From: Corynebacterium variabile
Lineage (GTDB): Bacteria; Actinomycetota; Actinomycetes; Mycobacteriales; Mycobacteriaceae
Reading direction: 5' to 3'
Assembly: GCF_006539825.1 (NCBI RefSeq)
Contig: NZ_BJNT01000009.1
Location: 1-64,000 of the forward strand
Length of the DNA stretch: 64,000 nt
Of the stretch, positions 1 through 64,000 are shown one piece after another. The notes beneath the pieces are model-generated. The model did no database searches. It was not told the DNA's origin and saw only the letters and a list, made by a program, of their open reading frames with translations. Position 1 is the first letter of the stretch; each line of letters opens with the position of its first letter. A program made the position numbers and the translations under genes.

Positions 1-625
1 GGATGTGGACGGCCGGGTGCACGGCGGTGAGCACCCGGTCGATGCGGGCACGGTCTGCCTGGCTGAGTGGGTCGGTGGCCTTGTCCTGGGCGTGTGCACT
101 GCCGGCGGCCAGGGCGGTGAACGCTGCTGCCCCGGTCTCGTGGGTGACGAGGATGTCCACCGGGCTGGGAGTAGTGCCGGCGGCGGTGATGGCGCGGTCG
201 ATCTGGGCGTCGGTGATGTGCTCGGTGGGAAACCAGTCCACGCCCTCGGTGCGCCACCGTCGATCGGTGGAGGTCGCCCCGCCGAGGAACAGCATGTCGA
301 CCCCAGCAACGGTGCTGCGCAGTCCGCGGGGCATGTGGGTGATCGACCGGGTCAGGGCGGTGGGTTCGGCGGTGTCGGGAGTGAGGAGGGTGAAGTCCTC
401 GTGGTTGCCGTCGATGATCCGGTAGTCCACGCCCGGGGCGCGTTCATCGAGGATGAGTTGCAGGAGTTCGAGGTCGGCGGGGTGGTGGAAGCCGAAGTCG
501 CCGGTCTGGATGATCGTCGCCGCACTGGCGGACACGGCGAGGTCGGTGGTGTGGATGAACGCGTCGATGTTGTCGTGGAGGTCGCCGATGAAGGCGATGC
601 GGTTCGGGTCCGGGGTGGTGCTCAT
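1..625 (-). CDS. Calcineurin-like metallophosphoesterase, C-terminus beyond the window edge
   Basis: This is the first 208 codons of a metallophosphoesterase; the gene runs off the left edge. The family hydrolyses phosphate mono- or diesters at a two-metal centre. The metal-binding blocks are visible in order: GDLHDN (residues 14-19), GDFG (42-45), GNHE (73-76) and a later TH pair in VDILVTHET near residue 153. The substrate cannot be told from sequence. The ATG at 623-625 starts exactly before the first conserved strand. Base composition is GC-rich like the chromosome, unlike the small genes that follow. It could be transposon cargo or resident chromosome, because the left end of the Tn7-like element was not located. 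Confidence 0.8.
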   Translation of the reverse strand, partial: MSTTPDPNRIAFIGDLHDNIDAFIHTTDLAVSASAATIIQTGDFGFHHPADLELLQLILDERAPGVDYRIIDGNHEDFTLLTPDTAEPTALTRSITHMPRGLRSTVAGVDMLFLGGATSTDRRWRTEGVDWFPTEHITDAQIDRAITAAGTTPSPVDILVTHETGAAAFTALAAGSAHAQDKATDPLSQADRARIDRVLTAVHPAVHI

Positions 626-801
626 GGGGGTGAGGGTAGGGGTCTGGGCAGGACGATGGCTAGTTCTTGTGGCCAGTTCTGCGCAGTTCAGGGCGTGTTT
701 ATGTCTGTATATGCAGGGAGGACGGTACGGCTCTTCGGAGCCCCGGTAAACTTGGTTACTCGAAAGGCAATGGCGTAATCGTTTCAGGAAGAGTGTACCT
801 G

Positions 802-1014
802 TTGAAACATCCTTTAAAAGTGAGTATTTTCACTGTTTCTTTGGCGGTGAGTGGCGCCTTAAGTTACGCCATTCTCTTTATATTAACCGGAGAAGAAGAT
901 CCGTCTAGAAAAATCACTTCAATTGTCACGCTTGTGGCATGTATTGTCGGTCTCCTTTCCTTTCGTCAAAAAATAGCAAATGATAATAGGTCAGAATGGT
1001 GGAAGCGATTTTGA
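802..1014 (+). CDS. Small two-segment membrane protein, unknown
   Basis: A 70-residue protein is read if the TTG at 802 is the start. AGGA at 787-790 lies at a good distance from this TTG, whereas the alternative GTG at 793 is too close to it. Two hydrophobic stretches (about residues 8-28 and 38-56) predict two membrane passes, followed by a charged tail. The DNA here is clearly richer in A+T than the flanking genes, suggesting recent transfer. Its stop overlaps the start of the next small frame (ATG at 980), so the two may be translated together. I do not recognise the family. Confidence 0.4.
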   Translation: MKHPLKVSIFTVSLAVSGALSYAILFILTGEEDPSRKITSIVTLVACIVGLLSFRQKIANDNRSEWWKRF

Positions 1015-1306
1015 ATGGTGCCTGGAGGAAGAGAGGAGAATATCTGAACTTGAAGATAAAGCGGTTGGCACCGAATACCAGATTTTGTCTGAGGTGCAGC
1101 ACTCGCTCCTAGAAGAAGGTAGAGGAAAAATGTGGACGGGTTCGGAGAGGAAACTTCTCCGACCATTGATGGATAAGAGCCTTCTTCTGCAGATGCACTG
1201 GATGTTGCAGCAAGGAGCATCGGAGGATGACGTGTACAACCTGCTGAGGGGTGCCATGCCTCAGGAGCTGGCCGCGTCCTACTTCTCCCAAATACACAGG
1301 TCATAG
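980..1306 (+). CDS. Small charged protein, unknown
   Basis: A 108-residue frame starts inside the end of the preceding membrane-protein gene (35-bp overlap). The product is acidic to neutral with many Glu, Leu and Gln residues, and is probably helical. No signal peptide or membrane segment is seen. The overlap suggests a two-gene unit with the membrane protein, possibly a membrane partner plus a soluble partner. The composition is AT-richer than the chromosome. No family recognised; function unknown. Confidence 0.4.
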   Translation: MIIGQNGGSDFEWCLEEERRISELEDKAVGTEYQILSEVQHSLLEEGRGKMWTGSERKLLRPLMDKSLLLQMHWMLQQGASEDDVYNLLRGAMPQELAASYFSQIHRS

Positions 1307-1403
1307 CCCCTTCCGTTGCAGATGGAACGAGTACTGCGGTATCACGTCCCCTGTCGACAGGTTCCCCGCCGCAGATTGCATATTTTGAGAGTTGGTGAGT
1401 TTT

Positions 1404-1565
1404 ATGGCAAAGAACAGCGATCGTAAATGGATGAATCTTACCGATAGTGAGCGTGAACGTATCTCTGCGCCGCTTAAGCTCTGGGGAGAGATGATTGCCG
1501 AGCTTGACCGTCAAGAAAAGCGTAGTCAATTCGGTTTTAAAATTAAGCATACAGATGGCGATTAG
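1404..1565 (+). CDS. Very small basic protein (53 aa), unknown
   Basis: This short frame begins with ATG at 1404, preceded by GGTGAG four bases upstream. It reads as a charged peptide beginning MAKNSDRKWMNL, with a helix-prone Glu/Arg-rich centre and an HTDGD end. It has the same AT-rich composition as the two upstream small genes and lies 97 bp after them on the same strand. No family recognised. It could be spurious; the support is the ribosome-binding site and the matching composition. Confidence 0.35.
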   Translation: MAKNSDRKWMNLTDSERERISAPLKLWGEMIAELDRQEKRSQFGFKIKHTDGD

Positions 1566-1733
1566 TTAGCGTTAATGGTTGGATTAGTCCGATGGGTGAT
1601 GGTTCGCACTGGTGGGCAGTTTCTATCATTTAAGCGCGGTGGTCGCTTTTGCCGTTTGTCCGGTGGGTACTGGTCCGCTCTGTCGACAATTGGACATATA
1701 GAGGTGACTGAAAGAAAGCGAGCAAGCATGTTT

Positions 1734-1762
1734 TTCGGACGGACGTCGCTATGTGATATAAT
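1734..1762 (+). promoter_or_regulatory. Candidate extended -10 promoter
   Basis: A perfect TATAAT (1757-1762) is preceded by TGA, giving an extended -10. A partial -35 (TTCGGA, 1734-1739) lies 17 bp upstream. It points rightwards to the small frame starting at 1808. Such a consensus -10 stands out in this GC-rich genome. Confidence 0.4.
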
Positions 1763-1807
1763 TATGTGTGCTGATTTCCAAAGGTGGTAGCCTGTATTCT
1801 TAATAGT

Positions 1808-2134
1808 ATGCCAGTACTTACCCCACACCAGCATCAACAGGTCCGTGCAGAGATGGCTCGCCATCGCCAGGGGCTGGCAGCCATCGACGATATGGCGCCC
1901 AGCAGAAAGCGGCACAAGACGGAGGCGAAGCGTCGGTACGCTGAGCAGCGGCATGTTCGTGCTCTGTCGCATATATTTCCAGGACTTACCCTCGCAGAGG
2001 CGGCGCGACTGGTAGACGGGCCGGTCAGAGTCAGCGACCAAGACGCCAGGGAAGCGGCCCGGGGCTTTTCTCAGCGTCCTGGTGACTCGTCCGGAAGAAC
2101 AGCAAGTCGGGCACGACACACGACAGGTGGGTGA
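1808..2134 (+). CDS. Hypothetical basic protein next to tniQ
   Basis: A 108-residue Arg/His/Gln-rich protein starts with ATG at 1808, about 45 bp after a good -10 box. It converges on tniQ, ending 4 bp before the tniQ stop codon. No signal peptide, membrane segment or known motif is visible; the middle (LTLAEAARLVDGPVRV) could form a short helix-turn-helix-like fold, which is only a guess. Its GC content matches the transposition genes rather than the AT-rich stretch to the left, so it may belong to the Tn7-like element. Function unknown. Confidence 0.4.
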   Translation: MPVLTPHQHQQVRAEMARHRQGLAAIDDMAPSRKRHKTEAKRRYAEQRHVRALSHIFPGLTLAEAARLVDGPVRVSDQDAREAARGFSQRPGDSSGRTASRARHTTGG

Positions 2135-2138
2135 GACT

Positions 2139-3005
2139 TCAGTCCTCCTCCCACCTGGGGCGGCTCGTCCAGAACGGCGTCGTCACGGCGATGCTCGGAT
2201 CGGGCGCTACGCCACGCAGCCTGGCGGACGTGAGGTGCTCATAGTCCATCTTCAGGGAGCGCCAGAGTACGTTGCGGATCCGCCACGACTCGACAAGCTC
2301 CATATGGTGCACCGCAGCCTTGATGCTCTCGTCCAGGAACGCTCGACGCGACTCGGGGCGGGCAGGGGACAGCACCTGATTCAGGAAAGCATCATCGGTC
2401 AGCATCGCCGCGAGGGCGACTGTCTCCGGGTATCCCAGCATCACCGTACCTGCCTCACGGAGACGTAGCCGGCGAAGTCGGGGCTGCACCACGTGCTCAG
2501 GAAGACACTGACCGATGCTACGACAGTTCATCAGCACCACGCTGCCCAGCGACACACCGCGTCTCATCAGCACGCGGCGGAAGGCCCGCTCAGCAGTCAG
2601 GAACTCAGGCACTCTAGAGACATCCACCTGTACCCCGTCGCCGAGCCACCGGTGGTGCCGTAGACAGACGTCACCGGCGGTGGCAGAGAGCAGCCCGTCG
2701 GCCTCCCTCCCTGCGGAGCATTTGGCACACAGCCGGCGGTAGGAGATCGGGATGGTGACATCCGGCTCCGTCTCTGTGAAGGCGAAGGCGTGCAGGAGGC
2801 CCAGGTTCCGCCAGATCCGTTGACGCTCCTCACTGTCTCGCCGATACGGGAACACATACCCCTGCGAGCGCAGGGCAGATTCCACGTCCTCTACCGTGAG
2901 GTGGTTGGCTGCTGAGAGCCGCCGTGCGTACGAGATGAGTCCCTCACCTGGGAAACACCGCACCCTCACCGGAAGTGGAGGGGGACCACCCGAGTTGACG
3001 CTCAT
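2139..3005 (-). CDS. tniQ: TniQ/TnsD-family target-selection protein
   Basis: This 288-aa protein carries an N-terminal TniQ signature (RCFPGEGLISYARRLSAAN, about residues 16-34) and a zinc-binding CxxC-17-CxxH motif (C93, C96, C114, H117). TniQ proteins recruit the transposase to a target through TnsC. It is short compared with TnsD of Tn7 (about 500 aa), like the single TniQ of many Tn7/Tn5053-type elements. The ATG at 3005 overlaps the tnsC stop as ATGA, indicating translational coupling; an upstream in-frame extension overlaps tnsC and is rejected. It is the last gene of the operon. The target sequence is not known. Confidence 0.85.
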   Translation of the reverse strand: MSVNSGGPPPLPVRVRCFPGEGLISYARRLSAANHLTVEDVESALRSQGYVFPYRRDSEERQRIWRNLGLLHAFAFTETEPDVTIPISYRRLCAKCSAGREADGLLSATAGDVCLRHHRWLGDGVQVDVSRVPEFLTAERAFRRVLMRRGVSLGSVVLMNCRSIGQCLPEHVVQPRLRRLRLREAGTVMLGYPETVALAAMLTDDAFLNQVLSPARPESRRAFLDESIKAAVHHMELVESWRIRNVLWRSLKMDYEHLTSARLRGVAPDPSIAVTTPFWTSRPRWEED

Positions 3006-4051
3006 ACAGCCCCGCGCTCCTGCTTCGTATCCATTCTCGCACTCAACGGTGTGTCGGTCTGCCCCCGCACCGCCTCCTGATCGAGGAGCACCTCGTCGAG
3101 CCCTGCCCGGTCCACCAGTTCCGTTCCGGTGAAGATCGCGTTGATGGCGGCGTCCCCCAGTAAGTTGCATAGGCTACCGATGGACCCACCGGTCCTGTTC
3201 CACAGGTAGTCGGACATCTCCGGGGTCGTCAGTGAACCTACCGGGTGTGCCGCCAGCGGCAGCAGAGCCTCCATGCCAGCGACCAGCTCCACCCATGATT
3301 CGCGCGCTGCGGCACTGCCGTAGCTGTAGGTACGAATGTCGTAGACCTTGGTCCTCGCCCGGATCTGCCGGCCCATCTCACCGGCCAGTAGATCAGTGTC
3401 GAGCAGGTCGATTCCACAGAAGATCACCGCGGCGTCCAGGCGTTCGGTGAACGACTTCAGTGTGCTGGCAGCGTCCGCGCCGGCGGACTTGTTTGTCTTC
3501 AGGTTGTGCACCTCGTCGACGATGATCATGGAGGTCTTCAGAGTCTTCAGCACGGAGACAACGTGATCCATGACCGTCGGTGCGTCCCATCCGCGAGGGA
3601 CGGGGAGGCCGATCCACCGGGCGATAGCGACCATGAGCATCTTCGGTGTGCTACCAGGAGGAACGACCAGGTAGAGCACCGGGGCAACATCGGGGGCATC
3701 GGTGGGAAGCCCCAATTTCTGTCTCTCGATACGCTCATGACGCTTACCCATGAGCATGGCGATGGTGGACTTTCCGACGCCAGCGCGACCCGACAACGCA
3801 AGTGTCCGGCCTGCGGTGGAACGACGGGCGGCCAGGCGGGCACGGATGATGTGGACCTGGCGTTCGATCGAAGCCAGGTCCTTGGTCTCGATGACGACGT
3901 CAGCACCGATCCAGGCGAACCGTGACTTGTCGTAGGCCGCCTTGTCCTCCTCGGATAGTGCCGCGATCTTCTCGCGGCTCAGCTGTTCGGGCTCGACGTT
4001 GCGGCGAGCGACGAACTCCCGCCAGGCGGTGAGTGAATCTGGGACAGGCAT
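3002..4051 (-). CDS. tnsC: TnsC-like AAA+ ATPase of the transposon
   Basis: A 349-aa AAA+ ATPase. Walker A is GRAGVGKS (residues 88-95), Walker B is MIIVDE (175-180), and a sensor-like stretch (AAVIFCGID) follows. TnsC relays target choice by TniQ to the TnsAB transposase and assembles on target DNA with ATP. The start chosen, ATG at 4051, gives MPVPDSLTAW; the open frame continues upstream into tnsB in another reading frame and is not used. It lies 49 bp after tnsB and overlaps tniQ by ATGA. Its length fits TnsC/TniB-type ATPases. Confidence 0.9.
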   Translation of the reverse strand: MPVPDSLTAWREFVARRNVEPEQLSREKIAALSEEDKAAYDKSRFAWIGADVVIETKDLASIERQVHIIRARLAARRSTAGRTLALSGRAGVGKSTIAMLMGKRHERIERQKLGLPTDAPDVAPVLYLVVPPGSTPKMLMVAIARWIGLPVPRGWDAPTVMDHVVSVLKTLKTSMIIVDEVHNLKTNKSAGADAASTLKSFTERLDAAVIFCGIDLLDTDLLAGEMGRQIRARTKVYDIRTYSYGSAAARESWVELVAGMEALLPLAAHPVGSLTTPEMSDYLWNRTGGSIGSLCNLLGDAAINAIFTGTELVDRAGLDEVLLDQEAVRGQTDTPLSARMDTKQERGAV

Positions 4052-4100
4052 GCGGTGGCCTCGGCATTCGCGGGTGTGGTGGGTGGTGGGGAAGGAGGGC

Positions 4101-6125
4101 TCAGTCTTCGTCGACGCGGCGGGCAACGCGCCGTGGCGGCGAAGTAGGTGGAACTGGCTCGTCAGCGACTGCTCGTAGCGGCGCAGGATCATCCCCTGAA
4201 GGTCTGCTCGCCGCCACTTCCAGTTCCTCAGGGACGCTGCCCTTAGCGGTCCGCGAGCGCTTGGACGCGCTGCGTTCCTTGGCCGTGGCCGGCGTGGTGA
4301 GAATCCGGTTGATCTGCTCGGCGACATCCTTACCTGCCAACTGATTGTCCGTCCGGGTTAGTACCCGCTTCGCCGCGGTCAGAACGTCCTGGGAGAACGG
4401 TGCTGAGACTTGGGCGTTCATCACCCACGTCGCCTCGATCCAACGGCCTTTCACATGGTCTCGGACCCAGATCCGGTTCATCCGGTGCGGATCGTAGCGA
4501 ACCTCCCACTTACCCGATGCCGGTGCCGGAAGGCCCGAGGACATACCGCGGTACTCGGCGAGCTCGGGAGCGGTGTAGTGCAACCCGTCGAAGTTGATCC
4601 CGTAGGGCTGGATCGACCGGTAGGCCACTGGTAGCAGGGCGATGTAGTCGTCGCGCTCGAAGGTCACCGAAGCCTGCGGGGCTACCGATGCCAGCGCGGC
4701 GTACATCTCATTGGGGGTCAGCTTGCGCTTGGGCATCGCTGCGATCCGCAATCCCTCCTGGGTCCGGTTCTGGTAGACACCGACGACCCACATGTCCATG
4801 AGATTCTGGACCTCGGCCATCGTCCATATCGCCTGCTCGGCGGGGTCTTTGCCCCGCTGGACGACGTTGGGGCCGACGTAGCCGTCCAGGTGCTGGACGA
4901 AACCGGTACGCAGGCCACGGAAGAACGACTCGATGTGCGGTTTGTCGGTCGGGGTCCGGGGCGCGGCCAGCGTGAGGTTGATCTGCAGGCGCTCGCAGGC
5001 GGAAAGGAAGGTGGTGGACTTGAATGCCTTGCCGCGGTCCATGGTGATCGACTCCGGGACGATGACGGGCTTCGCCGCAACCTGGGCCGAAACCTCGGCG
5101 TCGTCGGGCAGCATCCCAGTGGGGAGGATCGAGCGTGAGTACGCCAGCGACTCAGGCCAACCGGGCTGCAGGGTCAGTGGGGTCATCGCCTTCGCGAGCA
5201 GGACCGCAGCATCGACGGCCTTTGTCGCCACCGGACGGGCAATGACGGCCAGGACGGTGCGGGTGGCGATGTCGACCGCAGCGGTGACGTCGATGCGGCC
5301 GGTGGACCCGTCGGGGTAGATGACCATGAGGTCCAGGGGAGTGGAGTCGATCTCCACGAGCTCGCCGGGGCGTTGCGGATGCCGGGTGCCCCAGGCGCGG
5401 TCGGGACGGTTGGACTTGGACCGGCGGGTGGTGGCAGAGCCGAAGGGGGAGCGGTCGCGCTCCAGTTTCCGCAGGATGCGGTACAGGGTGGCCCGGGACG
5501 GGACTTCCCAGCCGTTGTCCTGTGCAGCGTGGGTGACGCGCATGATTGCCCGGGACCGGGTGCCGGTGGACAGGTTCGTCTGACCGGCGATCTCTTCTTC
5601 CAGCAGGGCGACGACCCGGGGATCGGTGCGGCCGGGGACGGTGGAACTCTGGGTGCGTCGATGATCCACGAGCCCGGCAATGCCGAGTGATCGGAAGTTC
5701 TTGAGATGTCGGCGTAGCGTGCGTTTACCCATGGGGTGACCTTCGCTTGCCAGCTGTTCCAACTTGGCGTCGATCCGATGCTCCATGGGGATGTCGAGGG
5801 AAAACCGCGGGTCGGACGCGACGGGTTTGTCACCGACTACGGGAGGCACGCCGTTGATCAGCTCGTAGACATGTCGGTGGAGAAACTCGGTGCGTTCCCT
5901 GGCCTTCTCATCGAGAGTGTCGAGGACAGCGGTTGCGTCCAGGTCGGGGAGTCGGCCTGGGGTATCTGGAGTGTAGGAATCGTCAGTCAGCAGGTCTGCA
6001 ACAGTGATCTGCCGAGTGTTTCCGTTGGACAGGTCAGTGAGGGTGAGCAGTGCACCGTTCTGGTCTGTGACCTGCCAGGAAGTGCCGTCGAAGCTGATGT
6101 AGTCGAGAAGTCGGACGCTCTTCAT
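4101..6125 (-). CDS. tnsB: TnsB-like DDE transposase
   Basis: A 674-aa transposase of the retroviral-integrase (rve)/Mu family. The catalytic triad is readable as D260 (EIDST), D363 (TMDRGK) and E399 (KPHIES), with the 35-residue D-E spacing typical of this fold. Helix-turn-helix-like domains precede it (KRTLRRHLK around 134-142 and RATLYRILRKLE around 211-222), and a Mu-type beta-barrel C-terminal part follows. TnsB binds the repeats at the transposon ends and joins the 3' ends to target DNA. It overlaps tnsA by ATGA and is intact, so the element may still be active. Confidence 0.92.
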   Translation of the reverse strand: MKSVRLLDYISFDGTSWQVTDQNGALLTLTDLSNGNTRQITVADLLTDDSYTPDTPGRLPDLDATAVLDTLDEKARERTEFLHRHVYELINGVPPVVGDKPVASDPRFSLDIPMEHRIDAKLEQLASEGHPMGKRTLRRHLKNFRSLGIAGLVDHRRTQSSTVPGRTDPRVVALLEEEIAGQTNLSTGTRSRAIMRVTHAAQDNGWEVPSRATLYRILRKLERDRSPFGSATTRRSKSNRPDRAWGTRHPQRPGELVEIDSTPLDLMVIYPDGSTGRIDVTAAVDIATRTVLAVIARPVATKAVDAAVLLAKAMTPLTLQPGWPESLAYSRSILPTGMLPDDAEVSAQVAAKPVIVPESITMDRGKAFKSTTFLSACERLQINLTLAAPRTPTDKPHIESFFRGLRTGFVQHLDGYVGPNVVQRGKDPAEQAIWTMAEVQNLMDMWVVGVYQNRTQEGLRIAAMPKRKLTPNEMYAALASVAPQASVTFERDDYIALLPVAYRSIQPYGINFDGLHYTAPELAEYRGMSSGLPAPASGKWEVRYDPHRMNRIWVRDHVKGRWIEATWVMNAQVSAPFSQDVLTAAKRVLTRTDNQLAGKDVAEQINRILTTPATAKERSASKRSRTAKGSVPEELEVAASRPSGDDPAPLRAVADEPVPPTSPPRRVARRVDED

Positions 6126-6895
6126 GGTGACGCCTCCAGGCGACGTCGGATGGTGGACTCCATGGTCAGCGGCAGTAGCGGGTCAAAGTGAAGCTCGCCG
6201 TGGAACAGCAGATGCAGCACGTTGCCGAGGACGACGTCACGGGTCCGTTCCGAACGTCGTGACGCAGCGCGCACGCCTGAGCGTAGTGAGGTTTCCGTAT
6301 CGAATATCCCGAGCAGGATGCCGTGGGCCTCAGGTGTGGGCGCGTAGCGGTCCGTGCGGTAGCCGGCCAGCCATTCCAGCGTTTCCGCCTGTGGCGATTC
6401 CAGCCCGGTGAATACGGTGTACTTCCAGCCGAGTTCGTCGCAGAGTTGGCGGGTGAGCTCAAAGTGCGGGTCGTCGACCTTGTCCGGGCGCCGGACGTCG
6501 ACGAGGCCGACGTTGCCGCTGGCATAGCGGCAGAAGAAGTCCGGAACATGGGAGCGGAGAGACTTCCCTGCATCGGAGGTGGTTTTTGCAGGCCAGAGGA
6601 AAGCGAGAGGTTGGGCGCTGAGGGAGACGATGGAGGGGGTGTGGTCCGCGGCGAGGAGGAACTGTCGTTCTAGTAGGGACTCGAAGCGGACGTGACTACC
6701 TGTAGTCGTGGAGAACCAGTGGCCCTCGTAGTTCCGCTTGTGCGACCAGGCGTAGAAGCCGCGGATCGGGTCAGCTCGTTCGAACGGGACGTTGGACAGT
6801 GTGACGTCGGCGGCAGAGTTCTGGACGTCGCCGTCGAGGCTCACCAGGGCGCGCGGACGGTCGGTGCCGTTCCTCGGTAGCTGCCGTAGCGACAT
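6122..6895 (-). CDS. tnsA: TnsA-like endonuclease subunit
   Basis: A 257-aa protein resembling the TnsA N-terminal nuclease, which cuts the 5' strands of the transposon so that it leaves by cut-and-paste. The nuclease blocks are RFESLLER (E72), HVPDFF (D119) and LVDVRRPDK (D133/R135). In Tn7 TnsA the last block carries the catalytic Lys; here the aligned position is Arg (R135), with a Lys four residues on (K139). It is the first gene of the operon and starts 42 bp from the nearest end repeat, as in Tn7, so its promoter should lie within the right end. The whole gene is intact. Confidence 0.85.
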   Translation of the reverse strand: MSLRQLPRNGTDRPRALVSLDGDVQNSAADVTLSNVPFERADPIRGFYAWSHKRNYEGHWFSTTTGSHVRFESLLERQFLLAADHTPSIVSLSAQPLAFLWPAKTTSDAGKSLRSHVPDFFCRYASGNVGLVDVRRPDKVDDPHFELTRQLCDELGWKYTVFTGLESPQAETLEWLAGYRTDRYAPTPEAHGILLGIFDTETSLRSGVRAASRRSERTRDVVLGNVLHLLFHGELHFDPLLPLTMESTIRRRLEASP

Positions 6896-6936
6896 GTCCC
6901 TGACTCTCAGTGTCGGCGACTGGGGGTGCGTGCAAG

Positions 6937-7019
6937 TCTATGCCAGTTGTAGTGAGAGGGGAAGGCGTGATCCGTGTTCTGCCAGATTGACTGCGATTTC
7001 TGCCAACTAGACTGAGACA
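6937..7019. repeat. Right end of the Tn7-like element: three TnsB-site-like repeats
   Basis: Three related 16-mers run in the same orientation: TGCCAGTTGTAGTGAG (6941-6956), TGCCAGATTGACTGCG (6980-6995) and TGCCAACTAGACTGAG (7001-7016). Each is preceded by CTA or TTC. Spacing is 39 and 21 bp. They lie between tnsA and the flanking chromosome, where TnsB-binding sites sit in Tn7. The last ends ...GAGACA, giving a likely outer boundary at 7019. Confidence 0.7.
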
Positions 7020-7033
7020 GGTCAGGCGGGGCA

Positions 7034-7054
7034 GGGACCGGCGGGCCTGGTCCC
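7034..7054. terminator. Hairpin next to the transposon end, possible terminator
   Basis: GGGACC (7034-7039) pairs with GGTCCC (7049-7054) around a GC-rich 9-base loop. There is no clear T-run after it, so it may be a terminator of a gene now displaced by the transposon, or merely structured flanking DNA. Confidence 0.25.
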
Positions 7055-7397
7055 GTTAAAATGTCATAATGTATATTATCGGCTAATCGGAGGTAGGTGG
7101 CTGAGCAGGTGGCTCAACGGTGCCGCCGACGGTGTGCCGACGGCATGCCGGCGCTGTATTCCGCCGACATGTCCGTCCCGCTCATTCGTGACTGCGCCTG
7201 TCGTGCGGCCGGTGCGGACTGCTGCGCCATCCGGCTGCGTCTGGCGCCATCGGTCTGTGGTGATTCGTATGTCCCGGTCGTCTCAGTCGGATGGCGCCGA
7301 GCCGAACCCGATGGCTCTGTTCTTTCGTCGCCGGGCCGTCGGCGATTTCTGAGCCTCAATCTCCCGTTCTCCGCTCACCCTCCGGTAGTCCCTTTTT

Positions 7398-7412
7398 ACG
7401 TCACAGTGACGT
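7398..7412. promoter_or_regulatory. Perfect palindrome upstream of the RibD/DHFR-fold gene
   Basis: ACGTCAC-A-GTGACGT is a perfect 7-bp inverted repeat, 84 bp before the ATG at 7497. Its size suits a dimeric regulator operator. The cognate regulator is unknown. Confidence 0.35.
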
Positions 7413-7496
7413 TTATGGTGGCACATTCCCCTCCAGAGGAACCTCGGATTCTGATGCCCCGACACGGTCTTGCCCCGCTGCGTCATACTGGACACC

Positions 7497-8048
7497 ATGC
7501 ACGTGACCTACACGACCGCGACCACCGTCAACGGATTCCTCGCCACCGAGGACGACTCACTCGACTGGCTCATGGCTGTCGGTGGTGAGACCCCGGATCT
7601 CGGCAATCTCATGGATACCACGTCAGTTGTCGTCATGGGCTCCCGCACCTACGAATGGTTGCTGCGCGACCAGGATCTCATCACGCAGCCTGAGGCGTGG
7701 ACCGTAACTTTCGGCACCCGACCTGTCATCGTCTTCACCTCACGTGACCTTCCGGCGCCCCAGGGCGCCGATGTCCGCTTCGCCGACGGTATCGTCGGCG
7801 ACAACGCCGACATGCTGCAGGACGCTGCGGGCGACGGTACCGTCTGGGTCATGGGTGGCGGCGACCTGGCCGGCCAGTTCCTCGACGCCGGACTTCTCGA
7901 CGAGATCACCCTCCATCTCAGCCCGGTTTTCCTCGCGAAGGGAAAGTCACTGTTCCCGCGCGACCTGGCCTCCGACCGGTTGACTCTGGTCCAGGCCCGG
8001 CAGATCGGTCAGTTCATCGAGGCGACCTGGCGTATCAGTCACCCCTGA
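7497..8048 (+). CDS. RibD C-terminal/dihydrofolate-reductase-fold protein
   Basis: A 183-aa protein with the DHFR-like fold of the RibD_C family. The markers are TTVNGFLA near the N-terminus, VVVMGSRTYEW in the middle and VWVMGGGDLAGQFLDAGLLDEI further on, which form the NADPH-binding strands. Members are NADPH-dependent reductases of often unknown substrate and are common as stand-alone genes in actinobacteria. The ATG at 7497 was chosen because homology begins at once (HVTYTTATTVNG). It ends 14 bp inside the convergent UvrA2-like pseudogene. It is the first chromosomal gene next to the transposon. Confidence 0.8.
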   Translation: MHVTYTTATTVNGFLATEDDSLDWLMAVGGETPDLGNLMDTTSVVVMGSRTYEWLLRDQDLITQPEAWTVTFGTRPVIVFTSRDLPAPQGADVRFADGIVGDNADMLQDAAGDGTVWVMGGGDLAGQFLDAGLLDEITLHLSPVFLAKGKSLFPRDLASDRLTLVQARQIGQFIEATWRISHP

Positions 8049-10279
8049 GCGCGTCCGCCAGACAACGGCCGGTGACCGTCCTGGCCCCGGAGTGCGCGAG
8101 CTCGGCGGGAGTGCCCTCGAAGACCACCTGTCCACCGGCGTCACCGGCGCCCGGACCGATGTCGATCACATGGTCGGCATGCGCCATGACCTGCTGACTA
8201 TGCTCGATGAGTACGAGTGTTCCGCCGGCGTCCACCAGCTCATCGAAGAGCTCCAGCAGTCGGCGGACATCGGCAGCGTGCAGTCCTGTCGTCGGCTCAT
8301 CGAGGATCAGGCGTAGTGGTTCATCGACGTTGATCGATCCCAGATGCCGGGCCAGGAGCAGCCGTTGACGTTCGCCACCAGACAGGCCGTCAAGTGTCCG
8401 ACCGACCGTCAGATACCCGAGCCCGACCCGGTCGACCCAGCGTAGCCGTGCCGTGTCCGCCGGTCCGAGCAGCCCGGCGGCATCAGCGGGATGCAGCGCC
8501 TCCACCTCGGCGATGGTGTATCCGCCTATGGTCACGGACAGAGCTTTCTCGTTGAAACCCGTCCCTGCACAGGCTTCGCAGGGTGTCCTCGTGTCCTCCA
8601 TGAAGGCCAGGTCGGTGGTGATCTCCCCGGTACCACGGCACTCCGGACAGCCGCCCTTCGCATTGCGGGAGAACCAGGACGACGACAGATCACCGGACGC
8701 CGCGAACAGTGACCGGAGACCGTCAGCGACGCCGGTCACCGTCAACAGCGAGGACCGGCGACCGCCGTGCAGCGGCCGTTGGCCGACCACGGTGAACTCG
8801 GGATGCTGTACGGAGAAATCAGCCGTGATCAGCGAGGACTTACCGCTTCCGGCGACTCCGGTGACCACGGTGAGGACGCCGCTCGGGACCGTTACGGGAG
8901 ATCCCGGAGGTTGTTGCTCCGGGCGTGCTCCACCGTGGCGGAACCGGTCGGTGTGCGGACCGACGACTTGAGCCCGGAGCTTCAGCATTGCTCACAGAGG
9001 CGGGTGTTCCGGTGAACGTGATCCTGCCACCGGACTCCCCTCCCCCCGGCCCCATGCCGATCACATGGTCGGCGGCGGCGATGACCGCCGGATTGTGGTC
9101 GACGACGAGGACGGTGTTCTTCCGGTCCCGCAGGCCGGTGAGCAGCGTGATCAGTCGCTGAACGTCACTGGGGTGCAGCCCGGCGGCCGGCTCGTCGAAG
9201 ACATAGGTCACCTCGGTCAGTGGGCTCCCCAGGTGGCGGACCATCTTCACCCGCTGTGGCTCACCGCCGGACAAGGTCGGCGACGACCGGTCGAGGTTGA
9301 GGTAACCCAGCCCGACCTCGACCAGGGCGTCCACCCGGCGGGAGATGTCCGTGAGCAGAGGGGCGGCACTCTCCCCCAGCGACTCTGTCGCTTCAACCAC
9401 TAGTTCGCACAGGTCAGAGACGGACACTGCGGCCCAGTCGGCGATGGAACGGCCATTGATGAGACTGTTCCGTGCCGCTGTGTTCAGCCGCGCGCCGGCG
9501 CAGTCCGGGCACGTCGAGTGACTTGCCACGGCATCGAGGCCGGTACGTTCTGCGGTGGTGAGCCGGGACGGCGTCCTACGCAGGTAGGAATCCTGCAGGC
9601 GGGGAATGATCCCGTCGAAGCGACCGTGGTCCGGGTATCCGGGCAACGGATCCTCCAGCGGGAGGTCGCGGGCGTGCAACAGCACATCGCGGATCTCGTC
9701 CGGCAGCTGCGACCAGGGTACGGACGGGTCGCAGAGACCGAAGGTGACCAGGCGTTTCCACCGGTAGGTCCCGGGTGCGAAAGTCGGGAACCGCACGGCA
9801 CCGTCATTCAGGGACAGGTCGGAGGTCGATCAGCGCGTCCTCGTCGATGACGGACACCGTCCCCAGCCCCTCACAGGTCAGGCACATACCTGCCGGATCA
9901 TTCGGCGAGTACGCCGGAGAGAATCCCGCCGACGGCACAGCGAACCGGGAGAAGAGCATCCGCAGCTGCGTCGAGAGATCAACGGCCGTGGCGACCGTCG
10001 AACGGGCTTGCCGGTGAACCGTCTCTGGTCGACCACGGTCGTGAAAGTGAGTCCGTCGATCCGGTCGACGTCCGCCGGCGGGTACTGGGCCAGACGGGTA
10101 CGGACGAACGACGGGTATCCGGCCGCCGTCGCCCGCTGCGCCTCCGCTGCGATCGTGTCGAAGACCAGGGAAGACTTCCCCGACCCGGACAGCCCGGTGA
10201 CCACGGTCAGCGCATGGGACGGGATCTCCACGTCGATGTCACGCAGGTTGTGCGTGCGGGCGCCGGTGACGGTGATCAT
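8035..10279 (-). pseudogene. UvrA2-like excinuclease A paralogue, broken by frameshifts
   Basis: Reading across three minus-strand frames rebuilds a two-ATPase UvrA-like protein of about 748 residues, starting MITVTGARTHNLRDIDVEIP at 10279. Seen are Walker A GLSGSGKSS, the zinc-finger pair CLTC, signature LSGGEPQR, a second Walker A GVAGSGKSS, CxxC pairs (CPEC, CEAC) and a second signature LSGGERQR. The frame changes near 10005-10011, 9818-9828, 8970-8990 and 8891-8905, each with sensible protein on both sides. UvrA2/DrrC-type proteins lack the UvrB-binding domain and are linked to drug or damage tolerance. Neighbouring genes are intact, which favours real decay, but a local assembly error is not excluded. 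Confidence 0.8.
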
Positions 10280-10287
10280 GGTGGACC

Positions 10288-11589
10288 TCAGAGCATGCTC
10301 GCGAGAATGACCTGCGCGATCGAGAAGTAGATGACCAGGCCCGTGGCGTCCACCAACGTGGAGACCACCGGGGTCGAGAACACTGCCGGGTCCACCCCGA
10401 TCTTCTTCGCCACCAGCGGCAGCACCCCGCCGACAATGCAGGCCCAGGCACAGATGCAGATGATGGTCAGTGACATCACCGCACCGATCCGCCACTCGTA
10501 GATCAGCGAGATGAACGGGAAGATCAGGGCGCCGAGGAACACCCCCAGCAGCAGGCCCACCCGGACCTCACGCCAGATCACCCGGCCGATGTCACGGGGC
10601 TGGACCTCGTCGACAGCCAGGGCACGGACCACCGAGGACGCCGCCTGTGACCCGGCGTTACCACCGGTACCGGTGATCATCGGGACAAAGGTCGCCAGGA
10701 CCACGACCGACGCGAGAGTGGCCTCGAAGAAGCTCATCACGTTGACGGTGAGGACCGCAGTGAGGATCAGCACCAGAAGCCAGACGCCACGCTTCCGGGC
10801 CAGGTGGAACACCGTCGCCGTGAGATAGGGCTGCTCCAGCGGCTCGGAACCACCGGCGCGGTAGGCGTCCTCGGTGACCTCCTCCTCGAGGATCTCCATC
10901 GCGTCATCGACGGTGAGCATGCCGAGGAACCGGTTCTCGTCGTCGACGACCGGCAGGGCTAGCAGGTCGGCCTCCTGGACCAGACGCGCCGCCTTCTCCT
11001 GGTCGTCGGTGGCGTTGACCGCGTGGGTCTCCTTGTTCATCAGCTCCGCGATCGGTGTGTCCGCCGCAGAGGTGACCAGGGTCGAGAGGTTGACCAGTCC
11101 GACGAGATGCCGGGTGTGGTCGGTGACGGCCAGCACGGCGATGTCCCGGTTGCGCAGGTCCCGGCCCCGGAGCTTCTGGAGCGCCTGTTCGCGCGTCGAA
11201 TCCGCGGAGATCACCGTGGGTACCGGGGTCATCACGCGTCCCGCGGACTCCTCCGGGTAGCCCAGCAGCTGTGCGGTGACCTGGCGACGGTCCTCCGGCA
11301 GGCCGGCCATCATCCGGGCGGCGACCTTCGCCGGCATTTCGCCGAGCAACTGGGCCCGGTCGTCATCGGGCAGGTCGAGCAGCAGCTCGGCGGACCGGCC
11401 CTCGCGGAACTCGTCGAGGAGTTCGGCCTGGTGTGCGACATCAAGGTACTCGAACACCTGGGATGCCCGGTCCTTGTCCAGGAGCCGGAACAGGACAGCC
11501 TGGTCGGTAGACCCCAGGCGGGACATCTCTTCGGCGATCTCGACGGTGGTCAACTCGCCGAGTCCGGTCTGCAGATCGACGATGTCCAT
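10288..11589 (-). CDS. mgtE: Magnesium transporter MgtE
   Basis: A 433-aa MgtE-family Mg2+ channel. It has an N-terminal superhelical domain (about 1-120), a CBS-domain pair (about 125-250, including VMTPVPTVI and LPVVDDENRFLGMLTVDDA) and a five-helix membrane domain (about 270-433). The conserved pore segment VPMITGTGGNAGSQ is present. The cytosolic domains sense Mg2+ and close the pore when it is plentiful. It ends 8 bp before the start of the broken UvrA2-like gene and follows a small membrane protein gene by 7 bp, so the three lie in one transcription unit. No riboswitch-sized leader is available before it. Confidence 0.95.
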   Translation of the reverse strand: MDIVDLQTGLGELTTVEIAEEMSRLGSTDQAVLFRLLDKDRASQVFEYLDVAHQAELLDEFREGRSAELLLDLPDDDRAQLLGEMPAKVAARMMAGLPEDRRQVTAQLLGYPEESAGRVMTPVPTVISADSTREQALQKLRGRDLRNRDIAVLAVTDHTRHLVGLVNLSTLVTSAADTPIAELMNKETHAVNATDDQEKAARLVQEADLLALPVVDDENRFLGMLTVDDAMEILEEEVTEDAYRAGGSEPLEQPYLTATVFHLARKRGVWLLVLILTAVLTVNVMSFFEATLASVVVLATFVPMITGTGGNAGSQAASSVVRALAVDEVQPRDIGRVIWREVRVGLLLGVFLGALIFPFISLIYEWRIGAVMSLTIICICAWACIVGGVLPLVAKKIGVDPAVFSTPVVSTLVDATGLVIYFSIAQVILASML

Positions 11590-11596
11590 CGCAGAC

Positions 11597-11782
11597 CTAC
11601 TGCCGGTACTTCTCGTCGTTGTAGAGCTTCCACAACTGCCACCCGGTGAATCCGAGGAAGATCACGCAGAGCCCGATGCACACCAACGGCACCCAGCCGT
11701 CGAGGAAGAGCAGGACGATGATGAAGGCGACAAGGGTCACCAGCCGGATCCAGCGGGTGGTGACCATCACGGTGCGGTCCAC
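11597..11782 (-). CDS. Small two-pass membrane protein
   Basis: This 61-residue protein has two hydrophobic helices (about 12-29 and 31-48) and ends in a charged tail (YNDEKYRQ). It lies 7 bp upstream of mgtE, suggesting co-transcription. No known family is recognised; a helper of the transporter is possible but unsupported. Confidence 0.6.
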   Translation of the reverse strand: MDRTVMVTTRWIRLVTLVAFIIVLLFLDGWVPLVCIGLCVIFLGFTGWQLWKLYNDEKYRQ

Positions 11783-11836
11783 AGGGTTCTCCTTGGTTCG
11801 GGCCGTTGCCGGCTACTTCCGGGCGTGTCCCCGGGT

Positions 11837-12529
11837 CTACTTCTGGGCGAAGACCAGCAGCAGGTCGATGGTGCCTTCCGCTGCGATCTGGGAAGCGACG
11901 AACTGCGGTGACTGAAGACCGAAGTCCTCGCGGACAACAGGGAGTTTACCTTCCACGATGACGTGGTCGCCGGTCCGCAACACCGAGAGGTCGGCGGTCA
12001 CCGGGTTGGTGTGCCCGTGCATCGTCAGATCGCCCGTGAGAGTGACCGTGTCCACCGTGCCGTCGTCGGGCAGTCCGGACAGGTCCACCGGCTCGGTGAT
12101 CTCGAAGGTCGCCTCGGGGTAGTCGTCGGTCTGCAGGATGTGCCGGCGGACGTTGATGTCACGCTTCTCGATGTCGGAGCCGATGGATTCGACATCGACG
12201 GTGATGTCGCCCTCGGTCAGCTTTCCGTCGTTGACGACCAGGCCGCCGGTGACACCTTCACCGCGTCCGGAGGTGGACTTGCGCTGACCGGGCAGGACCT
12301 CGTCGAAGGTGTAGCCGGCCTGGGTGCGGTTCTTCCCCTCACCGGAGACGATCTTCCAGTGGCCGTCGACACCTACCGTGGCCGGTTCCCCGGAGCCTTC
12401 GGCGATGGACGCCGTCTGGAGTCCGTTACTGCTGAGCAGCTTGTATACCGGTGGCGCCACGAGGCCGACCGCCACCGCGACCACGGCGACCACGAACAGC
12501 GCGATTAATCCCTTCCGCATGGGTTCCAT
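11837..12529 (-). CDS. YceI-family protein with N-terminal membrane anchor
   Basis: A 230-aa protein with an N-terminal hydrophobic segment (about residues 5-25), making it exported and probably anchored, followed by a YceI lipocalin-like domain. Typical YceI phrases are seen: GHWKIV, RRHILQTDDYPEATFEIT, LTGDLTMHGHTNPVTADL and EDFGLQSPQFV. YceI proteins bind amphiphilic or isoprenoid ligands in a beta-barrel. Starts at 12529 (MEPMRKG) and 12520 (MRKG) are both possible; a longer in-frame start at 12559 adds residues before the signal and is less likely. Confidence 0.85.
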   Translation of the reverse strand: MEPMRKGLIALFVVAVVAVAVGLVAPPVYKLLSSNGLQTASIAEGSGEPATVGVDGHWKIVSGEGKNRTQAGYTFDEVLPGQRKSTSGRGEGVTGGLVVNDGKLTEGDITVDVESIGSDIEKRDINVRRHILQTDDYPEATFEITEPVDLSGLPDDGTVDTVTLTGDLTMHGHTNPVTADLSVLRTGDHVIVEGKLPVVREDFGLQSPQFVASQIAAEGTIDLLLVFAQK

Positions 12530-12585
12530 GCTATCTGCCACCCCCTCGCGGAGCTGCATCGGGACATCATCCCCCCTATCACCCC

Positions 12586-12987
12586 TTATGTGTCACCGGC
12601 GTCGCCTGCGCCACGGGCGTCATCCACGCGACCCCGGATCTTCTCCGCGGCCCGTGCGAGGGCCACGAGTTCCCGGCACAGCTCGGAGATGTCCCCGGGG
12701 TCCTCCCCCGCCTCCACCGCCGCAGCGATGTCCTCGGCACCGCACCGCAGCTCGAAGAGCCGGTCAGTGAGGTCCTCGGCGGCCGACCGCGGCAGGATCA
12801 GTGCGTCGGCCGGCACCGTCGTCCCGGCGAGGTCCCGGCGCTGCTCATAGGCGCGTTGGCGGCAGGACTGGCCGCAGTACCGACGACGACGCCCACTTCC
12901 GGTCTGTACGATCTCCCGACCGCACCAGGCACAGTGCTGTGCGTCCTCGGCACGACGGTGGGAACTCTCGGGAATATGGGGTAACAT
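12586..12987 (-). CDS. Conserved protein with a short zinc-ribbon-like motif
   Basis: A 133-residue protein. Its N-terminal part carries CAWCGREI and, 19 residues later, YCGQSCRQRAYEQRR, together four cysteines in two CxxC-like pairs (a probable zinc site) followed by an Arg-rich helix. The rest is acidic and helical. It is divergent from rbpA, and its ATG at 12987 sits inside the rbpA promoter region. DNA or RNA binding is a reasonable guess. Longer upstream starts would overlap the rbpA leader and are not used. Confidence 0.65.
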   Translation of the reverse strand: MLPHIPESSHRRAEDAQHCAWCGREIVQTGSGRRRRYCGQSCRQRAYEQRRDLAGTTVPADALILPRSAAEDLTDRLFELRCGAEDIAAAVEAGEDPGDISELCRELVALARAAEKIRGRVDDARGAGDAGDT

Positions 12988-12996
12988 TATGGGGTT
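12970..12996 (+). promoter_or_regulatory. SigH/SigR-type promoter of rbpA
   Basis: GGGAAT (12970-12975) and GTT (12994-12996) are separated by exactly 18 bp, matching the GGAAT-N18-GTT consensus of the SigR/SigH ECF sigma factors. The expected transcript start near 13003 leaves a leader of about 30 nt. In Streptomyces rbpA is a known SigR target. Confidence 0.7.
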
Positions 12997-13031
12997 GACA
13001 ATACGCGAGAGACCGGAAGGATGATGCAGCG

Positions 13032-13403
13032 ATGGCAGATCGCGTTCTCCGCGGAAGCAGGATGGGCGCCGTCTCCTATGAGACGGACCGTGACCATGAC
13101 CTGGCCCCACGCAACATGGCGAAGTACCGGACGGAGTCCGGCGAGATCTTCGAGGTCCCGTTCGCCGATGACGCCGAACTCCCCAACGAGTGGATGTGCA
13201 AGAACGGACAGCTGGGCAAGCTGGTGGAGGGTGAAGGCCAGGAGGCCAAGCCCGTCAAGCCGCCGCGTACTCACTGGGACATGCTGCGCGAGCGGCGGTC
13301 CATCGAGGAGCTCGATGTCCTCCTCGACGAGCGTATCGAGCTGCTGCGTAAGCGGCGCCGTAACGCCATGAAGCTGCTCAAGGAGCAGGAGGCGCAGTCG
13401 TAG
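13032..13403 (+). CDS. rbpA: RNA polymerase-binding protein RbpA
   Basis: A 123-aa RbpA, which binds the principal sigma factor and RNA polymerase and stabilises open complexes. The family signature is complete: MADRVLRGSRMGAVSYETDR at the start, an APRNMAKYRT segment, a central FEVPFADDAELPNEW domain, and the sigma-interacting tail PPRTHWDMLRERRSIEELDVLLDER. It is expressed alone from a SigH/SigR-type promoter and followed by a strong hairpin. The start is fixed by the conserved first residues. The C-terminal tail is somewhat longer than in mycobacteria. Confidence 0.97.
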   Translation: MADRVLRGSRMGAVSYETDRDHDLAPRNMAKYRTESGEIFEVPFADDAELPNEWMCKNGQLGKLVEGEGQEAKPVKPPRTHWDMLRERRSIEELDVLLDERIELLRKRRRNAMKLLKEQEAQS

Positions 13404-13454
13404 GGTCACCCCGCGACATCTGCACCTCGGTTCCTGCACACACAGGAGCACACG

Positions 13455-13496
13455 GGAACAGCCCCCGCACCCGGTACAGGGTGCGGGGGCTGTTCC
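13455..13496. terminator. Bidirectional terminator between rbpA and ppm1
   Basis: A perfect 18-bp stem (13455-13472 with 13479-13496) encloses the loop GGTACA. It sits between convergent rbpA and ppm1 and can serve both. Confidence 0.85.
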
Positions 13497-13515
13497 ACGC
13501 CAGGAGGAGACCCGC

Positions 13516-14289
13516 CTAGCGTCCCAGCTTCTTCTTCAGGGACGCCACGAGGCCCTTCGCCTGGCTCCGACGGTGGGCCAGACCCCACTTCGTGACAACC
13601 AGCAGGCTGTCCTTGACGAAGCTGCCGTCCAGCTTGGACTCACCGATGACCCGCTCGGTGAAGGTGATCGGCACCTCGCGGATGTCCGCGTCCGCCTGCA
13701 CCGCACGCCAGGCCAGGTCGACCTGGAAGATGTAGCCGGCGTTGGACAACTCGTCAAGGTTGAACTGCTCGATGAGGCCGCGACGGTAGGCGCGGTAGCC
13801 GGCGGTCATGTCCGACAGTCCGGCACCGAGGGCCAGGGAGATGTAGAGGTTGCCGCCCTTGGACAGCACCCAGCGGGTCCAGGGCCAGTTCACGGTCTTC
13901 CCGCCCTTGACGTACCGGGACCCGATGACGAGGTCAGCACCGGCGTCCACCTGCTCCAGCAGCAGGTGGAGCTGTTCGGGGGCGTGGGAGCCGTCGGCGT
14001 CCATCTCGCAGATGACGTCGTATCCGGCGTCCAGACCCCACCGGAAACCGGCGATGTACGCGCCGCACAGGCCGCCCTTGCCGGCACGGTGCAGGACGTT
14101 GATGTGGCCGTCTGCGGCGGCCATCTCATCGGCGAGCTCTCCGGTACCGTCGGGGCTGTTGTCGTCGACGACGAGGACGTCCACCCGGTCCGGCTCTGCA
14201 TCCCGCACCCGACCGATGATCAGGGGCAGGTTCTCCTTCTCGTTGAAGGTCGGGATGATGACGAGGGTTCTGTCGCTGGGGTTGGACAC
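13516..14289 (-). CDS. ppm1: Polyprenol-phosphate mannosyltransferase
   Basis: A 257-aa GT2 glycosyltransferase that transfers mannose from GDP-mannose to polyprenyl phosphate, the mannose donor for lipoglycans and protein mannosylation. The GT-A markers are IIPTFNEKENL (residues 11-21), VVDDNSPDGT, and the metal-binding DADGSH. No membrane segments are present; the enzyme sits at the inner face of the membrane. It lies 3 bp downstream of lnt. In mycobacteria the two are fused as Ppm1; here they are separate, as in other corynebacteria. Confidence 0.92.
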   Translation of the reverse strand: MSNPSDRTLVIIPTFNEKENLPLIIGRVRDAEPDRVDVLVVDDNSPDGTGELADEMAAADGHINVLHRAGKGGLCGAYIAGFRWGLDAGYDVICEMDADGSHAPEQLHLLLEQVDAGADLVIGSRYVKGGKTVNWPWTRWVLSKGGNLYISLALGAGLSDMTAGYRAYRRGLIEQFNLDELSNAGYIFQVDLAWRAVQADADIREVPITFTERVIGESKLDGSFVKDSLLVVTKWGLAHRRSQAKGLVASLKKKLGR

Positions 14290-14292
14290 TGG

Positions 14293-15900
14293 CTACCTCT
14301 TCGTGCGCGTGCGGATGGGTGGGTTTCTGCGGGTGGAGCGGGTGGAACGGGTCGTGATGCAGGCGGCTGCGACGGCGACGGCGCCCAGGGCGACGAGGAT
14401 CCACTCGACGACGGGGCCGACACGTGCAGACAACGTCTCAGTATCTCGCACCGGAACATCCGCCTGCAACAGACCCTCCCGGAAAATCGTCGTGCGCTGG
14501 TCGACGGAACCGTCGGGATTGACGATCGCGGAGACACCGGAGGTCGCGGCGACGACGACGGCACGGTCGTATTCGATCGCCCGCATCCGGTTGATCGCCA
14601 GCTGCTGGAAGGTCATGTCGGTGGTCCCGAAGGTGGCGTTGTTCGTCGGACTGGTGAAGACGGTCGCGCCGTGGTGTGCCGAATCACGGTAGGCCTCGTC
14701 GAAGGAGACCTCGTAGCAGGTGGCGACGCCGAGGGTCTCCCCCGCGGCATCCACCGTGTTGTTGCCGTCGCCCGGCTTGAAATCGCCGGCCATGTCGACG
14801 TAGGAGCTGACGTGGCGAAGCAGGTCACGCATCGGCATGTACTCGCCGAAGGGCTGGAGGTACTTCTTCACGTGCTGCTGACCGGGGCCGTCCTGCGGAT
14901 CCCAGACGATGATCGCGTTGCGGGCACCGACGTCGTCACGGGTCACCGCACCGACGAGGATCGGCGCCCCGAGCTGTGCGGCGACATCCTGGATCTTGTT
15001 GTAGGCCTCCTGGTTGCGGTACGGGTCGACGTCCGAGGCGTTCTCCGGCCAGACGACCAGGTCCGGCTGGGCACGCTTCCCGGCGGCGACCTCGTCAGCG
15101 AGCTCCTGGGAGACACGGACGTGGTTGTTGAGCACCGCCTCACGCTGCGCGTTGAAGTCCAGGCCCAGCCGGGGCACATTGCCCTGGACCGCGGCGATAT
15201 TGAGGGTGGGGCTGTCGTCACCGTCAGAACCGGAAGACCACACCGGTGAGACCACCGGGATCAGCAGTCCTCCGACGAGGGTCAGCGCGACGGGAACTGC
15301 GCCACTCACCCACCGCCGGTGCACCAGCAGGCTCAGCGCGTAGCCGGTGAGGACGACGGCGAAGGCGACGAGGGCGGGGCCGGCGATGCTGATCCACTGG
15401 GCCAGCGGACCGCCGAGCTGGCCCCAGGCCAGCCGGACCCAGCCGAAACCGCCGAAGGGCCAGTTGACGCGCACCCACTCCACGGCGACGTACCAGGCAG
15501 GCACGGCGAGCAGCAGCAGCGGATGGCGGGGCCACTTCCGCAGCAGGAAGGCCAGTCCGGCGCCGAGGGCGAGGCAGTACAGCGACTCCAGGAGAGACAG
15601 CCCGAGCCAGGCGATCGCGCCGACGTACTTGCCGACCCACGGCAACAGGAACAGGTAGCAGGTCAGACCCTGGATCCAGGTCAGCCACATGATCCACCGG
15701 ACCGGTCGGTCCGTGCGGGTCGAGATGTGGTCGACAGTGGCGAACAGGACGCCGAGTCCCAGCGGCGCGGCCCACCACAGCCCGGTCGGCTGGTAGGACG
15801 CGAACTGGGCGATGCCGGCGACGACAGCGGCCAGCGTCAGCAGGATCAGGCGGAAGACGGTGCGCCGGTCAGGCCTGGTCCACCGGACGCCCCGGCTCAC
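14293..15900 (-). CDS. lnt: Apolipoprotein N-acyltransferase
   Basis: A 535-aa integral membrane enzyme that adds a third acyl chain to lipoproteins. Several N-terminal membrane helices (about residues 15-220) are followed by a nitrilase-like domain holding the catalytic Glu (WPENASD), Lys (VKKYLQPFGEY) and Cys (ATCYEVSF), then one more helix and a basic tail. The corynebacterial enzyme also stabilises Ppm1, which fits the 3-bp spacing to ppm1. Its start overlaps the fxsA stop by ATGA, so fxsA-lnt-ppm1 is an operon. Confidence 0.93.
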   Translation of the reverse strand: MSRGVRWTRPDRRTVFRLILLTLAAVVAGIAQFASYQPTGLWWAAPLGLGVLFATVDHISTRTDRPVRWIMWLTWIQGLTCYLFLLPWVGKYVGAIAWLGLSLLESLYCLALGAGLAFLLRKWPRHPLLLLAVPAWYVAVEWVRVNWPFGGFGWVRLAWGQLGGPLAQWISIAGPALVAFAVVLTGYALSLLVHRRWVSGAVPVALTLVGGLLIPVVSPVWSSGSDGDDSPTLNIAAVQGNVPRLGLDFNAQREAVLNNHVRVSQELADEVAAGKRAQPDLVVWPENASDVDPYRNQEAYNKIQDVAAQLGAPILVGAVTRDDVGARNAIIVWDPQDGPGQQHVKKYLQPFGEYMPMRDLLRHVSSYVDMAGDFKPGDGNNTVDAAGETLGVATCYEVSFDEAYRDSAHHGATVFTSPTNNATFGTTDMTFQQLAINRMRAIEYDRAVVVAATSGVSAIVNPDGSVDQRTTIFREGLLQADVPVRDTETLSARVGPVVEWILVALGAVAVAAACITTRSTRSTRRNPPIRTRTKR

Positions 15901-16448
15901 CGGTCGATTCCCGGGGTACCGCCGGTGCTGTCGTCGCCGCGCCCGTCGTCACCGGAGTCATCGTCGAACTCCGTGGACCGGTGGTCGATGATGTCGCCCC
16001 ATCCTCCGGTGGAGGTGGCGTCCTCCCCCGTGGTCCTGTCGGTACCTCCCCGTCGGAAGGACGCCCCGCCGACCGTGAAGCGCTCGCCCAGGGACATGAC
16101 GCGCAGGCCCAGGGAATTGCCCAGGCGGGACGCCAGCAGCGAGCGCACCGGTGGCAGCAGCAGGAACAGTCCGAGGACGAAGGTGAGGATGCCGGGGGTG
16201 ACCAGCAGGATTCCGGTGATTACGGTGACTGCGATATCCGCGGTGAAGGTGTCGGTGGATTTCGAGGTCGACCGTTGGGAGGGCATGCGCGCCCGCATCC
16301 GACGGAAAGCCCCACGCGCCAGGAGGAACCCGATGAACGGGGAGAAGATGAGGATCGGGAACGCCCATCCGAAGCCGATCCACTGTCCGAGCAGGATGAA
16401 GACCACGACTTCGGCAATGAGGTAGATCAGGGGAAAGGCGCGCAGCAT
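15897..16448 (-). CDS. fxsA: FxsA-family membrane protein
   Basis: A 183-aa FxsA-like protein. Hydrophobic helices occupy residues 4-20, 24-45 and about 75-115, with the family phrase TGILLVTPGILTFVLGLFLL. The C-terminal 60 residues are hydrophilic, acidic and Gly/Asp-rich (SGDDGRGDDS). FxsA overproduction relieves F-exclusion of phage T7 in E. coli; its cellular role is unclear. The ATG at 16448 is chosen because the first helix follows immediately. It overlaps lnt by 4 bp. Confidence 0.85.
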   Translation of the reverse strand: MLRAFPLIYLIAEVVVFILLGQWIGFGWAFPILIFSPFIGFLLARGAFRRMRARMPSQRSTSKSTDTFTADIAVTVITGILLVTPGILTFVLGLFLLLPPVRSLLASRLGNSLGLRVMSLGERFTVGGASFRRGGTDRTTGEDATSTGGWGDIIDHRSTEFDDDSGDDGRGDDSTGGTPGIDR

Positions 16449-16539
16449 GCCCACCACTGTACCGGGGGGTACTAACGCCGGCGTGACCGGATACGATAGG
16501 AAAACTGATTCACAGACAATTATGACGAAAGGTCCACCA

Positions 16540-16875
16540 ATGACCGGTCTGCGCCGCCGCAGCCTCGCCCTGACCCTTGCCGCAGCCACCGCTTTCGGTG
16601 GTGCCGTGGCCGCCCCTGCCGTCGCGGAGACGACCTCCTCCACCGTCGACAGTTCTCTTCCAGGCTCCAGCACCGGTGACCTGCCGGCCTCCTCCGCTGA
16701 CGTCGAGGGTTCCGTGCAGGGCTCCCTCGATGACAACTGCGGTGGCGTGGACACCGACAACCTTGACTTCGGCGAGGTCGTCAAGTGCGGTGTTGCCGTG
16801 GTCGGTGGCGGGACCGTGCTCTTCTCGGTCCTCGCCCTGCTGCGTTCCGTGTTCTACGAGATCACCCGGTTCTGA
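16540..16875 (+). CDS. Small exported protein with C-terminal membrane segment
   Basis: A 111-residue protein. The N-terminus (MTGLRRRSLALTLAAATAFG) is a signal peptide with probable cleavage after AVA-E near residue 28. A Ser/Thr-rich stretch and two cysteines follow, then a hydrophobic segment (about 88-104) near the end. GAAAGG lies about 9 bp before the ATG at 16540, which decides the start over the upstream ATGs. Envelope location is likely; function unknown. Confidence 0.65.
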   Translation: MTGLRRRSLALTLAAATAFGGAVAAPAVAETTSSTVDSSLPGSSTGDLPASSADVEGSVQGSLDDNCGGVDTDNLDFGEVVKCGVAVVGGGTVLFSVLALLRSVFYEITRF

Positions 16876-16890
16876 TCCGGGGCTCCCGCT

Positions 16891-17622
16891 CTACCGCGGC
16901 GCTCGCCGCCAGAGGAACCGCGGCACCAGGCGCATCACTGTCGCCAGCACGCCCAGAGACCGGGGCACCCACACATCGGGTGTCCCGGTTTTCAGCGCCG
17001 TGACCACGGCGTGGGCCACCACGTCCGGGGTCACCGACAGCGGTGCCGGATCCATCCCCTCGGTCATCTTCCCGATGACGAACCCCGGGCGGATGACCGT
17101 CAGCCGCACTCCGGTGCCGCGCAAGGCGTCCTGCATGCCCTGGCAGAAGCCGTCGAGCCCGGCCTTCGCCGAGCCGTAGACGTAGTTGGGACGCCGCACC
17201 CGGGCACCGGCGATCGACGAGAACGCGACCAGGTCGCCGTGTCCACGCGCCTTCATCCGCCCGGAAAGCTCCGTGAGCAGTACCGCCTGCGCGGTGAAGT
17301 CGGTGTGCAGGATGCGTGCCACTTCCCCACCGTCACGCTCGGCGAGCTCCTGGTCACCGAGGACGCCGAACGCGGCGATGGCCGTGTCAACGGCCCCGCG
17401 GGATTCGATGTCGTCGATGACGGACGCCTGGGTGTCGACATCACCGGCATCGAAGTAGATGGACTCTACGGCGCTCGCGCCAGCGGCGCGGCAGGCGTCT
17501 TCCAGCTCCGTCAGAGCCTCGGGACGCCGCGCGGCGAGGACGAGGTCGTTGCCGGACGCCAGGCGGGTGATGATCTCCCCACCGATCTCACTGGTCGCGC
17601 CGAACAGAACGATGCGGCTCAT
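16891..17622 (-). CDS. DprE2-like short-chain dehydrogenase
   Basis: A 243-aa SDR enzyme with the NAD(P)-binding GATSEIG (residues 8-14) and the active-site YVYGSAKAG (Tyr/Lys). The length, and the phrases FGVLGDQ and SSIAGARVRRPNYVYGSAKAG, match decaprenylphospho-keto-ribofuranose reductase (DprE2), which makes decaprenyl-phospho-arabinose with DprE1. No dprE1 gene is adjacent, so it may be a second copy or a relative with another substrate. Its start overlaps the end of the peptidase gene by ATGA, so the two are co-translated. A C-terminal hydrophobic stretch may bind the membrane. Confidence 0.75.
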   Translation of the reverse strand: MSRIVLFGATSEIGGEIITRLASGNDLVLAARRPEALTELEDACRAAGASAVESIYFDAGDVDTQASVIDDIESRGAVDTAIAAFGVLGDQELAERDGGEVARILHTDFTAQAVLLTELSGRMKARGHGDLVAFSSIAGARVRRPNYVYGSAKAGLDGFCQGMQDALRGTGVRLTVIRPGFVIGKMTEGMDPAPLSVTPDVVAHAVVTALKTGTPDVWVPRSLGVLATVMRLVPRFLWRRAPR

Positions 17623-18761
17623 GCGGTGGCTCCTCTGTATTCTGCGGCCCCGGCCGGGACCAGGTCATGGGTGGTCAGATTGACCGGCTCGCAGCCGTCG
17701 GCGGTCATCACGACGATGTCCTCGATGCGCGCGCCCCAGTCACCCGGAATGTAGATCCCCGGTTCGATCGAGAACGCCATCCCCTCGGCCAGTGGCAGGT
17801 CGTTGCCGGCGATGATGAACGGCTCCTCGTGGCCGGACAGGCCGATTCCGTGGCCGGTGCGGTGGGTGTAGAACCTGCCGTAGCCGGCGGCGTCGATGAC
17901 GTCCCGGACGACCTTGTCCAGTTCCCCGGCGGTGATGCCGGGCTTCGCGGCGTCCAGTCCGGCCTGCTGGGCCTCATGCAGGACACGGTACGCCTCGGCC
18001 CGGTCATCGCGGGCAGCATCTACCGGTCCGACGATGTAGGTGCGGGTGCAGTCCGAGTGGTAGCCGGAGTCCAGCGTCCCGCCGATGTCGATGACGACGA
18101 TGTCTCCGTCCTCGATGACGCGGTCGGAGACGTCATGGTGCGGGTCAGCACCGTGCGGGCCGGAGCCGACGATGATGAAGTCCACGACCACGTGCTCGGC
18201 GAGGATGAGCCTCTCCAGGTCCTCGGCGACCTCACGCTCGGTGCGGCCGGCGCGCAGCAGGCCGGGGACCTGACGGTGCACCTCGTCGATCGCGGCCCCG
18301 GCACGGCGCAGCTCAGCGATCTCTTCCGTGTCCTTGACCATGAAGACGTCGCGCAGGACAGCGGTCGCGTTGACCGTGCTCAGACCCCGGGCCTGGAGGT
18401 TGAGCAGATGGTTCGCCGGCATCTCCCCGGAGATGGCGACAGTGGCGTCGGAACCGAGAACACCGACGGCGAGCGCGAGGGCGTCCTGCCCGTCAGTCCA
18501 CGGCACGATCTCCACCCCGGCGGCCCCGGCGACACCGGTGCGCAGCGCACCGGCGTCCACCGCAGGGACGACGATGCGGCGGGTGGTCGGGGTGATGACG
18601 AGGGCGGAGAACCGCTCGTGGGTGTCGATGTCGCTGGCCAGCAGGAACCGCAGATCAGCGCCGGGGGTGAGCACCGCGGCGTCGATGTGCTGCTGCCCCA
18701 GCAGCGCGGCGACGGCGTCGAGCCGGGCGGTGTAGGTCGTCAGAGGGAACGGGACAGTCAT
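17619..18761 (-). CDS. pepQ: Xaa-Pro peptidase (M24 family)
   Basis: A 380-aa M24 metallopeptidase with an N-terminal creatinase-like domain and a C-terminal pita-bread domain. The five metal ligands are visible: two Asp (VVIDIGGTLDSGYHSDCTRTY), His (HRTGHGIGLSGHE), Glu (FSIEPGIYI) and Glu (ARIEDIVV). It removes or splits Xaa-Pro dipeptide bonds in the cytoplasm. The ATG at 18761 is used because the longer frame adds only a low-quality Arg/Trp tail overlapping the next promoter. It overlaps the DprE2-like gene by 4 bp. Confidence 0.9.
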   Translation of the reverse strand: MTVPFPLTTYTARLDAVAALLGQQHIDAAVLTPGADLRFLLASDIDTHERFSALVITPTTRRIVVPAVDAGALRTGVAGAAGVEIVPWTDGQDALALAVGVLGSDATVAISGEMPANHLLNLQARGLSTVNATAVLRDVFMVKDTEEIAELRRAGAAIDEVHRQVPGLLRAGRTEREVAEDLERLILAEHVVVDFIIVGSGPHGADPHHDVSDRVIEDGDIVVIDIGGTLDSGYHSDCTRTYIVGPVDAARDDRAEAYRVLHEAQQAGLDAAKPGITAGELDKVVRDVIDAAGYGRFYTHRTGHGIGLSGHEEPFIIAGNDLPLAEGMAFSIEPGIYIPGDWGARIEDIVVMTADGCEPVNLTTHDLVPAGAAEYRGATA

Positions 18762-18792
18762 GGTCACCCACTCTACGGCGCTGCGGTGTGCT

Positions 18793-21495
18793 CTACGAGT
18801 TCGCGCCGAGCTCCACCACGCCACGGCGGATCGCCGGCACCGTCTTACGTGCCGTTGCCTTCACCGAGTCCGCGTAGCCGGTGTGCTTGATCTGCTCCAG
18901 CAGGTCGATGACGCGGTTGCACCAGCGCACGAAGTCACCCGGGGTGAGCTGCGCCCCGGCCGCTTCGGCTGCCTGCAGGCAGTAGTCCAGCGGGGCTCCC
19001 GCGGTCCACTGGTGCAGGGCGGTGACGAACCCGGTCTGCGGTTCACGGGTCAGAGGCAGGCCGTGGCGTTCCTCGTCACTGACGAGCTCGCCGTGGATGC
19101 GCCCCACCGCGGTCACCGCCGCAGCCAGGGCCTCGGTCGGCACCTCGGTGGTGTGGCGTCCGGTGGCCTCACGACGGTTCTCGAAGACGACGGTCGAGAC
19201 CGCCGCCGCGAGTTCCGCCGGATCCAGGTCGTCCCAGATCCCGCGGCGCAGGCACTGGGCGACCAGCAGATCCGACTCGTGGTGGATCCGGGACAGTCGG
19301 TGCCCCTCAGCGGTGACCTGCAGACCTTCGCGGTCGGCGGCGGTGACGGCCCCGCTGTACTCCACGTAGTCGAGTTCGACGAGCAGGTCGAGGATGTGGT
19401 CGAAGGTCGCCGAGAGGGTCTCGGAGTCCGGCGTGACGGCTTCCAGCTCACGGTCCAGGGTTCGGCGGGCGGCGACGACACGCTCGGCTGGACGGACCAG
19501 GTCCTCCCGGTTGCGCAGCGAATGCACCGGGTGCATGTGCACCTTGTCTCGCAGTACGGCGGCCTCGCGTGAGGAACCGCCACCGGCCTTCATCTTCAGT
19601 TTCTTCGGCCGCTCGACGCGCTGACGCCGCAGGTTGGACGCCACCGCCCGGGCATTGCGCTTCGGTGAGCGTCCGGCGTTCTTGTGAAGCTTCATGTGCC
19701 CCAGCGGCACCGGCACATTGCCGAAGGACTCGGGCGCGACCGGGCCGCACCAGCCGTCCTCGACGACGATCCAGGGTCGCGGGTGACGGTGGTCCGAATC
19801 GGAACGCACCACCACGGCGATGTCCGGGTTGTTGCCGGTCGGCAGGGCGATGATGTCCCCCACGCTCAGCGAGGACAGCAGGTTGGAGATCTCCTTCTCC
19901 CGCTGGTTGCCGGAGTCCCGCTTGGCCTTGCGTTCGGCCAGGGCCAGGTCCCGACGCAGTCCCGCGTAGGCGATGACGTCGGCGGCGGTGAGGTCGGAGT
20001 GCTGCGTGCGCAGTTCGGCGGCCAGGTCCTTCTCCAGGCCGGCGAGGTCACGGCGGTGCCTGGTCAGCTGCGTGGCCTGCTCCACCACGTGTGTCGCGGT
20101 CTGGTACTGGGCGAAGGAACGGTCCAGGATGCGCTGGGCATCCGTGTACCCCTTCGTGGCGATGAGGTTCACCGCCATGTTGTAGCCGGGCCGGAAGGTC
20201 GAGTCCAACGGGTAGGTGCGGGTGCCTGCGAGATGCGCGACGGAGTGGGGTTCGATACCACGGCTCCACAGCACCACCGCATTGCCCTGGGTGTCGATGC
20301 CGCGGCGCCCGGCACGCCCGGTGAGCTGCGTGTATTGACCGGGAGTCAGCTCGACGTGGGCCTCGCCGTTGTACTTGACGAGCTTCTCCAGCACCACCGA
20401 CCGGGCCGGCATGTTGATGCCCAGGGCCAGGGTCTCGGTGGCGAAGCAGACCTTCAGCAGTCCGCGGGTGAACAGGTCCTCGACGATGTGCCGGAACGCA
20501 GGCAGCATCCCGGCGTGGTGGGCGGCGTAGCCGTTGGACAGCGCCCGTCGCCACTGACGGAACCCGAGGACGCCGAGATCGTCGGTGGGGATGTCCTGCA
20601 CGCCCTCGTCGACGGTGCGCAGGATCTCGTCCCGGTCGGCGTCCGTGGTCAGCCGCACGCGGTCGACGAGGAGCTGACGGACCGCCCCGTCACAGCCCGC
20701 CCGGGAGAAGATGAAGTAGATCGCCGGCAGCATCCCGGCCGCACCCATCCGGTGCACGACATCGGTGCGCTTGGGTCCGGTGCGTCGTCCGGTCTCCTCG
20801 GCCCGTGCCGCGGCGGCGATGACCGCCCGGTTGGCCTCCTCCGGGTGCTTCGGGTCGTTCAGCGGCAGGATCTGCTTGTCGACCATCATGAACTGGTTCA
20901 GCGGCACCGGCCGGTGGGTGGTGATGATGAGGTCGGTCTCCCCGCGCACGGTGGTGAGCCAGCCGCCGAACTCCTCGGCGTTGCTCACCGTCGCCGACAG
21001 GCTGACCAGCACCACCGACGGGTCGAGGTTGAGGATGACCTCCTCCCACACCGGGCCCCGCGACGGGTCGGCGAGGAAGTGCACCTCGTCCATGACGACG
21101 TGGGTGAGGTTGTCGAGCCGGTCGGAGTCTGCGTAGACCATGTTGCGCAGCACCTCGGTCGTCATCACGACGACCGGTGCGTCCCTGTTGACGCTGACGT
21201 CACCGGTGAGCAGACCGACCTTGTCCTCCCCGTAGCGGGCGACGAGGTCGTGGTACTTCTGGTTGCTCAGTGCCTTGATCGGGGTGGTGTAGAAGCATGC
21301 GCCGCCGCGCTCCAGTGCCAGATGGACGGCGAATTCACCGACGACGGTCTTGCCTGATCCGGTGGGAGCACACACGAGGACGCCGCGTCCCGCATCGACC
21401 GCGCAGGCCGCCCGCAACTGGAAGTCGTCGAGCGGGAAGCCGTAGTCACCGGCGAACGCGGTGACCGACTCAGGAAGACCAACTGAAGATGTCAT
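18793..21495 (-). CDS. helY: Ski2-like DEVH-box RNA helicase
   Basis: A 900-aa superfamily-2 helicase of the Ski2/Mtr4 type, called HelY in actinobacteria. Motif I is APTGSGKT (residues 43-50), motif II DEVH (136-139), motif III LSATVSN, and motif VI QLTGRAGRRGID. A long C-terminal helical region follows. These enzymes are thought to act in RNA turnover. It lies upstream of the pepQ-like gene on the same strand, 31 bp away. The start ATG at 21495 has the family-typical short N-terminus. Confidence 0.9.
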   Translation of the reverse strand: MTSSVGLPESVTAFAGDYGFPLDDFQLRAACAVDAGRGVLVCAPTGSGKTVVGEFAVHLALERGGACFYTTPIKALSNQKYHDLVARYGEDKVGLLTGDVSVNRDAPVVVMTTEVLRNMVYADSDRLDNLTHVVMDEVHFLADPSRGPVWEEVILNLDPSVVLVSLSATVSNAEEFGGWLTTVRGETDLIITTHRPVPLNQFMMVDKQILPLNDPKHPEEANRAVIAAAARAEETGRRTGPKRTDVVHRMGAAGMLPAIYFIFSRAGCDGAVRQLLVDRVRLTTDADRDEILRTVDEGVQDIPTDDLGVLGFRQWRRALSNGYAAHHAGMLPAFRHIVEDLFTRGLLKVCFATETLALGINMPARSVVLEKLVKYNGEAHVELTPGQYTQLTGRAGRRGIDTQGNAVVLWSRGIEPHSVAHLAGTRTYPLDSTFRPGYNMAVNLIATKGYTDAQRILDRSFAQYQTATHVVEQATQLTRHRRDLAGLEKDLAAELRTQHSDLTAADVIAYAGLRRDLALAERKAKRDSGNQREKEISNLLSSLSVGDIIALPTGNNPDIAVVVRSDSDHRHPRPWIVVEDGWCGPVAPESFGNVPVPLGHMKLHKNAGRSPKRNARAVASNLRRQRVERPKKLKMKAGGGSSREAAVLRDKVHMHPVHSLRNREDLVRPAERVVAARRTLDRELEAVTPDSETLSATFDHILDLLVELDYVEYSGAVTAADREGLQVTAEGHRLSRIHHESDLLVAQCLRRGIWDDLDPAELAAAVSTVVFENRREATGRHTTEVPTEALAAAVTAVGRIHGELVSDEERHGLPLTREPQTGFVTALHQWTAGAPLDYCLQAAEAAGAQLTPGDFVRWCNRVIDLLEQIKHTGYADSVKATARKTVPAIRRGVVELGANS

Positions 21496-21522
21496 GTCGC
21501 TACCTTATCCCAAATAGGAAAT

Positions 21523-21546
21523 TGGCCCCTTCCTAAGAGGGGGCCA
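21523..21546 (-). terminator. Terminator of the small secreted-protein gene
   Basis: TGGCCCC (21523-21529) pairs with GGGGCCA (21540-21546). On the minus strand it follows the secreted-protein stop by about 16 bp and is followed by a moderately T-rich run. Confidence 0.6.
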
Positions 21547-21562
21547 GTCGGAACTCCAAAAT

Positions 21563-21871
21563 TTAGGCAGAGTCACGGAAATTAAAGTAGTACTTCCCGT
21601 TGCTCTTGTAGCAGCTCTTGGTGATCTTGATTCCGAGAGCATCAACCTTCATCTGGTTGAACCGGCAGGAGAACCAGTTGCCGTAAGGGCCACCGCGCTT
21701 ATTGGCCTTGTTGAGGCCCTGCTGGTCGATGGATCCAGTAATGGCGGCTGACAGTTCAGTTGAACTTGCAATGGACGGGGCAGAGGTGTCTGCGGCAGCC
21801 TCGCTGGCACCGGCCACTGAAAGTGTAACACCAAGTGCCAATGCGGCAGAGGCAAAGGTCTTCCGCTTCAT
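21563..21871 (-). CDS. Small secreted protein with two cysteines, unknown
   Basis: A 102-residue protein. The N-terminus (MKRKTFASAALALGVTLSVAG) is a classic Sec signal, with cleavage likely after SEAAA near residue 27. The mature part of about 75 residues is basic and has an aromatic-rich C-terminal half with one Cys in NWFSCRF and one in KSCYKSN, perhaps a disulphide. An SD-like GAAAGGA precedes the ATG. The gene is AT-richer than its neighbours, has its own terminator and adjoins a dead insertion sequence, all signs of transfer. A secreted antibacterial or surface-acting peptide is possible but not shown. Confidence 0.7.
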   Translation of the reverse strand: MKRKTFASAALALGVTLSVAGASEAAADTSAPSIASSTELSAAITGSIDQQGLNKANKRGGPYGNWFSCRFNQMKVDALGIKITKSCYKSNGKYYFNFRDSA

Positions 21872-22154
21872 GTGAGTCCTTTCTTCGGGTTGCGTATCAG
21901 TACTTGACTAAGAGTACGTTGTGCGGAAGCGATCGGTCAACAAAAACTTTGAATCTCTCGGCAAAACCAAAGAGAATTGCCCTAAAACAGGGGTATCCTC
22001 AGTGTGGTACCTGAGGCCTCTAAGACACAAAGTTGATGAGTCATCTATTTTTGGCACCTATCGGAAGGTTGACGCTTCGTCAAAATCGTTCGTGAGCAGT
22101 TCTAACCAGCAGTGATGCTCGGTCCGGGTTTCCCCCGTGGAACCTGAGAGGGTA

Positions 22155-23164
22155 CCAAAAATATAGTTAAGTACATATGTAATTGGTGTGTAGGTCGTCC
22201 GACGCTTCGGCTGTGGCGGGTGCCTGGAGCGTAGCGGTTGTTGGTACCGCCGGTCCGCGGACCTGGTACCGACCTTCCGAGGGGCTGGTACCGAGTTAGC
22301 CGGCATGCTGTCCTGACTGGGACATCGACACCACCAGAGGTGTCGACGCACCCGAAGCAGGAAGGACGGCTGATGCCAGCCGACTACCGACGCATACTGA
22401 CCCTGGTTGTCCAGGGCAGAAGCTACTCCACCCTGCCCGAGCACGTGAAACAAGGAGTCCTGCTCCCCGGTGCAGACGGCGGAGTCACCGATATCGACAC
22501 CGAGTATGTCGCTGATATCACCGGACTGCTGGCCACCGGCAAGGCCGGGGAGTACGGCTGTGGCGGTGGTCGGTAGCCACCGGCGTGGACCTGCTGTTCC
22601 GCCTGCGCACTGATGCCAAGACCCCGGTACCGACCTTCGTGCACGAACTGGCTGACGGGTCCTGGATCGCCACGATGCAGGGCAAATCCAACGCAAAGCC
22701 TAAAGCTGCTGACCCGTTCACCGTGCGGGTGATCGACTATCGCCTGGACACAGACCCTGCTGACACGGCCGACACGGCCGACACGGCGGACTCGGTTGAC
22801 AGCGATGAGCAGTCCGACCCGGTCTGCCGGTTGATGGGGTAGGTCGCCGCCGAGTCAGGCACCGACCCCAGACGGCTGTCGTTTACCGCCGCACTGCGGA
22901 TCACCCGCAACACCCTTGAGCATCCGGGGTCTTCTTCCCCCCTGACGAGATGACCACGGGATCGGGGCTGTGCCCAGGTTGGGTGCAGTTCGTGCGGCGT
23001 CTTGTCAGGCGGATCAACCCGCTGCGGCGGCGATGCAACCCCGGGGTCGTCAAGCGCAAGATGTCGAACTGGCAGGAGAAACGTCCCTGCCATAGGCAAC
23101 CACGTCAGCCGCCAGACACTCACCGATTCGAGGTAGTGAAGACATTAACTTAACGGTTTTGGGG
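22155..23164 (+). mobile_element. Decayed IS4-family insertion sequence
   Basis: About 1 kb bounded by related inverted ends: CCAAAAATATAGTTAAGT (22155-22172) and the complement of ACTTAACGGTTTTGGGG (23148-23164), sharing CCAAAA and GTTAAGT. Inside are fragments of an IS4-type transposase with stops, frameshifts and a deleted catalytic core. A 13-bp repeat, GGTACCGACCTTC, occurs at 22265 and 22626, suggesting internal rearrangement. The right end touches the tatC stop codon. Confidence 0.55.
22373..23153 (+). pseudogene. IS4-family transposase remnant
   Basis: Pieces in different frames resemble one transposase. Residues from 22585 (LLFRLRTDAKTPVP, then DGSWIAT and VRVIDYRLD) match the middle; after a stop at 22842 the frame near 22850 continues ESGTDPRRLSFTAALRITRNT; the end (22950-23153) reads NPGVVKRKMSNWQEKRP, typical of the IS4 C-terminus. 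The YREK part with the last catalytic Glu is missing. A short 9-bp tandem repeat encoding TAD units sits at about 22760-22795. The leading piece (PADYRRILTLVVQGRSYS) may come from another transposase. Confidence 0.6.
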
Positions 23165-24250
23165 CTAAAGGATGTCATCGAGGTTTGTGGAATCGTAGCG
23201 GGCGTTCAAGTCAGAGGACATTCCCGGCGGTCGTCCGGAGTCGTCCTGGAAGCGCTCCTTGCGGCTGGCGTGGACTGGTCGGGAGCTCGCGACGGGGCTC
23301 GGTGCCTTCAGATCTCCTCCGGCCGCGCCCAACGGTGCGGCCCGGCAGATCGTCGACCCTTCCTCGTCGTCCAGGTCGTCGGTGAAGAAGGCGTCCGGGG
23401 AGAACCCGGCCCGCTTCGCCCGGCGCTTGTCGTTGACCCGGGCGAACTGGGTGGCGATCTCCATCATCAGGCACAGCGAAACCGCGAGTATCACCATCGA
23501 CACCGGGTCCTGACCGGGGGTCATGAATGCAGCGAAAATGAACAGGAACATGATGATGATCCGTCGCTTCTCCTTGAGCACCTGGTACGGCAGAATGCCC
23601 GCCAGGTTCAGCATCACGGTCACCAACGGAACCTCGAAGCTGACACCGAAGATGAGTAGTAGCCCCAGGGCGAAGCTCAGGTATGCTATTCCGCTTAGGG
23701 CCGATATCTGCGTATTGTCGGCGATCCCCATGAGGAACTCGAGGCCGAAGGAGAGGACGAAGTAGGCCAGCACGGCGCCGATGACGAAGAGCAGGGTGGC
23801 GACCGAGGCGAAGCCACGGGTCCAGCGCTTCTCGTTCTTCTTCAGGCCCGGGGTGATGAAGCCCCAGAGCTGCCCGAACCACACCGGGGCGGACAGTACC
23901 AGGCCAGCCAGGAAACCGACCTTCAGCCGCAGCATGAACATGTCGAAGGGAGCTGTCGCGATGAACCGACAATCGCCAAGTTCTCCTCCCAGTCGATCTT
24001 CAGCGGGTATCTTGCAGTACGGCTCCTTGAGGATGTCGCCCAGGCTCGGGGTGCCGAGCACTGAGGCGTCGTACCAGATGTAGCCGAGAATCGTGCCGAC
24101 GAGCATCGCGGCCAGCGCGATGAGCAGACGGCGTCGCAGCTCCTTGAGGTGCTCGACGAGCGACATGTTCGCGCCCTCTGCCCGGGCCCGGCGTCGCGAG
24201 GTGCGCCGGGGTCGCGTGGCGCGGCCTCCGGCCTGTTCAGTGGTGGCCAT
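23165..24250 (-). CDS. tatC: Twin-arginine translocase subunit TatC
   Basis: A 361-aa TatC, the receptor for twin-arginine signal peptides in the cytoplasmic membrane. A basic N-terminus is followed by SLVEHLKELRRRL and six membrane helices, with the conserved FITPGLKKNEK and the proline-containing FIFAAFMTPGQDP segment. A hydrophilic tail of some 100 residues follows the last helix, which is long for the family. The TAG stop (23165-23167) lies directly against the end of the IS remnant, so the tail may have been altered by insertion. It follows tatA by 9 bp. Confidence 0.95.
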   Translation of the reverse strand: MATTEQAGGRATRPRRTSRRRARAEGANMSLVEHLKELRRRLLIALAAMLVGTILGYIWYDASVLGTPSLGDILKEPYCKIPAEDRLGGELGDCRFIATAPFDMFMLRLKVGFLAGLVLSAPVWFGQLWGFITPGLKKNEKRWTRGFASVATLLFVIGAVLAYFVLSFGLEFLMGIADNTQISALSGIAYLSFALGLLLIFGVSFEVPLVTVMLNLAGILPYQVLKEKRRIIIMFLFIFAAFMTPGQDPVSMVILAVSLCLMMEIATQFARVNDKRRAKRAGFSPDAFFTDDLDDEEGSTICRAAPLGAAGGDLKAPSPVASSRPVHASRKERFQDDSGRPPGMSSDLNARYDSTNLDDIL

Positions 24251-24259
24251 TGTCGGGGT

Positions 24260-24526
24260 CTAGGACTCCCGGGACTCAGCGTCCTTCGCGGCGTCGTTCA
24301 CCACGGAGGACGGGTCGGCGATACGGCGGGCGGCCTCGGCCTCCGGGGAGACGGCGGGGGCCTCGATGGCCGGCTTGTCGTCGTTCTTCATCTCCTTCAT
24401 CTCGGCCTTGAAGATGCGCATGGAGCGGCCCAGGGAGCGTGCCATGTTGGGCAGTCGGGTCGCGCCGAAGAGCAGGAGCAGGACCACGACGATGATGAGA
24501 ATCTCAACCCATCCGAGGTTACCCAT
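24260..24526 (-). CDS. tatA: Twin-arginine translocase subunit TatA
   Basis: An 88-aa TatA with one N-terminal membrane helix (about residues 6-20) followed directly by the amphipathic helix GATRLPNMARSLGRSMRIFKAEM and an acidic, Ala/Glu-rich tail. It oligomerises with TatC to pass folded proteins. The ATG at 24526 (MGNLGWVEI) is chosen over 24544 because TatA begins just before its helix. Together with tatC it follows pafC, an arrangement usual in corynebacteria and mycobacteria. Confidence 0.93.
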   Translation of the reverse strand: MGNLGWVEILIIVVVLLLLFGATRLPNMARSLGRSMRIFKAEMKEMKNDDKPAIEAPAVSPEAEAARRIADPSSVVNDAAKDAESRES

Positions 24527-24588
24527 GGGGTCAGTGCCTTTCATTGGGGTGACCGGACCTGTCGGACCCGGAAGTGACAGTGGTCAGA

Positions 24589-25578
24589 CTACGCCAGTCG
24601 GCGGTAGGCGGCCAATGCAGCGGAAGATCGTTGCCCCACCCGCCCGGCAAGTGTGTCCGGGACCACGGCGGTGATCTCCGGGGCGTAGGCGAGGATGAAG
24701 CGTTCCAGCCAGGCGCCGGTGTCCGGGATCTCCACCCGGGTGCCGTCGATGTGCCACACCGGCAGGTACTCCAGCATCCACATCGCCTTCTCGGTGAGCT
24801 CCAGTTCCGCCCACTGCTCGGCTGTCCGGAACCCGAACGGGTCCTCGGCGTCGATCTCCCGGGGCAGCGCCGCGGGAGCGGGCCGGTCCAGGATCTCCAC
24901 GGTGTCCATCCGGGTCACCGCGAAGCACCGCTGGTCCGCGGCTGTCTGGTCGGCGTCGGTGCGGCCCCACAGGTAACCGACACCGTCAAGGACGCTGGCC
25001 TGATCGGGGATGAGCTCTCGGGTGGTGAGACTGTCGGAGGAGACCGACAGGTAGCTGAACCGCACCCACCGACGTGCGGCTACCGCCCGGCGCAGCTGCG
25101 CGAGCACACCCGCTCCCGGGCCGGCCGGACGCACAGGGGCGACGTCCCCGGAATCTGCACCGGAATCTTCACCGGTCTCCACCAGTGCCCGCAGCCTGGT
25201 CGCCGCGGTGTCCGCATCATCCTGTTCCCCGTCGGTGAGGATGCTGGCCAGTTTCTCCAGGTTCAGCTGCAGGGTGTCGGCCTCTGCGTCCGTGAGCGCC
25301 AGGGGTCTGTCCAGCCCGAAGGTGTCGTTGAGCGTGACGCGTGCCCCGGTCACCGTGAGATCGACCAGCGAGCCCGGCAGCAGCCCGGGCAGTCCGCTCT
25401 CCTGGACCCGGGTCAGCTCCTCGGTGAGCTGCGGCACGGAGACACCGAAACGGTCCGCCGTGGTCATCAGGGAGGCGTCCGGGTGGGCACGCAGCCACGC
25501 CAGCACCGAGAGAACGCGGCGCAGCTGGATCAGGGTGCTCTTCCGGGACCCCTTCCGTGGTACGGCGCGGGTGGTCAT
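24589..25578 (-). CDS. pafC: WYL-domain regulator PafC
   Basis: A 329-aa HTH-plus-WYL protein. The N-terminal winged helix (about residues 15-70) precedes a WYL domain with RWVRFSYLS and ITRELIPDQ-like strands and a C-terminal WCX-like extension. PafB and PafC form a heterodimer that activates RecA-independent DNA-damage genes in mycobacteria; WYL domains sense single-stranded DNA. Its start overlaps the pafB stop by ATGA. The pair lies downstream of pafA, the usual place. Confidence 0.9.
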   Translation of the reverse strand: MTTRAVPRKGSRKSTLIQLRRVLSVLAWLRAHPDASLMTTADRFGVSVPQLTEELTRVQESGLPGLLPGSLVDLTVTGARVTLNDTFGLDRPLALTDAEADTLQLNLEKLASILTDGEQDDADTAATRLRALVETGEDSGADSGDVAPVRPAGPGAGVLAQLRRAVAARRWVRFSYLSVSSDSLTTRELIPDQASVLDGVGYLWGRTDADQTAADQRCFAVTRMDTVEILDRPAPAALPREIDAEDPFGFRTAEQWAELELTEKAMWMLEYLPVWHIDGTRVEIPDTGAWLERFILAYAPEITAVVPDTLAGRVGQRSSAALAAYRRLA

Positions 25579-26585
25579 CGGGCTCCTCCCAGGAGATCGT
25601 GGGCGCGTTCCAGACGGGCGACGATGTCGTCGACGAGGTCCGGCGGATCGAGGACGACGGCGTCCGGTGCGTAGGCGGCGGCGGTGCGTGCCAGCCAGGT
25701 CCGGTCGACCGGGCCGACGGTGAGCAGTTCGCCCTCGCCGTGGGCCACGGGGCCACCGTGGGCGTGGGCACGCAGTTCCAGTGCCCCCTCACTGCGGAAG
25801 AGGACACGGGCGGTGACCAGGGTGGACGCCGCCTCAAGTCCTTCCGTGACCAGGGCACGGACCGGCCTGTCCGGTACCGGCCAGGCACAGAACTCCTCGA
25901 CGATCTCCAGTTCGGCGATACGGGAGAGCCGGAAGGTGCGCTGGGCACCCCGGTCGACGTCGAGGCCGGTGAGGAACAGCCGGCCGTCGACGGCGGCGAC
26001 ACCCCAGGGTTCCAGGGTGCGCTCCTGTGCGTCGGCGGTCAGCCGGGGCCAGTAGTGGAACCGCAGCCGCAGCCGGTGGTCGAGGGCGTGGCGCAGCCGA
26101 CGGACATCCGTGTCGGTGAGGTCGGTGGAGTCCGGGACCGCACCGACGACCGGGGCGACGCCGTGACCGGCGTCCAGCGGACTGGCCGGGGTCAGTTTGA
26201 CCACCGCAGCCTGTACCGCCTCCGCCAGGTTGTCTTCCATCGCCCAGCGCCCGGCCGCGGCGACCGCATCCCACTGCCCCGGGGTGAACTGCACGGTGGG
26301 CAGGTAGGAGGAGGCGGTGTCGAGCCGGTAGAGCTTCTCGGTCTGCCCGTCATCGTCAGGCGTGCTCTTCTCCTCCAGCCGCACACCCAGGTCGGCGAGC
26401 AGGGCCCGGTCACGTTCCAGCTGCTTACGGACCGTGTCCGGTGCCCCGGAGTAGCCGTCGACTTTGGCACCGATCCACGCTGTCGACCGGAACTTCGGCT
26501 CGTCCGACAGGGTGATCAGCAGGTTGAGGATCCGGGAGGCCGCGTCCTCCCAGTAGACCTTGACCGGTCGGTTGCGGGAACTCAT
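25575..26585 (-). CDS. pafB: WYL-domain regulator PafB
   Basis: A 336-aa partner of PafC. It has an N-terminal HTH (ASRILNLLITLSDEPKFRSTAWI, KQLERDRALLADLGV) and a WYL domain with LRLRFHYWPR and PWGVAAVDGRLFLTGLD. It overlaps pafA by ATGA upstream and pafC downstream, giving a pafA-pafB-pafC coupled set. The known role is DNA-damage-responsive activation together with PafC; it is not needed for pupylation itself. Confidence 0.9.
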   Translation of the reverse strand: MSSRNRPVKVYWEDAASRILNLLITLSDEPKFRSTAWIGAKVDGYSGAPDTVRKQLERDRALLADLGVRLEEKSTPDDDGQTEKLYRLDTASSYLPTVQFTPGQWDAVAAAGRWAMEDNLAEAVQAAVVKLTPASPLDAGHGVAPVVGAVPDSTDLTDTDVRRLRHALDHRLRLRFHYWPRLTADAQERTLEPWGVAAVDGRLFLTGLDVDRGAQRTFRLSRIAELEIVEEFCAWPVPDRPVRALVTEGLEAASTLVTARVLFRSEGALELRAHAHGGPVAHGEGELLTVGPVDRTWLARTAAAYAPDAVVLDPPDLVDDIVARLERAHDLLGGAR

Positions 26586-28018
26586 GCCGGCGCCTCGGCG
26601 AGCAGGTCGGTGAGGTCGGCCAGGGCGGCGTCGATCTCGGGTGACCCGGTGCAGAACGGGTCCGGGAGCAGCAGCTCTCCCCCGCCCTCGCCGTTGACCT
26701 TCAGGCGGGTCCAGTCGACCGTCGTCTGCCGGGTGGACTCCTCGGCGGCGTGGAGGAACTTTCCGCGGACCGCGGCACGGGTCGTCGCCGGCGCCTGCTC
26801 GGTGGCGGCGAGGATCTCCGCCGGGTCGATGAGAGTCTTCGCCCGACCACGGCGCACCAGCAGGTGGAACAGGCCGCGGTCCGGATTGATGTCGTGGTAG
26901 GTCAGGTCGATCTGTGCGAGACGTGGATCGGTGATCTCCAGGTTGCCGCGCTCGGCGACCGCGTCGATGAGCGACTTCTTGATCACCCAGTCGATCTCGG
27001 TGTCCACCGGGGAGAAGTCACCGGTGCCGAAGCAGTCGAGTACGCGTCCCCACAGGTCGACGACGTCGGCGAGCTGCGAGTTCGGTGTGCCGGTGCCGTC
27101 CTCTTCCCGCTGGTCCAGCCAGTCGACGGCGGCGGCGTGGAAGGCCTGCTGGATCGCCAGTGCCGTGACAGTGCCGCCGTTGCGCAGGTCCAGCGGGGTG
27201 GAGCCGCTGAAGTCGCGGGAGATCTCCCGGATCGACCGGATCTCGTTGGACAGCTCGAAGTCCGGCAGCTCCACCCCCGCCTCGATCATTTCGAGGACCA
27301 GGAGGGCGGAGCCGACCTTCAGCGCCGTGGTGGTCTCGGACATGTTCGAGTCACCGACGATGACGTGCAGCCGGCGGTACCGGGCCGAGTCCGCATGGGG
27401 CTCGTCGCGGGTGTTGATGATCGGCCGGGAGCGTGTCGTCGCCGAGGAGACCCCTTCCCAGACATGGTCGGAGCGCTGCGAGAGGCAGAACCCCGGTCCG
27501 AAGTTCTCGTTGGGGGCACCGGGGGCCGGCACACTGATCTTCCCCGCACCGCAGATCAGCTGGCGGGTGACGAGGAAGGGCAGCAGTTGGGCGGATAGTG
27601 CCTTCAGTGGAACATCCCGGCTGACCAGGAAGTTCTCGTGGCAGCCGTAGGAGTTGCCGAGGGAGTCGGTGTTGTTCTTCAGCAGGTAGACCTTGCCGCC
27701 GATACCGCGCTCGGCGAGCGTCCGCTCACACTGCTCGGCGAGCCGGTGGAAGATGACCTCCCCGGAACGGTCGTAGGCGACCAGCTGGTGCAAGGAGTCA
27801 CACTCGGCGGTGGCGTACTCGGGGTGCGCGCCGACATCCAGGTAGACGCGCGATCCGTTGCGCCAGTAGATGTTCGAACTGCGGTACCGGTCGACCACCG
27901 GGGCGAACAGGTAGCGGGCCACCTCGTCCGGGCCGAGCCTGCGGTGCGAGTCCAGGACACTGGTGATGCCGAACTCGGTCTCCAGACCGGTGATCCGGCG
28001 CGTGTGGACGGTGCTCAC
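26582..28018 (-). CDS. pafA: Pup-protein ligase PafA
   Basis: A 478-aa glutamine-synthetase-fold ligase that joins the C-terminal Glu of Pup to lysines of target proteins with ATP. The N-terminal ITGLETEFGIT carries the Mg-binding Glu; other family blocks are VYLDVGAHPEYATAECDS, LLKNNTDSLGNSYGCHENF and INTRDEPHADSARYRRLHVI. Its start overlaps the pup stop by ATGA. It is clearly PafA rather than Dop because it lacks the Dop loop insertion after the first strand. Confidence 0.95.
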   Translation of the reverse strand: MSTVHTRRITGLETEFGITSVLDSHRRLGPDEVARYLFAPVVDRYRSSNIYWRNGSRVYLDVGAHPEYATAECDSLHQLVAYDRSGEVIFHRLAEQCERTLAERGIGGKVYLLKNNTDSLGNSYGCHENFLVSRDVPLKALSAQLLPFLVTRQLICGAGKISVPAPGAPNENFGPGFCLSQRSDHVWEGVSSATTRSRPIINTRDEPHADSARYRRLHVIVGDSNMSETTTALKVGSALLVLEMIEAGVELPDFELSNEIRSIREISRDFSGSTPLDLRNGGTVTALAIQQAFHAAAVDWLDQREEDGTGTPNSQLADVVDLWGRVLDCFGTGDFSPVDTEIDWVIKKSLIDAVAERGNLEITDPRLAQIDLTYHDINPDRGLFHLLVRRGRAKTLIDPAEILAATEQAPATTRAAVRGKFLHAAEESTRQTTVDWTRLKVNGEGGGELLLPDPFCTGSPEIDAALADLTDLLAEAPA

Positions 28019-28212
28019 TCTCCGCCCTTCTGCACATAGGACTTCACGAACTCCTCGGCGTTCGACTCGAGCAGCCCGTCGATCTCGTCGAGCAGGTCGT
28101 CGGTACCGCTGACCTTGAGCTGCTCCTGCCCGGAGGCGGTGACGTCATCGGGCGTCGTGCCCTCGTCGCGTCCTCGTCCACCGTGGATCTGGCCCTGTCC
28201 GCCGCTGGTCAT
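28015..28212 (-). CDS. pup: Prokaryotic ubiquitin-like protein Pup
   Basis: A 65-residue disordered modifier. The C-terminal half, DEIDGLLESNAEEFVKSYVQKGGE, is the family signature. It ends in GGE rather than GGQ, so it can be ligated directly by PafA without deamidation by Dop. A coiled-coil-prone middle binds the ATPase ARC/Mpa. The gene is translationally coupled to pafA. The region to dop upstream is only 67 bp. No proteasome genes lie next to it, unlike in mycobacteria. Confidence 0.95.
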   Translation of the reverse strand: MTSGGQGQIHGGRGRDEGTTPDDVTASGQEQLKVSGTDDLLDEIDGLLESNAEEFVKSYVQKGGE

Positions 28213-28279
28213 CTGTGAAACATCTCCCGGTTGTTCTGGTTAGTGTGTGTCAACGTTCTTCAGGCTAGCAGTCGGCCGC

Positions 28280-29806
28280 TCAATCGAGGCCGAGGACACT
28301 CTCCGGCATGATCTCCGTGAGCACGGCGATGAGGCCGGCGGCGTCGGTGACAGTCGCCAGGGCGTCCTCCAGCTCCGCCGCCGTGGCGCGGGAGGGGTCC
28401 GGCAGCAGGACGCGGGTCGCGGACGAGCCGGCGCAGGGGACGTCGAGGATCAGCGAGTCCCAGTTCGCCGCCAGCAGCTGTTCCGGGAACCGGCGGGCGA
28501 CTTCTCCACGCAGCCAGGCACGGGTGGTGGTCGGCGGTGTGGTCACCGCGGCGCGGACCTCCTCGGGCGGAACCAGGGTACGGATCCGACCCTTGCGCAC
28601 CAGCGCGTTGTAGAGGCCCTTCGCCGGATCGATGTCGTGGTACTGGATGTCCACCATCGCCAGGCGAGGATCGGTCCACTCCAGGCCGCGGGCCCGGTAG
28701 GCGTTGAGCAGCGACAGCTTCGCCGTCCAGTCCAGACGGTCCGAGGTGGTCATCGGGTCCCCGGCAAGATCGTCGAGGATGTCGCCCCACACGTCGAGGA
28801 CCAGCTGGTCGTGCCCGACGAGGCTGTCGGCCAGCGCTTCGGTGACCCGGTTCCGGATCTCCTGCTGGATCTGCACCGCGGTCATCTCCCGGTTGCCGTA
28901 GAGCCGCACCGGGTGGGTGCACTCCAGGTCACGGGAAATTTCGCGGACCGCCGCCACCGGTTCGTAGAGGGCGATGTCGGAGAAGTCGACCCCGGCGCCG
29001 ACGGCGTCGAGCACCAGGGCGGTGGTTCCGATCTTGAGGAAAGTCGCGAACTCGGAAAGATTGGCGTCCCCGATGATGACGTGCATCCGTGCCCAGTCCG
29101 AGCCGGAGTGCGGCTCATCGCGGGTGTTGATGATGCCGCGGTTCAGCGTGGTCTCCAGGGAGACGGTCGTCTCGATGTAGTCGGCACGCTGGCTGATCTG
29201 GAAGCCCGGATTCTGCCCGGACTCCCCCAGCCCGACGCGTCCGGCACCGGTGTAGACCTGCCGGGTGACGAAGTGCGGGATCAGGGCGGCCTGGACCGCC
29301 TCGGCGTCGTAGCTGCGCGGGTAGAGGTAGTTCTCGTGGGCGCCGTAGGACGCGCCCTTGCCGTCGACGTTGTTCTTGTGGATCTGCAGGCGGGGCTGGT
29401 CCTCGACCTGCCCGGAGGCCACCGCGGCCTCATGCATCATCAGTTCGCCGGCCTTGTCCCAGATCACCGCGTCCCAGGCGTCCGTCGTCTCCGGCGAGGA
29501 GTACTCGGGGTGGGCGTGGTCGACGTAGAACCGGGCCCCGGAGGTGGTGACCACGTTGGCGTTGCCCAGGGCGTTCGGGTCGATCACCGGGGCGGTGCGG
29601 TAACGGCGCAGGTCGAAACCACGCACGTCACGCAGCGGTGACTCCTGTGCGTAGTCCCACCGGGTCCGTCGGTTCACCCCGGCACCGGAGGACGCCGCAT
29701 AGGCGATCACGGCCTGGGTGGAGGTGTCGATCGGGCTGGCGGTGGGTTCGTCGGGGGCGATGATCCCGAACTCGGTCTCGGTGCCGATGATCCGCTTCGG
29801 GGTCAT
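28280..29806 (-). CDS. dop: Pup deamidase/depupylase Dop
   Basis: A 508-aa paralogue of PafA. It begins MTPKRIIGTETEFGI and contains the Dop-specific loop after the first strand (DEPTASPIDTSTQAVIAYA), followed by YVDHAHPEYSSPE, IHKNNVDGKGASYGAHENYL and INTRDEPHSGSDWARMHVI. Dop removes Pup from targets; its deamidase activity is not required here because Pup already ends in Glu. The ATG at 29806 overlaps the arc stop. A longer frame to 29923 lies inside arc and is rejected. Confidence 0.95.
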   Translation of the reverse strand: MTPKRIIGTETEFGIIAPDEPTASPIDTSTQAVIAYAASSGAGVNRRTRWDYAQESPLRDVRGFDLRRYRTAPVIDPNALGNANVVTTSGARFYVDHAHPEYSSPETTDAWDAVIWDKAGELMMHEAAVASGQVEDQPRLQIHKNNVDGKGASYGAHENYLYPRSYDAEAVQAALIPHFVTRQVYTGAGRVGLGESGQNPGFQISQRADYIETTVSLETTLNRGIINTRDEPHSGSDWARMHVIIGDANLSEFATFLKIGTTALVLDAVGAGVDFSDIALYEPVAAVREISRDLECTHPVRLYGNREMTAVQIQQEIRNRVTEALADSLVGHDQLVLDVWGDILDDLAGDPMTTSDRLDWTAKLSLLNAYRARGLEWTDPRLAMVDIQYHDIDPAKGLYNALVRKGRIRTLVPPEEVRAAVTTPPTTTRAWLRGEVARRFPEQLLAANWDSLILDVPCAGSSATRVLLPDPSRATAAELEDALATVTDAAGLIAVLTEIMPESVLGLD

Positions 29807-31452
29807 GCGGTGGCCTCCTGCTGGTGGACGGTGATGTCGACGACGCGGCGGGAACTGTGGCCGGAGATCCGCGCCCACTCCGCGGGGTTGGTGGTGTCCG
29901 GCAGGTCGTCGTTGTCGTGGCACTCCTGGGCGACCGCCAGGTCGATGTGCTCGGCGGAGATGCCGGACCCGGTGCCGCGCAGGGCGTCCTTGATGGCGAA
30001 CTTCTTCGCCCGGTCGACGATATTGGCCAGCATCGCCCCCGAGGCGAAGTCGCCGTAGAACAGGTCGCGGGCGGAGCCGTCGGAGAAGTGCAGGGTGAGG
30101 AACGGCCGGGCGTGGGAGAACAGGCCGTTGACCACCCGTTCCCGCAGTTCGGCGGCGGTGACTGCGGGATCCAGCGGCAGATCGTCGGTGAGGTACTTGC
30201 CGAGGATGTCGAGCGACGCCTCCCGGTCCGGTCGCTGCACCCGGATCTTCACGTCGAGGCGCCCCGGACGCAGGATCGCCGGGTCGATGAGCTCCTCACG
30301 GTTGGAGGCGCCGATGACGATGACATTGCGCAGTCCCTCCACACCGTCGATCTCGGCGAGCAGCTGCGGCACGACCGTGGACTCCACGTCTGAGGAGACA
30401 CCGGTACCACGGGTGCGGAAGATGGCCTCCATCTCGTCGAAGAAGATGATCACCGGGGCGCCGGCGGAGGCGATCTTGCGGGCGCGCTCGAAGATCAGGC
30501 GGATCTGACGCTCGGTCTCACCGACGAACTTGTTGAGCAGTTCCGGGCCCTTGATGTTGAGGAAGTAGGAGCGGGAGTTCCCGTCGGTCGGGCCGTCGCC
30601 CGCGGCGTCCATCCGACGCGCCAGCGAGGACGCCACGGCCTTGGCGATGAGCGTCTTACCGCAGCCGGGGGGGCCGTAGAGCAGGACGCCCTTGGGCGGC
30701 AGCAGACCGTAGTCCCGGTAGAGCTCCGGGTGCAGGAACGGCAGCTCCACCGCATCGTGCAACTGCTCGATCTGGCTGGTCAGGCCACCGATGTCGGAGT
30801 AGTCGACGTCCGGCACCTCCTCGAGCACCAGATTCTCCACCTCGGCGCGGGTGATGACCTCGAAGGCGTACCCGGCGCGCCGGTCGACGACGACCGAGTC
30901 CCCGGGACCGACCTGCTTCGCCTCGATCTCGGAGGTAAGCGCCCCGGCGCATTTCATGAGGGACTCCTCGCCGAGCTTGTCGGCGACCACGATGCGGGAC
31001 GCGTCGACGACCTCGACGACGGAGGCGAGATCACCGGTGTCGGTGGTGCCGCACACCTCGACGACCTGTGAACCCTCCCCCAGGCGCACCAGGGCGCCGG
31101 GGGTGAGGTCGATACGGTCGACACGGGGGCTGACCATCAGGCGCATCCGGCGGCCCGCGGTGTGGACCTCGGCGGTGAAGGCGTCCGGGCCGGTCTCCAG
31201 GAGGGTGCCGTAGGTGCTGGGCGGCTCCGCCAGGGCGTCCAGCCGACCGTTGAGCTCGTCGAGCTTGTCGCGGCTGGCCTTGAGGAGCTCGGTGAGCTTG
31301 GCGTTGCGGGTGCCGAGGGTCCGGTTGGCCAGCTGGAGCTGGCGGTAGGACTCGGGACCGGAGTCCACGGGAGAGGTGGGGCCGCCGGTGCCACCGGGGG
31401 GGCTGCCGTGGCGGGCGTCTGCTGTGGTGTCGTGAGCCGGGCCGTTGGTCAT
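29803..31452 (-). CDS. arc: AAA ring ATPase ARC (Mpa homologue)
   Basis: A 549-aa AAA ATPase. It has an N-terminal coiled coil (about residues 35-75), an OB-fold interdomain, Walker A GPPGCGKT, Walker B IIFFDEME and a C-terminal lid. Mpa/ARC rings bind Pup through the coiled coil and unfold pupylated proteins. The protein ends HQQEATA and lacks the GQYL-type tail that docks mycobacterial Mpa on the 20S proteasome, consistent with genera that have no proteasome. The ATG at 31452 is preferred to the GTG six bases upstream. It heads the arc-dop coupled pair. Confidence 0.93.
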   Translation of the reverse strand: MTNGPAHDTTADARHGSPPGGTGGPTSPVDSGPESYRQLQLANRTLGTRNAKLTELLKASRDKLDELNGRLDALAEPPSTYGTLLETGPDAFTAEVHTAGRRMRLMVSPRVDRIDLTPGALVRLGEGSQVVEVCGTTDTGDLASVVEVVDASRIVVADKLGEESLMKCAGALTSEIEAKQVGPGDSVVVDRRAGYAFEVITRAEVENLVLEEVPDVDYSDIGGLTSQIEQLHDAVELPFLHPELYRDYGLLPPKGVLLYGPPGCGKTLIAKAVASSLARRMDAAGDGPTDGNSRSYFLNIKGPELLNKFVGETERQIRLIFERARKIASAGAPVIIFFDEMEAIFRTRGTGVSSDVESTVVPQLLAEIDGVEGLRNVIVIGASNREELIDPAILRPGRLDVKIRVQRPDREASLDILGKYLTDDLPLDPAVTAAELRERVVNGLFSHARPFLTLHFSDGSARDLFYGDFASGAMLANIVDRAKKFAIKDALRGTGSGISAEHIDLAVAQECHDNDDLPDTTNPAEWARISGHSSRRVVDITVHQQEATA

Positions 31453-31534
31453 GCCCACAGTCTACAAGGGAGGTAACCCTGTGTAGGCCGGTACCGGCTT
31501 ACAGGGGGTGGTGCTTCCGTGCCCCGGCGCTGTA

Positions 31535-32371
31535 CTACTTCCGTGCGCGTCGCTGGGGACGCGGGGCGACGGTGCCGTCGGCGAGGCGTCGTGCCCAGAC
31601 GAGGAAGGCGGTGTGGGCGTTCATCCGGTGCTCCGGGCGGGTGGCCAGGCCCTCGACCTTCCACTCGCGGACCAGGGACTCCCACGCCTTCGGCTCGGTG
31701 AAGCACTTGAGCTCGCGGATGCCCTCCATGACCTTCATCAGCTGCGGCACGGTGGCCACGTACGTCATGAAGACGCCGCCGGGGATCAGCAGGTCGCGGA
31801 CGGTCTCCAGGCACTCCCAGGGGGCGAGCATGTCGAGGATGACGCGGTCGACGGGACCGTCGGTGTCCTCCACGGTGACATCCTTGAGGTCGCCGAGGCG
31901 CAGATCCCAGTTCTCCGGGTGGCCACCCATGTACTCGGTGACATTGTCCTCGGCGTAGTCGAGGTGGTCCTCGCGGATCTCGTAGGAGATGAGCTTGCCG
32001 TGGTCGCCGACAGCACGAAGCAGGGTCATCGACAGGGCGCCGGAACCGGCACCGGCCTCCAGGACCTTGGCACCGGGGAAGATGTCGCCCTCGACGAGGA
32101 TCTGGGCGGCGTCCTTCGGGTAGATGACCGCGGCACCGCGCGGCATGGAGAGCACGTGGTCGACGAGCAGGTGGCGGAAGCAGAGGTACTCACCACCGAC
32201 GTGGGACATGACGACGGTGCCCTCGTCCTTGCCGATGATGTCGTCGTGTCTGATCTGGCCCTTGTGGGTGAAGTAGCTCTCGCCCTCCTCGAGGGTGATG
32301 GTGTAGTGCCGGCGCTTGGCGTCGGTGAGCTGGACCCGGTCGCCGGGCTGGAACGGACCGGAGTAGGCCAC
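31535..32371 (-). CDS. trmI: tRNA (adenine-58-N1)-methyltransferase TrmI
   Basis: A 278-aa SAM-dependent methyltransferase that makes m1A58 in the T-loop of tRNA. An N-terminal beta domain (PFQPGDRVQLTD) is followed by the Rossmann core with the SAM motif LEAGAGSGALSMTL and the catalytic-site VILDMLAPWECL. The start is a GTG at 32371. It precedes arc on the same strand, as in other actinobacteria where trmI heads the pupylation cluster. The basic tail ends RRARK. Confidence 0.92.
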   Translation of the reverse strand: MAYSGPFQPGDRVQLTDAKRRHYTITLEEGESYFTHKGQIRHDDIIGKDEGTVVMSHVGGEYLCFRHLLVDHVLSMPRGAAVIYPKDAAQILVEGDIFPGAKVLEAGAGSGALSMTLLRAVGDHGKLISYEIREDHLDYAEDNVTEYMGGHPENWDLRLGDLKDVTVEDTDGPVDRVILDMLAPWECLETVRDLLIPGGVFMTYVATVPQLMKVMEGIRELKCFTEPKAWESLVREWKVEGLATRPEHRMNAHTAFLVWARRLADGTVAPRPQRRARK

Positions 32372-32425
32372 GGGGTTCCCCTTAAGAGTCGAAGTCGTGA
32401 ACCTGGACAGTCTAGAGCACGCGTC

Positions 32426-34384
32426 TCACTCCCCCAGATTCTGTGCCACTCCGCAGACCCCGGCGCGGCAGATCTGGACCAGCGCGGCGCTGCCGTCGCC
32501 GTCAGACAGTGCACCGATGAGCCCCGCCCCGTCCTCGGTGCGCAGGATCAGGGCGGAGGTGCCCAGGTCCGCCCTCAGTGCGGCCAGTTGACCGTCGGAC
32601 GCACCGCGCGTCACCGCGGTCACCGGCCCGGCGAGATGCGCCTCCAGGGCACACAGCCACCCACCGGCCGCCGACAGGTGACGCTCCACGGCCTCACCGT
32701 GGGCGTCGAGGATCCGGCGTGCCTCGACCAGCCAACGGTCCCCGAGGACGTGCAGGTCGGTGTCCTCCTGCGACTGGGCGAGGCGTCCTGCATAGGTGAG
32801 TGCTTCAGCGAGCACTCCCACGGCAGCCGGAGTGGCGCCGTCATAGGGCTCCCGGGGACGCACGCCGGTGCCTGCCACGGCCTCGGCGCCGTCGTACCAG
32901 GTCCCGCGATCGCGGGAGAAGACGAGCTGGGTGTAGCTGACCAGTTCACTGACCTCACTGACGAGATCCTCGCCGTGCTCCCAGGCCCGGACCATGGCCA
33001 GCAGCAGCCAGGCGCAGTCCTCCAATGTGCCCGGCGCGCCGGGACAACGGGTCACATCGAGGACCGTGCCCTCGTCGTCGGTGAGTACCGCGTGTTCCAG
33101 GAGCGCGGCCGTGGCGCGCTGCCCCTCCGGATCGCCGGTCTCGGTGAGGGCGACGGCGGCCATGGCGTTCCAGGCGGTGATGAGCTTGTCGTCGATCCCC
33201 GGTTGAGGACGCTGCGCCCTCGCAGCCAGCAGGGCCTGACGGACCTGTTCGTCCGGGGCATCCCCGCGCAGCGTGAGGACGGACCGGCCGTCGAGATGGC
33301 CGTCGGGGGTCACTCCGTAGGCGGTGGCCGCCGCCGTGGCGTCCTGTCCCCGAGCCTGCAGTACCTCGGCGATCTCCGAGGGTGTCCACGTGTAGGTCAG
33401 GCCCTCGACCCCGTCGGTGTCGGCGTCGAGACTGCTGACGAAGAGATCGCCGGTGGTGCCGGTACGCATGACCGAGGTGAGGTAACTGCAGGTGAGCTCC
33501 ATGGCCCGCCGGACCAGCCTGTCCCCGGGGCGGTGGGCCAGGTACGCGGACATGGCACGGACCAGCAGCGCATTGTCGTAGAGGGTCTTCTCGAAGTGCG
33601 GGACGGTCCACGTGGCGTCCACGCAGTAGCGGTGGAACCCGCCGCCGAGCTGGTCGAACAGGCCACCCCGGACCATGTCGTGGAGAGTCGTGGCCACCCG
33701 GTCGAGGGCGGCGTCCTTCACCGCGGAGTTCTGTGCGCCCTCCTGCTCGGCGTAGCGGACCAGGCCCAGCAGCGCAGCCGTCGGCGGGAACGTCGGTGCA
33801 CCCTCGACCACCCCGGCACCGGCGGCGACGATCCGCGCCGGGAGCGCCTCGGTGTCCTCGTCGGCGTGCCAGGACGCCGACCCGCCCTCCTCCGACGCTG
33901 CTGCCAGGGCCGCGGTGAGCCTGCCGGCCACAGCGTCCACCTGCGTCCGGTCCTCCCGCCAGGTCCGTACCAGCGCTGCGAGGAGCTGCGTGAGCTGGTC
34001 GGGCCGGAAGTAGGTACCGGCGAAGAACGGCCGACCGTCGGCGTCGGTGACCACCGTCATCGGCCAGCCGCCCTGCCCGGTGAGCGCCTGGGTGGCCTGC
34101 ATGTAGACGGCGTCGACGCCCGGGTGCTGCTCCCGGTCGACCTTCACCGCCACGAAACCGGCGTTGATCTGCGCGGCGATATCCGGATCAGAGAAGCTCT
34201 CCCGCGCCATGACATGGCACCAGTGGCAGGTGGCGTAACCGATCGACAGGAAGACAGGGACATCCCGGCGGCGGGCCTCGGCGAAGGCCTCCGGGCCCCA
34301 GGGCCACCAGTCGACCGGGTTGTCGGCGTGCTGACGCAGGTACGGGGAGGTGGAGTCAGCGAGTCTGTTCGGTGTGCTGGACAT
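32426..34384 (-). CDS. DUF255 thioredoxin-domain protein (YyaL-like)
   Basis: A 652-aa protein. Residues about 1-170 form a thioredoxin-like domain with the CHWCH active-site motif in [18 protein letters not shown], typical of DUF255. The rest is an (alpha/alpha)6 six-hairpin glycosidase-like region. The human relative is SSP411/SPATA20; the bacterial role is unknown. The ATG at 34384 fits the family start [21 protein letters not shown]. It is divergent from the DUF1275 gene with only 22 bp between starts. Confidence 0.88.
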
Positions 34385-34394
34385 GCCCCCACGG

Positions 34395-34400
34395 TAGCGT
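34395..34400 (+). promoter_or_regulatory. Candidate -10 of a leaderless transcript (DUF1275 gene)
   Basis: TAGCGT ends 6 bp before the GTG start at 34407, the spacing expected when transcription begins at the start codon. No SD is present. Confidence 0.35.
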
Positions 34401-34406
34401 GGTCGC

Positions 34407-35084
34407 GTGCACACCTACCGCCGTGGCGAACAGCTGCTCGCTGTCGCCCTCACCGTTCTCGCCGGATTCGTCGACTCCGTCGGCTTCCTCTACCTCGGCG
34501 GTGTCTTCCTGTCCTTCATGTCCGGCAACACCACCCGATTCGCCACCGCCGCGGTTGAGGGTGACGGGAATCTCGCCGTCCTCGCAGGTAGCTGCCTCGG
34601 GCTGTTCCTCGGCGGCGTGATCCTCGGTGCGCTGGTCCACCGGCTGGCCCGGAACCTGTGGGATCTCACCCGGGGGCGGGAAGCGGTGATGGTCACCGTC
34701 ACCGCGCTCTTCGGACTGTCCGCACTACTGGTCGCCCTCGATACCGAGCGGGCGGCGATGCTGGTGCTCTCGGTCGGTATCGGTGCACTGAACAGTGTCT
34801 TCGAACGCGACGGTGAGGTCGCGGTCCCGCTGACCTACATGACCGGCACCCTGGTGAAGATGGGCCAGCGACTGGTGGACTCCTTCTTCGGTGGCGGGCA
34901 TATCCGCTGGATCTCCCACCTGCTGCTGTGGCTCGGGCTCGCGACAGGAGCCGTGGGCGGCGCCCTGGTCTTCGAGATTCTGGGGATTTCCACCGTGTAC
35001 GTCATCGCGGGCTACATGCTGCTGCTCACGGTGGTCAGCCAGGTGGTACGGGAGGGGCGTCGCCGCGCCGGGCTGCCGCTGTAA
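34407..35084 (+). CDS. DUF1275 (YoaK-like) membrane protein
   Basis: A 225-aa integral membrane protein with about six hydrophobic helices. The family phrase [23 protein letters not shown] lies at residues 22-44, and [13 protein letters not shown] further on. Its function is unknown. The GTG start at 34407 is only 6 bp after a -10-like TAGCGT, suggesting a leaderless mRNA. It precedes the three FAD-oxidase genes by 33 bp on the same strand and could be co-expressed with them, for example as a transporter, which is a guess. Confidence 0.85.
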
Positions 35085-35117
35085 AAGCGTGTTCGGCCGC
35101 GGACTACAGTCAGGTGT

Positions 35118-36523
<1,406 letters not shown>

Positions 36524-36527
<4 letters not shown>

Positions 36528-37918
36528 CCGACCATTCCGCCGATCTCTCTGTGCTGGCTGGACTCCTCGCCGGCTCGCTGACCACCGACCCGGACGTGCT
36601 GGCCACCTACTCCCTCGACGAGTCCGAGCACCGGCCCGACGGTGCGGCCCTGGCCCTCGTCCGGGCGACCTGCGTCGACGATGTGGTCGCCACGATGCGG
36701 TTCGCCCATGAGCGCGGCATTCCGGTGATTCCGCAGGGCGCGCGCTCCGGCCTCTCCGGCGGTGCCTGTGCCGTGGACGGCTGCATCCTCCTGTCGGTCA
36801 AGGCCATGGACCGGATTCTCGCGGTGGACGAGGAGAACAAGACCGTCACCGTCGAACCGGGCATCATCAACCTCGACCTGAAGAACGCCCTGCGTCCCTA
36901 CGGACTCGCCTACCCACCGGATCCGGGATCGGTGGCCCTATGCTCGATCGGCGGCAATATCGCCACGAACGCCGGGGGCATGTGCTGCGTGAAATACGGG
37001 GTGACCCGCGAGTACGTCCGCGAGATCACGGTGGTCCTGGCTGACGGCACCGTCACCCGCCTGGGGCACCGCACCGTCAAGGGCGTTGCCGGGCTCGATC
37101 TCACCGCCCTGTTCACCGGCTCCGAAGGCACCCTCGGCGTCATCGTCGAAGCCACCCTCAAGCTCGTGCCCCTGGGCCCTGACCCCCTGTCCGCCCTGGC
37201 GACCTTCCCTGATGTGCGCACCGCCACCGAGGCCGTGGCCGCCTACATGGCCACCGGTGCGACCCCGTCGATGCTGGAGATGATGGACGGCAACTCCATC
37301 GGTTTCATCAACGCCATCGGTGACTTCGGCATGGATGACTCCGTCGGCGCTGTCCTCATCATGCAGTCGGACTCCACCACGGCTGCCGCGGACACCGAGG
37401 CCTTCGCCGCGGTTGCCCGGGACCACGGCGCCGTCGATGTCGCCTTCGCCGACAACGCCCAGGATTCGGAGATGCTGGTCGCCGCCCGGCGGTCCGTCCA
37501 GCCCGGCAATGAGCACTACGCCCGCGCCCACGGCGGTGGCCAGCTCATCGACGACGTCTGCGTCCCCCGCTCCCAACTCGCCGAGTTCTGCTCCGGCGTC
37601 GAGGCGATCCGCGAGGAGACCGGCACGATGATCGCCCTTGTCGCCCACGCCGGTGACGGAAACGTCCACCCTTCGGTCTTCTACGACCAGCAGGACGCCG
37701 CCTCCCAGGCAGCGGCCACCGAGGCTTTCGACCGGATCATGGCCCTGGGCCTGTCCCTGGGCGGGACGATCACCGGTGAACACGGGGTCGGCGTCCTCAA
37801 GGCGGAGTGGCTGGCCCGGGAACTGGATGAAGGGAACCGTCACCTGCACCGCGTCATCAAGGAGGCCGTGGACCCCACCGGTATCCTCAGCCCCGGTAAA
37901 ATGCTGGGTTATGTCTGA
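36524..37918 (+). CDS. FAD-linked oxidase, D-lactate/glycolate type, copy 2
   Basis: A 464-aa paralogue of the preceding gene, nearly collinear with it. The PCMH domain (VIPQGARSGLSGGACA, IGGNIATNAGGMCCVKYG) and the C-terminal AHAGDGNVHPS and ITGEHGVGVLKAEWL are all intact. It starts with GTG at 36524, overlapping the first gene by 4 bp. Bases 37001-37209 are identical to 38385-38593 in copy 3, whereas copy 1 differs at many synonymous sites, indicating recent gene conversion. Likely a redundant or substrate-diverged hydroxy-acid dehydrogenase. Confidence 0.88.
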
Positions 37919-39302
37919 CTCCACCTCTCTCAGCGCTCTTGCCGACCACCTGACCGGCTCACTTTCCACCGATCCGGACATCCTGGAGACCTTCTCCACG
38001 GATGAATCCGTCTACCGCGCCGACGGCCGACCCCTGGCGCTTGTCCGTGCGCAGTCGGTCGATGACGTGGTCGCCACCATGCGGTTCGCCCATGAGCACG
38101 GCATTCCCGTGGTGCCGCAGGGCGCCCGCTCCGGCCTCTCCGGCGGTGCCTGCGCCGTCGACGGTGGCATCCTGTTGTCCGTGCGGAACATGGACCGGAT
38201 CCTGGAGATCGACGAGGAGAACAAGACCGTCACCGTCGAACCCGGGATCATCAACAAAGACCTCAAGGACGCGCTGAAGAAGAAGGAGCTGGCCTACCCG
38301 CCGGATCCCGGCTCCTACGCGATGTGCTCGATCGGCGGAAACATCGCGACCAACGCGGGTGGCATGTGCTGTGTGAAGTACGGAGTGACCCGCGAGTACG
38401 TCCGCGAGATCACGGTGGTCCTGGCTGACGGCACCGTCACCCGCCTGGGGCACCGCACCGTCAAGGGCGTTGCCGGGCTCGATCTCACCGCCCTGTTCAC
38501 CGGCTCCGAAGGCACCCTCGGCGTCATCGTCGAAGCCACCCTCAAGCTCGTGCCCCTGGGCCCTGACCCCCTGTCCGCCCTGGCGACCTTCCCCTCGGTC
38601 ACGGCCGCAGCGTCCGCCGTCTCCGCGTACATGCGCACCGGTGCCACCCCCTCCCTGCTGGAGATGATGGACGGCACCACCGTCGGCATGATCCAGGACA
38701 TGACTGACTTCGGACTGGATGCCACGGTCGGTGCGGTGCTCATCATGCAGTCGGACGCCACCACCGCCTCCGCCGATGCCGAGGCTTTCGCCGACATCGT
38801 GCAGACCCACGGTGCCGTCGACGTGGCCTTCGCCGACAATCCGGACGACTCCGAGATGCTGGTCGCCGCCCGCCGCTCCGCCCAGACCGCCTTCGAGCAC
38901 CACGCGCAGTCCCACGGTGGCGGGCAGATGCTCGACGACGTGTGCGTCCCCCGCGACAGGCTGGCGGAGTTCTGCGACGGGATCACCCGCATCGGTAAGG
39001 AGACCGGGATCCAGGTCGCCGTGATCGCCCACGCCGGCGACGGCAACACCCACCCCTCGGTCTTCTTCGACAACGATGACCCGGCCTCCGTCACGGCCGG
39101 TTACGACGCCTTCCACCGGATCATGGGGCTGGGCCTGGAGCTCGGTGGCACGATCACCGGCGAGCACGGTGTCGGCGCGCTGAAGGCGGAGTGGTTGGCG
39201 ACGGAGCTCGACGAGGGCAACCGCCGCCTGCACCGTTCAATCAAGGACGCCGTGGACCCCACGGGCATCCTCAACCCCGGAAAGATGCTGTCCCACCTGT
39301 GA
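37911..39302 (+). CDS. FAD-linked oxidase, D-lactate/glycolate type, copy 3
   Basis: A 463-aa third paralogue. It starts with ATG at 37911, 8 bp inside copy 2 (MSDSTSLSALADHL), matching the N-termini of the other two. All FAD and signature blocks are intact (VVPQGARSGLSGGACA, IGGNIATNAGGMCCVKYG, IAHAGDGNTHPS, ITGEHGVGALKAEWL). It carries more substitutions than copies 1 and 2 outside the converted tract, for example KKKELAYPPDPGSYAMCS and HHAQSHGGGQMLDD. The nuclease gene downstream starts in its stop codon. The frame upstream of 37911 is a shadow of copy 2. Confidence 0.88.
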   Translation: MSDSTSLSALADHLTGSLSTDPDILETFSTDESVYRADGRPLALVRAQSVDDVVATMRFAHEHGIPVVPQGARSGLSGGACAVDGGILLSVRNMDRILEIDEENKTVTVEPGIINKDLKDALKKKELAYPPDPGSYAMCSIGGNIATNAGGMCCVKYGVTREYVREITVVLADGTVTRLGHRTVKGVAGLDLTALFTGSEGTLGVIVEATLKLVPLGPDPLSALATFPSVTAAASAVSAYMRTGATPSLLEMMDGTTVGMIQDMTDFGLDATVGAVLIMQSDATTASADAEAFADIVQTHGAVDVAFADNPDDSEMLVAARRSAQTAFEHHAQSHGGGQMLDDVCVPRDRLAEFCDGITRIGKETGIQVAVIAHAGDGNTHPSVFFDNDDPASVTAGYDAFHRIMGLGLELGGTITGEHGVGALKAEWLATELDEGNRRLHRSIKDAVDPTGILNPGKMLSHL

Positions 39303-40135
39303 CTTCTGAGTCTGTTTCACCCGCTCCCGCGAAACGCCGTCCGCTCGCCCTGTCCCCCTCCCGTGTCGGCGACTACAACCAGTGCCCGCTGCTCTACCGC
39401 TTCCGGGCGATCGACCGGCTTCCCGAACCCAGCACCGTCGCCCAGGTCAAGGGGACGCTCGTCCACGCCGTCCTGGAGGAACTGCACGGGCTGCCACGCG
39501 AGGAGCGCACCTACCCGACGGCGGTGAAGATGCTCAAGCCGCACTGGGCGGCGATGACGGCGAAGGACCCCCAGCTCAATGAGCTGGTGCCGGAGTCCGA
39601 CTTCATGGACTTCCTCATCGCCTCCCGTGACCTGGTCAAGGGCTATTTCCTCATGGAGAATCCGGAGGCCTTCGACGCGGACTCGATGGAGAAGTTCGTC
39701 GACCTCACCCTGCCGAACGGGGTGCCGGTCCGCGGGTTCATCGACCGGGTGGACGTCGCCCCCACCGGCGAGGTCCGGGTGGTCGACTACAAGACCGGGA
39801 AGAAGCCGATCCCCCGGTTCGCCGGCCAGGCGATGTTCCAGATGCGGTTCTACGCCCTGGTGTGGTGGCGGCTCTACGACCACATCCCCGAGCAGCTGCG
39901 GCTGATGTACCTCAAGGTCAGAGACGACATGGTCCTTTCCCCGACCCCGGCGGAACTCAACTACGTGGAGAAGGACCTCGGCCGGATCTGGGACGCGGTG
40001 GGAACCGACGCCCGGTCCGGCAACTTCGCGCCGAAGACCTCGAAACTGTGCGGCTGGTGCTCCTTCCAGAAGATCTGCCCCGCCTTCAACGGCACCCCGC
40101 CGGAGTACCCGGGGGTGCCGCCCGAGTTCGCGTGA
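39299..40135 (+). CDS. RecB-family PD-(D/E)xK nuclease with Fe-S-type cysteines
   Basis: A 278-aa single-domain nuclease. The RecB motif is GFIDRVDV ... VRVVDYKTGKKP, with Asp, Asp and Lys as active-site residues, and QMRFYALVWWRL is the helix that usually follows. Cysteines at NQCPLLYRF near the N-terminus and CGWCSFQKIC near the C-terminus give the 1+3 pattern that holds a 4Fe-4S cluster in Cas4, AddB and AdnB nucleases. It starts with GTG in the stop codon of the third oxidase. No helicase or CRISPR genes are near; it is conserved in actinobacteria as a stand-alone exonuclease. Confidence 0.88.
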   Translation: MTSESVSPAPAKRRPLALSPSRVGDYNQCPLLYRFRAIDRLPEPSTVAQVKGTLVHAVLEELHGLPREERTYPTAVKMLKPHWAAMTAKDPQLNELVPESDFMDFLIASRDLVKGYFLMENPEAFDADSMEKFVDLTLPNGVPVRGFIDRVDVAPTGEVRVVDYKTGKKPIPRFAGQAMFQMRFYALVWWRLYDHIPEQLRLMYLKVRDDMVLSPTPAELNYVEKDLGRIWDAVGTDARSGNFAPKTSKLCGWCSFQKICPAFNGTPPEYPGVPPEFA

Positions 40136-40141
40136 CGGTGA

Positions 40142-40417
40142 TCAGTAGACGTTGGAGCGGTGCCCGAGTGCAACGGCGACGATGATGATCTCTTCGTCGC
40201 GGATCTCCGCCAGGACCCGGTAGTCACCGATTCGGTAGCGCCAGTATCCGGACAGATTCCCGGTCAGTCCTTTACCCCGGTCACGCGGATCATCGAGCCC
40301 GCAGACCTCATCCAGGTAGGTCTTGATTCTCCGGAGAATCTGCCGGTCCAGTTTGCGTGCGGCGCGGTCGAACTCTGGCGTTGTTTCCAGCCCCCATGGC
40401 TTCCCCCTCTGGTTCAC
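40142..40417 (-). CDS. RelE/ParE-family toxin
   Basis: A 91-aa toxin of the RelE superfamily. The characteristic pattern is FDRAARKLDRQILRRIKTYLDEV then KGLTGNLSGYWRYRIGDYRVLAEIRDEEIIIVAVALGHRSNVY, with the Arg and C-terminal aromatic residues of mRNA-cleaving members. Its GTG start overlaps the antitoxin stop (40414-40417), the standard coupled arrangement with the antitoxin first. The core fold may begin only at LETTPEFDRA; the leading ten residues are less certain. Confidence 0.88.
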   Translation of the reverse strand: MNQRGKPWGLETTPEFDRAARKLDRQILRRIKTYLDEVCGLDDPRDRGKGLTGNLSGYWRYRIGDYRVLAEIRDEEIIIVAVALGHRSNVY

Positions 40418-40635
40418 AGTCCCAGTTCCTCCCAGAGTTCCTCAGCTGGTCGGGACGGCTTCCCAGCCTGTTCCCATTTCCGGACTGCCTCATCCTGCCA
40501 GTAGGCTTGCTCAATCTCATCGAGATAGGTGTGAACCGCCTGACGGACATAGAAGCTCTTGGATCGGCCTGTCCTGGTGGACAGAGCTTCAAGTCGTGCC
40601 TCTTCCTCGGGCGAGAATCGGATGGACATCGGCAT
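40414..40635 (-). CDS. CopG/RHH-type antitoxin of the RelE system
   Basis: A 73-aa antitoxin. An N-terminal ribbon-helix-helix region (SIRFSPEEEARLEALSTRTGRSKSFYVRQAVHTYL) binds DNA and a C-terminal acidic helix (ELWEELGL) neutralises the toxin. A strong AGGAGG (40644-40649) lies 8 bp before the ATG at 40635, deciding the start over the GTG at 40644 and the ATG at 40629. A palindrome just upstream is the likely autoregulatory operator. Confidence 0.85.
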   Translation of the reverse strand: MPMSIRFSPEEEARLEALSTRTGRSKSFYVRQAVHTYLDEIEQAYWQDEAVRKWEQAGKPSRPAEELWEELGL

Positions 40636-40650
40636 CGGAATCACCTCCTA

Positions 40651-40664
40651 CGATACGTGTATCG
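40651..40664. promoter_or_regulatory. Palindromic operator of the toxin-antitoxin operon
   Basis: CGATAC-GT-GTATCG is a perfect inverted repeat directly upstream of the antitoxin SD. Ribbon-helix-helix antitoxins repress their own operon at such sites. Confidence 0.6.
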
Positions 40665-40714
40665 CACAAGGCTATCCCGTGTTTCCCAACCTGGCAACGG
40701 TCATTGAGGACGCG

Positions 40715-41545
40715 TCACCGAAGTGGCGTCGTCACCCACGGTGACTCCGGGTGGTGAAGCGCGATCACTATGCCGCCGACGTACTCGAAGGAGCCCTCGT
40801 CGATGGTCTCGCACCACTGCGTCCGCCCGACGATGAATCCGTCGGCGTGCTCCCGCCAGGAACCGTGGGCCTGACGGGTGATGTCCAGGGCGCCGCGGAC
40901 CAGGGGCTCGGCGTCCTGTTCGGTGATGCAGCCGGCGCCGTGCGCCATCCACAGGATCCGCAGGGCACGGGCGGTGTCCCAGTCGACCGTGTCGACAGGC
41001 AGGGTCGAGGGTAGTGCCATGACCGATTCCTCCATGAGGAACGGTCCGACGATCCGGCGGACTTCGGCAGCGACCGCCTCGTCCGGTACCTCCGGATCCA
41101 CTGCCTGGCGGGTTGCGGCGATGATGCCGTCGACGTGCTGGCCACGCTCGGCGACCGGCAGGGTCACCAGGTCAGACAGTGTCGGGCGAAGAGCGCGGTA
41201 CCCGGGATCTCCTGCGTCATTGAGCAGGGCCAGCGCGGTCTGCAGGGCCCCCTTCCCGTCGGTGACGCTCCAGGAACCGTTGAGCATGTGGCGGTTGCGG
41301 CTCTCGTCACCGCCACCGCCGAAGAGCTTCTTCAGGCCCTTCTTCGGCTCTGGTGCGGGCCCGGGGCCGTCGATGATGCGGTCAGGTCCGAGCTCATAGG
41401 GCAGCGACAGGGACCAGCCGAGTGCAACCTCCGGGTCAAGCCGGTTCTGCCTGGTCAGGTGGTATCCGGTCTCACGGAACCCCGGGAGTTCCAGGTACTA
41501 GTCGTAGTTCTGCGCGGTCATCTCATTCGGTGAGGGCATGCTCAT
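40715..41545 (-). pseudogene. DUF1266-domain protein with in-frame nonsense codon
   Basis: From ATG 41545 the frame reads fifteen codons (MSMPSPNEMTAQNYD), then TAG at 41498-41500, then continues in the same frame with YLELPGFRETGYHLT through to a complete DUF1266-like C-terminal part (residues after 41287 include ALRILWMAHGAGCITEQDA and SWREHADGFIVGRTQW). The coherent protein on both sides of the stop shows a recent nonsense mutation. Restart at ATG 41287 would give a 190-aa product without the first third of the protein. The function of DUF1266 proteins is unknown. Confidence 0.65.
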
Positions 41546-41599
41546 CACGGTATCAAGACGGGCCGGTTCCGGAGCGTGGTGGGCAGGATCGGGGAGTCT

Positions 41600-42532
41600 T
41601 CATTCCAGCCCCAACTCATCGAGCAGATCCAGGAACGCCGGCGCGACCGACGTCCGCCACAGGACGTCGACCTTCGCATCCGCCCGCCCCGGTCCCCCGT
41701 TGATGACGCTGACCTGCTTACCCTGCTGCTGGGCGGCGAGCACCAGCCGGTAACCACTCATCACGGCCAGTGACGAACCCGCCACCAGCACGGAGGACGC
41801 CTTCTCCACCATCTCTGCGGCCCGCTCACGCCGTGCGACAGGAACCGGTTCCCCGAAGTAGACCACGTCCGGCTTCAGCAGAACCGAACCGCAGACCTCA
41901 CAGCCGACCATCCGGAACTGCTCCACGTGGGCGGCGTCCAGGGTCACGTCGCCGTCCGGGTTGACCTGCGTGGGATCCAGGCGGATCTCCTCCAGATACC
42001 CGGGGTTGGCCGCCTCCAGGCGGGCATCGAAGAGACGGCGGTCTTCGGTGTGACCGCACTCCAGGCAGATCACGCGGGCCAGATCGCCGTGCAGGGTCAG
42101 CAGATTCCGCGATCCTGCGGAGGCGTGCAGACCGTCGACATTCTGGGTGACGACACCGCTGACCATGCCGGCGTCCTCCAGCTCGGCGACGGCGTAGTGC
42201 GTCGCATTCGGCCGGGCCGACGCCATCTCCCGCCAGCCGACGAAGGAGCGCGCCCAGTACCGGTGCGACGCAGCCGGATCATGCCGGAACTCCTGGTACG
42301 TCATCGGCCGGTGCCGTCCCAGCGAGCCCTGTGGTCCCCGGTAGTCGGGGATCCCCGAGTCCGTGGAGACCCCGGCCCCGGTGATCACGAGGACGCCACC
42401 CTGTCGGAGCTGGGACGCCACCGAGCGCAGCGCGACGTCCGGATCAGAGTGCGTCCCGGTCTCCTCGACCACCCGGGCAATGGACCGCAACGCGGAACGG
42501 TGGGCGAGAGTGACCGCATCAGGAAGAGCCAT
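41600..42532 (-). CDS. Sirtuin (NAD-dependent protein deacylase)
   Basis: A 310-aa SIR2-family enzyme removing acyl groups from lysines with NAD. The NAD-binding GAGVSTDSGIPDYRG, the catalytic TQNVDGLH and LHG histidine, and two zinc-binding pairs (CLEC and CEVC) are all present, with the C-terminal VINGGPGRADAKVD. The start chosen, ATG at 42532, is followed by a helical N-terminal extension of some 45 residues before the Rossmann core; the longer frame to 42703 overlaps aspA and is rejected. It is 32 bp from the end of aspA, same strand. Confidence 0.92.
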   Translation of the reverse strand: MALPDAVTLAHRSALRSIARVVEETGTHSDPDVALRSVASQLRQGGVLVITGAGVSTDSGIPDYRGPQGSLGRHRPMTYQEFRHDPAASHRYWARSFVGWREMASARPNATHYAVAELEDAGMVSGVVTQNVDGLHASAGSRNLLTLHGDLARVICLECGHTEDRRLFDARLEAANPGYLEEIRLDPTQVNPDGDVTLDAAHVEQFRMVGCEVCGSVLLKPDVVYFGEPVPVARRERAAEMVEKASSVLVAGSSLAVMSGYRLVLAAQQQGKQVSVINGGPGRADAKVDVLWRTSVAPAFLDLLDELGLE

Positions 42533-42564
42533 GCGGTCTATTGTAGGCCCGACGACCAGGCCAG

Positions 42565-44130
42565 TTAGGAGTCGAGGAAGAGCTCCCCGTGCCACACCGG
42601 GTGCAGCAGGTTCTCGGTGCTCAGCATCTTGTCCAGGGTCTCCTTGTCCAGCAGCTCCATGTCCAGCACCACCTCGGGCACAGACTTCCCGGTCCGTGCA
42701 CATTCCTTACCCACCAGGTCGCCGTTGTGGTGGCCGATGAGCGGGTTGAGGTAGGTGACGATGCCGATGGAGTTGTCGACGTAGCGGCGGCAGACCTCCG
42801 GATTGGCGGTGATGTCAACGACACACAGGGTGCGCAGCGTGGTGCACGCCCGGGCCAGCAGTCGGATCGACTCGAACAGGGACTGCGAGATCACCGGCTC
42901 CATGACATTGAGCTGCAGCTGACCGGCCTCCGCCGCCATCGAGATCGTCACGTCATTGCCGAAGACCTTGAAGCAGATCTGGTTCACGACCTCGGGGATC
43001 ACCGGGTTGACCTTCGCCGGCATGATCGACGAACCCGCCTGCCGCTCCGGCAGATTGATCTCGTTGAGCCCGGCCCGCGGCCCCGACGACAGCAGCCGCA
43101 GGTCGTTGCAGATCTTCGACAGCTTCATCGCCGCACGCTTAACCACCGAGGACGCGTTGACGTATGCGCCCGTGTCACTGGTCGCCTCCAGCAGGTCCCG
43201 CGCCGGCTTGATCTCCAGCCCCGTCACCTCCGACAGTGCCGAAGTGACCTGTGCCTGATAGCCGGCAGGGGCATTGACCCCGGTGCCGATCGCCGTACCG
43301 CCGAGGTTGACCTCGAGCATGAAGTTCGCTGCCCGGTCGAGCTGCGCCTGCTCCTCTGCCAGGTTGCGGGCGAAGGCGGTGAACTCCTCACCCAGGCTCA
43401 CCGGCACCGCGTCCTGCAGCTGGGTGCGACCCATGGTGATGATGTCCCGGAACTCATCGCCCTTGGCGGCGAAGGACCGCTCCAGTGCCGCCAGGTGCTT
43501 GATGAGCTCCTGGAACGCGGTGTGGATACCCAGCCGGAAACCCGTCGGGTAGGCGTCATTGGTGGACTGGCTCATGTTGACGTCGTCATTGGGGTTGATG
43601 ACGTCGTAGGCCCCCTTCTCCTCCCCCAGGTACTCCAGGGCGAGGTTGGCGACCACCTCGTTGACGTTCATGTTCGTCGAGGTACCGGCGCCACCCTGGT
43701 AGACGTCGATCGGGAACTGGTCCATGCACCGGTGACTGTCGAGGATCTGGTCACAGGCCCAGATGATCGCGTCAGCCTTGTGCCCCGGCAGGGTGTGCAG
43801 CCGCCGGTTCGCCAACGCGGCGGCCTTCTTCACCTGCACCATGCCGCGGATGAACTCCGGCAGCTGGTTCAGGGTCGTCCGCGAGATCTGGAAGTTGTCC
43901 ACCGCACGCAGCGCGTGGATGCCGTAGTAGGCGTCCGCCGGAACCTCCATGGTGCCGAGGAGATCCTCCTCGGTACGGAAGGAATCTGCGGAATGGGCCT
44001 GGCGGGAGATCGACTCCGCAGAGGTGATGATGTCCGTGGACAACGTCACCGGTCGGTAGGTCCGCCCGGTCGGCATGGCGTTCGGGTCGTTGTGCGGGTC
44101 GACCTGGGGATCGTTCTGGGTGTCTGACAC
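42565..44130 (-). CDS. aspA: Aspartate ammonia-lyase
   Basis: A 521-aa aspartase of the fumarase/aspartase superfamily, converting aspartate to fumarate and ammonia. Signatures are [36 protein letters not shown] and the catalytic-loop [15 protein letters not shown]. About 45 hydrophilic residues precede the family start ([11 protein letters not shown]); the ATG at 44130 is kept because corynebacterial AspA has such an extension and no SD-supported internal start stands out. It lies 56 bp downstream of hisG on the same strand, an order seen in other corynebacteria. Confidence 0.93.
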
Positions 44131-44186
44131 GGAACTGCGTGACCTTTCGGATCAACGCCGGGCCCGGAGACGACGGGTGGGTGGGG

Positions 44187-45050
44187 TCAGATCCTGGCGA
44201 TGCGGATGTCGCTGGCCAGGATGGCCTTGGCTCCCAGTGCCGAGAGCTTGTCCATGAGGGAGTTGGCGTCCTTCCGCGGAACCATCGCGCGGACGGCCAC
44301 CCAGTCCTCATGCGCCAGCGGCGACACGGTGGGGCCGGACAGGCCCGGCGTGATCGACGATACCTGCTCCAGGATGTTTCGGGGGCAGTTGTATTCGATC
44401 ATGACGTAGTTGCGGGCGTGGAGGATGCCCTCGAGCCGCTTGAGGAAGACGCGCTGCCGCTCGTCGACGTCGGCGCCACGTCGACCCACGACGACGGCGG
44501 TTGAGGAGATCAGCGGCTCACCGAACGGTTCCAGGCCCTGCTGACGCAGGGTACGGCCGGTGGAGACGACATCGGCGATGGCGTCCGCCACACCGAGACG
44601 GATCGAGATCTCGACCGCGCCGTCGAGGCGGACGACCTTCGCGTCAAAGCCACGCTGTTCAAGGTCGCGACGCACCAGATTCGGGTACGAGGTCGCGATG
44701 CGCTTGCCGTCGAGGTCGGCGACGGTCCAGTTCTTCCCCGCCGGAGCGGCGTACCGGAAGGTCGAGGAGCCGAAACCGAGCTCCATGAGCTCCTCGGTCT
44801 CCTCACGGGTGTCGGCCGCCAGATCGCGCCCGGTGATACCCATGTCCAGGTGACCGCTGGCCACGTAGATGGCGATGTCCTTGGGGCGCAGGAAGTAGAA
44901 CTCCACGCCGTTGGCCTCGTCACGGACGGTGAGGGACTTCGTGTCCCCCCGCCCGCGGTAGCCGGCTTCACTGAGGATGTCGGTGGCCGTCTCCGACAGG
45001 GAACCCTTGTTGGGGACGGCGACGCGCAGCATCTCGTCGGGTGCACTCAC
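44187..45050 (-). CDS. hisG: ATP phosphoribosyltransferase (long form)
   Basis: A 287-aa HisG, first enzyme of histidine synthesis, joining ATP and PRPP. The N-terminal catalytic part begins [14 protein letters not shown] and holds the PRPP-binding stretch near [16 protein letters not shown]. The C-terminal 80 residues form the HisG_C ACT-like domain that binds histidine for feedback inhibition, so no HisZ partner is needed. It lies 10 bp after hisE, forming the hisE-hisG operon separate from other his genes. Confidence 0.95.
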
Positions 45051-45060
45051 GACGGAACTC

Positions 45061-45324
45061 CTAGAGGAACTTGTAGACGTCGGCGGGGGTCAGGCCACGC
45101 TTGACCATGATGACCTGCAGCCAGTAGATGAGCTGGGAGATCTCCTCGGAGAGCTCGTCGTCGGACTGGTACTCCGCGGCCAGCCAGACCTCGCCCGCCT
45201 CCTCGGCGATCTTCTTGCCGAGGTTATGCAGTCCACCGTCCAGGGCCTTGACAGTGCCGGAGCCCTCGGGCCGGTCGACGGCACGCTGGGCAAGTTCCTC
45301 AAACAGGGAGTCGAAGTTTTTCAC
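45061..45324 (-). CDS. hisE: Phosphoribosyl-ATP pyrophosphohydrolase
   Basis: An 87-aa HisE, second step of histidine synthesis, hydrolysing PR-ATP to PR-AMP. The all-alpha MazG-like fold shows the metal-binding acidic motif [16 protein letters not shown] followed by [12 protein letters not shown]. The start [11 protein letters not shown] is the conserved one. It precedes hisG and follows the HAD phosphatase gene by 5 bp on the same strand, so all three may be one transcript. Confidence 0.95.
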
Positions 45325-45329
45325 GGGAC

Positions 45330-46031
45330 TTATTGTGGCACATCAACCGTGGACACGGTGATGCGACCCCACATGTCCTGCAGGTCCGCGATTGTCAGGC
45401 CGTGCAGATCGCTCCCCTGTCCCGGACGCAGATCGGCGATGTCCACTGCGCCGGCGGGTACGGCGTTGCCCGGGGACGGGACGCCGAGGACGCGGCATCC
45501 GGCCGCCACCGCCGAGCGCATCCCGTTGGTCGAGTCCTCCACGACCAGGCAGTCGGCCGGGGCCAGGCCCAGGTACCGGCAGGCCCGGAGGTACGGCTCG
45601 GGGGCGGGCTTGCCGTGGTCGACCTCGTCACCGCACACCGAGCCGACGAAGTGGTCCGCACCGATTGTCTGCAGCGCCTGGTCGGTGAGGGACCGGTAGG
45701 TGTTCGTCACCACCATCATCGGCAGCATCCCCGTCCCCTCGGTGAGGAGCTCCGGGATGCCCGGGCGGAACGGCAGGTCGGCGGAGAAGAGCCCGGAGAC
45801 GATGGCGTAGAGCCGGTCCACCCACCGGGACAGCGACTTCTCGTCGAGCGTCAGGCCGGCCCAGTCAGCGCAGATCCGCACGGTGTTCTCCGCGATACCG
45901 CCGACCGTGGTCTCGCGGACCTCGGGGGTGAGTTCCCGGCCCATCTCCGCACACATCGCATAGGTCGCCTCGCCCCACCGCGGCTCGGTGTCGACCAGCG
46001 TGCCGTCCATGTCCCAGAGAATCGCCTTCAT
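45330..46031 (-). CDS. HAD-superfamily phosphatase (beta-PGM-like)
   Basis: A 233-aa haloacid-dehalogenase-type hydrolase. Motif I is [14 protein letters not shown] (nucleophile Asp 7), motif II is VVTNTYRS, motif III is around [10 protein letters not shown], and motif IV is [14 protein letters not shown]. The helical cap between I and II is of the phosphoglucomutase-like subfamily. The substrate is unknown. It precedes hisE closely; a link to histidine metabolism is possible but not shown. Confidence 0.88.
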
Positions 46032-46076
46032 GACTCCCCATCATGCCCCCACGGTTCCGGACAGGTGAACCACCGG

Positions 46077-46082
46077 TACAGT
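46077..46082 (+). promoter_or_regulatory. Candidate -10 of a leaderless transcript (thioesterase gene)
   Basis: TACAGT ends 8 bp before the ATG at 46091, with no SD between, suggesting transcription starts at or beside the ATG. Confidence 0.35.
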
Positions 46083-46090
46083 TCGGCTCT

Positions 46091-46897
46091 ATGACAGAAA
46101 TCACACAGGGGTATTTCCTTCCGGGCGACGTAGCCACCGACGACGACGGCACCCGGCACCGCGACTTCACCGCCACCCCGGAGACCGAGAGTCCCTGGGG
46201 TCACGGTTTCCAGCACGGCGCTCCCCCGTCTGCCCTGGTCACCCACCTGCTCGAGTCCGTCGCACCCGCGGACGGACGTCTCGCCCGGGTGAGTGTCGAC
46301 CTGCTCGGTGCGGTCCCCCTGGGCCTGCTGCACACCAGCGCCCGGGTCATCCGTCCGGGACGTCGTATCTGTCTCGTCGAGGCGGTGGTCACCGATCCGG
46401 AAGGACGCGACGTCGCCCGCGGCACCGGTTGGTGGGTCCACCACGTCGAGACCACCGCCGTGGAGAAGACCGTGGCTGATCCCGTCACTCCCCGCGACGA
46501 GTGCACCGTCTCGGACCCTGAAGACCCCACATCCTTCCTCGGCATGTGGGCCTCCGGCTACATCGACACCCTCGAGGTCTACTCCGCCCCCGGTCAGGCC
46601 TGGGTGCGCAGCCCGATGTCCGTGGTCGCGGGTGTCCCGGACTCCCCCTGGGTCCGGCTCATGGGCGTCGCCGACACCGCCAACGGCACCAACCCCACCC
46701 TCAACCCGCGGGAGTGGCAGTTCATGAACACCGACATCACCGTCTGTCTCCACCGCCTCCCCCGCGGTGAATGGACCGGCATCGTGGCGGACGCCAACTA
46801 CGGGCCCGACGGTGTCGGACTCACCGTGGCCCGGCTCTATGACGAGGAAGGCCCGGTCGGCACCTGCAACCAGGCGCTGATGATCAATCCGCTCTAG
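46091..46897 (+). CDS. TesB-like acyl-CoA thioesterase-family protein
   Basis: A 268-aa protein with a tandem hot-dog arrangement as in TesB and actinobacterial thioesterase-family proteins. The N-terminal domain has GHGFQHGAPPSALVTHLLE and ARVSVDLLGAVPLG, the C-terminal half has NTDITVCLHRLPRGEWTGI and GPDGVGLTVARLYDEEGPVGTCNQAL. Such enzymes hydrolyse acyl-CoAs. The start at 46091 (MTEITQGYF) sits 8 bp after a -10-like TACAGT. It is divergent from the HAD gene and overlaps the convergent next gene by 4 bp. Confidence 0.85.
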   Translation: MTEITQGYFLPGDVATDDDGTRHRDFTATPETESPWGHGFQHGAPPSALVTHLLESVAPADGRLARVSVDLLGAVPLGLLHTSARVIRPGRRICLVEAVVTDPEGRDVARGTGWWVHHVETTAVEKTVADPVTPRDECTVSDPEDPTSFLGMWASGYIDTLEVYSAPGQAWVRSPMSVVAGVPDSPWVRLMGVADTANGTNPTLNPREWQFMNTDITVCLHRLPRGEWTGIVADANYGPDGVGLTVARLYDEEGPVGTCNQALMINPL

Positions 46898-47265
46898 TCG
46901 TCCTGCTCGATGATCCGGTCCAGGTCGTCGATGACGTCGTCGGCGTTCTGGTCGTGCTCGAAGGCCAGCTCGGTGATGATGGCGCGGAAGTCCTGCTGCT
47001 CCTCGTCCTCGAACACCGCGTCGCCGTGACGTTCGCTCAGCGCACTGAGCGCACCGTAGGCGGAGATGACCGCCAGGGACATCTCCGCCGGCTCCTGCCG
47101 GATCTCGTCGGTCAGCCGTCGGAGGATCTCCGCGGCGTCGGAGGCGACCTCGGGCGGGTACGGGGGCTCCCAGAACTCCCTCTCCTCCTCGCGGAGGTAA
47201 CTGCCGGTGGACAAGGACTTCAGCGTGTCCAGTAACTCGGCGATGAGGTCGGCGGAACTGCTCAC
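46894..47265 (-). CDS. Conserved acidic protein downstream of mshC
   Basis: A 123-residue acidic, helical protein starting with GTG at 47265, which overlaps the mshC stop codon. It reads [16 protein letters not shown], then a helical middle and an Asp/Glu-rich end ([15 protein letters not shown]). No catalytic motif, signal or membrane segment is present. Close coupling suggests co-expression with mshC, and the gene seems conserved beside mshC in corynebacteria. The frame continuing upstream is a shadow of mshC. Confidence 0.65.
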
Positions 47266-48554
47266 AGCCGGACCCCCAGCAGGGCGTCGCAGGCGGTGCG
47301 CAGGACGGTCCCGGCGTCCTCGCCCTCCGCGGGAACGGTCGCGGTGGCGTCGGAGGGGGCGGATGCGGCGGTGTCGGAGATCCGGGCGCACCAGGAGTCG
47401 ATGAGCGTCAGCACGCGCGGGGTGTCGAGATCGTCGGACAGCGCCGCCCGGACGTCCGCGACGAGCTGAGCCGCAGCAGACGCCGGGCGGGAGGCAGCGG
47501 TCTGCGCGGCAGCCCGCCACCGGGCGAGGCGGTCCTCGGCGCGGGCCAGCACGGCGTCCGACCAGTCGCGGTCGGCGCGGTAGTGCTGCTCGTAGAGCCC
47601 CAGCCGGACCGCAGAGGCGTCGTGGCCGTCGGCGGTGAGCTTCGAGACGAAGACGAGGTTGCCCAGGGACTTGCTCATCTTCACCCCGTCCAGGCCGATC
47701 ATGCCGGTGTGGACGTAGTGGTCGGCCATCCGGTCGCAGCCGTGGGCGGCCTCGGCGTGGGCGGCGGAGAACTCGTGGTGCGGGAAACGCAGGTCGCTGC
47801 CGCCGCCCTGGACGGCGAAGGACGCACCGAGCCGGTTGGTGGCGATGGCCGAGCACTCGACGTGCCAGCCGGGGCGTCCGGCACCGAAGGGGGCGTCCCA
47901 GGAGGGCTCGCCGTCGCGCCGGGCCCGCCAGACGAGGGCGTCGAGCGGGTACCTCTTGCCGGCACGGTCCGGGTCGCCGCCGCGCTCGGCGAAGAACTCA
48001 GCCATCTCGTCGGCGGTGTACCGGGACTCGTAGCCGAACTGCTCGGTGAAGGTGTGGTCGACGTAGATGTCGGGGAACTCGTCACCGTCGAGGCGGTACG
48101 CTGCACCGACCTCCAGCAGGCGGCTGACGAGGTCGATGACCTCGTCGACGGACTCCATCGCACCGATGTACTCGCGCGGCGGGATGACCGACAGGGCCTC
48201 CATGTCGGAGCGGAAGAGGTCGATCTGGGAGGTCCCCAGGTCGCGCCAGTCCACGCCGTCACGCTCGGCGCGTTCGAACAACGGATCGTCGACGTCGGTG
48301 ATGTTCTCCACGAAGTGGACCCGGTGCCCGTTGTCGAGCAGGGCCCGGTGGACCAGGTCGAAGGTCACGTAGGTCGCCGCGTGGCCGAGGTGCGTCGAGT
48401 CATAGGGGGTGATCCCGCAGACGTAGATCCCCACCTCCCCGGACGCCCAGTCGGTGCGGACCGGCCGCACGACGTCATCGGCGGTGTCGTACAGGGACAG
48501 GGGAACCCCGTCCCCGGACAGGGTGGGGACTTCAGGGAGAGGCCATGAACGCAT
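47262..48554 (-). CDS. mshC: Cysteine:GlcN-Ins ligase MshC (mycothiol synthesis)
   Basis: A 430-aa class I aminoacyl-tRNA-synthetase-like ligase that joins cysteine to GlcN-inositol with ATP, a step of mycothiol synthesis. It has the HIGH-type [12 protein letters not shown], zinc-ligand Cys residues ([16 protein letters not shown]), a HHE zinc/active-site segment ([12 protein letters not shown]) and the KMSKS motif. It is MshC rather than CysS by the start [10 protein letters not shown] and the short C-terminus. ATG 48554 is preferred; a GTG two codons upstream is possible. The overlap with the following acidic-protein gene indicates co-translation. Confidence 0.93.
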
Positions 48555-48577
48555 GGCCACAGATACTACCCGCGGAG

Positions 48578-49450
48578 TTACGCGGCCATCACGCCGAGAC
48601 CCAGCAGAAGCATGACCAGCAGGCCGACGGGGATACGCCAGGCCGCGAACCAGGCGAAGGAATGGTTGGCGACGAACTTCAGCAGCCAGGCGATCGCGGC
48701 GTAACCGATGAGGAAGGCGACGGCGGTGCCGACCAGCAGCTGCAGGCCGCTGGCAGCCTGGCCGGAGGACGGGTTGAAGGCGTCCGGCAGGCTGAACAGG
48801 CCCGACGCCAGAACGGCCGGAATCGCCAGCAGGAAGGAGAACCGGGTCGCGACCTCACGGTCGAGGTTGAGGAACAGGCCCGCCGAGACCGTGCCGCCGG
48901 ACCGCGAGACACCCGGGATCAGGGAGAGGCACTGGGCGAAGCCCATGACAAGGGCGTCCTTCATGGTCAGTTCATCGAAGCTGCGCTTCTTGGTACCGAC
49001 CTTCTCCGCGACGATGAACACGAAGGAGAACAGGATGAGGACGGACGCGGTGATCCACAGGTTGCGCAGTGCGTCACGGATGGCGTCCTGGAACAGGAAA
49101 CCGAGGACCCCCACCGGGATGGTGCCCGCGATGACCATCCACCCCATCCGGTAGTTGAGGTTGTCGCGCTTCTGCCGGTCGAACAGCCCGGCGAACCACG
49201 CGGTGAGGATCATCCAGATGTCCTTGGCGAAGAAGACGAGGACGGCCAGCTCGGTGCCGAGCTGGACAACGGCGGTGAAGGAGGCGCCGGCGTCCTCGTC
49301 CCAGAAGAGCTCGGAGACGATGCGGAGGTGGCCGGAGGACGAGACCGGGAGGAACTCGGTGAGTCCCTGGACGATCGACAGGACGACAACCTGCAACCAT
49401 CCCATGTCCGTGGTCGCCGTCTCAGAGGCGGAGAGAAGAGTCTGGGTCAT
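48578..49450 (-). CDS. uppP: Undecaprenyl-diphosphatase
   Basis: A 290-aa membrane phosphatase (BacA/UppP) recycling undecaprenyl diphosphate for cell-wall synthesis; it also gives bacitracin tolerance. The two family motifs are [11 protein letters not shown] near the N-terminus and [12 protein letters not shown] in the middle, with about eight membrane helices. The ATG at 49450 is chosen; the much longer open frame above it is a shadow of the opposite lipoprotein gene. It precedes mshC by 23 bp on the same strand, so the two are likely co-transcribed. Confidence 0.95.
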
Positions 49451-49493
49451 GTGTGGAGAGGTTACCGGTACAGGGTGTAGTAGCGTGTGACGG

Positions 49494-50582
49494 GTGAAGC
49501 GCCTGTCCCACAAGACCGTCAGTACCTCGGTGATCGCTCTCGCGGCCACCCTCACCCTCGCCGGCTGCGGCGGAGATTCCGACGACGGGGACGGTGAGAC
49601 CGTCGTCGGCGTCGCCGCGACCCCCGAAGCCTCCCCGTCAGGAACCGGCAGCGACGCTGTCGGTGAGGTGACCAGGGGCGATACCGTCACGGACCTCGCC
49701 CGTGTCGGACTCGGGGAGGACGCCGCGGGCACCGACGCGGTGGCCGTCCTCGGTGACGGCGAGCTGGCGGTGGGCACCCTCAGTGAGATCGCCGACGGCA
49801 GTGCCGACACAGTCACGGTCGACCCGACGTGTGACCGGGTCGTCTCCGCCCCCGAGGGTGTGATCCTCACCTGTGGCGACACCGTCAGCGTGCTCGACGA
49901 CTCCGGCAAGGAGACCCGCAGTCTCGACATCGGGTCCACCGTCACCGGCGCAGCCGTGGTCGCCGACGGCACGGTGGCTGTGTCGACTGAAGGCTCCGAC
50001 AAGGTCACCTGGTACGACGCCGAGGGAGACAAGAAGAACTCAGAGAGCGCCACCGCCACCCCCTCGGGCATGGTGCCGGTCGGCAACCATCGCAACACCG
50101 ACGAGGACGGGACCGCCCAGTGGCGCGTCGCCGTCCTCGACACCCAGCAGTCCTCGGTGGCGGACATCGACATGGACAAGCGGCAGTACAACGCCGCCCT
50201 GCGTGTCGGTCAGGGGCTGGGTACCGCTTCGGCGAGCCAGAACCCCGACGGAGTGCTCGTCGCCTCAGACCCGCGGACCGACCAGGCACTTGTCTACACC
50301 CTCACCGACGTCATCCGGCACACCCAGGCCGTGCACACCGGCCCGTCTCCCTGGGCGGTCCAGTGGGACACCGGGCGTCAACTCATGTGGGTCTCGACCA
50401 CCGGTGACAACAAGCTGACCGGCTACAGCCTCGCCAGCGGCACCCCGGTCGAGGTCGGTCAGGTCGACACCGTCGCCGATGTCCGGCAGATCACCGACAA
50501 CCCCGACGGCGACCTGCTGCTCATCGGCGAGGACGGCACCCGCCAGCTCATCGACGCCGCCGACCTGCCCGTCGGCAAGTGA
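49494..50582 (+). CDS. Putative lipoprotein with beta-propeller-like repeats
   Basis: A 362-aa exported protein. The signal peptide ends in the lipobox TLAGC (Cys at residue 25), so it is anchored to the outer face of the membrane; Lnt in this window could finish its acylation. An Asp/Gly linker precedes a domain with repeated short beta-strand units ([46 protein letters not shown]-like), suggesting a WD/YncE-like propeller. The GTG start at 49494 has KRL after it. It precedes pyrD by 54 bp, the corynebacterial order. Function unknown. Confidence 0.8.
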
Positions 50583-50604
50583 CGCCCGAAGCACGAGTAG
50601 AACC

Positions 50605-50613
50605 TGCTAGAAT
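50605..50613 (+). promoter_or_regulatory. Candidate extended -10 of pyrD
   Basis: TGC-TAGAAT (50605-50613) is an extended -10, ending 23 bp before the GTG start of pyrD. No convincing -35 was needed. Confidence 0.45.
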
Positions 50614-50636
50614 TCCCCCAGAAAAGGACTCCTGAC

Positions 50637-51746
50637 GTGTCTGCCCTCCCCTCGTTCCGTGCCGTGCGCGGTGTCGTCTACGACGCCAGCCTCAAGGTCA
50701 TGTTCCGGCTCCGCCCGGAGCGGATCCACGTCCTGATGAACCGCTGGCTGTCCCTGGCGTCCCAGGTACCGGTGATCCGGAAACTGCTGCGTCGGTTCCT
50801 GGTCGTCGATGACCCGGTGCTCGCCCAGACCGTCGCCGGTCTCGACTTCCCCCGCCCGCTGGGCCTGGCCGCAGGCTTCGACAAGAACGCCACCGAGGCC
50901 GACATCTGGGGCCCGCTGGGCTTCGGCTCCGCCGAGGTCGGAACCGTCACCGCCGCCGGCCAGCCCGGCAACCCCACCCCACGGCTGTTCCGGCTCAAGG
51001 CGGACCGGGCGCTGCTCAACCGCATGGGCTTCAACAACGACGGGGCCGCGGCCGCCGCAGAGCGGCTGCGCGACCGTGTCGAGCCGGAGCCGCTGGGTGT
51101 GAACCTCGGGAAGACCAAGGTCACCCCGGCGGAGAAGGCAGCAGACGACTACCGCATCTCCGCGCAGGCCGTCGACGGTGTCGCCGACTACCTGGTCATC
51201 AACGTCTCCTCTCCCAACACCCCCGGCCTGCGGGACCTGCAGGCCGTCGAGTCGCTGCGTCCCATCGTCGAGGCCGTGCGTGAGGTCAGTGCGCGTCCCC
51301 TGTTCGTGAAGATCGCCCCGGACCTCTCCGACGAGGACGTGGACGCGGTGACCGATCTCGCGGTGGAGCTGCGGGTCACCGGACTCATCGCCACCAATAC
51401 GACGATCAGCCGGGAAGGTCTGGTCACCCCCGGTGTCCGTGAACTCGGTGCCGGTGGCGTCTCCGGTGCCCCGGTGGCCGCCCGTGCCCTGGAGGTACTG
51501 CAGCGCATCCACCGCCGGGCCGGCGACCGACTCGTACTCATCGGTGTGGGAGGCATCGAGACCCCGCAGCAGGCGTGGGAGCGCATCGGCGCCGGTGCTA
51601 CGCTGCTGCAGGGTTACTCCGCCTTCATCTACGGCGGTCCGGACTGGATCCGGGACATCCACCTGGGTCTGGCCGACCAGGTGCGTCGTCACGGACTGGC
51701 GGGTATCTCCGAGGCCGTGGGCGCGGAGCTTCCCTGGATCGACTGA
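50637..51746 (+). CDS. pyrD: Dihydroorotate dehydrogenase (quinone)
   Basis: A 369-aa class 2 DHODH, fourth step of pyrimidine synthesis, oxidising dihydroorotate with quinone at the membrane. The N-terminal amphipathic extension (about 40 residues) is the class 2 membrane and quinone site. FMN-binding and catalytic blocks are [37 protein letters not shown] (catalytic Ser) and [34 protein letters not shown]. It starts with GTG at 50637. The gene behind it is convergent. Confidence 0.96.
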
Positions 51747-51758
51747 CCCGGAGGTCGG

Positions 51759-52319
51759 TCAGTTCTCCGCCCAACCCCACAGCAGGGCGCGGGCGGAGGC
51801 GTTGAAGTTCAGGTTGAACCCGAGGATGGTCGGGGTGGACCGGTCCGGGATATCCAGCCGCCGGGGGACGGCGTGGACGGCGTAGATGTAACGGTGGGGA
51901 CCGTGGCCGGCCGGCGGCTCGGCACCGTAGAAGCCGCGGCGATCACTGTCACCGCGCAGGGCCACAGCGCCTTCGGGCAGACCGACGAGTTCATCGTCGC
52001 CGGCGCCGGCGACCAGGGATGTCACCGAGGCCGGGATGTTGAACACGGCCCAGTGCCAGTAGCCGGCACCGGTCGGGGCATCCGGGTCGTAGCAGGTCAC
52101 GGCATAGGTCTCGGTCCCCTCCGGAGCGCCGGACCAGGACAGCTGCGGGGAGATGTCGTGACCGCCGAGCTGCCCCTCGGCAAGGCGTCCACCGTCGGTG
52201 AAGTCCTCACTGGTGACGGTGAAGGTCGGCAGGTCTGTCAGTGGCCCGTAGGGGTCGGGGCCTGGGAACCGGTCATCGATGTACGTGGGCTGGTGGTTCT
52301 TCTGTTCTGGAACGCTCAT
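51759..52319 (-). CDS. PEBP-family (YbhB/YbcL) protein
   Basis: A 186-aa phosphatidylethanolamine-binding-protein-like protein. The family core is ISPQLSWSGAPEGTETYAVTCYDPDAP, HWAVFNIP and GPHRYIYAVHAV, which form the small ligand pocket. There is no signal peptide, so it is probably cytosolic. The bacterial role is unclear; eukaryotic relatives inhibit kinases. The start MSVPEQKNHQPTYIDDRFPG is the usual one in actinobacteria. It converges with pyrD at 12 bp. Confidence 0.9.
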   Translation of the reverse strand: MSVPEQKNHQPTYIDDRFPGPDPYGPLTDLPTFTVTSEDFTDGGRLAEGQLGGHDISPQLSWSGAPEGTETYAVTCYDPDAPTGAGYWHWAVFNIPASVTSLVAGAGDDELVGLPEGAVALRGDSDRRGFYGAEPPAGHGPHRYIYAVHAVPRRLDIPDRSTPTILGFNLNFNASARALLWGWAEN

Positions 52320-52361
52320 GTGCTCCAGTATGCCTCAAACCGGTGGAGGTGCCACGACGAT

Positions 52362-52391
52362 TTGGACTCCTCTGACCACGCGGGCTACAGT
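52362..52391 (+). promoter_or_regulatory. Promoter of tRNA-Leu
   Basis: TTGGAC (52362-52367) and TACAGT (52386-52391) are 18 bp apart, 47 bp before the tRNA 5' end. Confidence 0.5.
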
Positions 52392-52438
52392 ATGCGAGTC
52401 CGCACGGCGCTTCCCATGGCCCGTGCAGCAGTTACCCT

Positions 52439-52524
52439 GTCCGGGTGGCGGAATGGCAGACGCGCTAGCTTGAGGTGCTAGTGTCCTATTAACGGACGTG
52501 GGGGTTCAAGTCCCCCTCCGGACA
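52439..52524 (+). tRNA. tRNA-Leu (anticodon GAG)
   Basis: An 86-nt class II tRNA. The acceptor GTCCGGG pairs with the 3' CTCCGGAC region, the discriminator is A52524, the anticodon stem CTAGC/GCTAG frames the loop TTGAGGT with anticodon GAG, and a long variable arm (GTCC...GGAC) follows. The T arm has GGTTCAAGTCC. CCA is not encoded. Confidence 0.95.
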
Positions 52525-52532
52525 CGCAGAAA

Positions 52533-52567
52533 GAGACAAGGCCCGCCGGCATGGCGGGCCTTGTCTC
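52533..52567 (+). terminator. Terminator of tRNA-Leu
   Basis: A perfect 15-bp stem (52533-52547 with 52553-52567) with loop GGCAT is followed by ATTTTC. It starts 8 bp after the tRNA. Confidence 0.9.
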
Positions 52568-52609
52568 ATTTTCATCATCGGTCCGCGTCACGGAAAGAGG
52601 TGTCCTGAC

Positions 52610-53290
52610 ATGCGTCGTTCCGACCTCCGGGGGCTCCCCTGGCGCAGACTCACCGCCCTCGGCATGGTCCTGGTGCTCCTGGCCGCGATGATGGTCGTCG
52701 TCCCGATGCCGGACGCCGACAGCGTCCGTGACACGGTCTCCGCCACGGGCGCCTGGGCGCCTCTGACCTGGCTGGGGCTGATGGTCGCCTGTACCCAGCT
52801 GCCGTTCCCCCGGACCGTCTGGACGATCTCCGCCGGAGCCCTGTTCGGGGCCCTGCTCGGCAGTGTCCTGGCCCTGGTCGCACTGGCGGTGTCCGCGACA
52901 GTCTCACTGCTGCTCGTCCGCAGACTCGGTGCCCGGACCGTGAGACGGACCTCGGACCCGGACAACCACGCCCGACTCGCGGTACTCCAGCAGATGCTCT
53001 CGCAGCGTGGCTGGGTCAGCGTCCTGGGCCTGCGGATGATCCCGGCGGTCCCGTTCAGTCTGCTCAACTACGCCTGCGCGGTCACGAAGATCCCCTTGGC
53101 CCCCTACCTGGCCGCCACTGTCGTCGGCTCGGCGCCAAACACGGTGGCCACGGTACTGGCCACGGATGCACTGCTGGGCGGCGGAAGCCCTTGGATACTG
53201 GGGATCAGCGTGGTGGTCATCCTCCTCGGCGTCCTGCTCACCGGTCGGGAGATGCGGCTCCTCCGGGCAGGGGTCAAGTCGACAGGGTAG
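52610..53290 (+). CDS. TVP38/TMEM64 (VTT-domain) membrane protein
   Basis: A 226-aa membrane protein with an N-terminal helix (about 12-32), a VTT/DedA-like core and further helices (about 180-215). The core shows FPRTVWTISAGALFGALLGS and the family RMIPAVPFSLLNYACAVTKIPLAPYLAATVVGSAPNT segment. Members scramble or flip lipids; the exact substrate is not known. The ATG at 52610 follows GAAAGAGG by about 10 bp. Confidence 0.88.
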   Translation: MRRSDLRGLPWRRLTALGMVLVLLAAMMVVVPMPDADSVRDTVSATGAWAPLTWLGLMVACTQLPFPRTVWTISAGALFGALLGSVLALVALAVSATVSLLLVRRLGARTVRRTSDPDNHARLAVLQQMLSQRGWVSVLGLRMIPAVPFSLLNYACAVTKIPLAPYLAATVVGSAPNTVATVLATDALLGGGSPWILGISVVVILLGVLLTGREMRLLRAGVKSTG

Positions 53291-53315
53291 ACATCCATGG
53301 TTGTATCGTGGACCC

Positions 53316-53939
53316 ATGTTCGCCATCCACGCCCTGTACCACGGTCGGTCGAGACGACGGGCCGACTACATCCGAGACGTCGCCGAGGCGCTGGCCTCCA
53401 CCAGTGCAGTGTCCGACGTCCGAATCTACAGCGCTGAGGGGTTCGCGGTGGTCTCCCCCGATGCCGACGGTGCCACGACCGTGGTTCTCAACCTGCTGCA
53501 GGCAGGTGATTTCGCGGTGGGCATCGGCGCCGTCGTCGCCGACCCGGACGATGTCGGGGATCCCGGGGTCGTGCACGACCAGCTCTTCGAGGCGGCCGCC
53601 CGCTCCTTCGGGCGCCAGCATCGGGCAGCGACGGTCACGACCCGTGTCGAGCTTCCCGGTCCCGGCGGAGTGCGTGCCCCGGGCATACCGGCGGATGTCG
53701 CCGACGATGTCACCGCCGCCTTCACCCTTCTCGCCCACGTTCTGACGCGGCGGACCCCCGAAGGTCGGGAGGCGACGGCGCTCATGCGTCAGGGCTACCT
53801 CCAGACCGAGGCGGCAGACTACGTCGGCATTTCCAAGCAGGCCATGTCCCAGCGGCTCGCCGCGGCCGGCTGGCAGGCGGAACAGGCCGGGTGGACGCTG
53901 GCTGTCCACATGCTGCGTCGGGTCACCGAGCTGGTCTGA
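53316..53939 (+). CDS. Conserved protein with C-terminal helix-turn-helix
   Basis: A 207-aa protein starting MFAIHALYHGRSRRRADYIRD at 53316. TATCGT (53304-53309) ends 6 bp before the ATG, suggesting a leaderless mRNA. The N-terminal part is alpha/beta with no known motif. Near the C-terminus, GYLQTEAADYVGISKQAMSQRLAAAGWQAEQ has the pattern of a helix-turn-helix, so a DNA-binding role is likely. It is convergent with the DUF3097 gene. The family resembles actinobacterial MarR/SatD-like unknowns, at low certainty. Confidence 0.65.
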   Translation: MFAIHALYHGRSRRRADYIRDVAEALASTSAVSDVRIYSAEGFAVVSPDADGATTVVLNLLQAGDFAVGIGAVVADPDDVGDPGVVHDQLFEAAARSFGRQHRAATVTTRVELPGPGGVRAPGIPADVADDVTAAFTLLAHVLTRRTPEGREATALMRQGYLQTEAADYVGISKQAMSQRLAAAGWQAEQAGWTLAVHMLRRVTELV

Positions 53940-53963
53940 CCGCCACCGGTCCCGGCAGCCGTC

Positions 53964-54824
53964 TCAGTGCTCCGGTTCGGTGACGAAGTCGACGAGCCGC
54001 TCCACCGCGCCGATGAGGGTGGCGTCGAGATCACGGAAGGTCTTCACCGAAGGGTACACCCGGTGCCAGCCGTCCCTGGGCGTCCCCCAGCCGAGTCGCC
54101 GGCACACGCCGGTCTTCCAGTCCTCGCCACGCGGCACCCGCGGCCATTCCCGGATACCGACGGACGCCGGCTTCACCGCCTCCCAGATGTCGATGTACGG
54201 GTGACCTGTGACCATGACATGGTCGCGGACCCGTCGGTCGAGCCCCTCGATCAGACGGGTTTCCTTGGAACCTTCCACCAGGTGGTCGGCGAGCACCCCG
54301 ACACGGCGTCCCGAACCGGGGTTGAAGTCGGCGAGCATCTCCGGAAGATTGTCGAGCCCCTCGATGAACTCGACGACCACACCCTCGACACGCAGGTCAT
54401 GGCCCCAGACCTGCTCCACGATCGCGGCGTCGTGCAGTCCCTCCACCCAGATCCGGGACGGTGCGGCGACCTTCGCCCGGACGTCCGCGACCTTCCGGGA
54501 CCCGGAGTTGGAGCGCTCGGGTGCCCGCTTCTCCACGTGCCGCACCAGCGTGACAGGGCGTCCCTCCAGCCGGAAGGCCCCCGGACGGAGTTTGAACAGC
54601 CGGTCCCTGCCGTGGCGGTCCTCCAGCCGTACGAAGTCACCGTCATAGGTGCGCTCAAAGCCGGTGACCGCCCCCACCCACTCACCGTCCGCGGTCTCCA
54701 CGACCAGCCCGGGCGTCGCCGGGACCTCCGGTGGGGCGGTACGCCGGGACCGGTGTCCGCCGGCCCCTCCTGCACTACCCGAGCCGCCGAGAATGTCCCG
54801 TCCGTATCTGTCGCTGTAACCCAT
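53964..54824 (-). CDS. DUF3097 family protein
   Basis: A 286-aa conserved actinobacterial protein of unknown function. Blocks seen are LVVETADGEWVGAVTGFERTYDGDFVRLEDRHGRDRLFKLRPGAF near the start and IWVEGLHDAAIVEQVWGHDLR, RVGVLADHLVEGSKETRLIEGL and VTGHPYIDIWEAVKPASVG later; the second half looks like a TOPRIM/primase-type alpha-beta fold. The ATG at 54824 is used because the frame above it is a shadow of the divergent gene. Confidence 0.82.
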   Translation of the reverse strand: MGYSDRYGRDILGGSGSAGGAGGHRSRRTAPPEVPATPGLVVETADGEWVGAVTGFERTYDGDFVRLEDRHGRDRLFKLRPGAFRLEGRPVTLVRHVEKRAPERSNSGSRKVADVRAKVAAPSRIWVEGLHDAAIVEQVWGHDLRVEGVVVEFIEGLDNLPEMLADFNPGSGRRVGVLADHLVEGSKETRLIEGLDRRVRDHVMVTGHPYIDIWEAVKPASVGIREWPRVPRGEDWKTGVCRRLGWGTPRDGWHRVYPSVKTFRDLDATLIGAVERLVDFVTEPEH

Positions 54825-54863
54825 GGGCGTGAATTCTAGGCGGAGAGCGCTAGGCTGTGACGA

Positions 54864-55706
54864 ATGACCACACCCAGGCCCGCACTCGGCACCTCGCTGC
54901 GCGAACAGCTCTGGTCCCCGGTGCAGAACTCCACCCTGTGGCTCGGCTGGTGGCTGCACGGCCTCCTGTCCGCCGACGACGTCATCGACGCCTTCACCGA
55001 GGTCCAGGGCCCCGCGCACACCCTGCTGGTGGACGTCGCCTCCGGCGACCCCTTTGACGGGGAGTTCGCAGGACGCCCCACCTCCCTTGTCGACATGCTC
55101 CGCGCGGTGCGTGCCGTCACCGCTGACGCCCCGGTCTCCGTCTCGGACCGACCGTTGGTCGGGCTCGTCCTCGCCGGACCCGGCGATGTGCCGGCCCTCC
55201 CCGCCGGCAGTCGTGGTGCTGCGGCGGTGGCGGCTGCCGGTGCCGGCATCACCGTGGCGGACGCCGACCCGGAGGTGCTCCACGTCCTCGTGCCGCAGCT
55301 GCTCGACCGTTCGATGGTCCAGTGGACCTGGTACCGGACAGAGGGACGGGCCCCCGCGCTGGCCGTCCACTCGCCCGGGGACGCGGACCGGCTCCTCACC
55401 GAGGCGACGGAGCAGGCCGCCGGACTCATCGAGTCCGACGGCCTGTTGCCCGCCCGGCACCGCGCGCCACGGATGGCCGTCGGGGCACTCAGCGACTACT
55501 TCGGCTTGCCCGGTCTACCGGTCGGGGTCAGCCCACGGGCCGCGAAGCTGATGGCCAGGGCCGACGTTGTCGCCTCGATCATCGAGGTGACCCGTACCTC
55601 CGAGGCCGGCGCCTCACTGGATCCGCGCATCCTCCCCCTGTCACGCGCAGTGCGCACCGCGCGGACGACGGCTGTCGACCACGCGATGCGCGAATTGTTG
55701 CGGTGA
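54864..55706 (+). CDS. Conserved hypothetical protein
   Basis: A 280-aa Ala/Val/Leu-rich protein beginning MTTPRPALGTSLREQLWSPV. It appears to be soluble, with several alternating strands and helices, but no motif I can name. TAGGCT (54851-54856) lies 7 bp before the ATG at 54864, again suggesting a leaderless transcript. It is divergent from the DUF3097 gene and convergent with the NlpC/P60 gene (4 bp). Likely a corynebacterial core gene of unknown role. Confidence 0.7.
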   Translation: MTTPRPALGTSLREQLWSPVQNSTLWLGWWLHGLLSADDVIDAFTEVQGPAHTLLVDVASGDPFDGEFAGRPTSLVDMLRAVRAVTADAPVSVSDRPLVGLVLAGPGDVPALPAGSRGAAAVAAAGAGITVADADPEVLHVLVPQLLDRSMVQWTWYRTEGRAPALAVHSPGDADRLLTEATEQAAGLIESDGLLPARHRAPRMAVGALSDYFGLPGLPVGVSPRAAKLMARADVVASIIEVTRTSEAGASLDPRILPLSRAVRTARTTAVDHAMRELLR

Positions 55707-55710
55707 GCTC

Positions 55711-57498
55711 TTACTCGATCATCCGGACGGCGTAGGGCATGGCGCCGCTCCACCGTACGTCGGAGACCTTGACGACGTCTCCGGACTGCGGGGCCTCCAG
55801 CATCTTGCCGTCGCCCAGGTAGAGCGCGACGTGGCTGCTGCCGCCGATGCCCCAGAAGAGCATGTCGCCGCGGCGGGCCTGGTCCACCGGGACCTGGGGG
55901 CCGGCGGTGTACTGGTAGCCCGAGTACTTCGGCAGTTCCACACCGGCGGCGGCGAAGGCGAAGACCATGAGTCCAGAGCAGTCGTAACCGACCTTGGCGT
56001 AGTCGCCGTAGGCGTCAGCGACACCGCCGTCCCGGACACCGAGCGTGGGCCCGTCAGCGTTGCCTCCACCCCAGGAGTACGGGGTTCCGAGGGCGCTCAT
56101 ACCGCGGTCGATGACCCGCTCGATCTTCTCGGACGCGGTGCCGGAGGCATCAGGAGTGGAGACATCGCCGCTGCCACCGGGCTGGACACCCGTCCCCGGA
56201 AGCGTTCCGGTGGCTTCCCCATCACCGGAGGGTGCTTCCGGCAGTGAGCCGTAGGACTCTGCCGCGGAACTCTGGGCCGCACCAGTGGCTGCAGCGAGGG
56301 GATCCTCACCGTTCATGCTGGCGGTGACACCTGCGACGGCGGCAGCACCGGCGGCACCCAGAAGTCCGTCGATGGCAGCCTGACGACGGTCATCTCCGGC
56401 GGTGTCCGAGCTGAAGGTCGAGCCGGCTGCCTCATCCTCTGCGGGAGCCTCTTCCTGGGCCTTCGTCAGGTCATCTCCATTGACCTCGGAGGTATCCTCC
56501 GTGGTGGCACCGTCCGCGTTCTCCGCAACGGTCCCGGTGAGATCCTGGGCGCCGGTGGTGTCCGCGGTTGCTTCGGCGGTGTCGACCGTCCCGGGTGAGG
56601 TGACCTGAGGCGTCTCGGTGGCCCCTGCGGTCTCCGTGGTGTCAACGACCTCGGTGGCTTCCGTGGCTTCCGTGGCCGGAGCGGTGTCGATCTTGGACAC
56701 CGCGGTCTCCGCCGCACGACGCTTGTCGAAGGAGGTGGCACCCTCTTCCCTGCCGGCACGGTCGACTGCGGCGCGGGCGGCGGAAAGCTGCTCACGGGCG
56801 GTGTCTGCGTCAGCAAGGAGCTTGCTGTGCTCGTCGGCCCGGGAGGCGAGATCCTGCTGAATCCTCTCGAACCGGGCCCGGGCATCGTCCTGCGCCTGCT
56901 GGGCCGCTGCAACGAGGTCATCCGCTTTGTCACGGGCCTCACGGAGCGAGGCTTCCTCGTTCGCGGCCTGGGTACGCGCCAGATCCAGACGGTCAACCTC
57001 GGCCTGCTGACGCTCGGAGGCCATCCTGATGTAGGTGGCACGGTCGATGGCGTCGTCGGCGCTTGACCCGGCGGCCAGCGGCACGGCGGAGGCGTCGCCA
57101 CCCTGGGTGTAGGCGGAACGGGCGATCTCGCCGAGATCGGACTGCGCAGTGCCGAGTTCGTCCTCACTTCCGCCGAGGCGGGAGCGCGCATCGGTGACCT
57201 GGTCCTGTGCATCCTGTGCGTCGTGGGTGCTCCGGTCGAAGTCGACCTGGGACTTGTTGACGGACTCACGGAGTCCGCCCAGCTCGAGTTCCAGTGAGTT
57301 GACCTCGTCCTCGGCCGCGGAGACGCGGGAGACCAGGTCGGCCAGGTAAGCCTCGGCGCCGGTGTCGGAGGCTTCGTCGGCCACAGCCGGGCTTACCTGG
57401 GTGGTGAGGCCGGCGGTCACGGCGACAGCCAGCAGGGCTCCTGTACCTCGTGCAGTTGCCCCGCGGGCACGGCCACGGGTTGTCAGTCGAAGTGCCAC
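55711..57498 (-). CDS. NlpC/P60 cell-wall hydrolase with long linker
   Basis: A 595-aa secreted peptidoglycan endopeptidase. Residues 1-40 form the signal peptide, about 45-250 is a coiled coil, 270-455 a Thr/Ala/Glu- and Gly/Ser-rich linker and 456-595 the NlpC/P60 domain with C507 (YDCSGL), H556 (SSHVALYLG) and a third residue near E568. It is longer than typical RipC-like proteins because of the linker. The start is GTG 57498 with GAGGAG 8 bp before it. This gene sits beside acn in corynebacteria as here. Confidence 0.9.
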   Translation of the reverse strand: MALRLTTRGRARGATARGTGALLAVAVTAGLTTQVSPAVADEASDTGAEAYLADLVSRVSAAEDEVNSLELELGGLRESVNKSQVDFDRSTHDAQDAQDQVTDARSRLGGSEDELGTAQSDLGEIARSAYTQGGDASAVPLAAGSSADDAIDRATYIRMASERQQAEVDRLDLARTQAANEEASLREARDKADDLVAAAQQAQDDARARFERIQQDLASRADEHSKLLADADTAREQLSAARAAVDRAGREEGATSFDKRRAAETAVSKIDTAPATEATEATEVVDTTETAGATETPQVTSPGTVDTAEATADTTGAQDLTGTVAENADGATTEDTSEVNGDDLTKAQEEAPAEDEAAGSTFSSDTAGDDRRQAAIDGLLGAAGAAAVAGVTASMNGEDPLAAATGAAQSSAAESYGSLPEAPSGDGEATGTLPGTGVQPGGSGDVSTPDASGTASEKIERVIDRGMSALGTPYSWGGGNADGPTLGVRDGGVADAYGDYAKVGYDCSGLMVFAFAAAGVELPKYSGYQYTAGPQVPVDQARRGDMLFWGIGGSSHVALYLGDGKMLEAPQSGDVVKVSDVRWSGAMPYAVRMIE

Positions 57499-57517
57499 GG
57501 TGATGGTCTCCTCGTGC

Positions 57518-57665
57518 GAGTGGGCGGAAAAAGTCAGTTCCGGCAGTCCACCGGTTCGGCACCCGTTCCTCCCGCTTCCCCACGGGAGGAGGTCGGGGCC
57601 CGGGGTGGTGGCCCGCCTGCGTCGTTGATGTTTCGTGACCTTCGGAACCGAGCGGTCAACCTCTC
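57518..57665 (-). promoter_or_regulatory. Structured leader of the NlpC/P60 gene, riboswitch candidate
   Basis: The minus-strand leader contains a perfect 7-bp hairpin (57568-57574 with 57583-57589) and the stretch GACTTTTTCCGCCC, close to the 3' core of the c-di-AMP (ydaO/yuaA) riboswitch that often precedes such hydrolases in actinobacteria. Other ydaO core elements, such as GTCAGCTAACC, are missing, so this is only a candidate. Confidence 0.25.
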
Positions 57666-57826
57666 GCTTCACTTAGATCACGAATCGTTACCAAACGACG
57701 ACAGGTGCACCGTAGGCCACACCCACCCCGTAAGGAACCTGAATAACATCATTCACATCTGTCACCATGAGCAACACCGGCCACTCTTCGTCTGTGACCT
57801 GCAGGGATCCTGCGTGAAATAGTGAA

Positions 57827-57842
57827 TGTGATCTGTATCACA
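57827..57842. promoter_or_regulatory. GlxR (CRP-type) binding site
   Basis: TGTGATCTGTATCACA has perfect TGTGA/TCACA arms with 6-bp spacing, matching the cAMP-GlxR consensus of corynebacteria. It lies 328 bp before the NlpC/P60 start and 722 bp before acn, so either may be the target. Confidence 0.6.
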
Positions 57843-58374
57843 CAATGTAACGAACCGGCGTGTCGCCTTGAGATCTCCCGGCGAGGTCAACTCAAAGTCT
57901 CGACATTGTGTTGACATCTGTCAGGTCCCTACACTTGACGATTCGACACCGCGGCAGTCCGGAGCGACCGTGCCGTGATCGGGGCGGAATGTGGACAACA
58001 GGCTCGTCAAGGGTCTGGGCCTGACCTGGGTGTTCGTCTCGACCTCCGTGTGGTCCGGAGCGGCGTGGGTTTCCTCGGGTTCACCGAACGGGGCGGGATG
58101 CCTGCCGCCGGGGCTCCCGGGACGTTCTCTACGGGGCCCCTGTCCGGCTTTACTTGTGCGGTGTCCCCCGTGCGGCTCCCCTCTGTGGATCCAGTGACCC
58201 CGCGACTGTGCCGACTTGAGGTCCAGCCTGTGTGTGAGGGACGTCGAATTCAGTCGTTTCCTGAAGGTGGCGATTACAGAACGGGTATGACAGTGTGTCG
58301 AGTCCGGTCGTCTGCCTTACCGTCCGGCACTGGAAATGCCCCCGAACCGGCGATTCCCACCTGCGATTATGTAG
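57843..58374. other. Long acn upstream region without a recognised gene
   Basis: No coding frame here is convincing. It holds a 5+5 palindrome TGACA-TC-TGTCA (57912-57923) overlapping a TTGACA. Several regulators act on acn in C. glutamicum, so further sites are likely. Confidence 0.45.
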
Positions 58375-58397
58375 CAATACAGTCGTACTGTTATGGT
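58375..58397 (+). promoter_or_regulatory. AcnR box overlapping the acn promoter
   Basis: CAATACAGTCGTACTG (58375-58390) differs at one fixed position from the AcnR consensus CAGNACnnncGTACTG known in C. glutamicum. A -10-like TATGGT (58392-58397) follows directly, so bound repressor would block RNA polymerase. The transcript would start near 58404. Confidence 0.75.
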
Positions 58398-58564
58398 GGA
58401 TGAGACGGATCACACGTCACTGTTGCACAATGGTGGCACGCCTCACGCCCGCGGTGTCTTTACGGACGCTGCAGACCAGGTCCACGGTTGTGCTTGAGGT
58501 GAGACGTCCAGACGAACGTCACACAACGACGAAATATAACGAGAAGAGATTCAGGAGCACTCAC

Positions 58565-61378
<2,814 letters not shown>

Positions 61379-61412
61379 TACAGGCGCTCTTCTCCCGAAA
61401 GGGGCACACCGC

Positions 61413-61973
61413 ATGCCGAAGGTCAGCGACAGCGACCTTTCCGAGCGGCGGTCCGACATCCTGGCGGCGGCCCGTATGTGCTTCGTCACCTACGGGTACG
61501 ACGGCGCCACCGTGTCGCGGTTGGAGAAGGCCACCGGGAAATCCCGGGGAGCCATCTTCCACCACTTCCAGAACAAGGAGACCCTGTTCCGGACAGTGGC
61601 ACACCGCGACATGCTCCGGATGACGGAACTGGCGTCCACCCGAGGCATGATCGGTCTCATCAGGTACATCCTGGAGGAACCCGATCTGATCAACTGGTGG
61701 AGTCTCCGCGTGGAGATCACCCGGCGCATCCGCGTCGACGAGGAACTCCGCGACACCTGGGACGCCGACCAGAAGGCACTGCGTGCGGCGGTCACCGACC
61801 GTCTCACCGAGCAGCGGGACAGTGGACGTCTCCGGACGGACATCGATCTCGAGACAACCATCCAGCTGCTGGAACTGACCCTCGAGGGGGTCATGTCCCA
61901 CCTCGGTTCAGACCGGGTCAGTGACCGGCTCCCGGAAGCTCTGGATCTCATCGAGCAGTCGCTGCGAGCCTGA
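61413..61973 (+). CDS. acnR: TetR-type repressor of aconitase
   Basis: A 186-aa TetR-family regulator. The N-terminal HTH (residues about 28-55, ATVSRLEKATGKSRGAIFHHF) is followed by the helical ligand domain. It lies 34 bp after acn, the conserved position of AcnR, which binds the acn promoter and responds to citrate-Mg. A near-consensus box in front of acn supports autocontrol of the pair. A hairpin terminator follows. Confidence 0.93.
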   Translation: MPKVSDSDLSERRSDILAAARMCFVTYGYDGATVSRLEKATGKSRGAIFHHFQNKETLFRTVAHRDMLRMTELASTRGMIGLIRYILEEPDLINWWSLRVEITRRIRVDEELRDTWDADQKALRAAVTDRLTEQRDSGRLRTDIDLETTIQLLELTLEGVMSHLGSDRVSDRLPEALDLIEQSLRA

Positions 61974-62006
61974 CGGTCCCCGTTCGCCAAGGCCGAACCA
62001 CAGACA

Positions 62007-62035
62007 ACCCGCCACCCCACCCCGGGGCGGCGGGT
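62007..62035 (+). terminator. Terminator of acn-acnR
   Basis: ACCCGCC (62007-62013) pairs with GGCGGGT (62029-62035), with an inner CCCC/GGGG extension, followed by CTCGTCTGTTTC. It lies 33 bp after the acnR stop. Confidence 0.55.
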
Positions 62036-62060
62036 CTCGTCTGTTTCGGAGGCGGTAGCA

Positions 62061-62336
62061 ATGAGCGGAATGATCGCGATCATGACCGTCACCGGACGGG
62101 ACCACACCGGAATCATCGCCGCAGTCTCCACCGCCTGCGCCGATCTGTCCATCAACATCCGCAACGTCTCACAGACGATCATGGACGAGTGGTTCACCAT
62201 GATCCTCCATGTTGAGCTTCCCGGTGATCTCGACGTCGCTGCCGTCGATGAGCGCATGGCACTGGTGGAGGACGAGCAGAAACTCGTCATCACCATCCAG
62301 TCCCAGGCCATCTTCGATGCTATGCACCACATCTGA
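62061..62336 (+). CDS. ACT-domain protein (UPF0237)
   Basis: A 91-aa single ACT domain ([40 protein letters not shown]), the UPF0237 family, which probably binds an amino acid or similar small ligand. GGAGG lies 9 bp before the ATG. The PFL-family gene starts 16 bp after it; the two are coupled in many bacteria and probably work together. Confidence 0.93.
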
Positions 62337-62352
62337 GGGGTCTGACGAACAG

Positions 62353-63726
62353 ATGACCGCCGCATTCCTACCCTCGTCCTCCATCCTCGAGACCATCGCG
62401 ATGATCCAGCGCTACCGGCTGGACATCCGCACCGTCACGATGGGCATCAACCTGCTCCCCTGCGTCCGTGCGACCTCCGCCGCCACCTGTGACGCGGTGT
62501 ACGACATGGTCACCACCAGGGCCCGGAACCTCGTCCCGGTCGCCCGCGGTATCGAACGTGAGCTCGGGATACCCATCGCCAACAAGCGTGTCTCTGTCAC
62601 TCCTGTCGCCATCGTCGCCTCCGCGGTGCCGGGCTGCGACCCGGTGGACATCGCCCGCGCCCTCGACCGGGCGGCCGCCGAGATCGGCGTGGACTTCATC
62701 GGGGGCTACTCCGCTCTCGTCGAGAAAGGCGGCACCGAGGGCGACAAGCGGCTGATCCGGTCGATTCCCGAGGCCCTCAGTGAGACGGAGGTGGTGTGCT
62801 CCTCGGTGAACATCGGCTCGTCCCGCGCCGGCATCAACATGAACGCGGTCCGTGAGATGGGCGGGGTCGTCCGGGGTTGTGCCGAGGCCACCGCTGACCG
62901 CGGTTCGATCGCCGCAGCCAAACTCGTGGTCTTCTGCAACGCCGTCGGCGACAACCCCTTCATGGCGGGCGCGTTCCACGGGGTCGAGGAGCCGGACTGC
63001 GTCATCAATGTCGGTGTCTCGGGCCCTGGAGTGGTTGACCGCGCGGTCGCTGCCGTGGGTCAGGACGCGACACTCAACGAGATCGCCGAGGAGATCAAGA
63101 AGGCGGCCTTCAAGATCACCCGCACCGGCCAGCTCGTCGGCACGATGGCCGCTGACCGGTTGGGCGTCCCCTTCGGGATCGTCGACCTGTCACTGGCACC
63201 CACCGCGGAGATGGGTGACTCGGTCGCCCACATCCTCGAGCACATGGGTCTTGACCAGGTCGGTACCCACGGCACCACAGCGGCACTGGCGCTGCTCAAT
63301 GACGCGGTGAAGAAAGGCGGCATGATGGCCTGTTCGCGGGTCGGTGGGCTGTCCGGATCCTTCATTCCTGTGAGTGAGGACGCCGGCATGATCGAGGCTG
63401 TCCGTGCCGGAAACCTCACCGTCGACAAGCTTGAGGCCATGACCGCCATCTGTTCGGTGGGTCTGGACATGATCGCGGTGCCCGGCGACACGACGGCCGC
63501 CGCGATCGCCGGCATGATCGCCGATGAGGCAGCCATCGGCATGATGAACCACAAGACCACCGCAGTCCGCGTCATACCGGCGATCGGCTGCGGTGTCGGT
63601 GACGACGTGGACTTCGGTGGGCTCCTCGGGCACGCCCCGGTCATGCCGGTCCGCACCGTCCCCAACACGGCCTTCATCGACCGCGGCGGTTTCATCCCTG
63701 CTCCGGTCCACGGATTCCGGAACTGA
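62353..63726 (+). CDS. PFL-family protein (UPF0210)
   Basis: A 457-aa protein of the UPF0210/DUF711 family, related in fold to pyruvate formate-lyase-like proteins but without their glycyl-radical site. Family blocks are [49 protein letters not shown] and GPGVVDRAV. Its function is unknown. The ATG at 62353 follows the ACT-domain gene by 16 bp; the in-frame segment upstream lies over that gene in another frame and is rejected. Confidence 0.92.
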
Positions 63727-63727
63727 T

Positions 63728-64000
63728 ATGCCGGTCCTCTTCGAGCATGCCCGTGCCACGGCCCAGGTCGCCGATCCCGGCGGATTCCTGCGTGACGGTG
63801 CAGACACCGGACGCTTCGACCACGCCTGCCCGGACAGTCCCGATGACCCGGCAGTGACCGACGCACTACGTTCCACCGGCCGGGTTCCGATTGCCGGGGT
63901 CTACGCTCTGGGCCTGTCTCTTCCTCAGTGGTCTCTTGTCGGCGTCGCCGGTGGCCTCGCACTGTTGGCGGTGATCTGCCTGTTTGCCGGTGCTCCCGTG
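63728..64000 (+). CDS. Membrane protein, C-terminus beyond the window edge
   Basis: The first 91 codons of a gene starting with ATG at 63728, 1 bp after the PFL-family stop codon, so it is probably in the same transcript. The N-terminal 50 residues are hydrophilic (MPVLFEHARATAQVADPGG); hydrophobic stretches begin near residue 55 (VPIAGVYALGLSL) and near 72 (VGVAGGLALLAVICLFAG). The product is likely a membrane protein of unknown function. Confidence 0.6.
   Translation, partial: MPVLFEHARATAQVADPGGFLRDGADTGRFDHACPDSPDDPAVTDALRSTGRVPIAGVYALGLSLPQWSLVGVAGGLALLAVICLFAGAPV

Follow-up and report, generated by a model that had tools for sequence, protein, structure and literature searches.

An operon with a single short TniQ at a contig edge

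How does a Tn7-like transposon with a single, short TniQ choose its insertion site? This question is raised by a 64,000-nucleotide stretch of Corynebacterium variabile DNA (hereafter, the window), in which an operon of this type lies on the minus strand. The preliminary description of this DNA reported intact tnsA, tnsB and tnsC genes and one short tniQ, coupled by ATGA overlaps, and both the coordinates and the family matches agree with it. The part of the element inside the window comprises:

1-2138: first part of the element's cargo, comprising a metallophosphoesterase gene plus short open reading frames of unassigned function, in DNA of lower G+C
2139-3005, minus strand: tniQ, 288 aa, the sole target-selector candidate seen in the operon
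3002-4051, minus strand: tnsC, a 349-aa AAA+ ATPase with Walker-like motifs GRAGVGKST and IIVDEVH
4101-6125, minus strand: tnsB, a 674-aa DDE transposase
6122-6895, minus strand: tnsA, a 257-aa endonuclease subunit

The metallophosphoesterase gene (minus strand, up to position 625) is cut by the contig edge, and the start of tnsC was assigned to the ATG yielding MPVPDSL. The 4-base ATGA overlaps join TnsA to TnsB and TnsC to TniQ.

For TnsA, the family matches are NCBIfam NF033179 (E = 4e-50) and Pfam PF08722 (E = 5e-6), and its residues E72, E76, D119 and D133 are invariant in all 12 aligned TnsA proteins. TnsB matches Mu-transpos_C (E = 1e-12) as well as TnsB chains in the PDB; D260, D363 and E399, invariant in 7/7 aligned TnsB proteins, are read as its putative DDE triad. 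TnsC matches TniB (E = 5e-17) and the PDB structure of ShCAST TnsC (E = 3e-11). These matches support the interpretation as a cut-and-paste element of the Tn7-like type that has a single short TniQ, and the possibility that the genes belong to a non-Tn7 integrative system did not hold, as they are of the Tn7-like family. The TniQ assignment itself is tentative and rests on gene position, the overlap with tnsC and conserved Cys and His residues, with a Pfam score below threshold: the match was weak (E = 0.0035, under the Pfam cut-off and obtained with a longer reading frame), no Pfam family was found at 0.01 for the 288-aa form, and two of the four members of the TniQ alignment gave a TniQ-family match at 0.01 (best 2e-4). 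C93, C96, C114 and H117 are invariant in all four and, judging from the alignment, look like zinc-site residues. An AlphaFold model of TniQ (four sequences) was poor, with a pLDDT of 47.6, and was set aside.

The tnsA-side end of the element lies beside dif

Beyond tnsA, at higher coordinates, the window contains the following features:

6941-7014, minus strand: three TnsB-like end repeats, with 7001-7014 and 6980-6993 exact to CAGTCNANNTGGCA and 6941-6954 carrying two mismatches
7012-7019, minus strand: tnsA-side (right) terminus, 5'-TGTCTCAG, with a terminal TGT
7020-7058: 39-bp spacer from dif to the element, its first five plus-strand bases being GGTCA
7059-7086, minus strand: dif, the XerC/XerD chromosome-dimer resolution site, 28 bp, TTAGCCGATAATATACATTATGACATTT; proposed attachment site

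Elements of the Tn7 family end in TGT. The placement of the element end at 7019 is supported by the three TnsB-like repeats and the terminal TGTCTCAG, and the only exact matches to CAGTCNANNTGGCA in the whole genome are 7001-7014 and 6980-6993. GGTCA (TGACC read towards the element) is a candidate for the target duplication.

The 28-bp site, which lies 39 bp outside the terminal TGT, is identical to the Frankia alni dif at 20 of 28 positions (sequence from PMC3025954). Its core pattern is single in the window genome; among 121 genomes it occurred once each in 105 and not at all in 16, and a backwards control pattern had no match in any of them. Position was checked in 14 Corynebacterium sequences: in all seven that start with dnaA, dif lies opposite the origin, at 0.46-0.54 of the contig, and the other seven start elsewhere (dif at 0.01-0.83) and are uninformative. 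G+C skew at dif gave no clear signal in G019, where it was assessed locally, and was weakly supportive in G029. The expectations for a host dif, a 28-bp near-palindrome present once per chromosome near the terminus, are met by 7059-7086, where recombination is inferred from the sequence. The view that this is not the classic glmS-targeting Tn7 was borne out to the extent that the attachment site identified is dif; glmS was not separately searched. The end adjoins dif near yceI-, mgtE- and uvrA-like genes, and by that location the insertion is not of the glmS type.

The window begins at a contig edge, and the tnsA-side end is the only element end inside it. The element's far end falls within a different contig of this genome (G000:C19, position 2248), so that both ends, with their TnsB repeats, are present but split over two contigs. 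Searching with the exact duplicated flank returned 62 matches (≤2 mismatches) compared to 49 for the control, which is chance level, and the true far end was picked out because the match at C19:2241 overlapped a TnsB-site match. In three relatives that have no intact element, a gene located beyond this far end sits downstream of dif (76-79% identity). The two flanks agree at three of five bases rather than five (TGACC vs. GGACA), and hence one has to suppose either mutation or a pairing of ends that stem from two insertions.

Chromosomal members of one TnsB clade adjoin dif

In one TnsB clade, each of the nine chromosomal members identified adjoins dif, with identical dif orientation. The gaps between the 28-bp dif and the terminal TGT are 39, 39, 42, 35, 55, 51, 41, 39 and 35 bp, and the hosts are Corynebacterium, Mycobacterium, Enemella and two further genomes. 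The spacers are unrelated among the nine occupied sites, and outside dif no alignment column exceeds 6/9. One member, G1134, was found after the hypothesis had been formed and is also at dif; for M. neglectum, dif and the element end were located on a second contig. For the UM_WGJ and G1134 elements, no far end turned up in the sequence stretches examined. Loci L061 and L062 were counted once with G040 and G024, as they are the same genomes with identical coordinates, and L037-L039, which carry the same elements as L008-L010, were likewise counted once.

In a TnsB tree inferred by a quick method, the dif-adjacent rows and the plasmid element of pJ349-116 form a single branch (SH-aLRT 100). Adjacency to dif requires one change on this tree, and none of 500 label shuffles scored equally low. 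L098 and L127 were too short to be included, and the exception represented by pHiyo8-1 (see below) is therefore absent from this test. A flank scan of 36 loci identified five with dif and 31 without; outside the clade, 0/31 loci had dif in the flanking sequence available, but several of these are cut by contig ends, and their element ends may be missing.

The clade is present in only 4/242 Corynebacterium genomes; a fifth match, in G075, is 29% identical and falls outside it. In G003, a decayed end and the start of tnsA remain at dif (score 79, compared to ≤28 for 200 shuffles and ≤26 for 22 other loci). The search patterns had no match in viral contigs, and phage records gave seven matches, the best covering 75% of the query at 43% identity. 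The pFRP1-1 element lies outside the clade, and the dif-like site of that plasmid is far from it.

Complete relatives and empty sites

TGT..ACA ends, repeated TnsB sites and a 5-bp duplication are complete in two relatives. The G029 element spans 24,437 bp, carries BREX cargo, has the ends TGTCCGTTG and CAACGGACA, is flanked by a perfect 5-bp duplication (CATAC) and lies 35 bp from dif. Once joined together, its two flanks align with the corresponding locus of G698, which no element interrupts and which is an empty site, and in G019 a flank homologous to that of G029 directly follows dif with the element absent. The empty-site comparison thus rests on G698 by alignment and G019 by position. 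The far-end flank of G029 matched 164/242 genomes because of conserved genes inside it. The preliminary description had allowed that such a comparison might not match the proposed ends; for G029 the match was clean, and for the window's own element it was only partial, with a mismatched duplication.

The second complete relative, on plasmid pJ349-116, is 4,826 bp long with an ACTGC duplication. This plasmid has a single dif-like site, and the element sits 36 bp away from it, on the opposite (XerC-type) side. The element contains only tnsA, tnsB, tnsC and tniQ; no recombinase gene, fifth protein or TnsE was seen in it, and no Cas genes are annotated, although this relies on annotation without a dedicated CRISPR search. 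The lack of CRISPR-Cas and TnsE in the window, offered previously as evidence on target choice, says little alone given the contig edge at the window start, and the absence of a further selector is better supported by this 4.8-kb relative. On pHiyo8-1, by contrast, 3.9 kb separate a decayed plasmid relative from the dif-like site.

Alternative explanations for the position beside dif

The window very probably contains the tnsA-side portion of a cut-and-paste, Tn7-like transposon that uses dif as its attachment site. Observed are the four-gene operon, the element terminus at 7019 with dif 39 bp beyond it, the arrangement shared by all nine chromosomal clade members, and the complete ends and 5-bp duplications of two relatives. 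A shared position need not imply targeting, as a single old insertion beside dif could have been inherited, and the elements of the window, G040 and G024 are close enough in TnsB (84-87%) to share one event. We nevertheless regard common descent as very unlikely for the clade, given its sporadic occurrence in Corynebacterium, its spread over several families with differing flanking bases and gaps, and the existence of empty sites. TnsE-type insertion favors the replication terminus, and a general preference of this kind, with dif a mere landmark, would fit the location of dif opposite dnaA in the seven informative chromosomes. Such a preference acts over tens of kilobases and would not put all nine ends 35-55 bp from dif, on the same side and in the same orientation, and no terminus insertions scattered over kilobases were present among the nine members, leaving this explanation extremely unlikely. 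IMEX elements use dif, so XerCD recombination could in principle have integrated the element with the tns genes as passengers. This is scarcely credible in view of the TGT..ACA ends, TnsB repeats, 5-bp duplications and 35-36 bp offset in G029 and pJ349-116; moreover, dif is not the junction, and there is no second dif (at most one per genome). Xer-driven integration, a terminus-wide preference and descent from a single insertion were accordingly rejected on end structure, tight spacing from dif and sporadic distribution.

What reads dif is much less certain. TniQ alone might read dif DNA as TnsD reads the glmS site, with XerC/XerD uninvolved; dif is the sole conserved sequence at the nine occupied sites, and the TniQ/TnsD family name includes direct binders. 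Against this, within the clade TniQ diverges more than TnsB (31-38% vs. 44-58% identity beyond the closest members) while dif hardly changes, and, in Faure et al. 2023 (PMC10293859), small TniQs go with a separate selector and those of more than ~400 aa with direct binding; the present TniQ has 288 aa. Direct reading by TniQ remains a real possibility, albeit one we would not bet on. The other candidate selector is host XerC/XerD on dif, with the short TniQ docking on the recombinase-dif complex, a proposal to which we give close to an even chance. We lean slightly toward XerC/XerD-bound dif because TniQ is short and the minimal relative has no other selector gene. The earlier inference that this TniQ, or TnsC by itself, must determine target choice is not established, as host XerC/XerD bound to dif may participate.

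Several observations weigh against homing to dif: the 3/5 agreement of the window flanks, the side occupied in pJ349-116, the distance in pHiyo8-1, a 20-bp spread in the gaps and the lack of any experiment. Variation in Tn7 insertion distance is smaller than 20 bp.

Proposed mechanism and relation to known systems

In the mechanism we propose, TniQ would recognize dif, or XerC/XerD sitting on dif, although no contact with either has been demonstrated. It would then load TnsC towards the XerD half of dif, TnsC would recruit TnsAB together with the two paired ends, and insertion by TnsAB would follow ~35-55 bp from dif, the tnsA end of the element being the closer one. Insertion at a set distance is modelled on CRISPR-associated relatives and their target. 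Since nearly all circular chromosomes have one dif, and only one, and the insertion does not damage it, it would be a safe site that can be found in new hosts.

We found no report of a TnsABC-TniQ element at dif in the searchable literature, which excludes most subscription papers, and the word "dif" is absent from the searched portions of Faure et al. 2023 and Benler et al. 2021 (PMC8649781). The latter authors state that a mainly actinobacterial clade has no characterized member, and the window element probably falls into this clade, its tree placement not having been checked. If the proposal is correct, the Tn7 superfamily gains a kind of attachment site that is a tiny, near-universal, single-copy recombination site rather than a conserved gene, RNA gene or guide-RNA match. 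If, in addition, XerC/XerD on dif is the selector, the dimer-resolution machinery would act as a universal landing beacon, allowing TnsABC-TniQ without a dedicated DNA reader to home in almost all bacteria whose chromosome is circular. It becomes testable, with four genes and a 28-bp target, whether what a short TniQ reads is the DNA itself or a host recombinase bound to it, and an insertion system for a safe, unique site in Actinomycetota would be useful.

Like Tn7 and Tn7-like elements, the clade has the gene order tnsA-B-C-tniQ, TGT..ACA termini bearing TnsB-site arrays, a 5-bp duplication, a set distance from the attachment site and defense cargo. It differs in its single short TniQ, in TnsE not being seen in the minimal relative, and in targeting a 28-bp recombination site without a gene; known sites, as far as the consulted sections list them, are glmS, tRNA, parE, comM, guaC, yciA, ffs and rsmJ (PMC11406308, PMC10293859). 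In Tn6022, the TniQ partner TnsF is described as an inactivated tyrosine recombinase (PMC10293859), which makes XerC/XerD plausible in the partner role proposed here; TnsF, in contrast, is transposon-encoded and targets comM, and the minimal relative has no fifth protein. The "res site hunters" Tn5053/Tn402 (Minakhina et al. 1999, cited in PMC11406308) also have one TniQ and target the DNA site of a site-specific recombinase. According to the same source, Tn5053 lacks TnsA, has its own resolvase and uses res sites of Tn3-family transposons, whereas the window element has TnsA and its target belongs to the host Xer recombinases.

In Harmer et al. 2023 (PMC10132070), the IS1202 family (ISAjo2 group) of Acinetobacter goes under the name "dif site hunters". 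These elements share a TnsB-like DDE transposase, TGT/ACA ends, a 5-bp duplication and a fixed orientation by dif or plasmid pdif, but are 1.5 kb long, encode only the transposase and lie 5 bp from the XerC arm. The clade described here has TnsABC-TniQ and cargo, lies 35-55 bp from the XerD arm and occurs in Actinomycetota. Taken together, this suggests that TnsB-type transposases have reached dif at least twice, from opposite sides.

The window operon and an adjoining dif site

The preliminary description placed a Tn7-like operon at 2139-7019, and these coordinates proved right, since gene calls, family searches, the TnsB-like repeats and the TGT terminus agree.

Genes of the window operon
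6122-6895, minus strand, tnsA (family searches agree)
4101-6125, minus strand, tnsB (family searches agree)
3002-4051, minus strand, tnsC (family searches agree)
2139-3005, minus strand, tniQ (from position, four Cys/His residues and weak profile matches)

Four-base overlaps join tnsA to tnsB and tnsC to tniQ, the four Cys/His residues of TniQ are invariant in 4/4 aligned proteins, and the TGT terminus at 7019 is preceded by three TnsB-like repeats. In the chromosome-to-element direction, CCGATAATATACATTATGACA lies just ahead of the terminus in both the window and the related genome G040, and we take this to be an actinobacterial dif, the XerCD chromosome-dimer resolution site. A dif was present in 6 of 13 loci scanned, each time adjoining the element end. 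Nine element-adjacent sites are identical at 18-24 of 28 positions to the Frankia alni dif, CACGCCGATAATGCACATTATGTCAAGT, as printed in Kono et al. 2011 (PMC3025954).

Of 121 genomes searched, 105 had the dif core pattern as a single copy and 16 lacked it, and the same pattern read backwards gave no match across all 121. Among 14 large Corynebacterium contigs whose starts were inspected, the seven starting with dnaA (Pfam, 7/7) carry dif at 0.46-0.54 of their length, opposite the origin; the other seven start elsewhere, with dif at 0.01-0.83, and are uninformative on terminus position. Sampled G+C skew in the near-complete genome G029 was weak, mostly positive ahead of dif and negative beyond, and local skew around dif in genome G019 gave no clear signal either way. 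At every other Corynebacterium locus retrieved (19/19), yceI and rbpA are found no more than about 7 kb from dif. A palindrome, TTCATC(A/T)GATGAATCA, directly follows dif in Mycobacterium sp. UM_WGJ (L064), M. neglectum (L156) and G1134 (L192), with a related sequence in G122 (L070); it may be an accessory sequence that the host provides for dif.

Spacing, orientation and distribution

Gap between dif and element (outer edge of the 28-bp site to terminal TGT)
Window, 39 bp
G040, 39 bp
G024, 42 bp
G029, 35 bp
Mycobacterium sp. UM_WGJ, 55 bp
M. neglectum, 51 bp
Enemella dayhoffiae, 41 bp
G327, 39 bp
G1134, 35 bp

The orientation of dif is identical at all nine sites, the XerD-type arm facing the element (arm naming follows PMC10132070). 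The gaps spread over 20 bp among clade members, an exception to fixed spacing. Conservation in an ungapped alignment of the nine occupied sites is confined to dif, with no column above 6/9 in the 40 bases ahead of it or the 45 beyond. The M. neglectum case was resolved when another of its contigs proved to contain dif and the element end, and G1134, also at dif, turned up in a search run after the hypothesis was formed.

In a TnsB tree of 43 rows built by a quick method, the eight dif-adjacent rows then known and that of the Arthrobacter plasmid pJ349-116 form one branch (SH-aLRT 100). A single change suffices to explain the dif label on this tree, and none of 500 shuffles scored as low. All five clade members among 36 loci scanned have dif, none was found in the flanks examined of the 31 non-clade loci, and four more non-clade loci (L066, L099-L101) showed no close dif match. 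Ten of 11 clade members with a placeable tnsA-side end adjoin a dif or dif-like site, not all 11, because the relative on plasmid pHiyo8-1, whose tnsB is broken, is separated by 3.9 kb from the dif-like site there. The clade is present in 4 of 242 Corynebacterium genomes; a fifth hit, in G075, is only distantly related (29% TnsB identity) and falls outside it. A search of 391 family genomes at a strict threshold returned the window's own genome only. A separate search, covering 391 genomes from the order to which G327 belongs, returned two, G327 and G1134. L099, L100 and L101, relatives outside the clade, are all on plasmids, two with a MobF relaxase gene alongside and one near an antitoxin-toxin pair.

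Complete elements and empty sites

G029 (main contig 2.72 Mb) holds an element of 24,437 bp, running from TGTCCGTTG to CAACGGACA and flanked on both sides by CATAC, with a BREX set (BrxA, BrxB, BrxC, PglX and PglZ) as cargo. Sequence past its far end directly follows dif in genomes G698 and G019, and the empty site is therefore uninterrupted. The pJ349-116 element is 4,826 bp long with ACTGC duplications. It carries tnsA, tnsB and tnsC together with an open reading frame for tniQ, of which the annotation covers just a part, labelled a hypothetical protein; no further gene is annotated. It lies 36 bp from the plasmid's only dif-like site, but on that site's other side, and its orientation relative to the site departs from that of the chromosomal members.

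Proposed targeting and nearest precedents

In Tn7-like elements the distance between the insertion point and the sequence that the selector recognizes is fixed, typically about 50 bp in CRISPR-associated ones (PMC8649781). A TnsC-loaded complex nucleated at dif would be in keeping with the 35-55 bp gap. Because no selector other than the short TniQ was found in the minimal pJ349-116 element, and host XerC and XerD are tyrosine recombinases acting on dif, we slightly favor a TniQ that recognizes dif with XerC/XerD bound to it over one that reads the DNA directly, although no data separate the two. This preference also draws on Faure et al. 2023 (PMC10293859), who link small TniQs to a separate target selector.

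The window element shows the Tn7-like family features tested, except that the profile matches of TniQ are too weak to settle its assignment. Tn5053-type, IS1202-type and Xer-integrated element identities were rejected for it. It comes closest to two known groups, the 'dif site hunters' of the IS1202 family (PMC10132070) and the 'res site hunters' of Tn5053 type (cited in PMC11406308). No published TnsABC-TniQ element at dif was found in the literature searched; subscription papers were mostly outside it, and absence is not proven.

Far end and cargo in the C. variabile genome

This genome (G000; 3.19 Mb) is split into 68 contigs, with the window as the first 64 kb of C9, and the far end of the element, marked by three inverted TnsB-like sites, lies at C19:2248. 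A gene past it is 76-79% identical to one that three relatives lacking an intact element carry 1.7-4.6 kb downstream of dif. One of these relatives is G003, where a decayed end and the tnsA start persist beside dif. The ends proposed in the preliminary description were to be compared with empty sites, and this comparison was clean in G029, with its CATAC duplication and the empty site in G698 and G019, but not in G000, where the 5-bp flanks differ between the two ends (TGACC and GGACA).

A metallophosphoesterase gene occupies the contig edge at window 1-691, with an 88% identical copy at G000:C28:34005-34690, the end of C28; each of the two contigs breaks off within the gene, so the assembly may have been interrupted there by a shared repeat. 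Beside the element, a UvrA-like ABC ATPase gene (8035-10279, minus strand) looks broken by frameshifts, or else contains sequence errors, because its alignment to the intact 762-aa G040 homologue spans three reading frames. Near the end of C28 is a type III restriction-modification-like pair (L040 2930-7574), and the start of the same methyltransferase adjoins tniQ as cargo in G040 (end of L034), which raises the possibility that some cargo of the window element is on C28. Near the far end on C19, the product of a cargo gene (L188 1224-2102) is of DUF4062 type and matches PDC-S60, a candidate defence family in PADLOC (E 4e-21).
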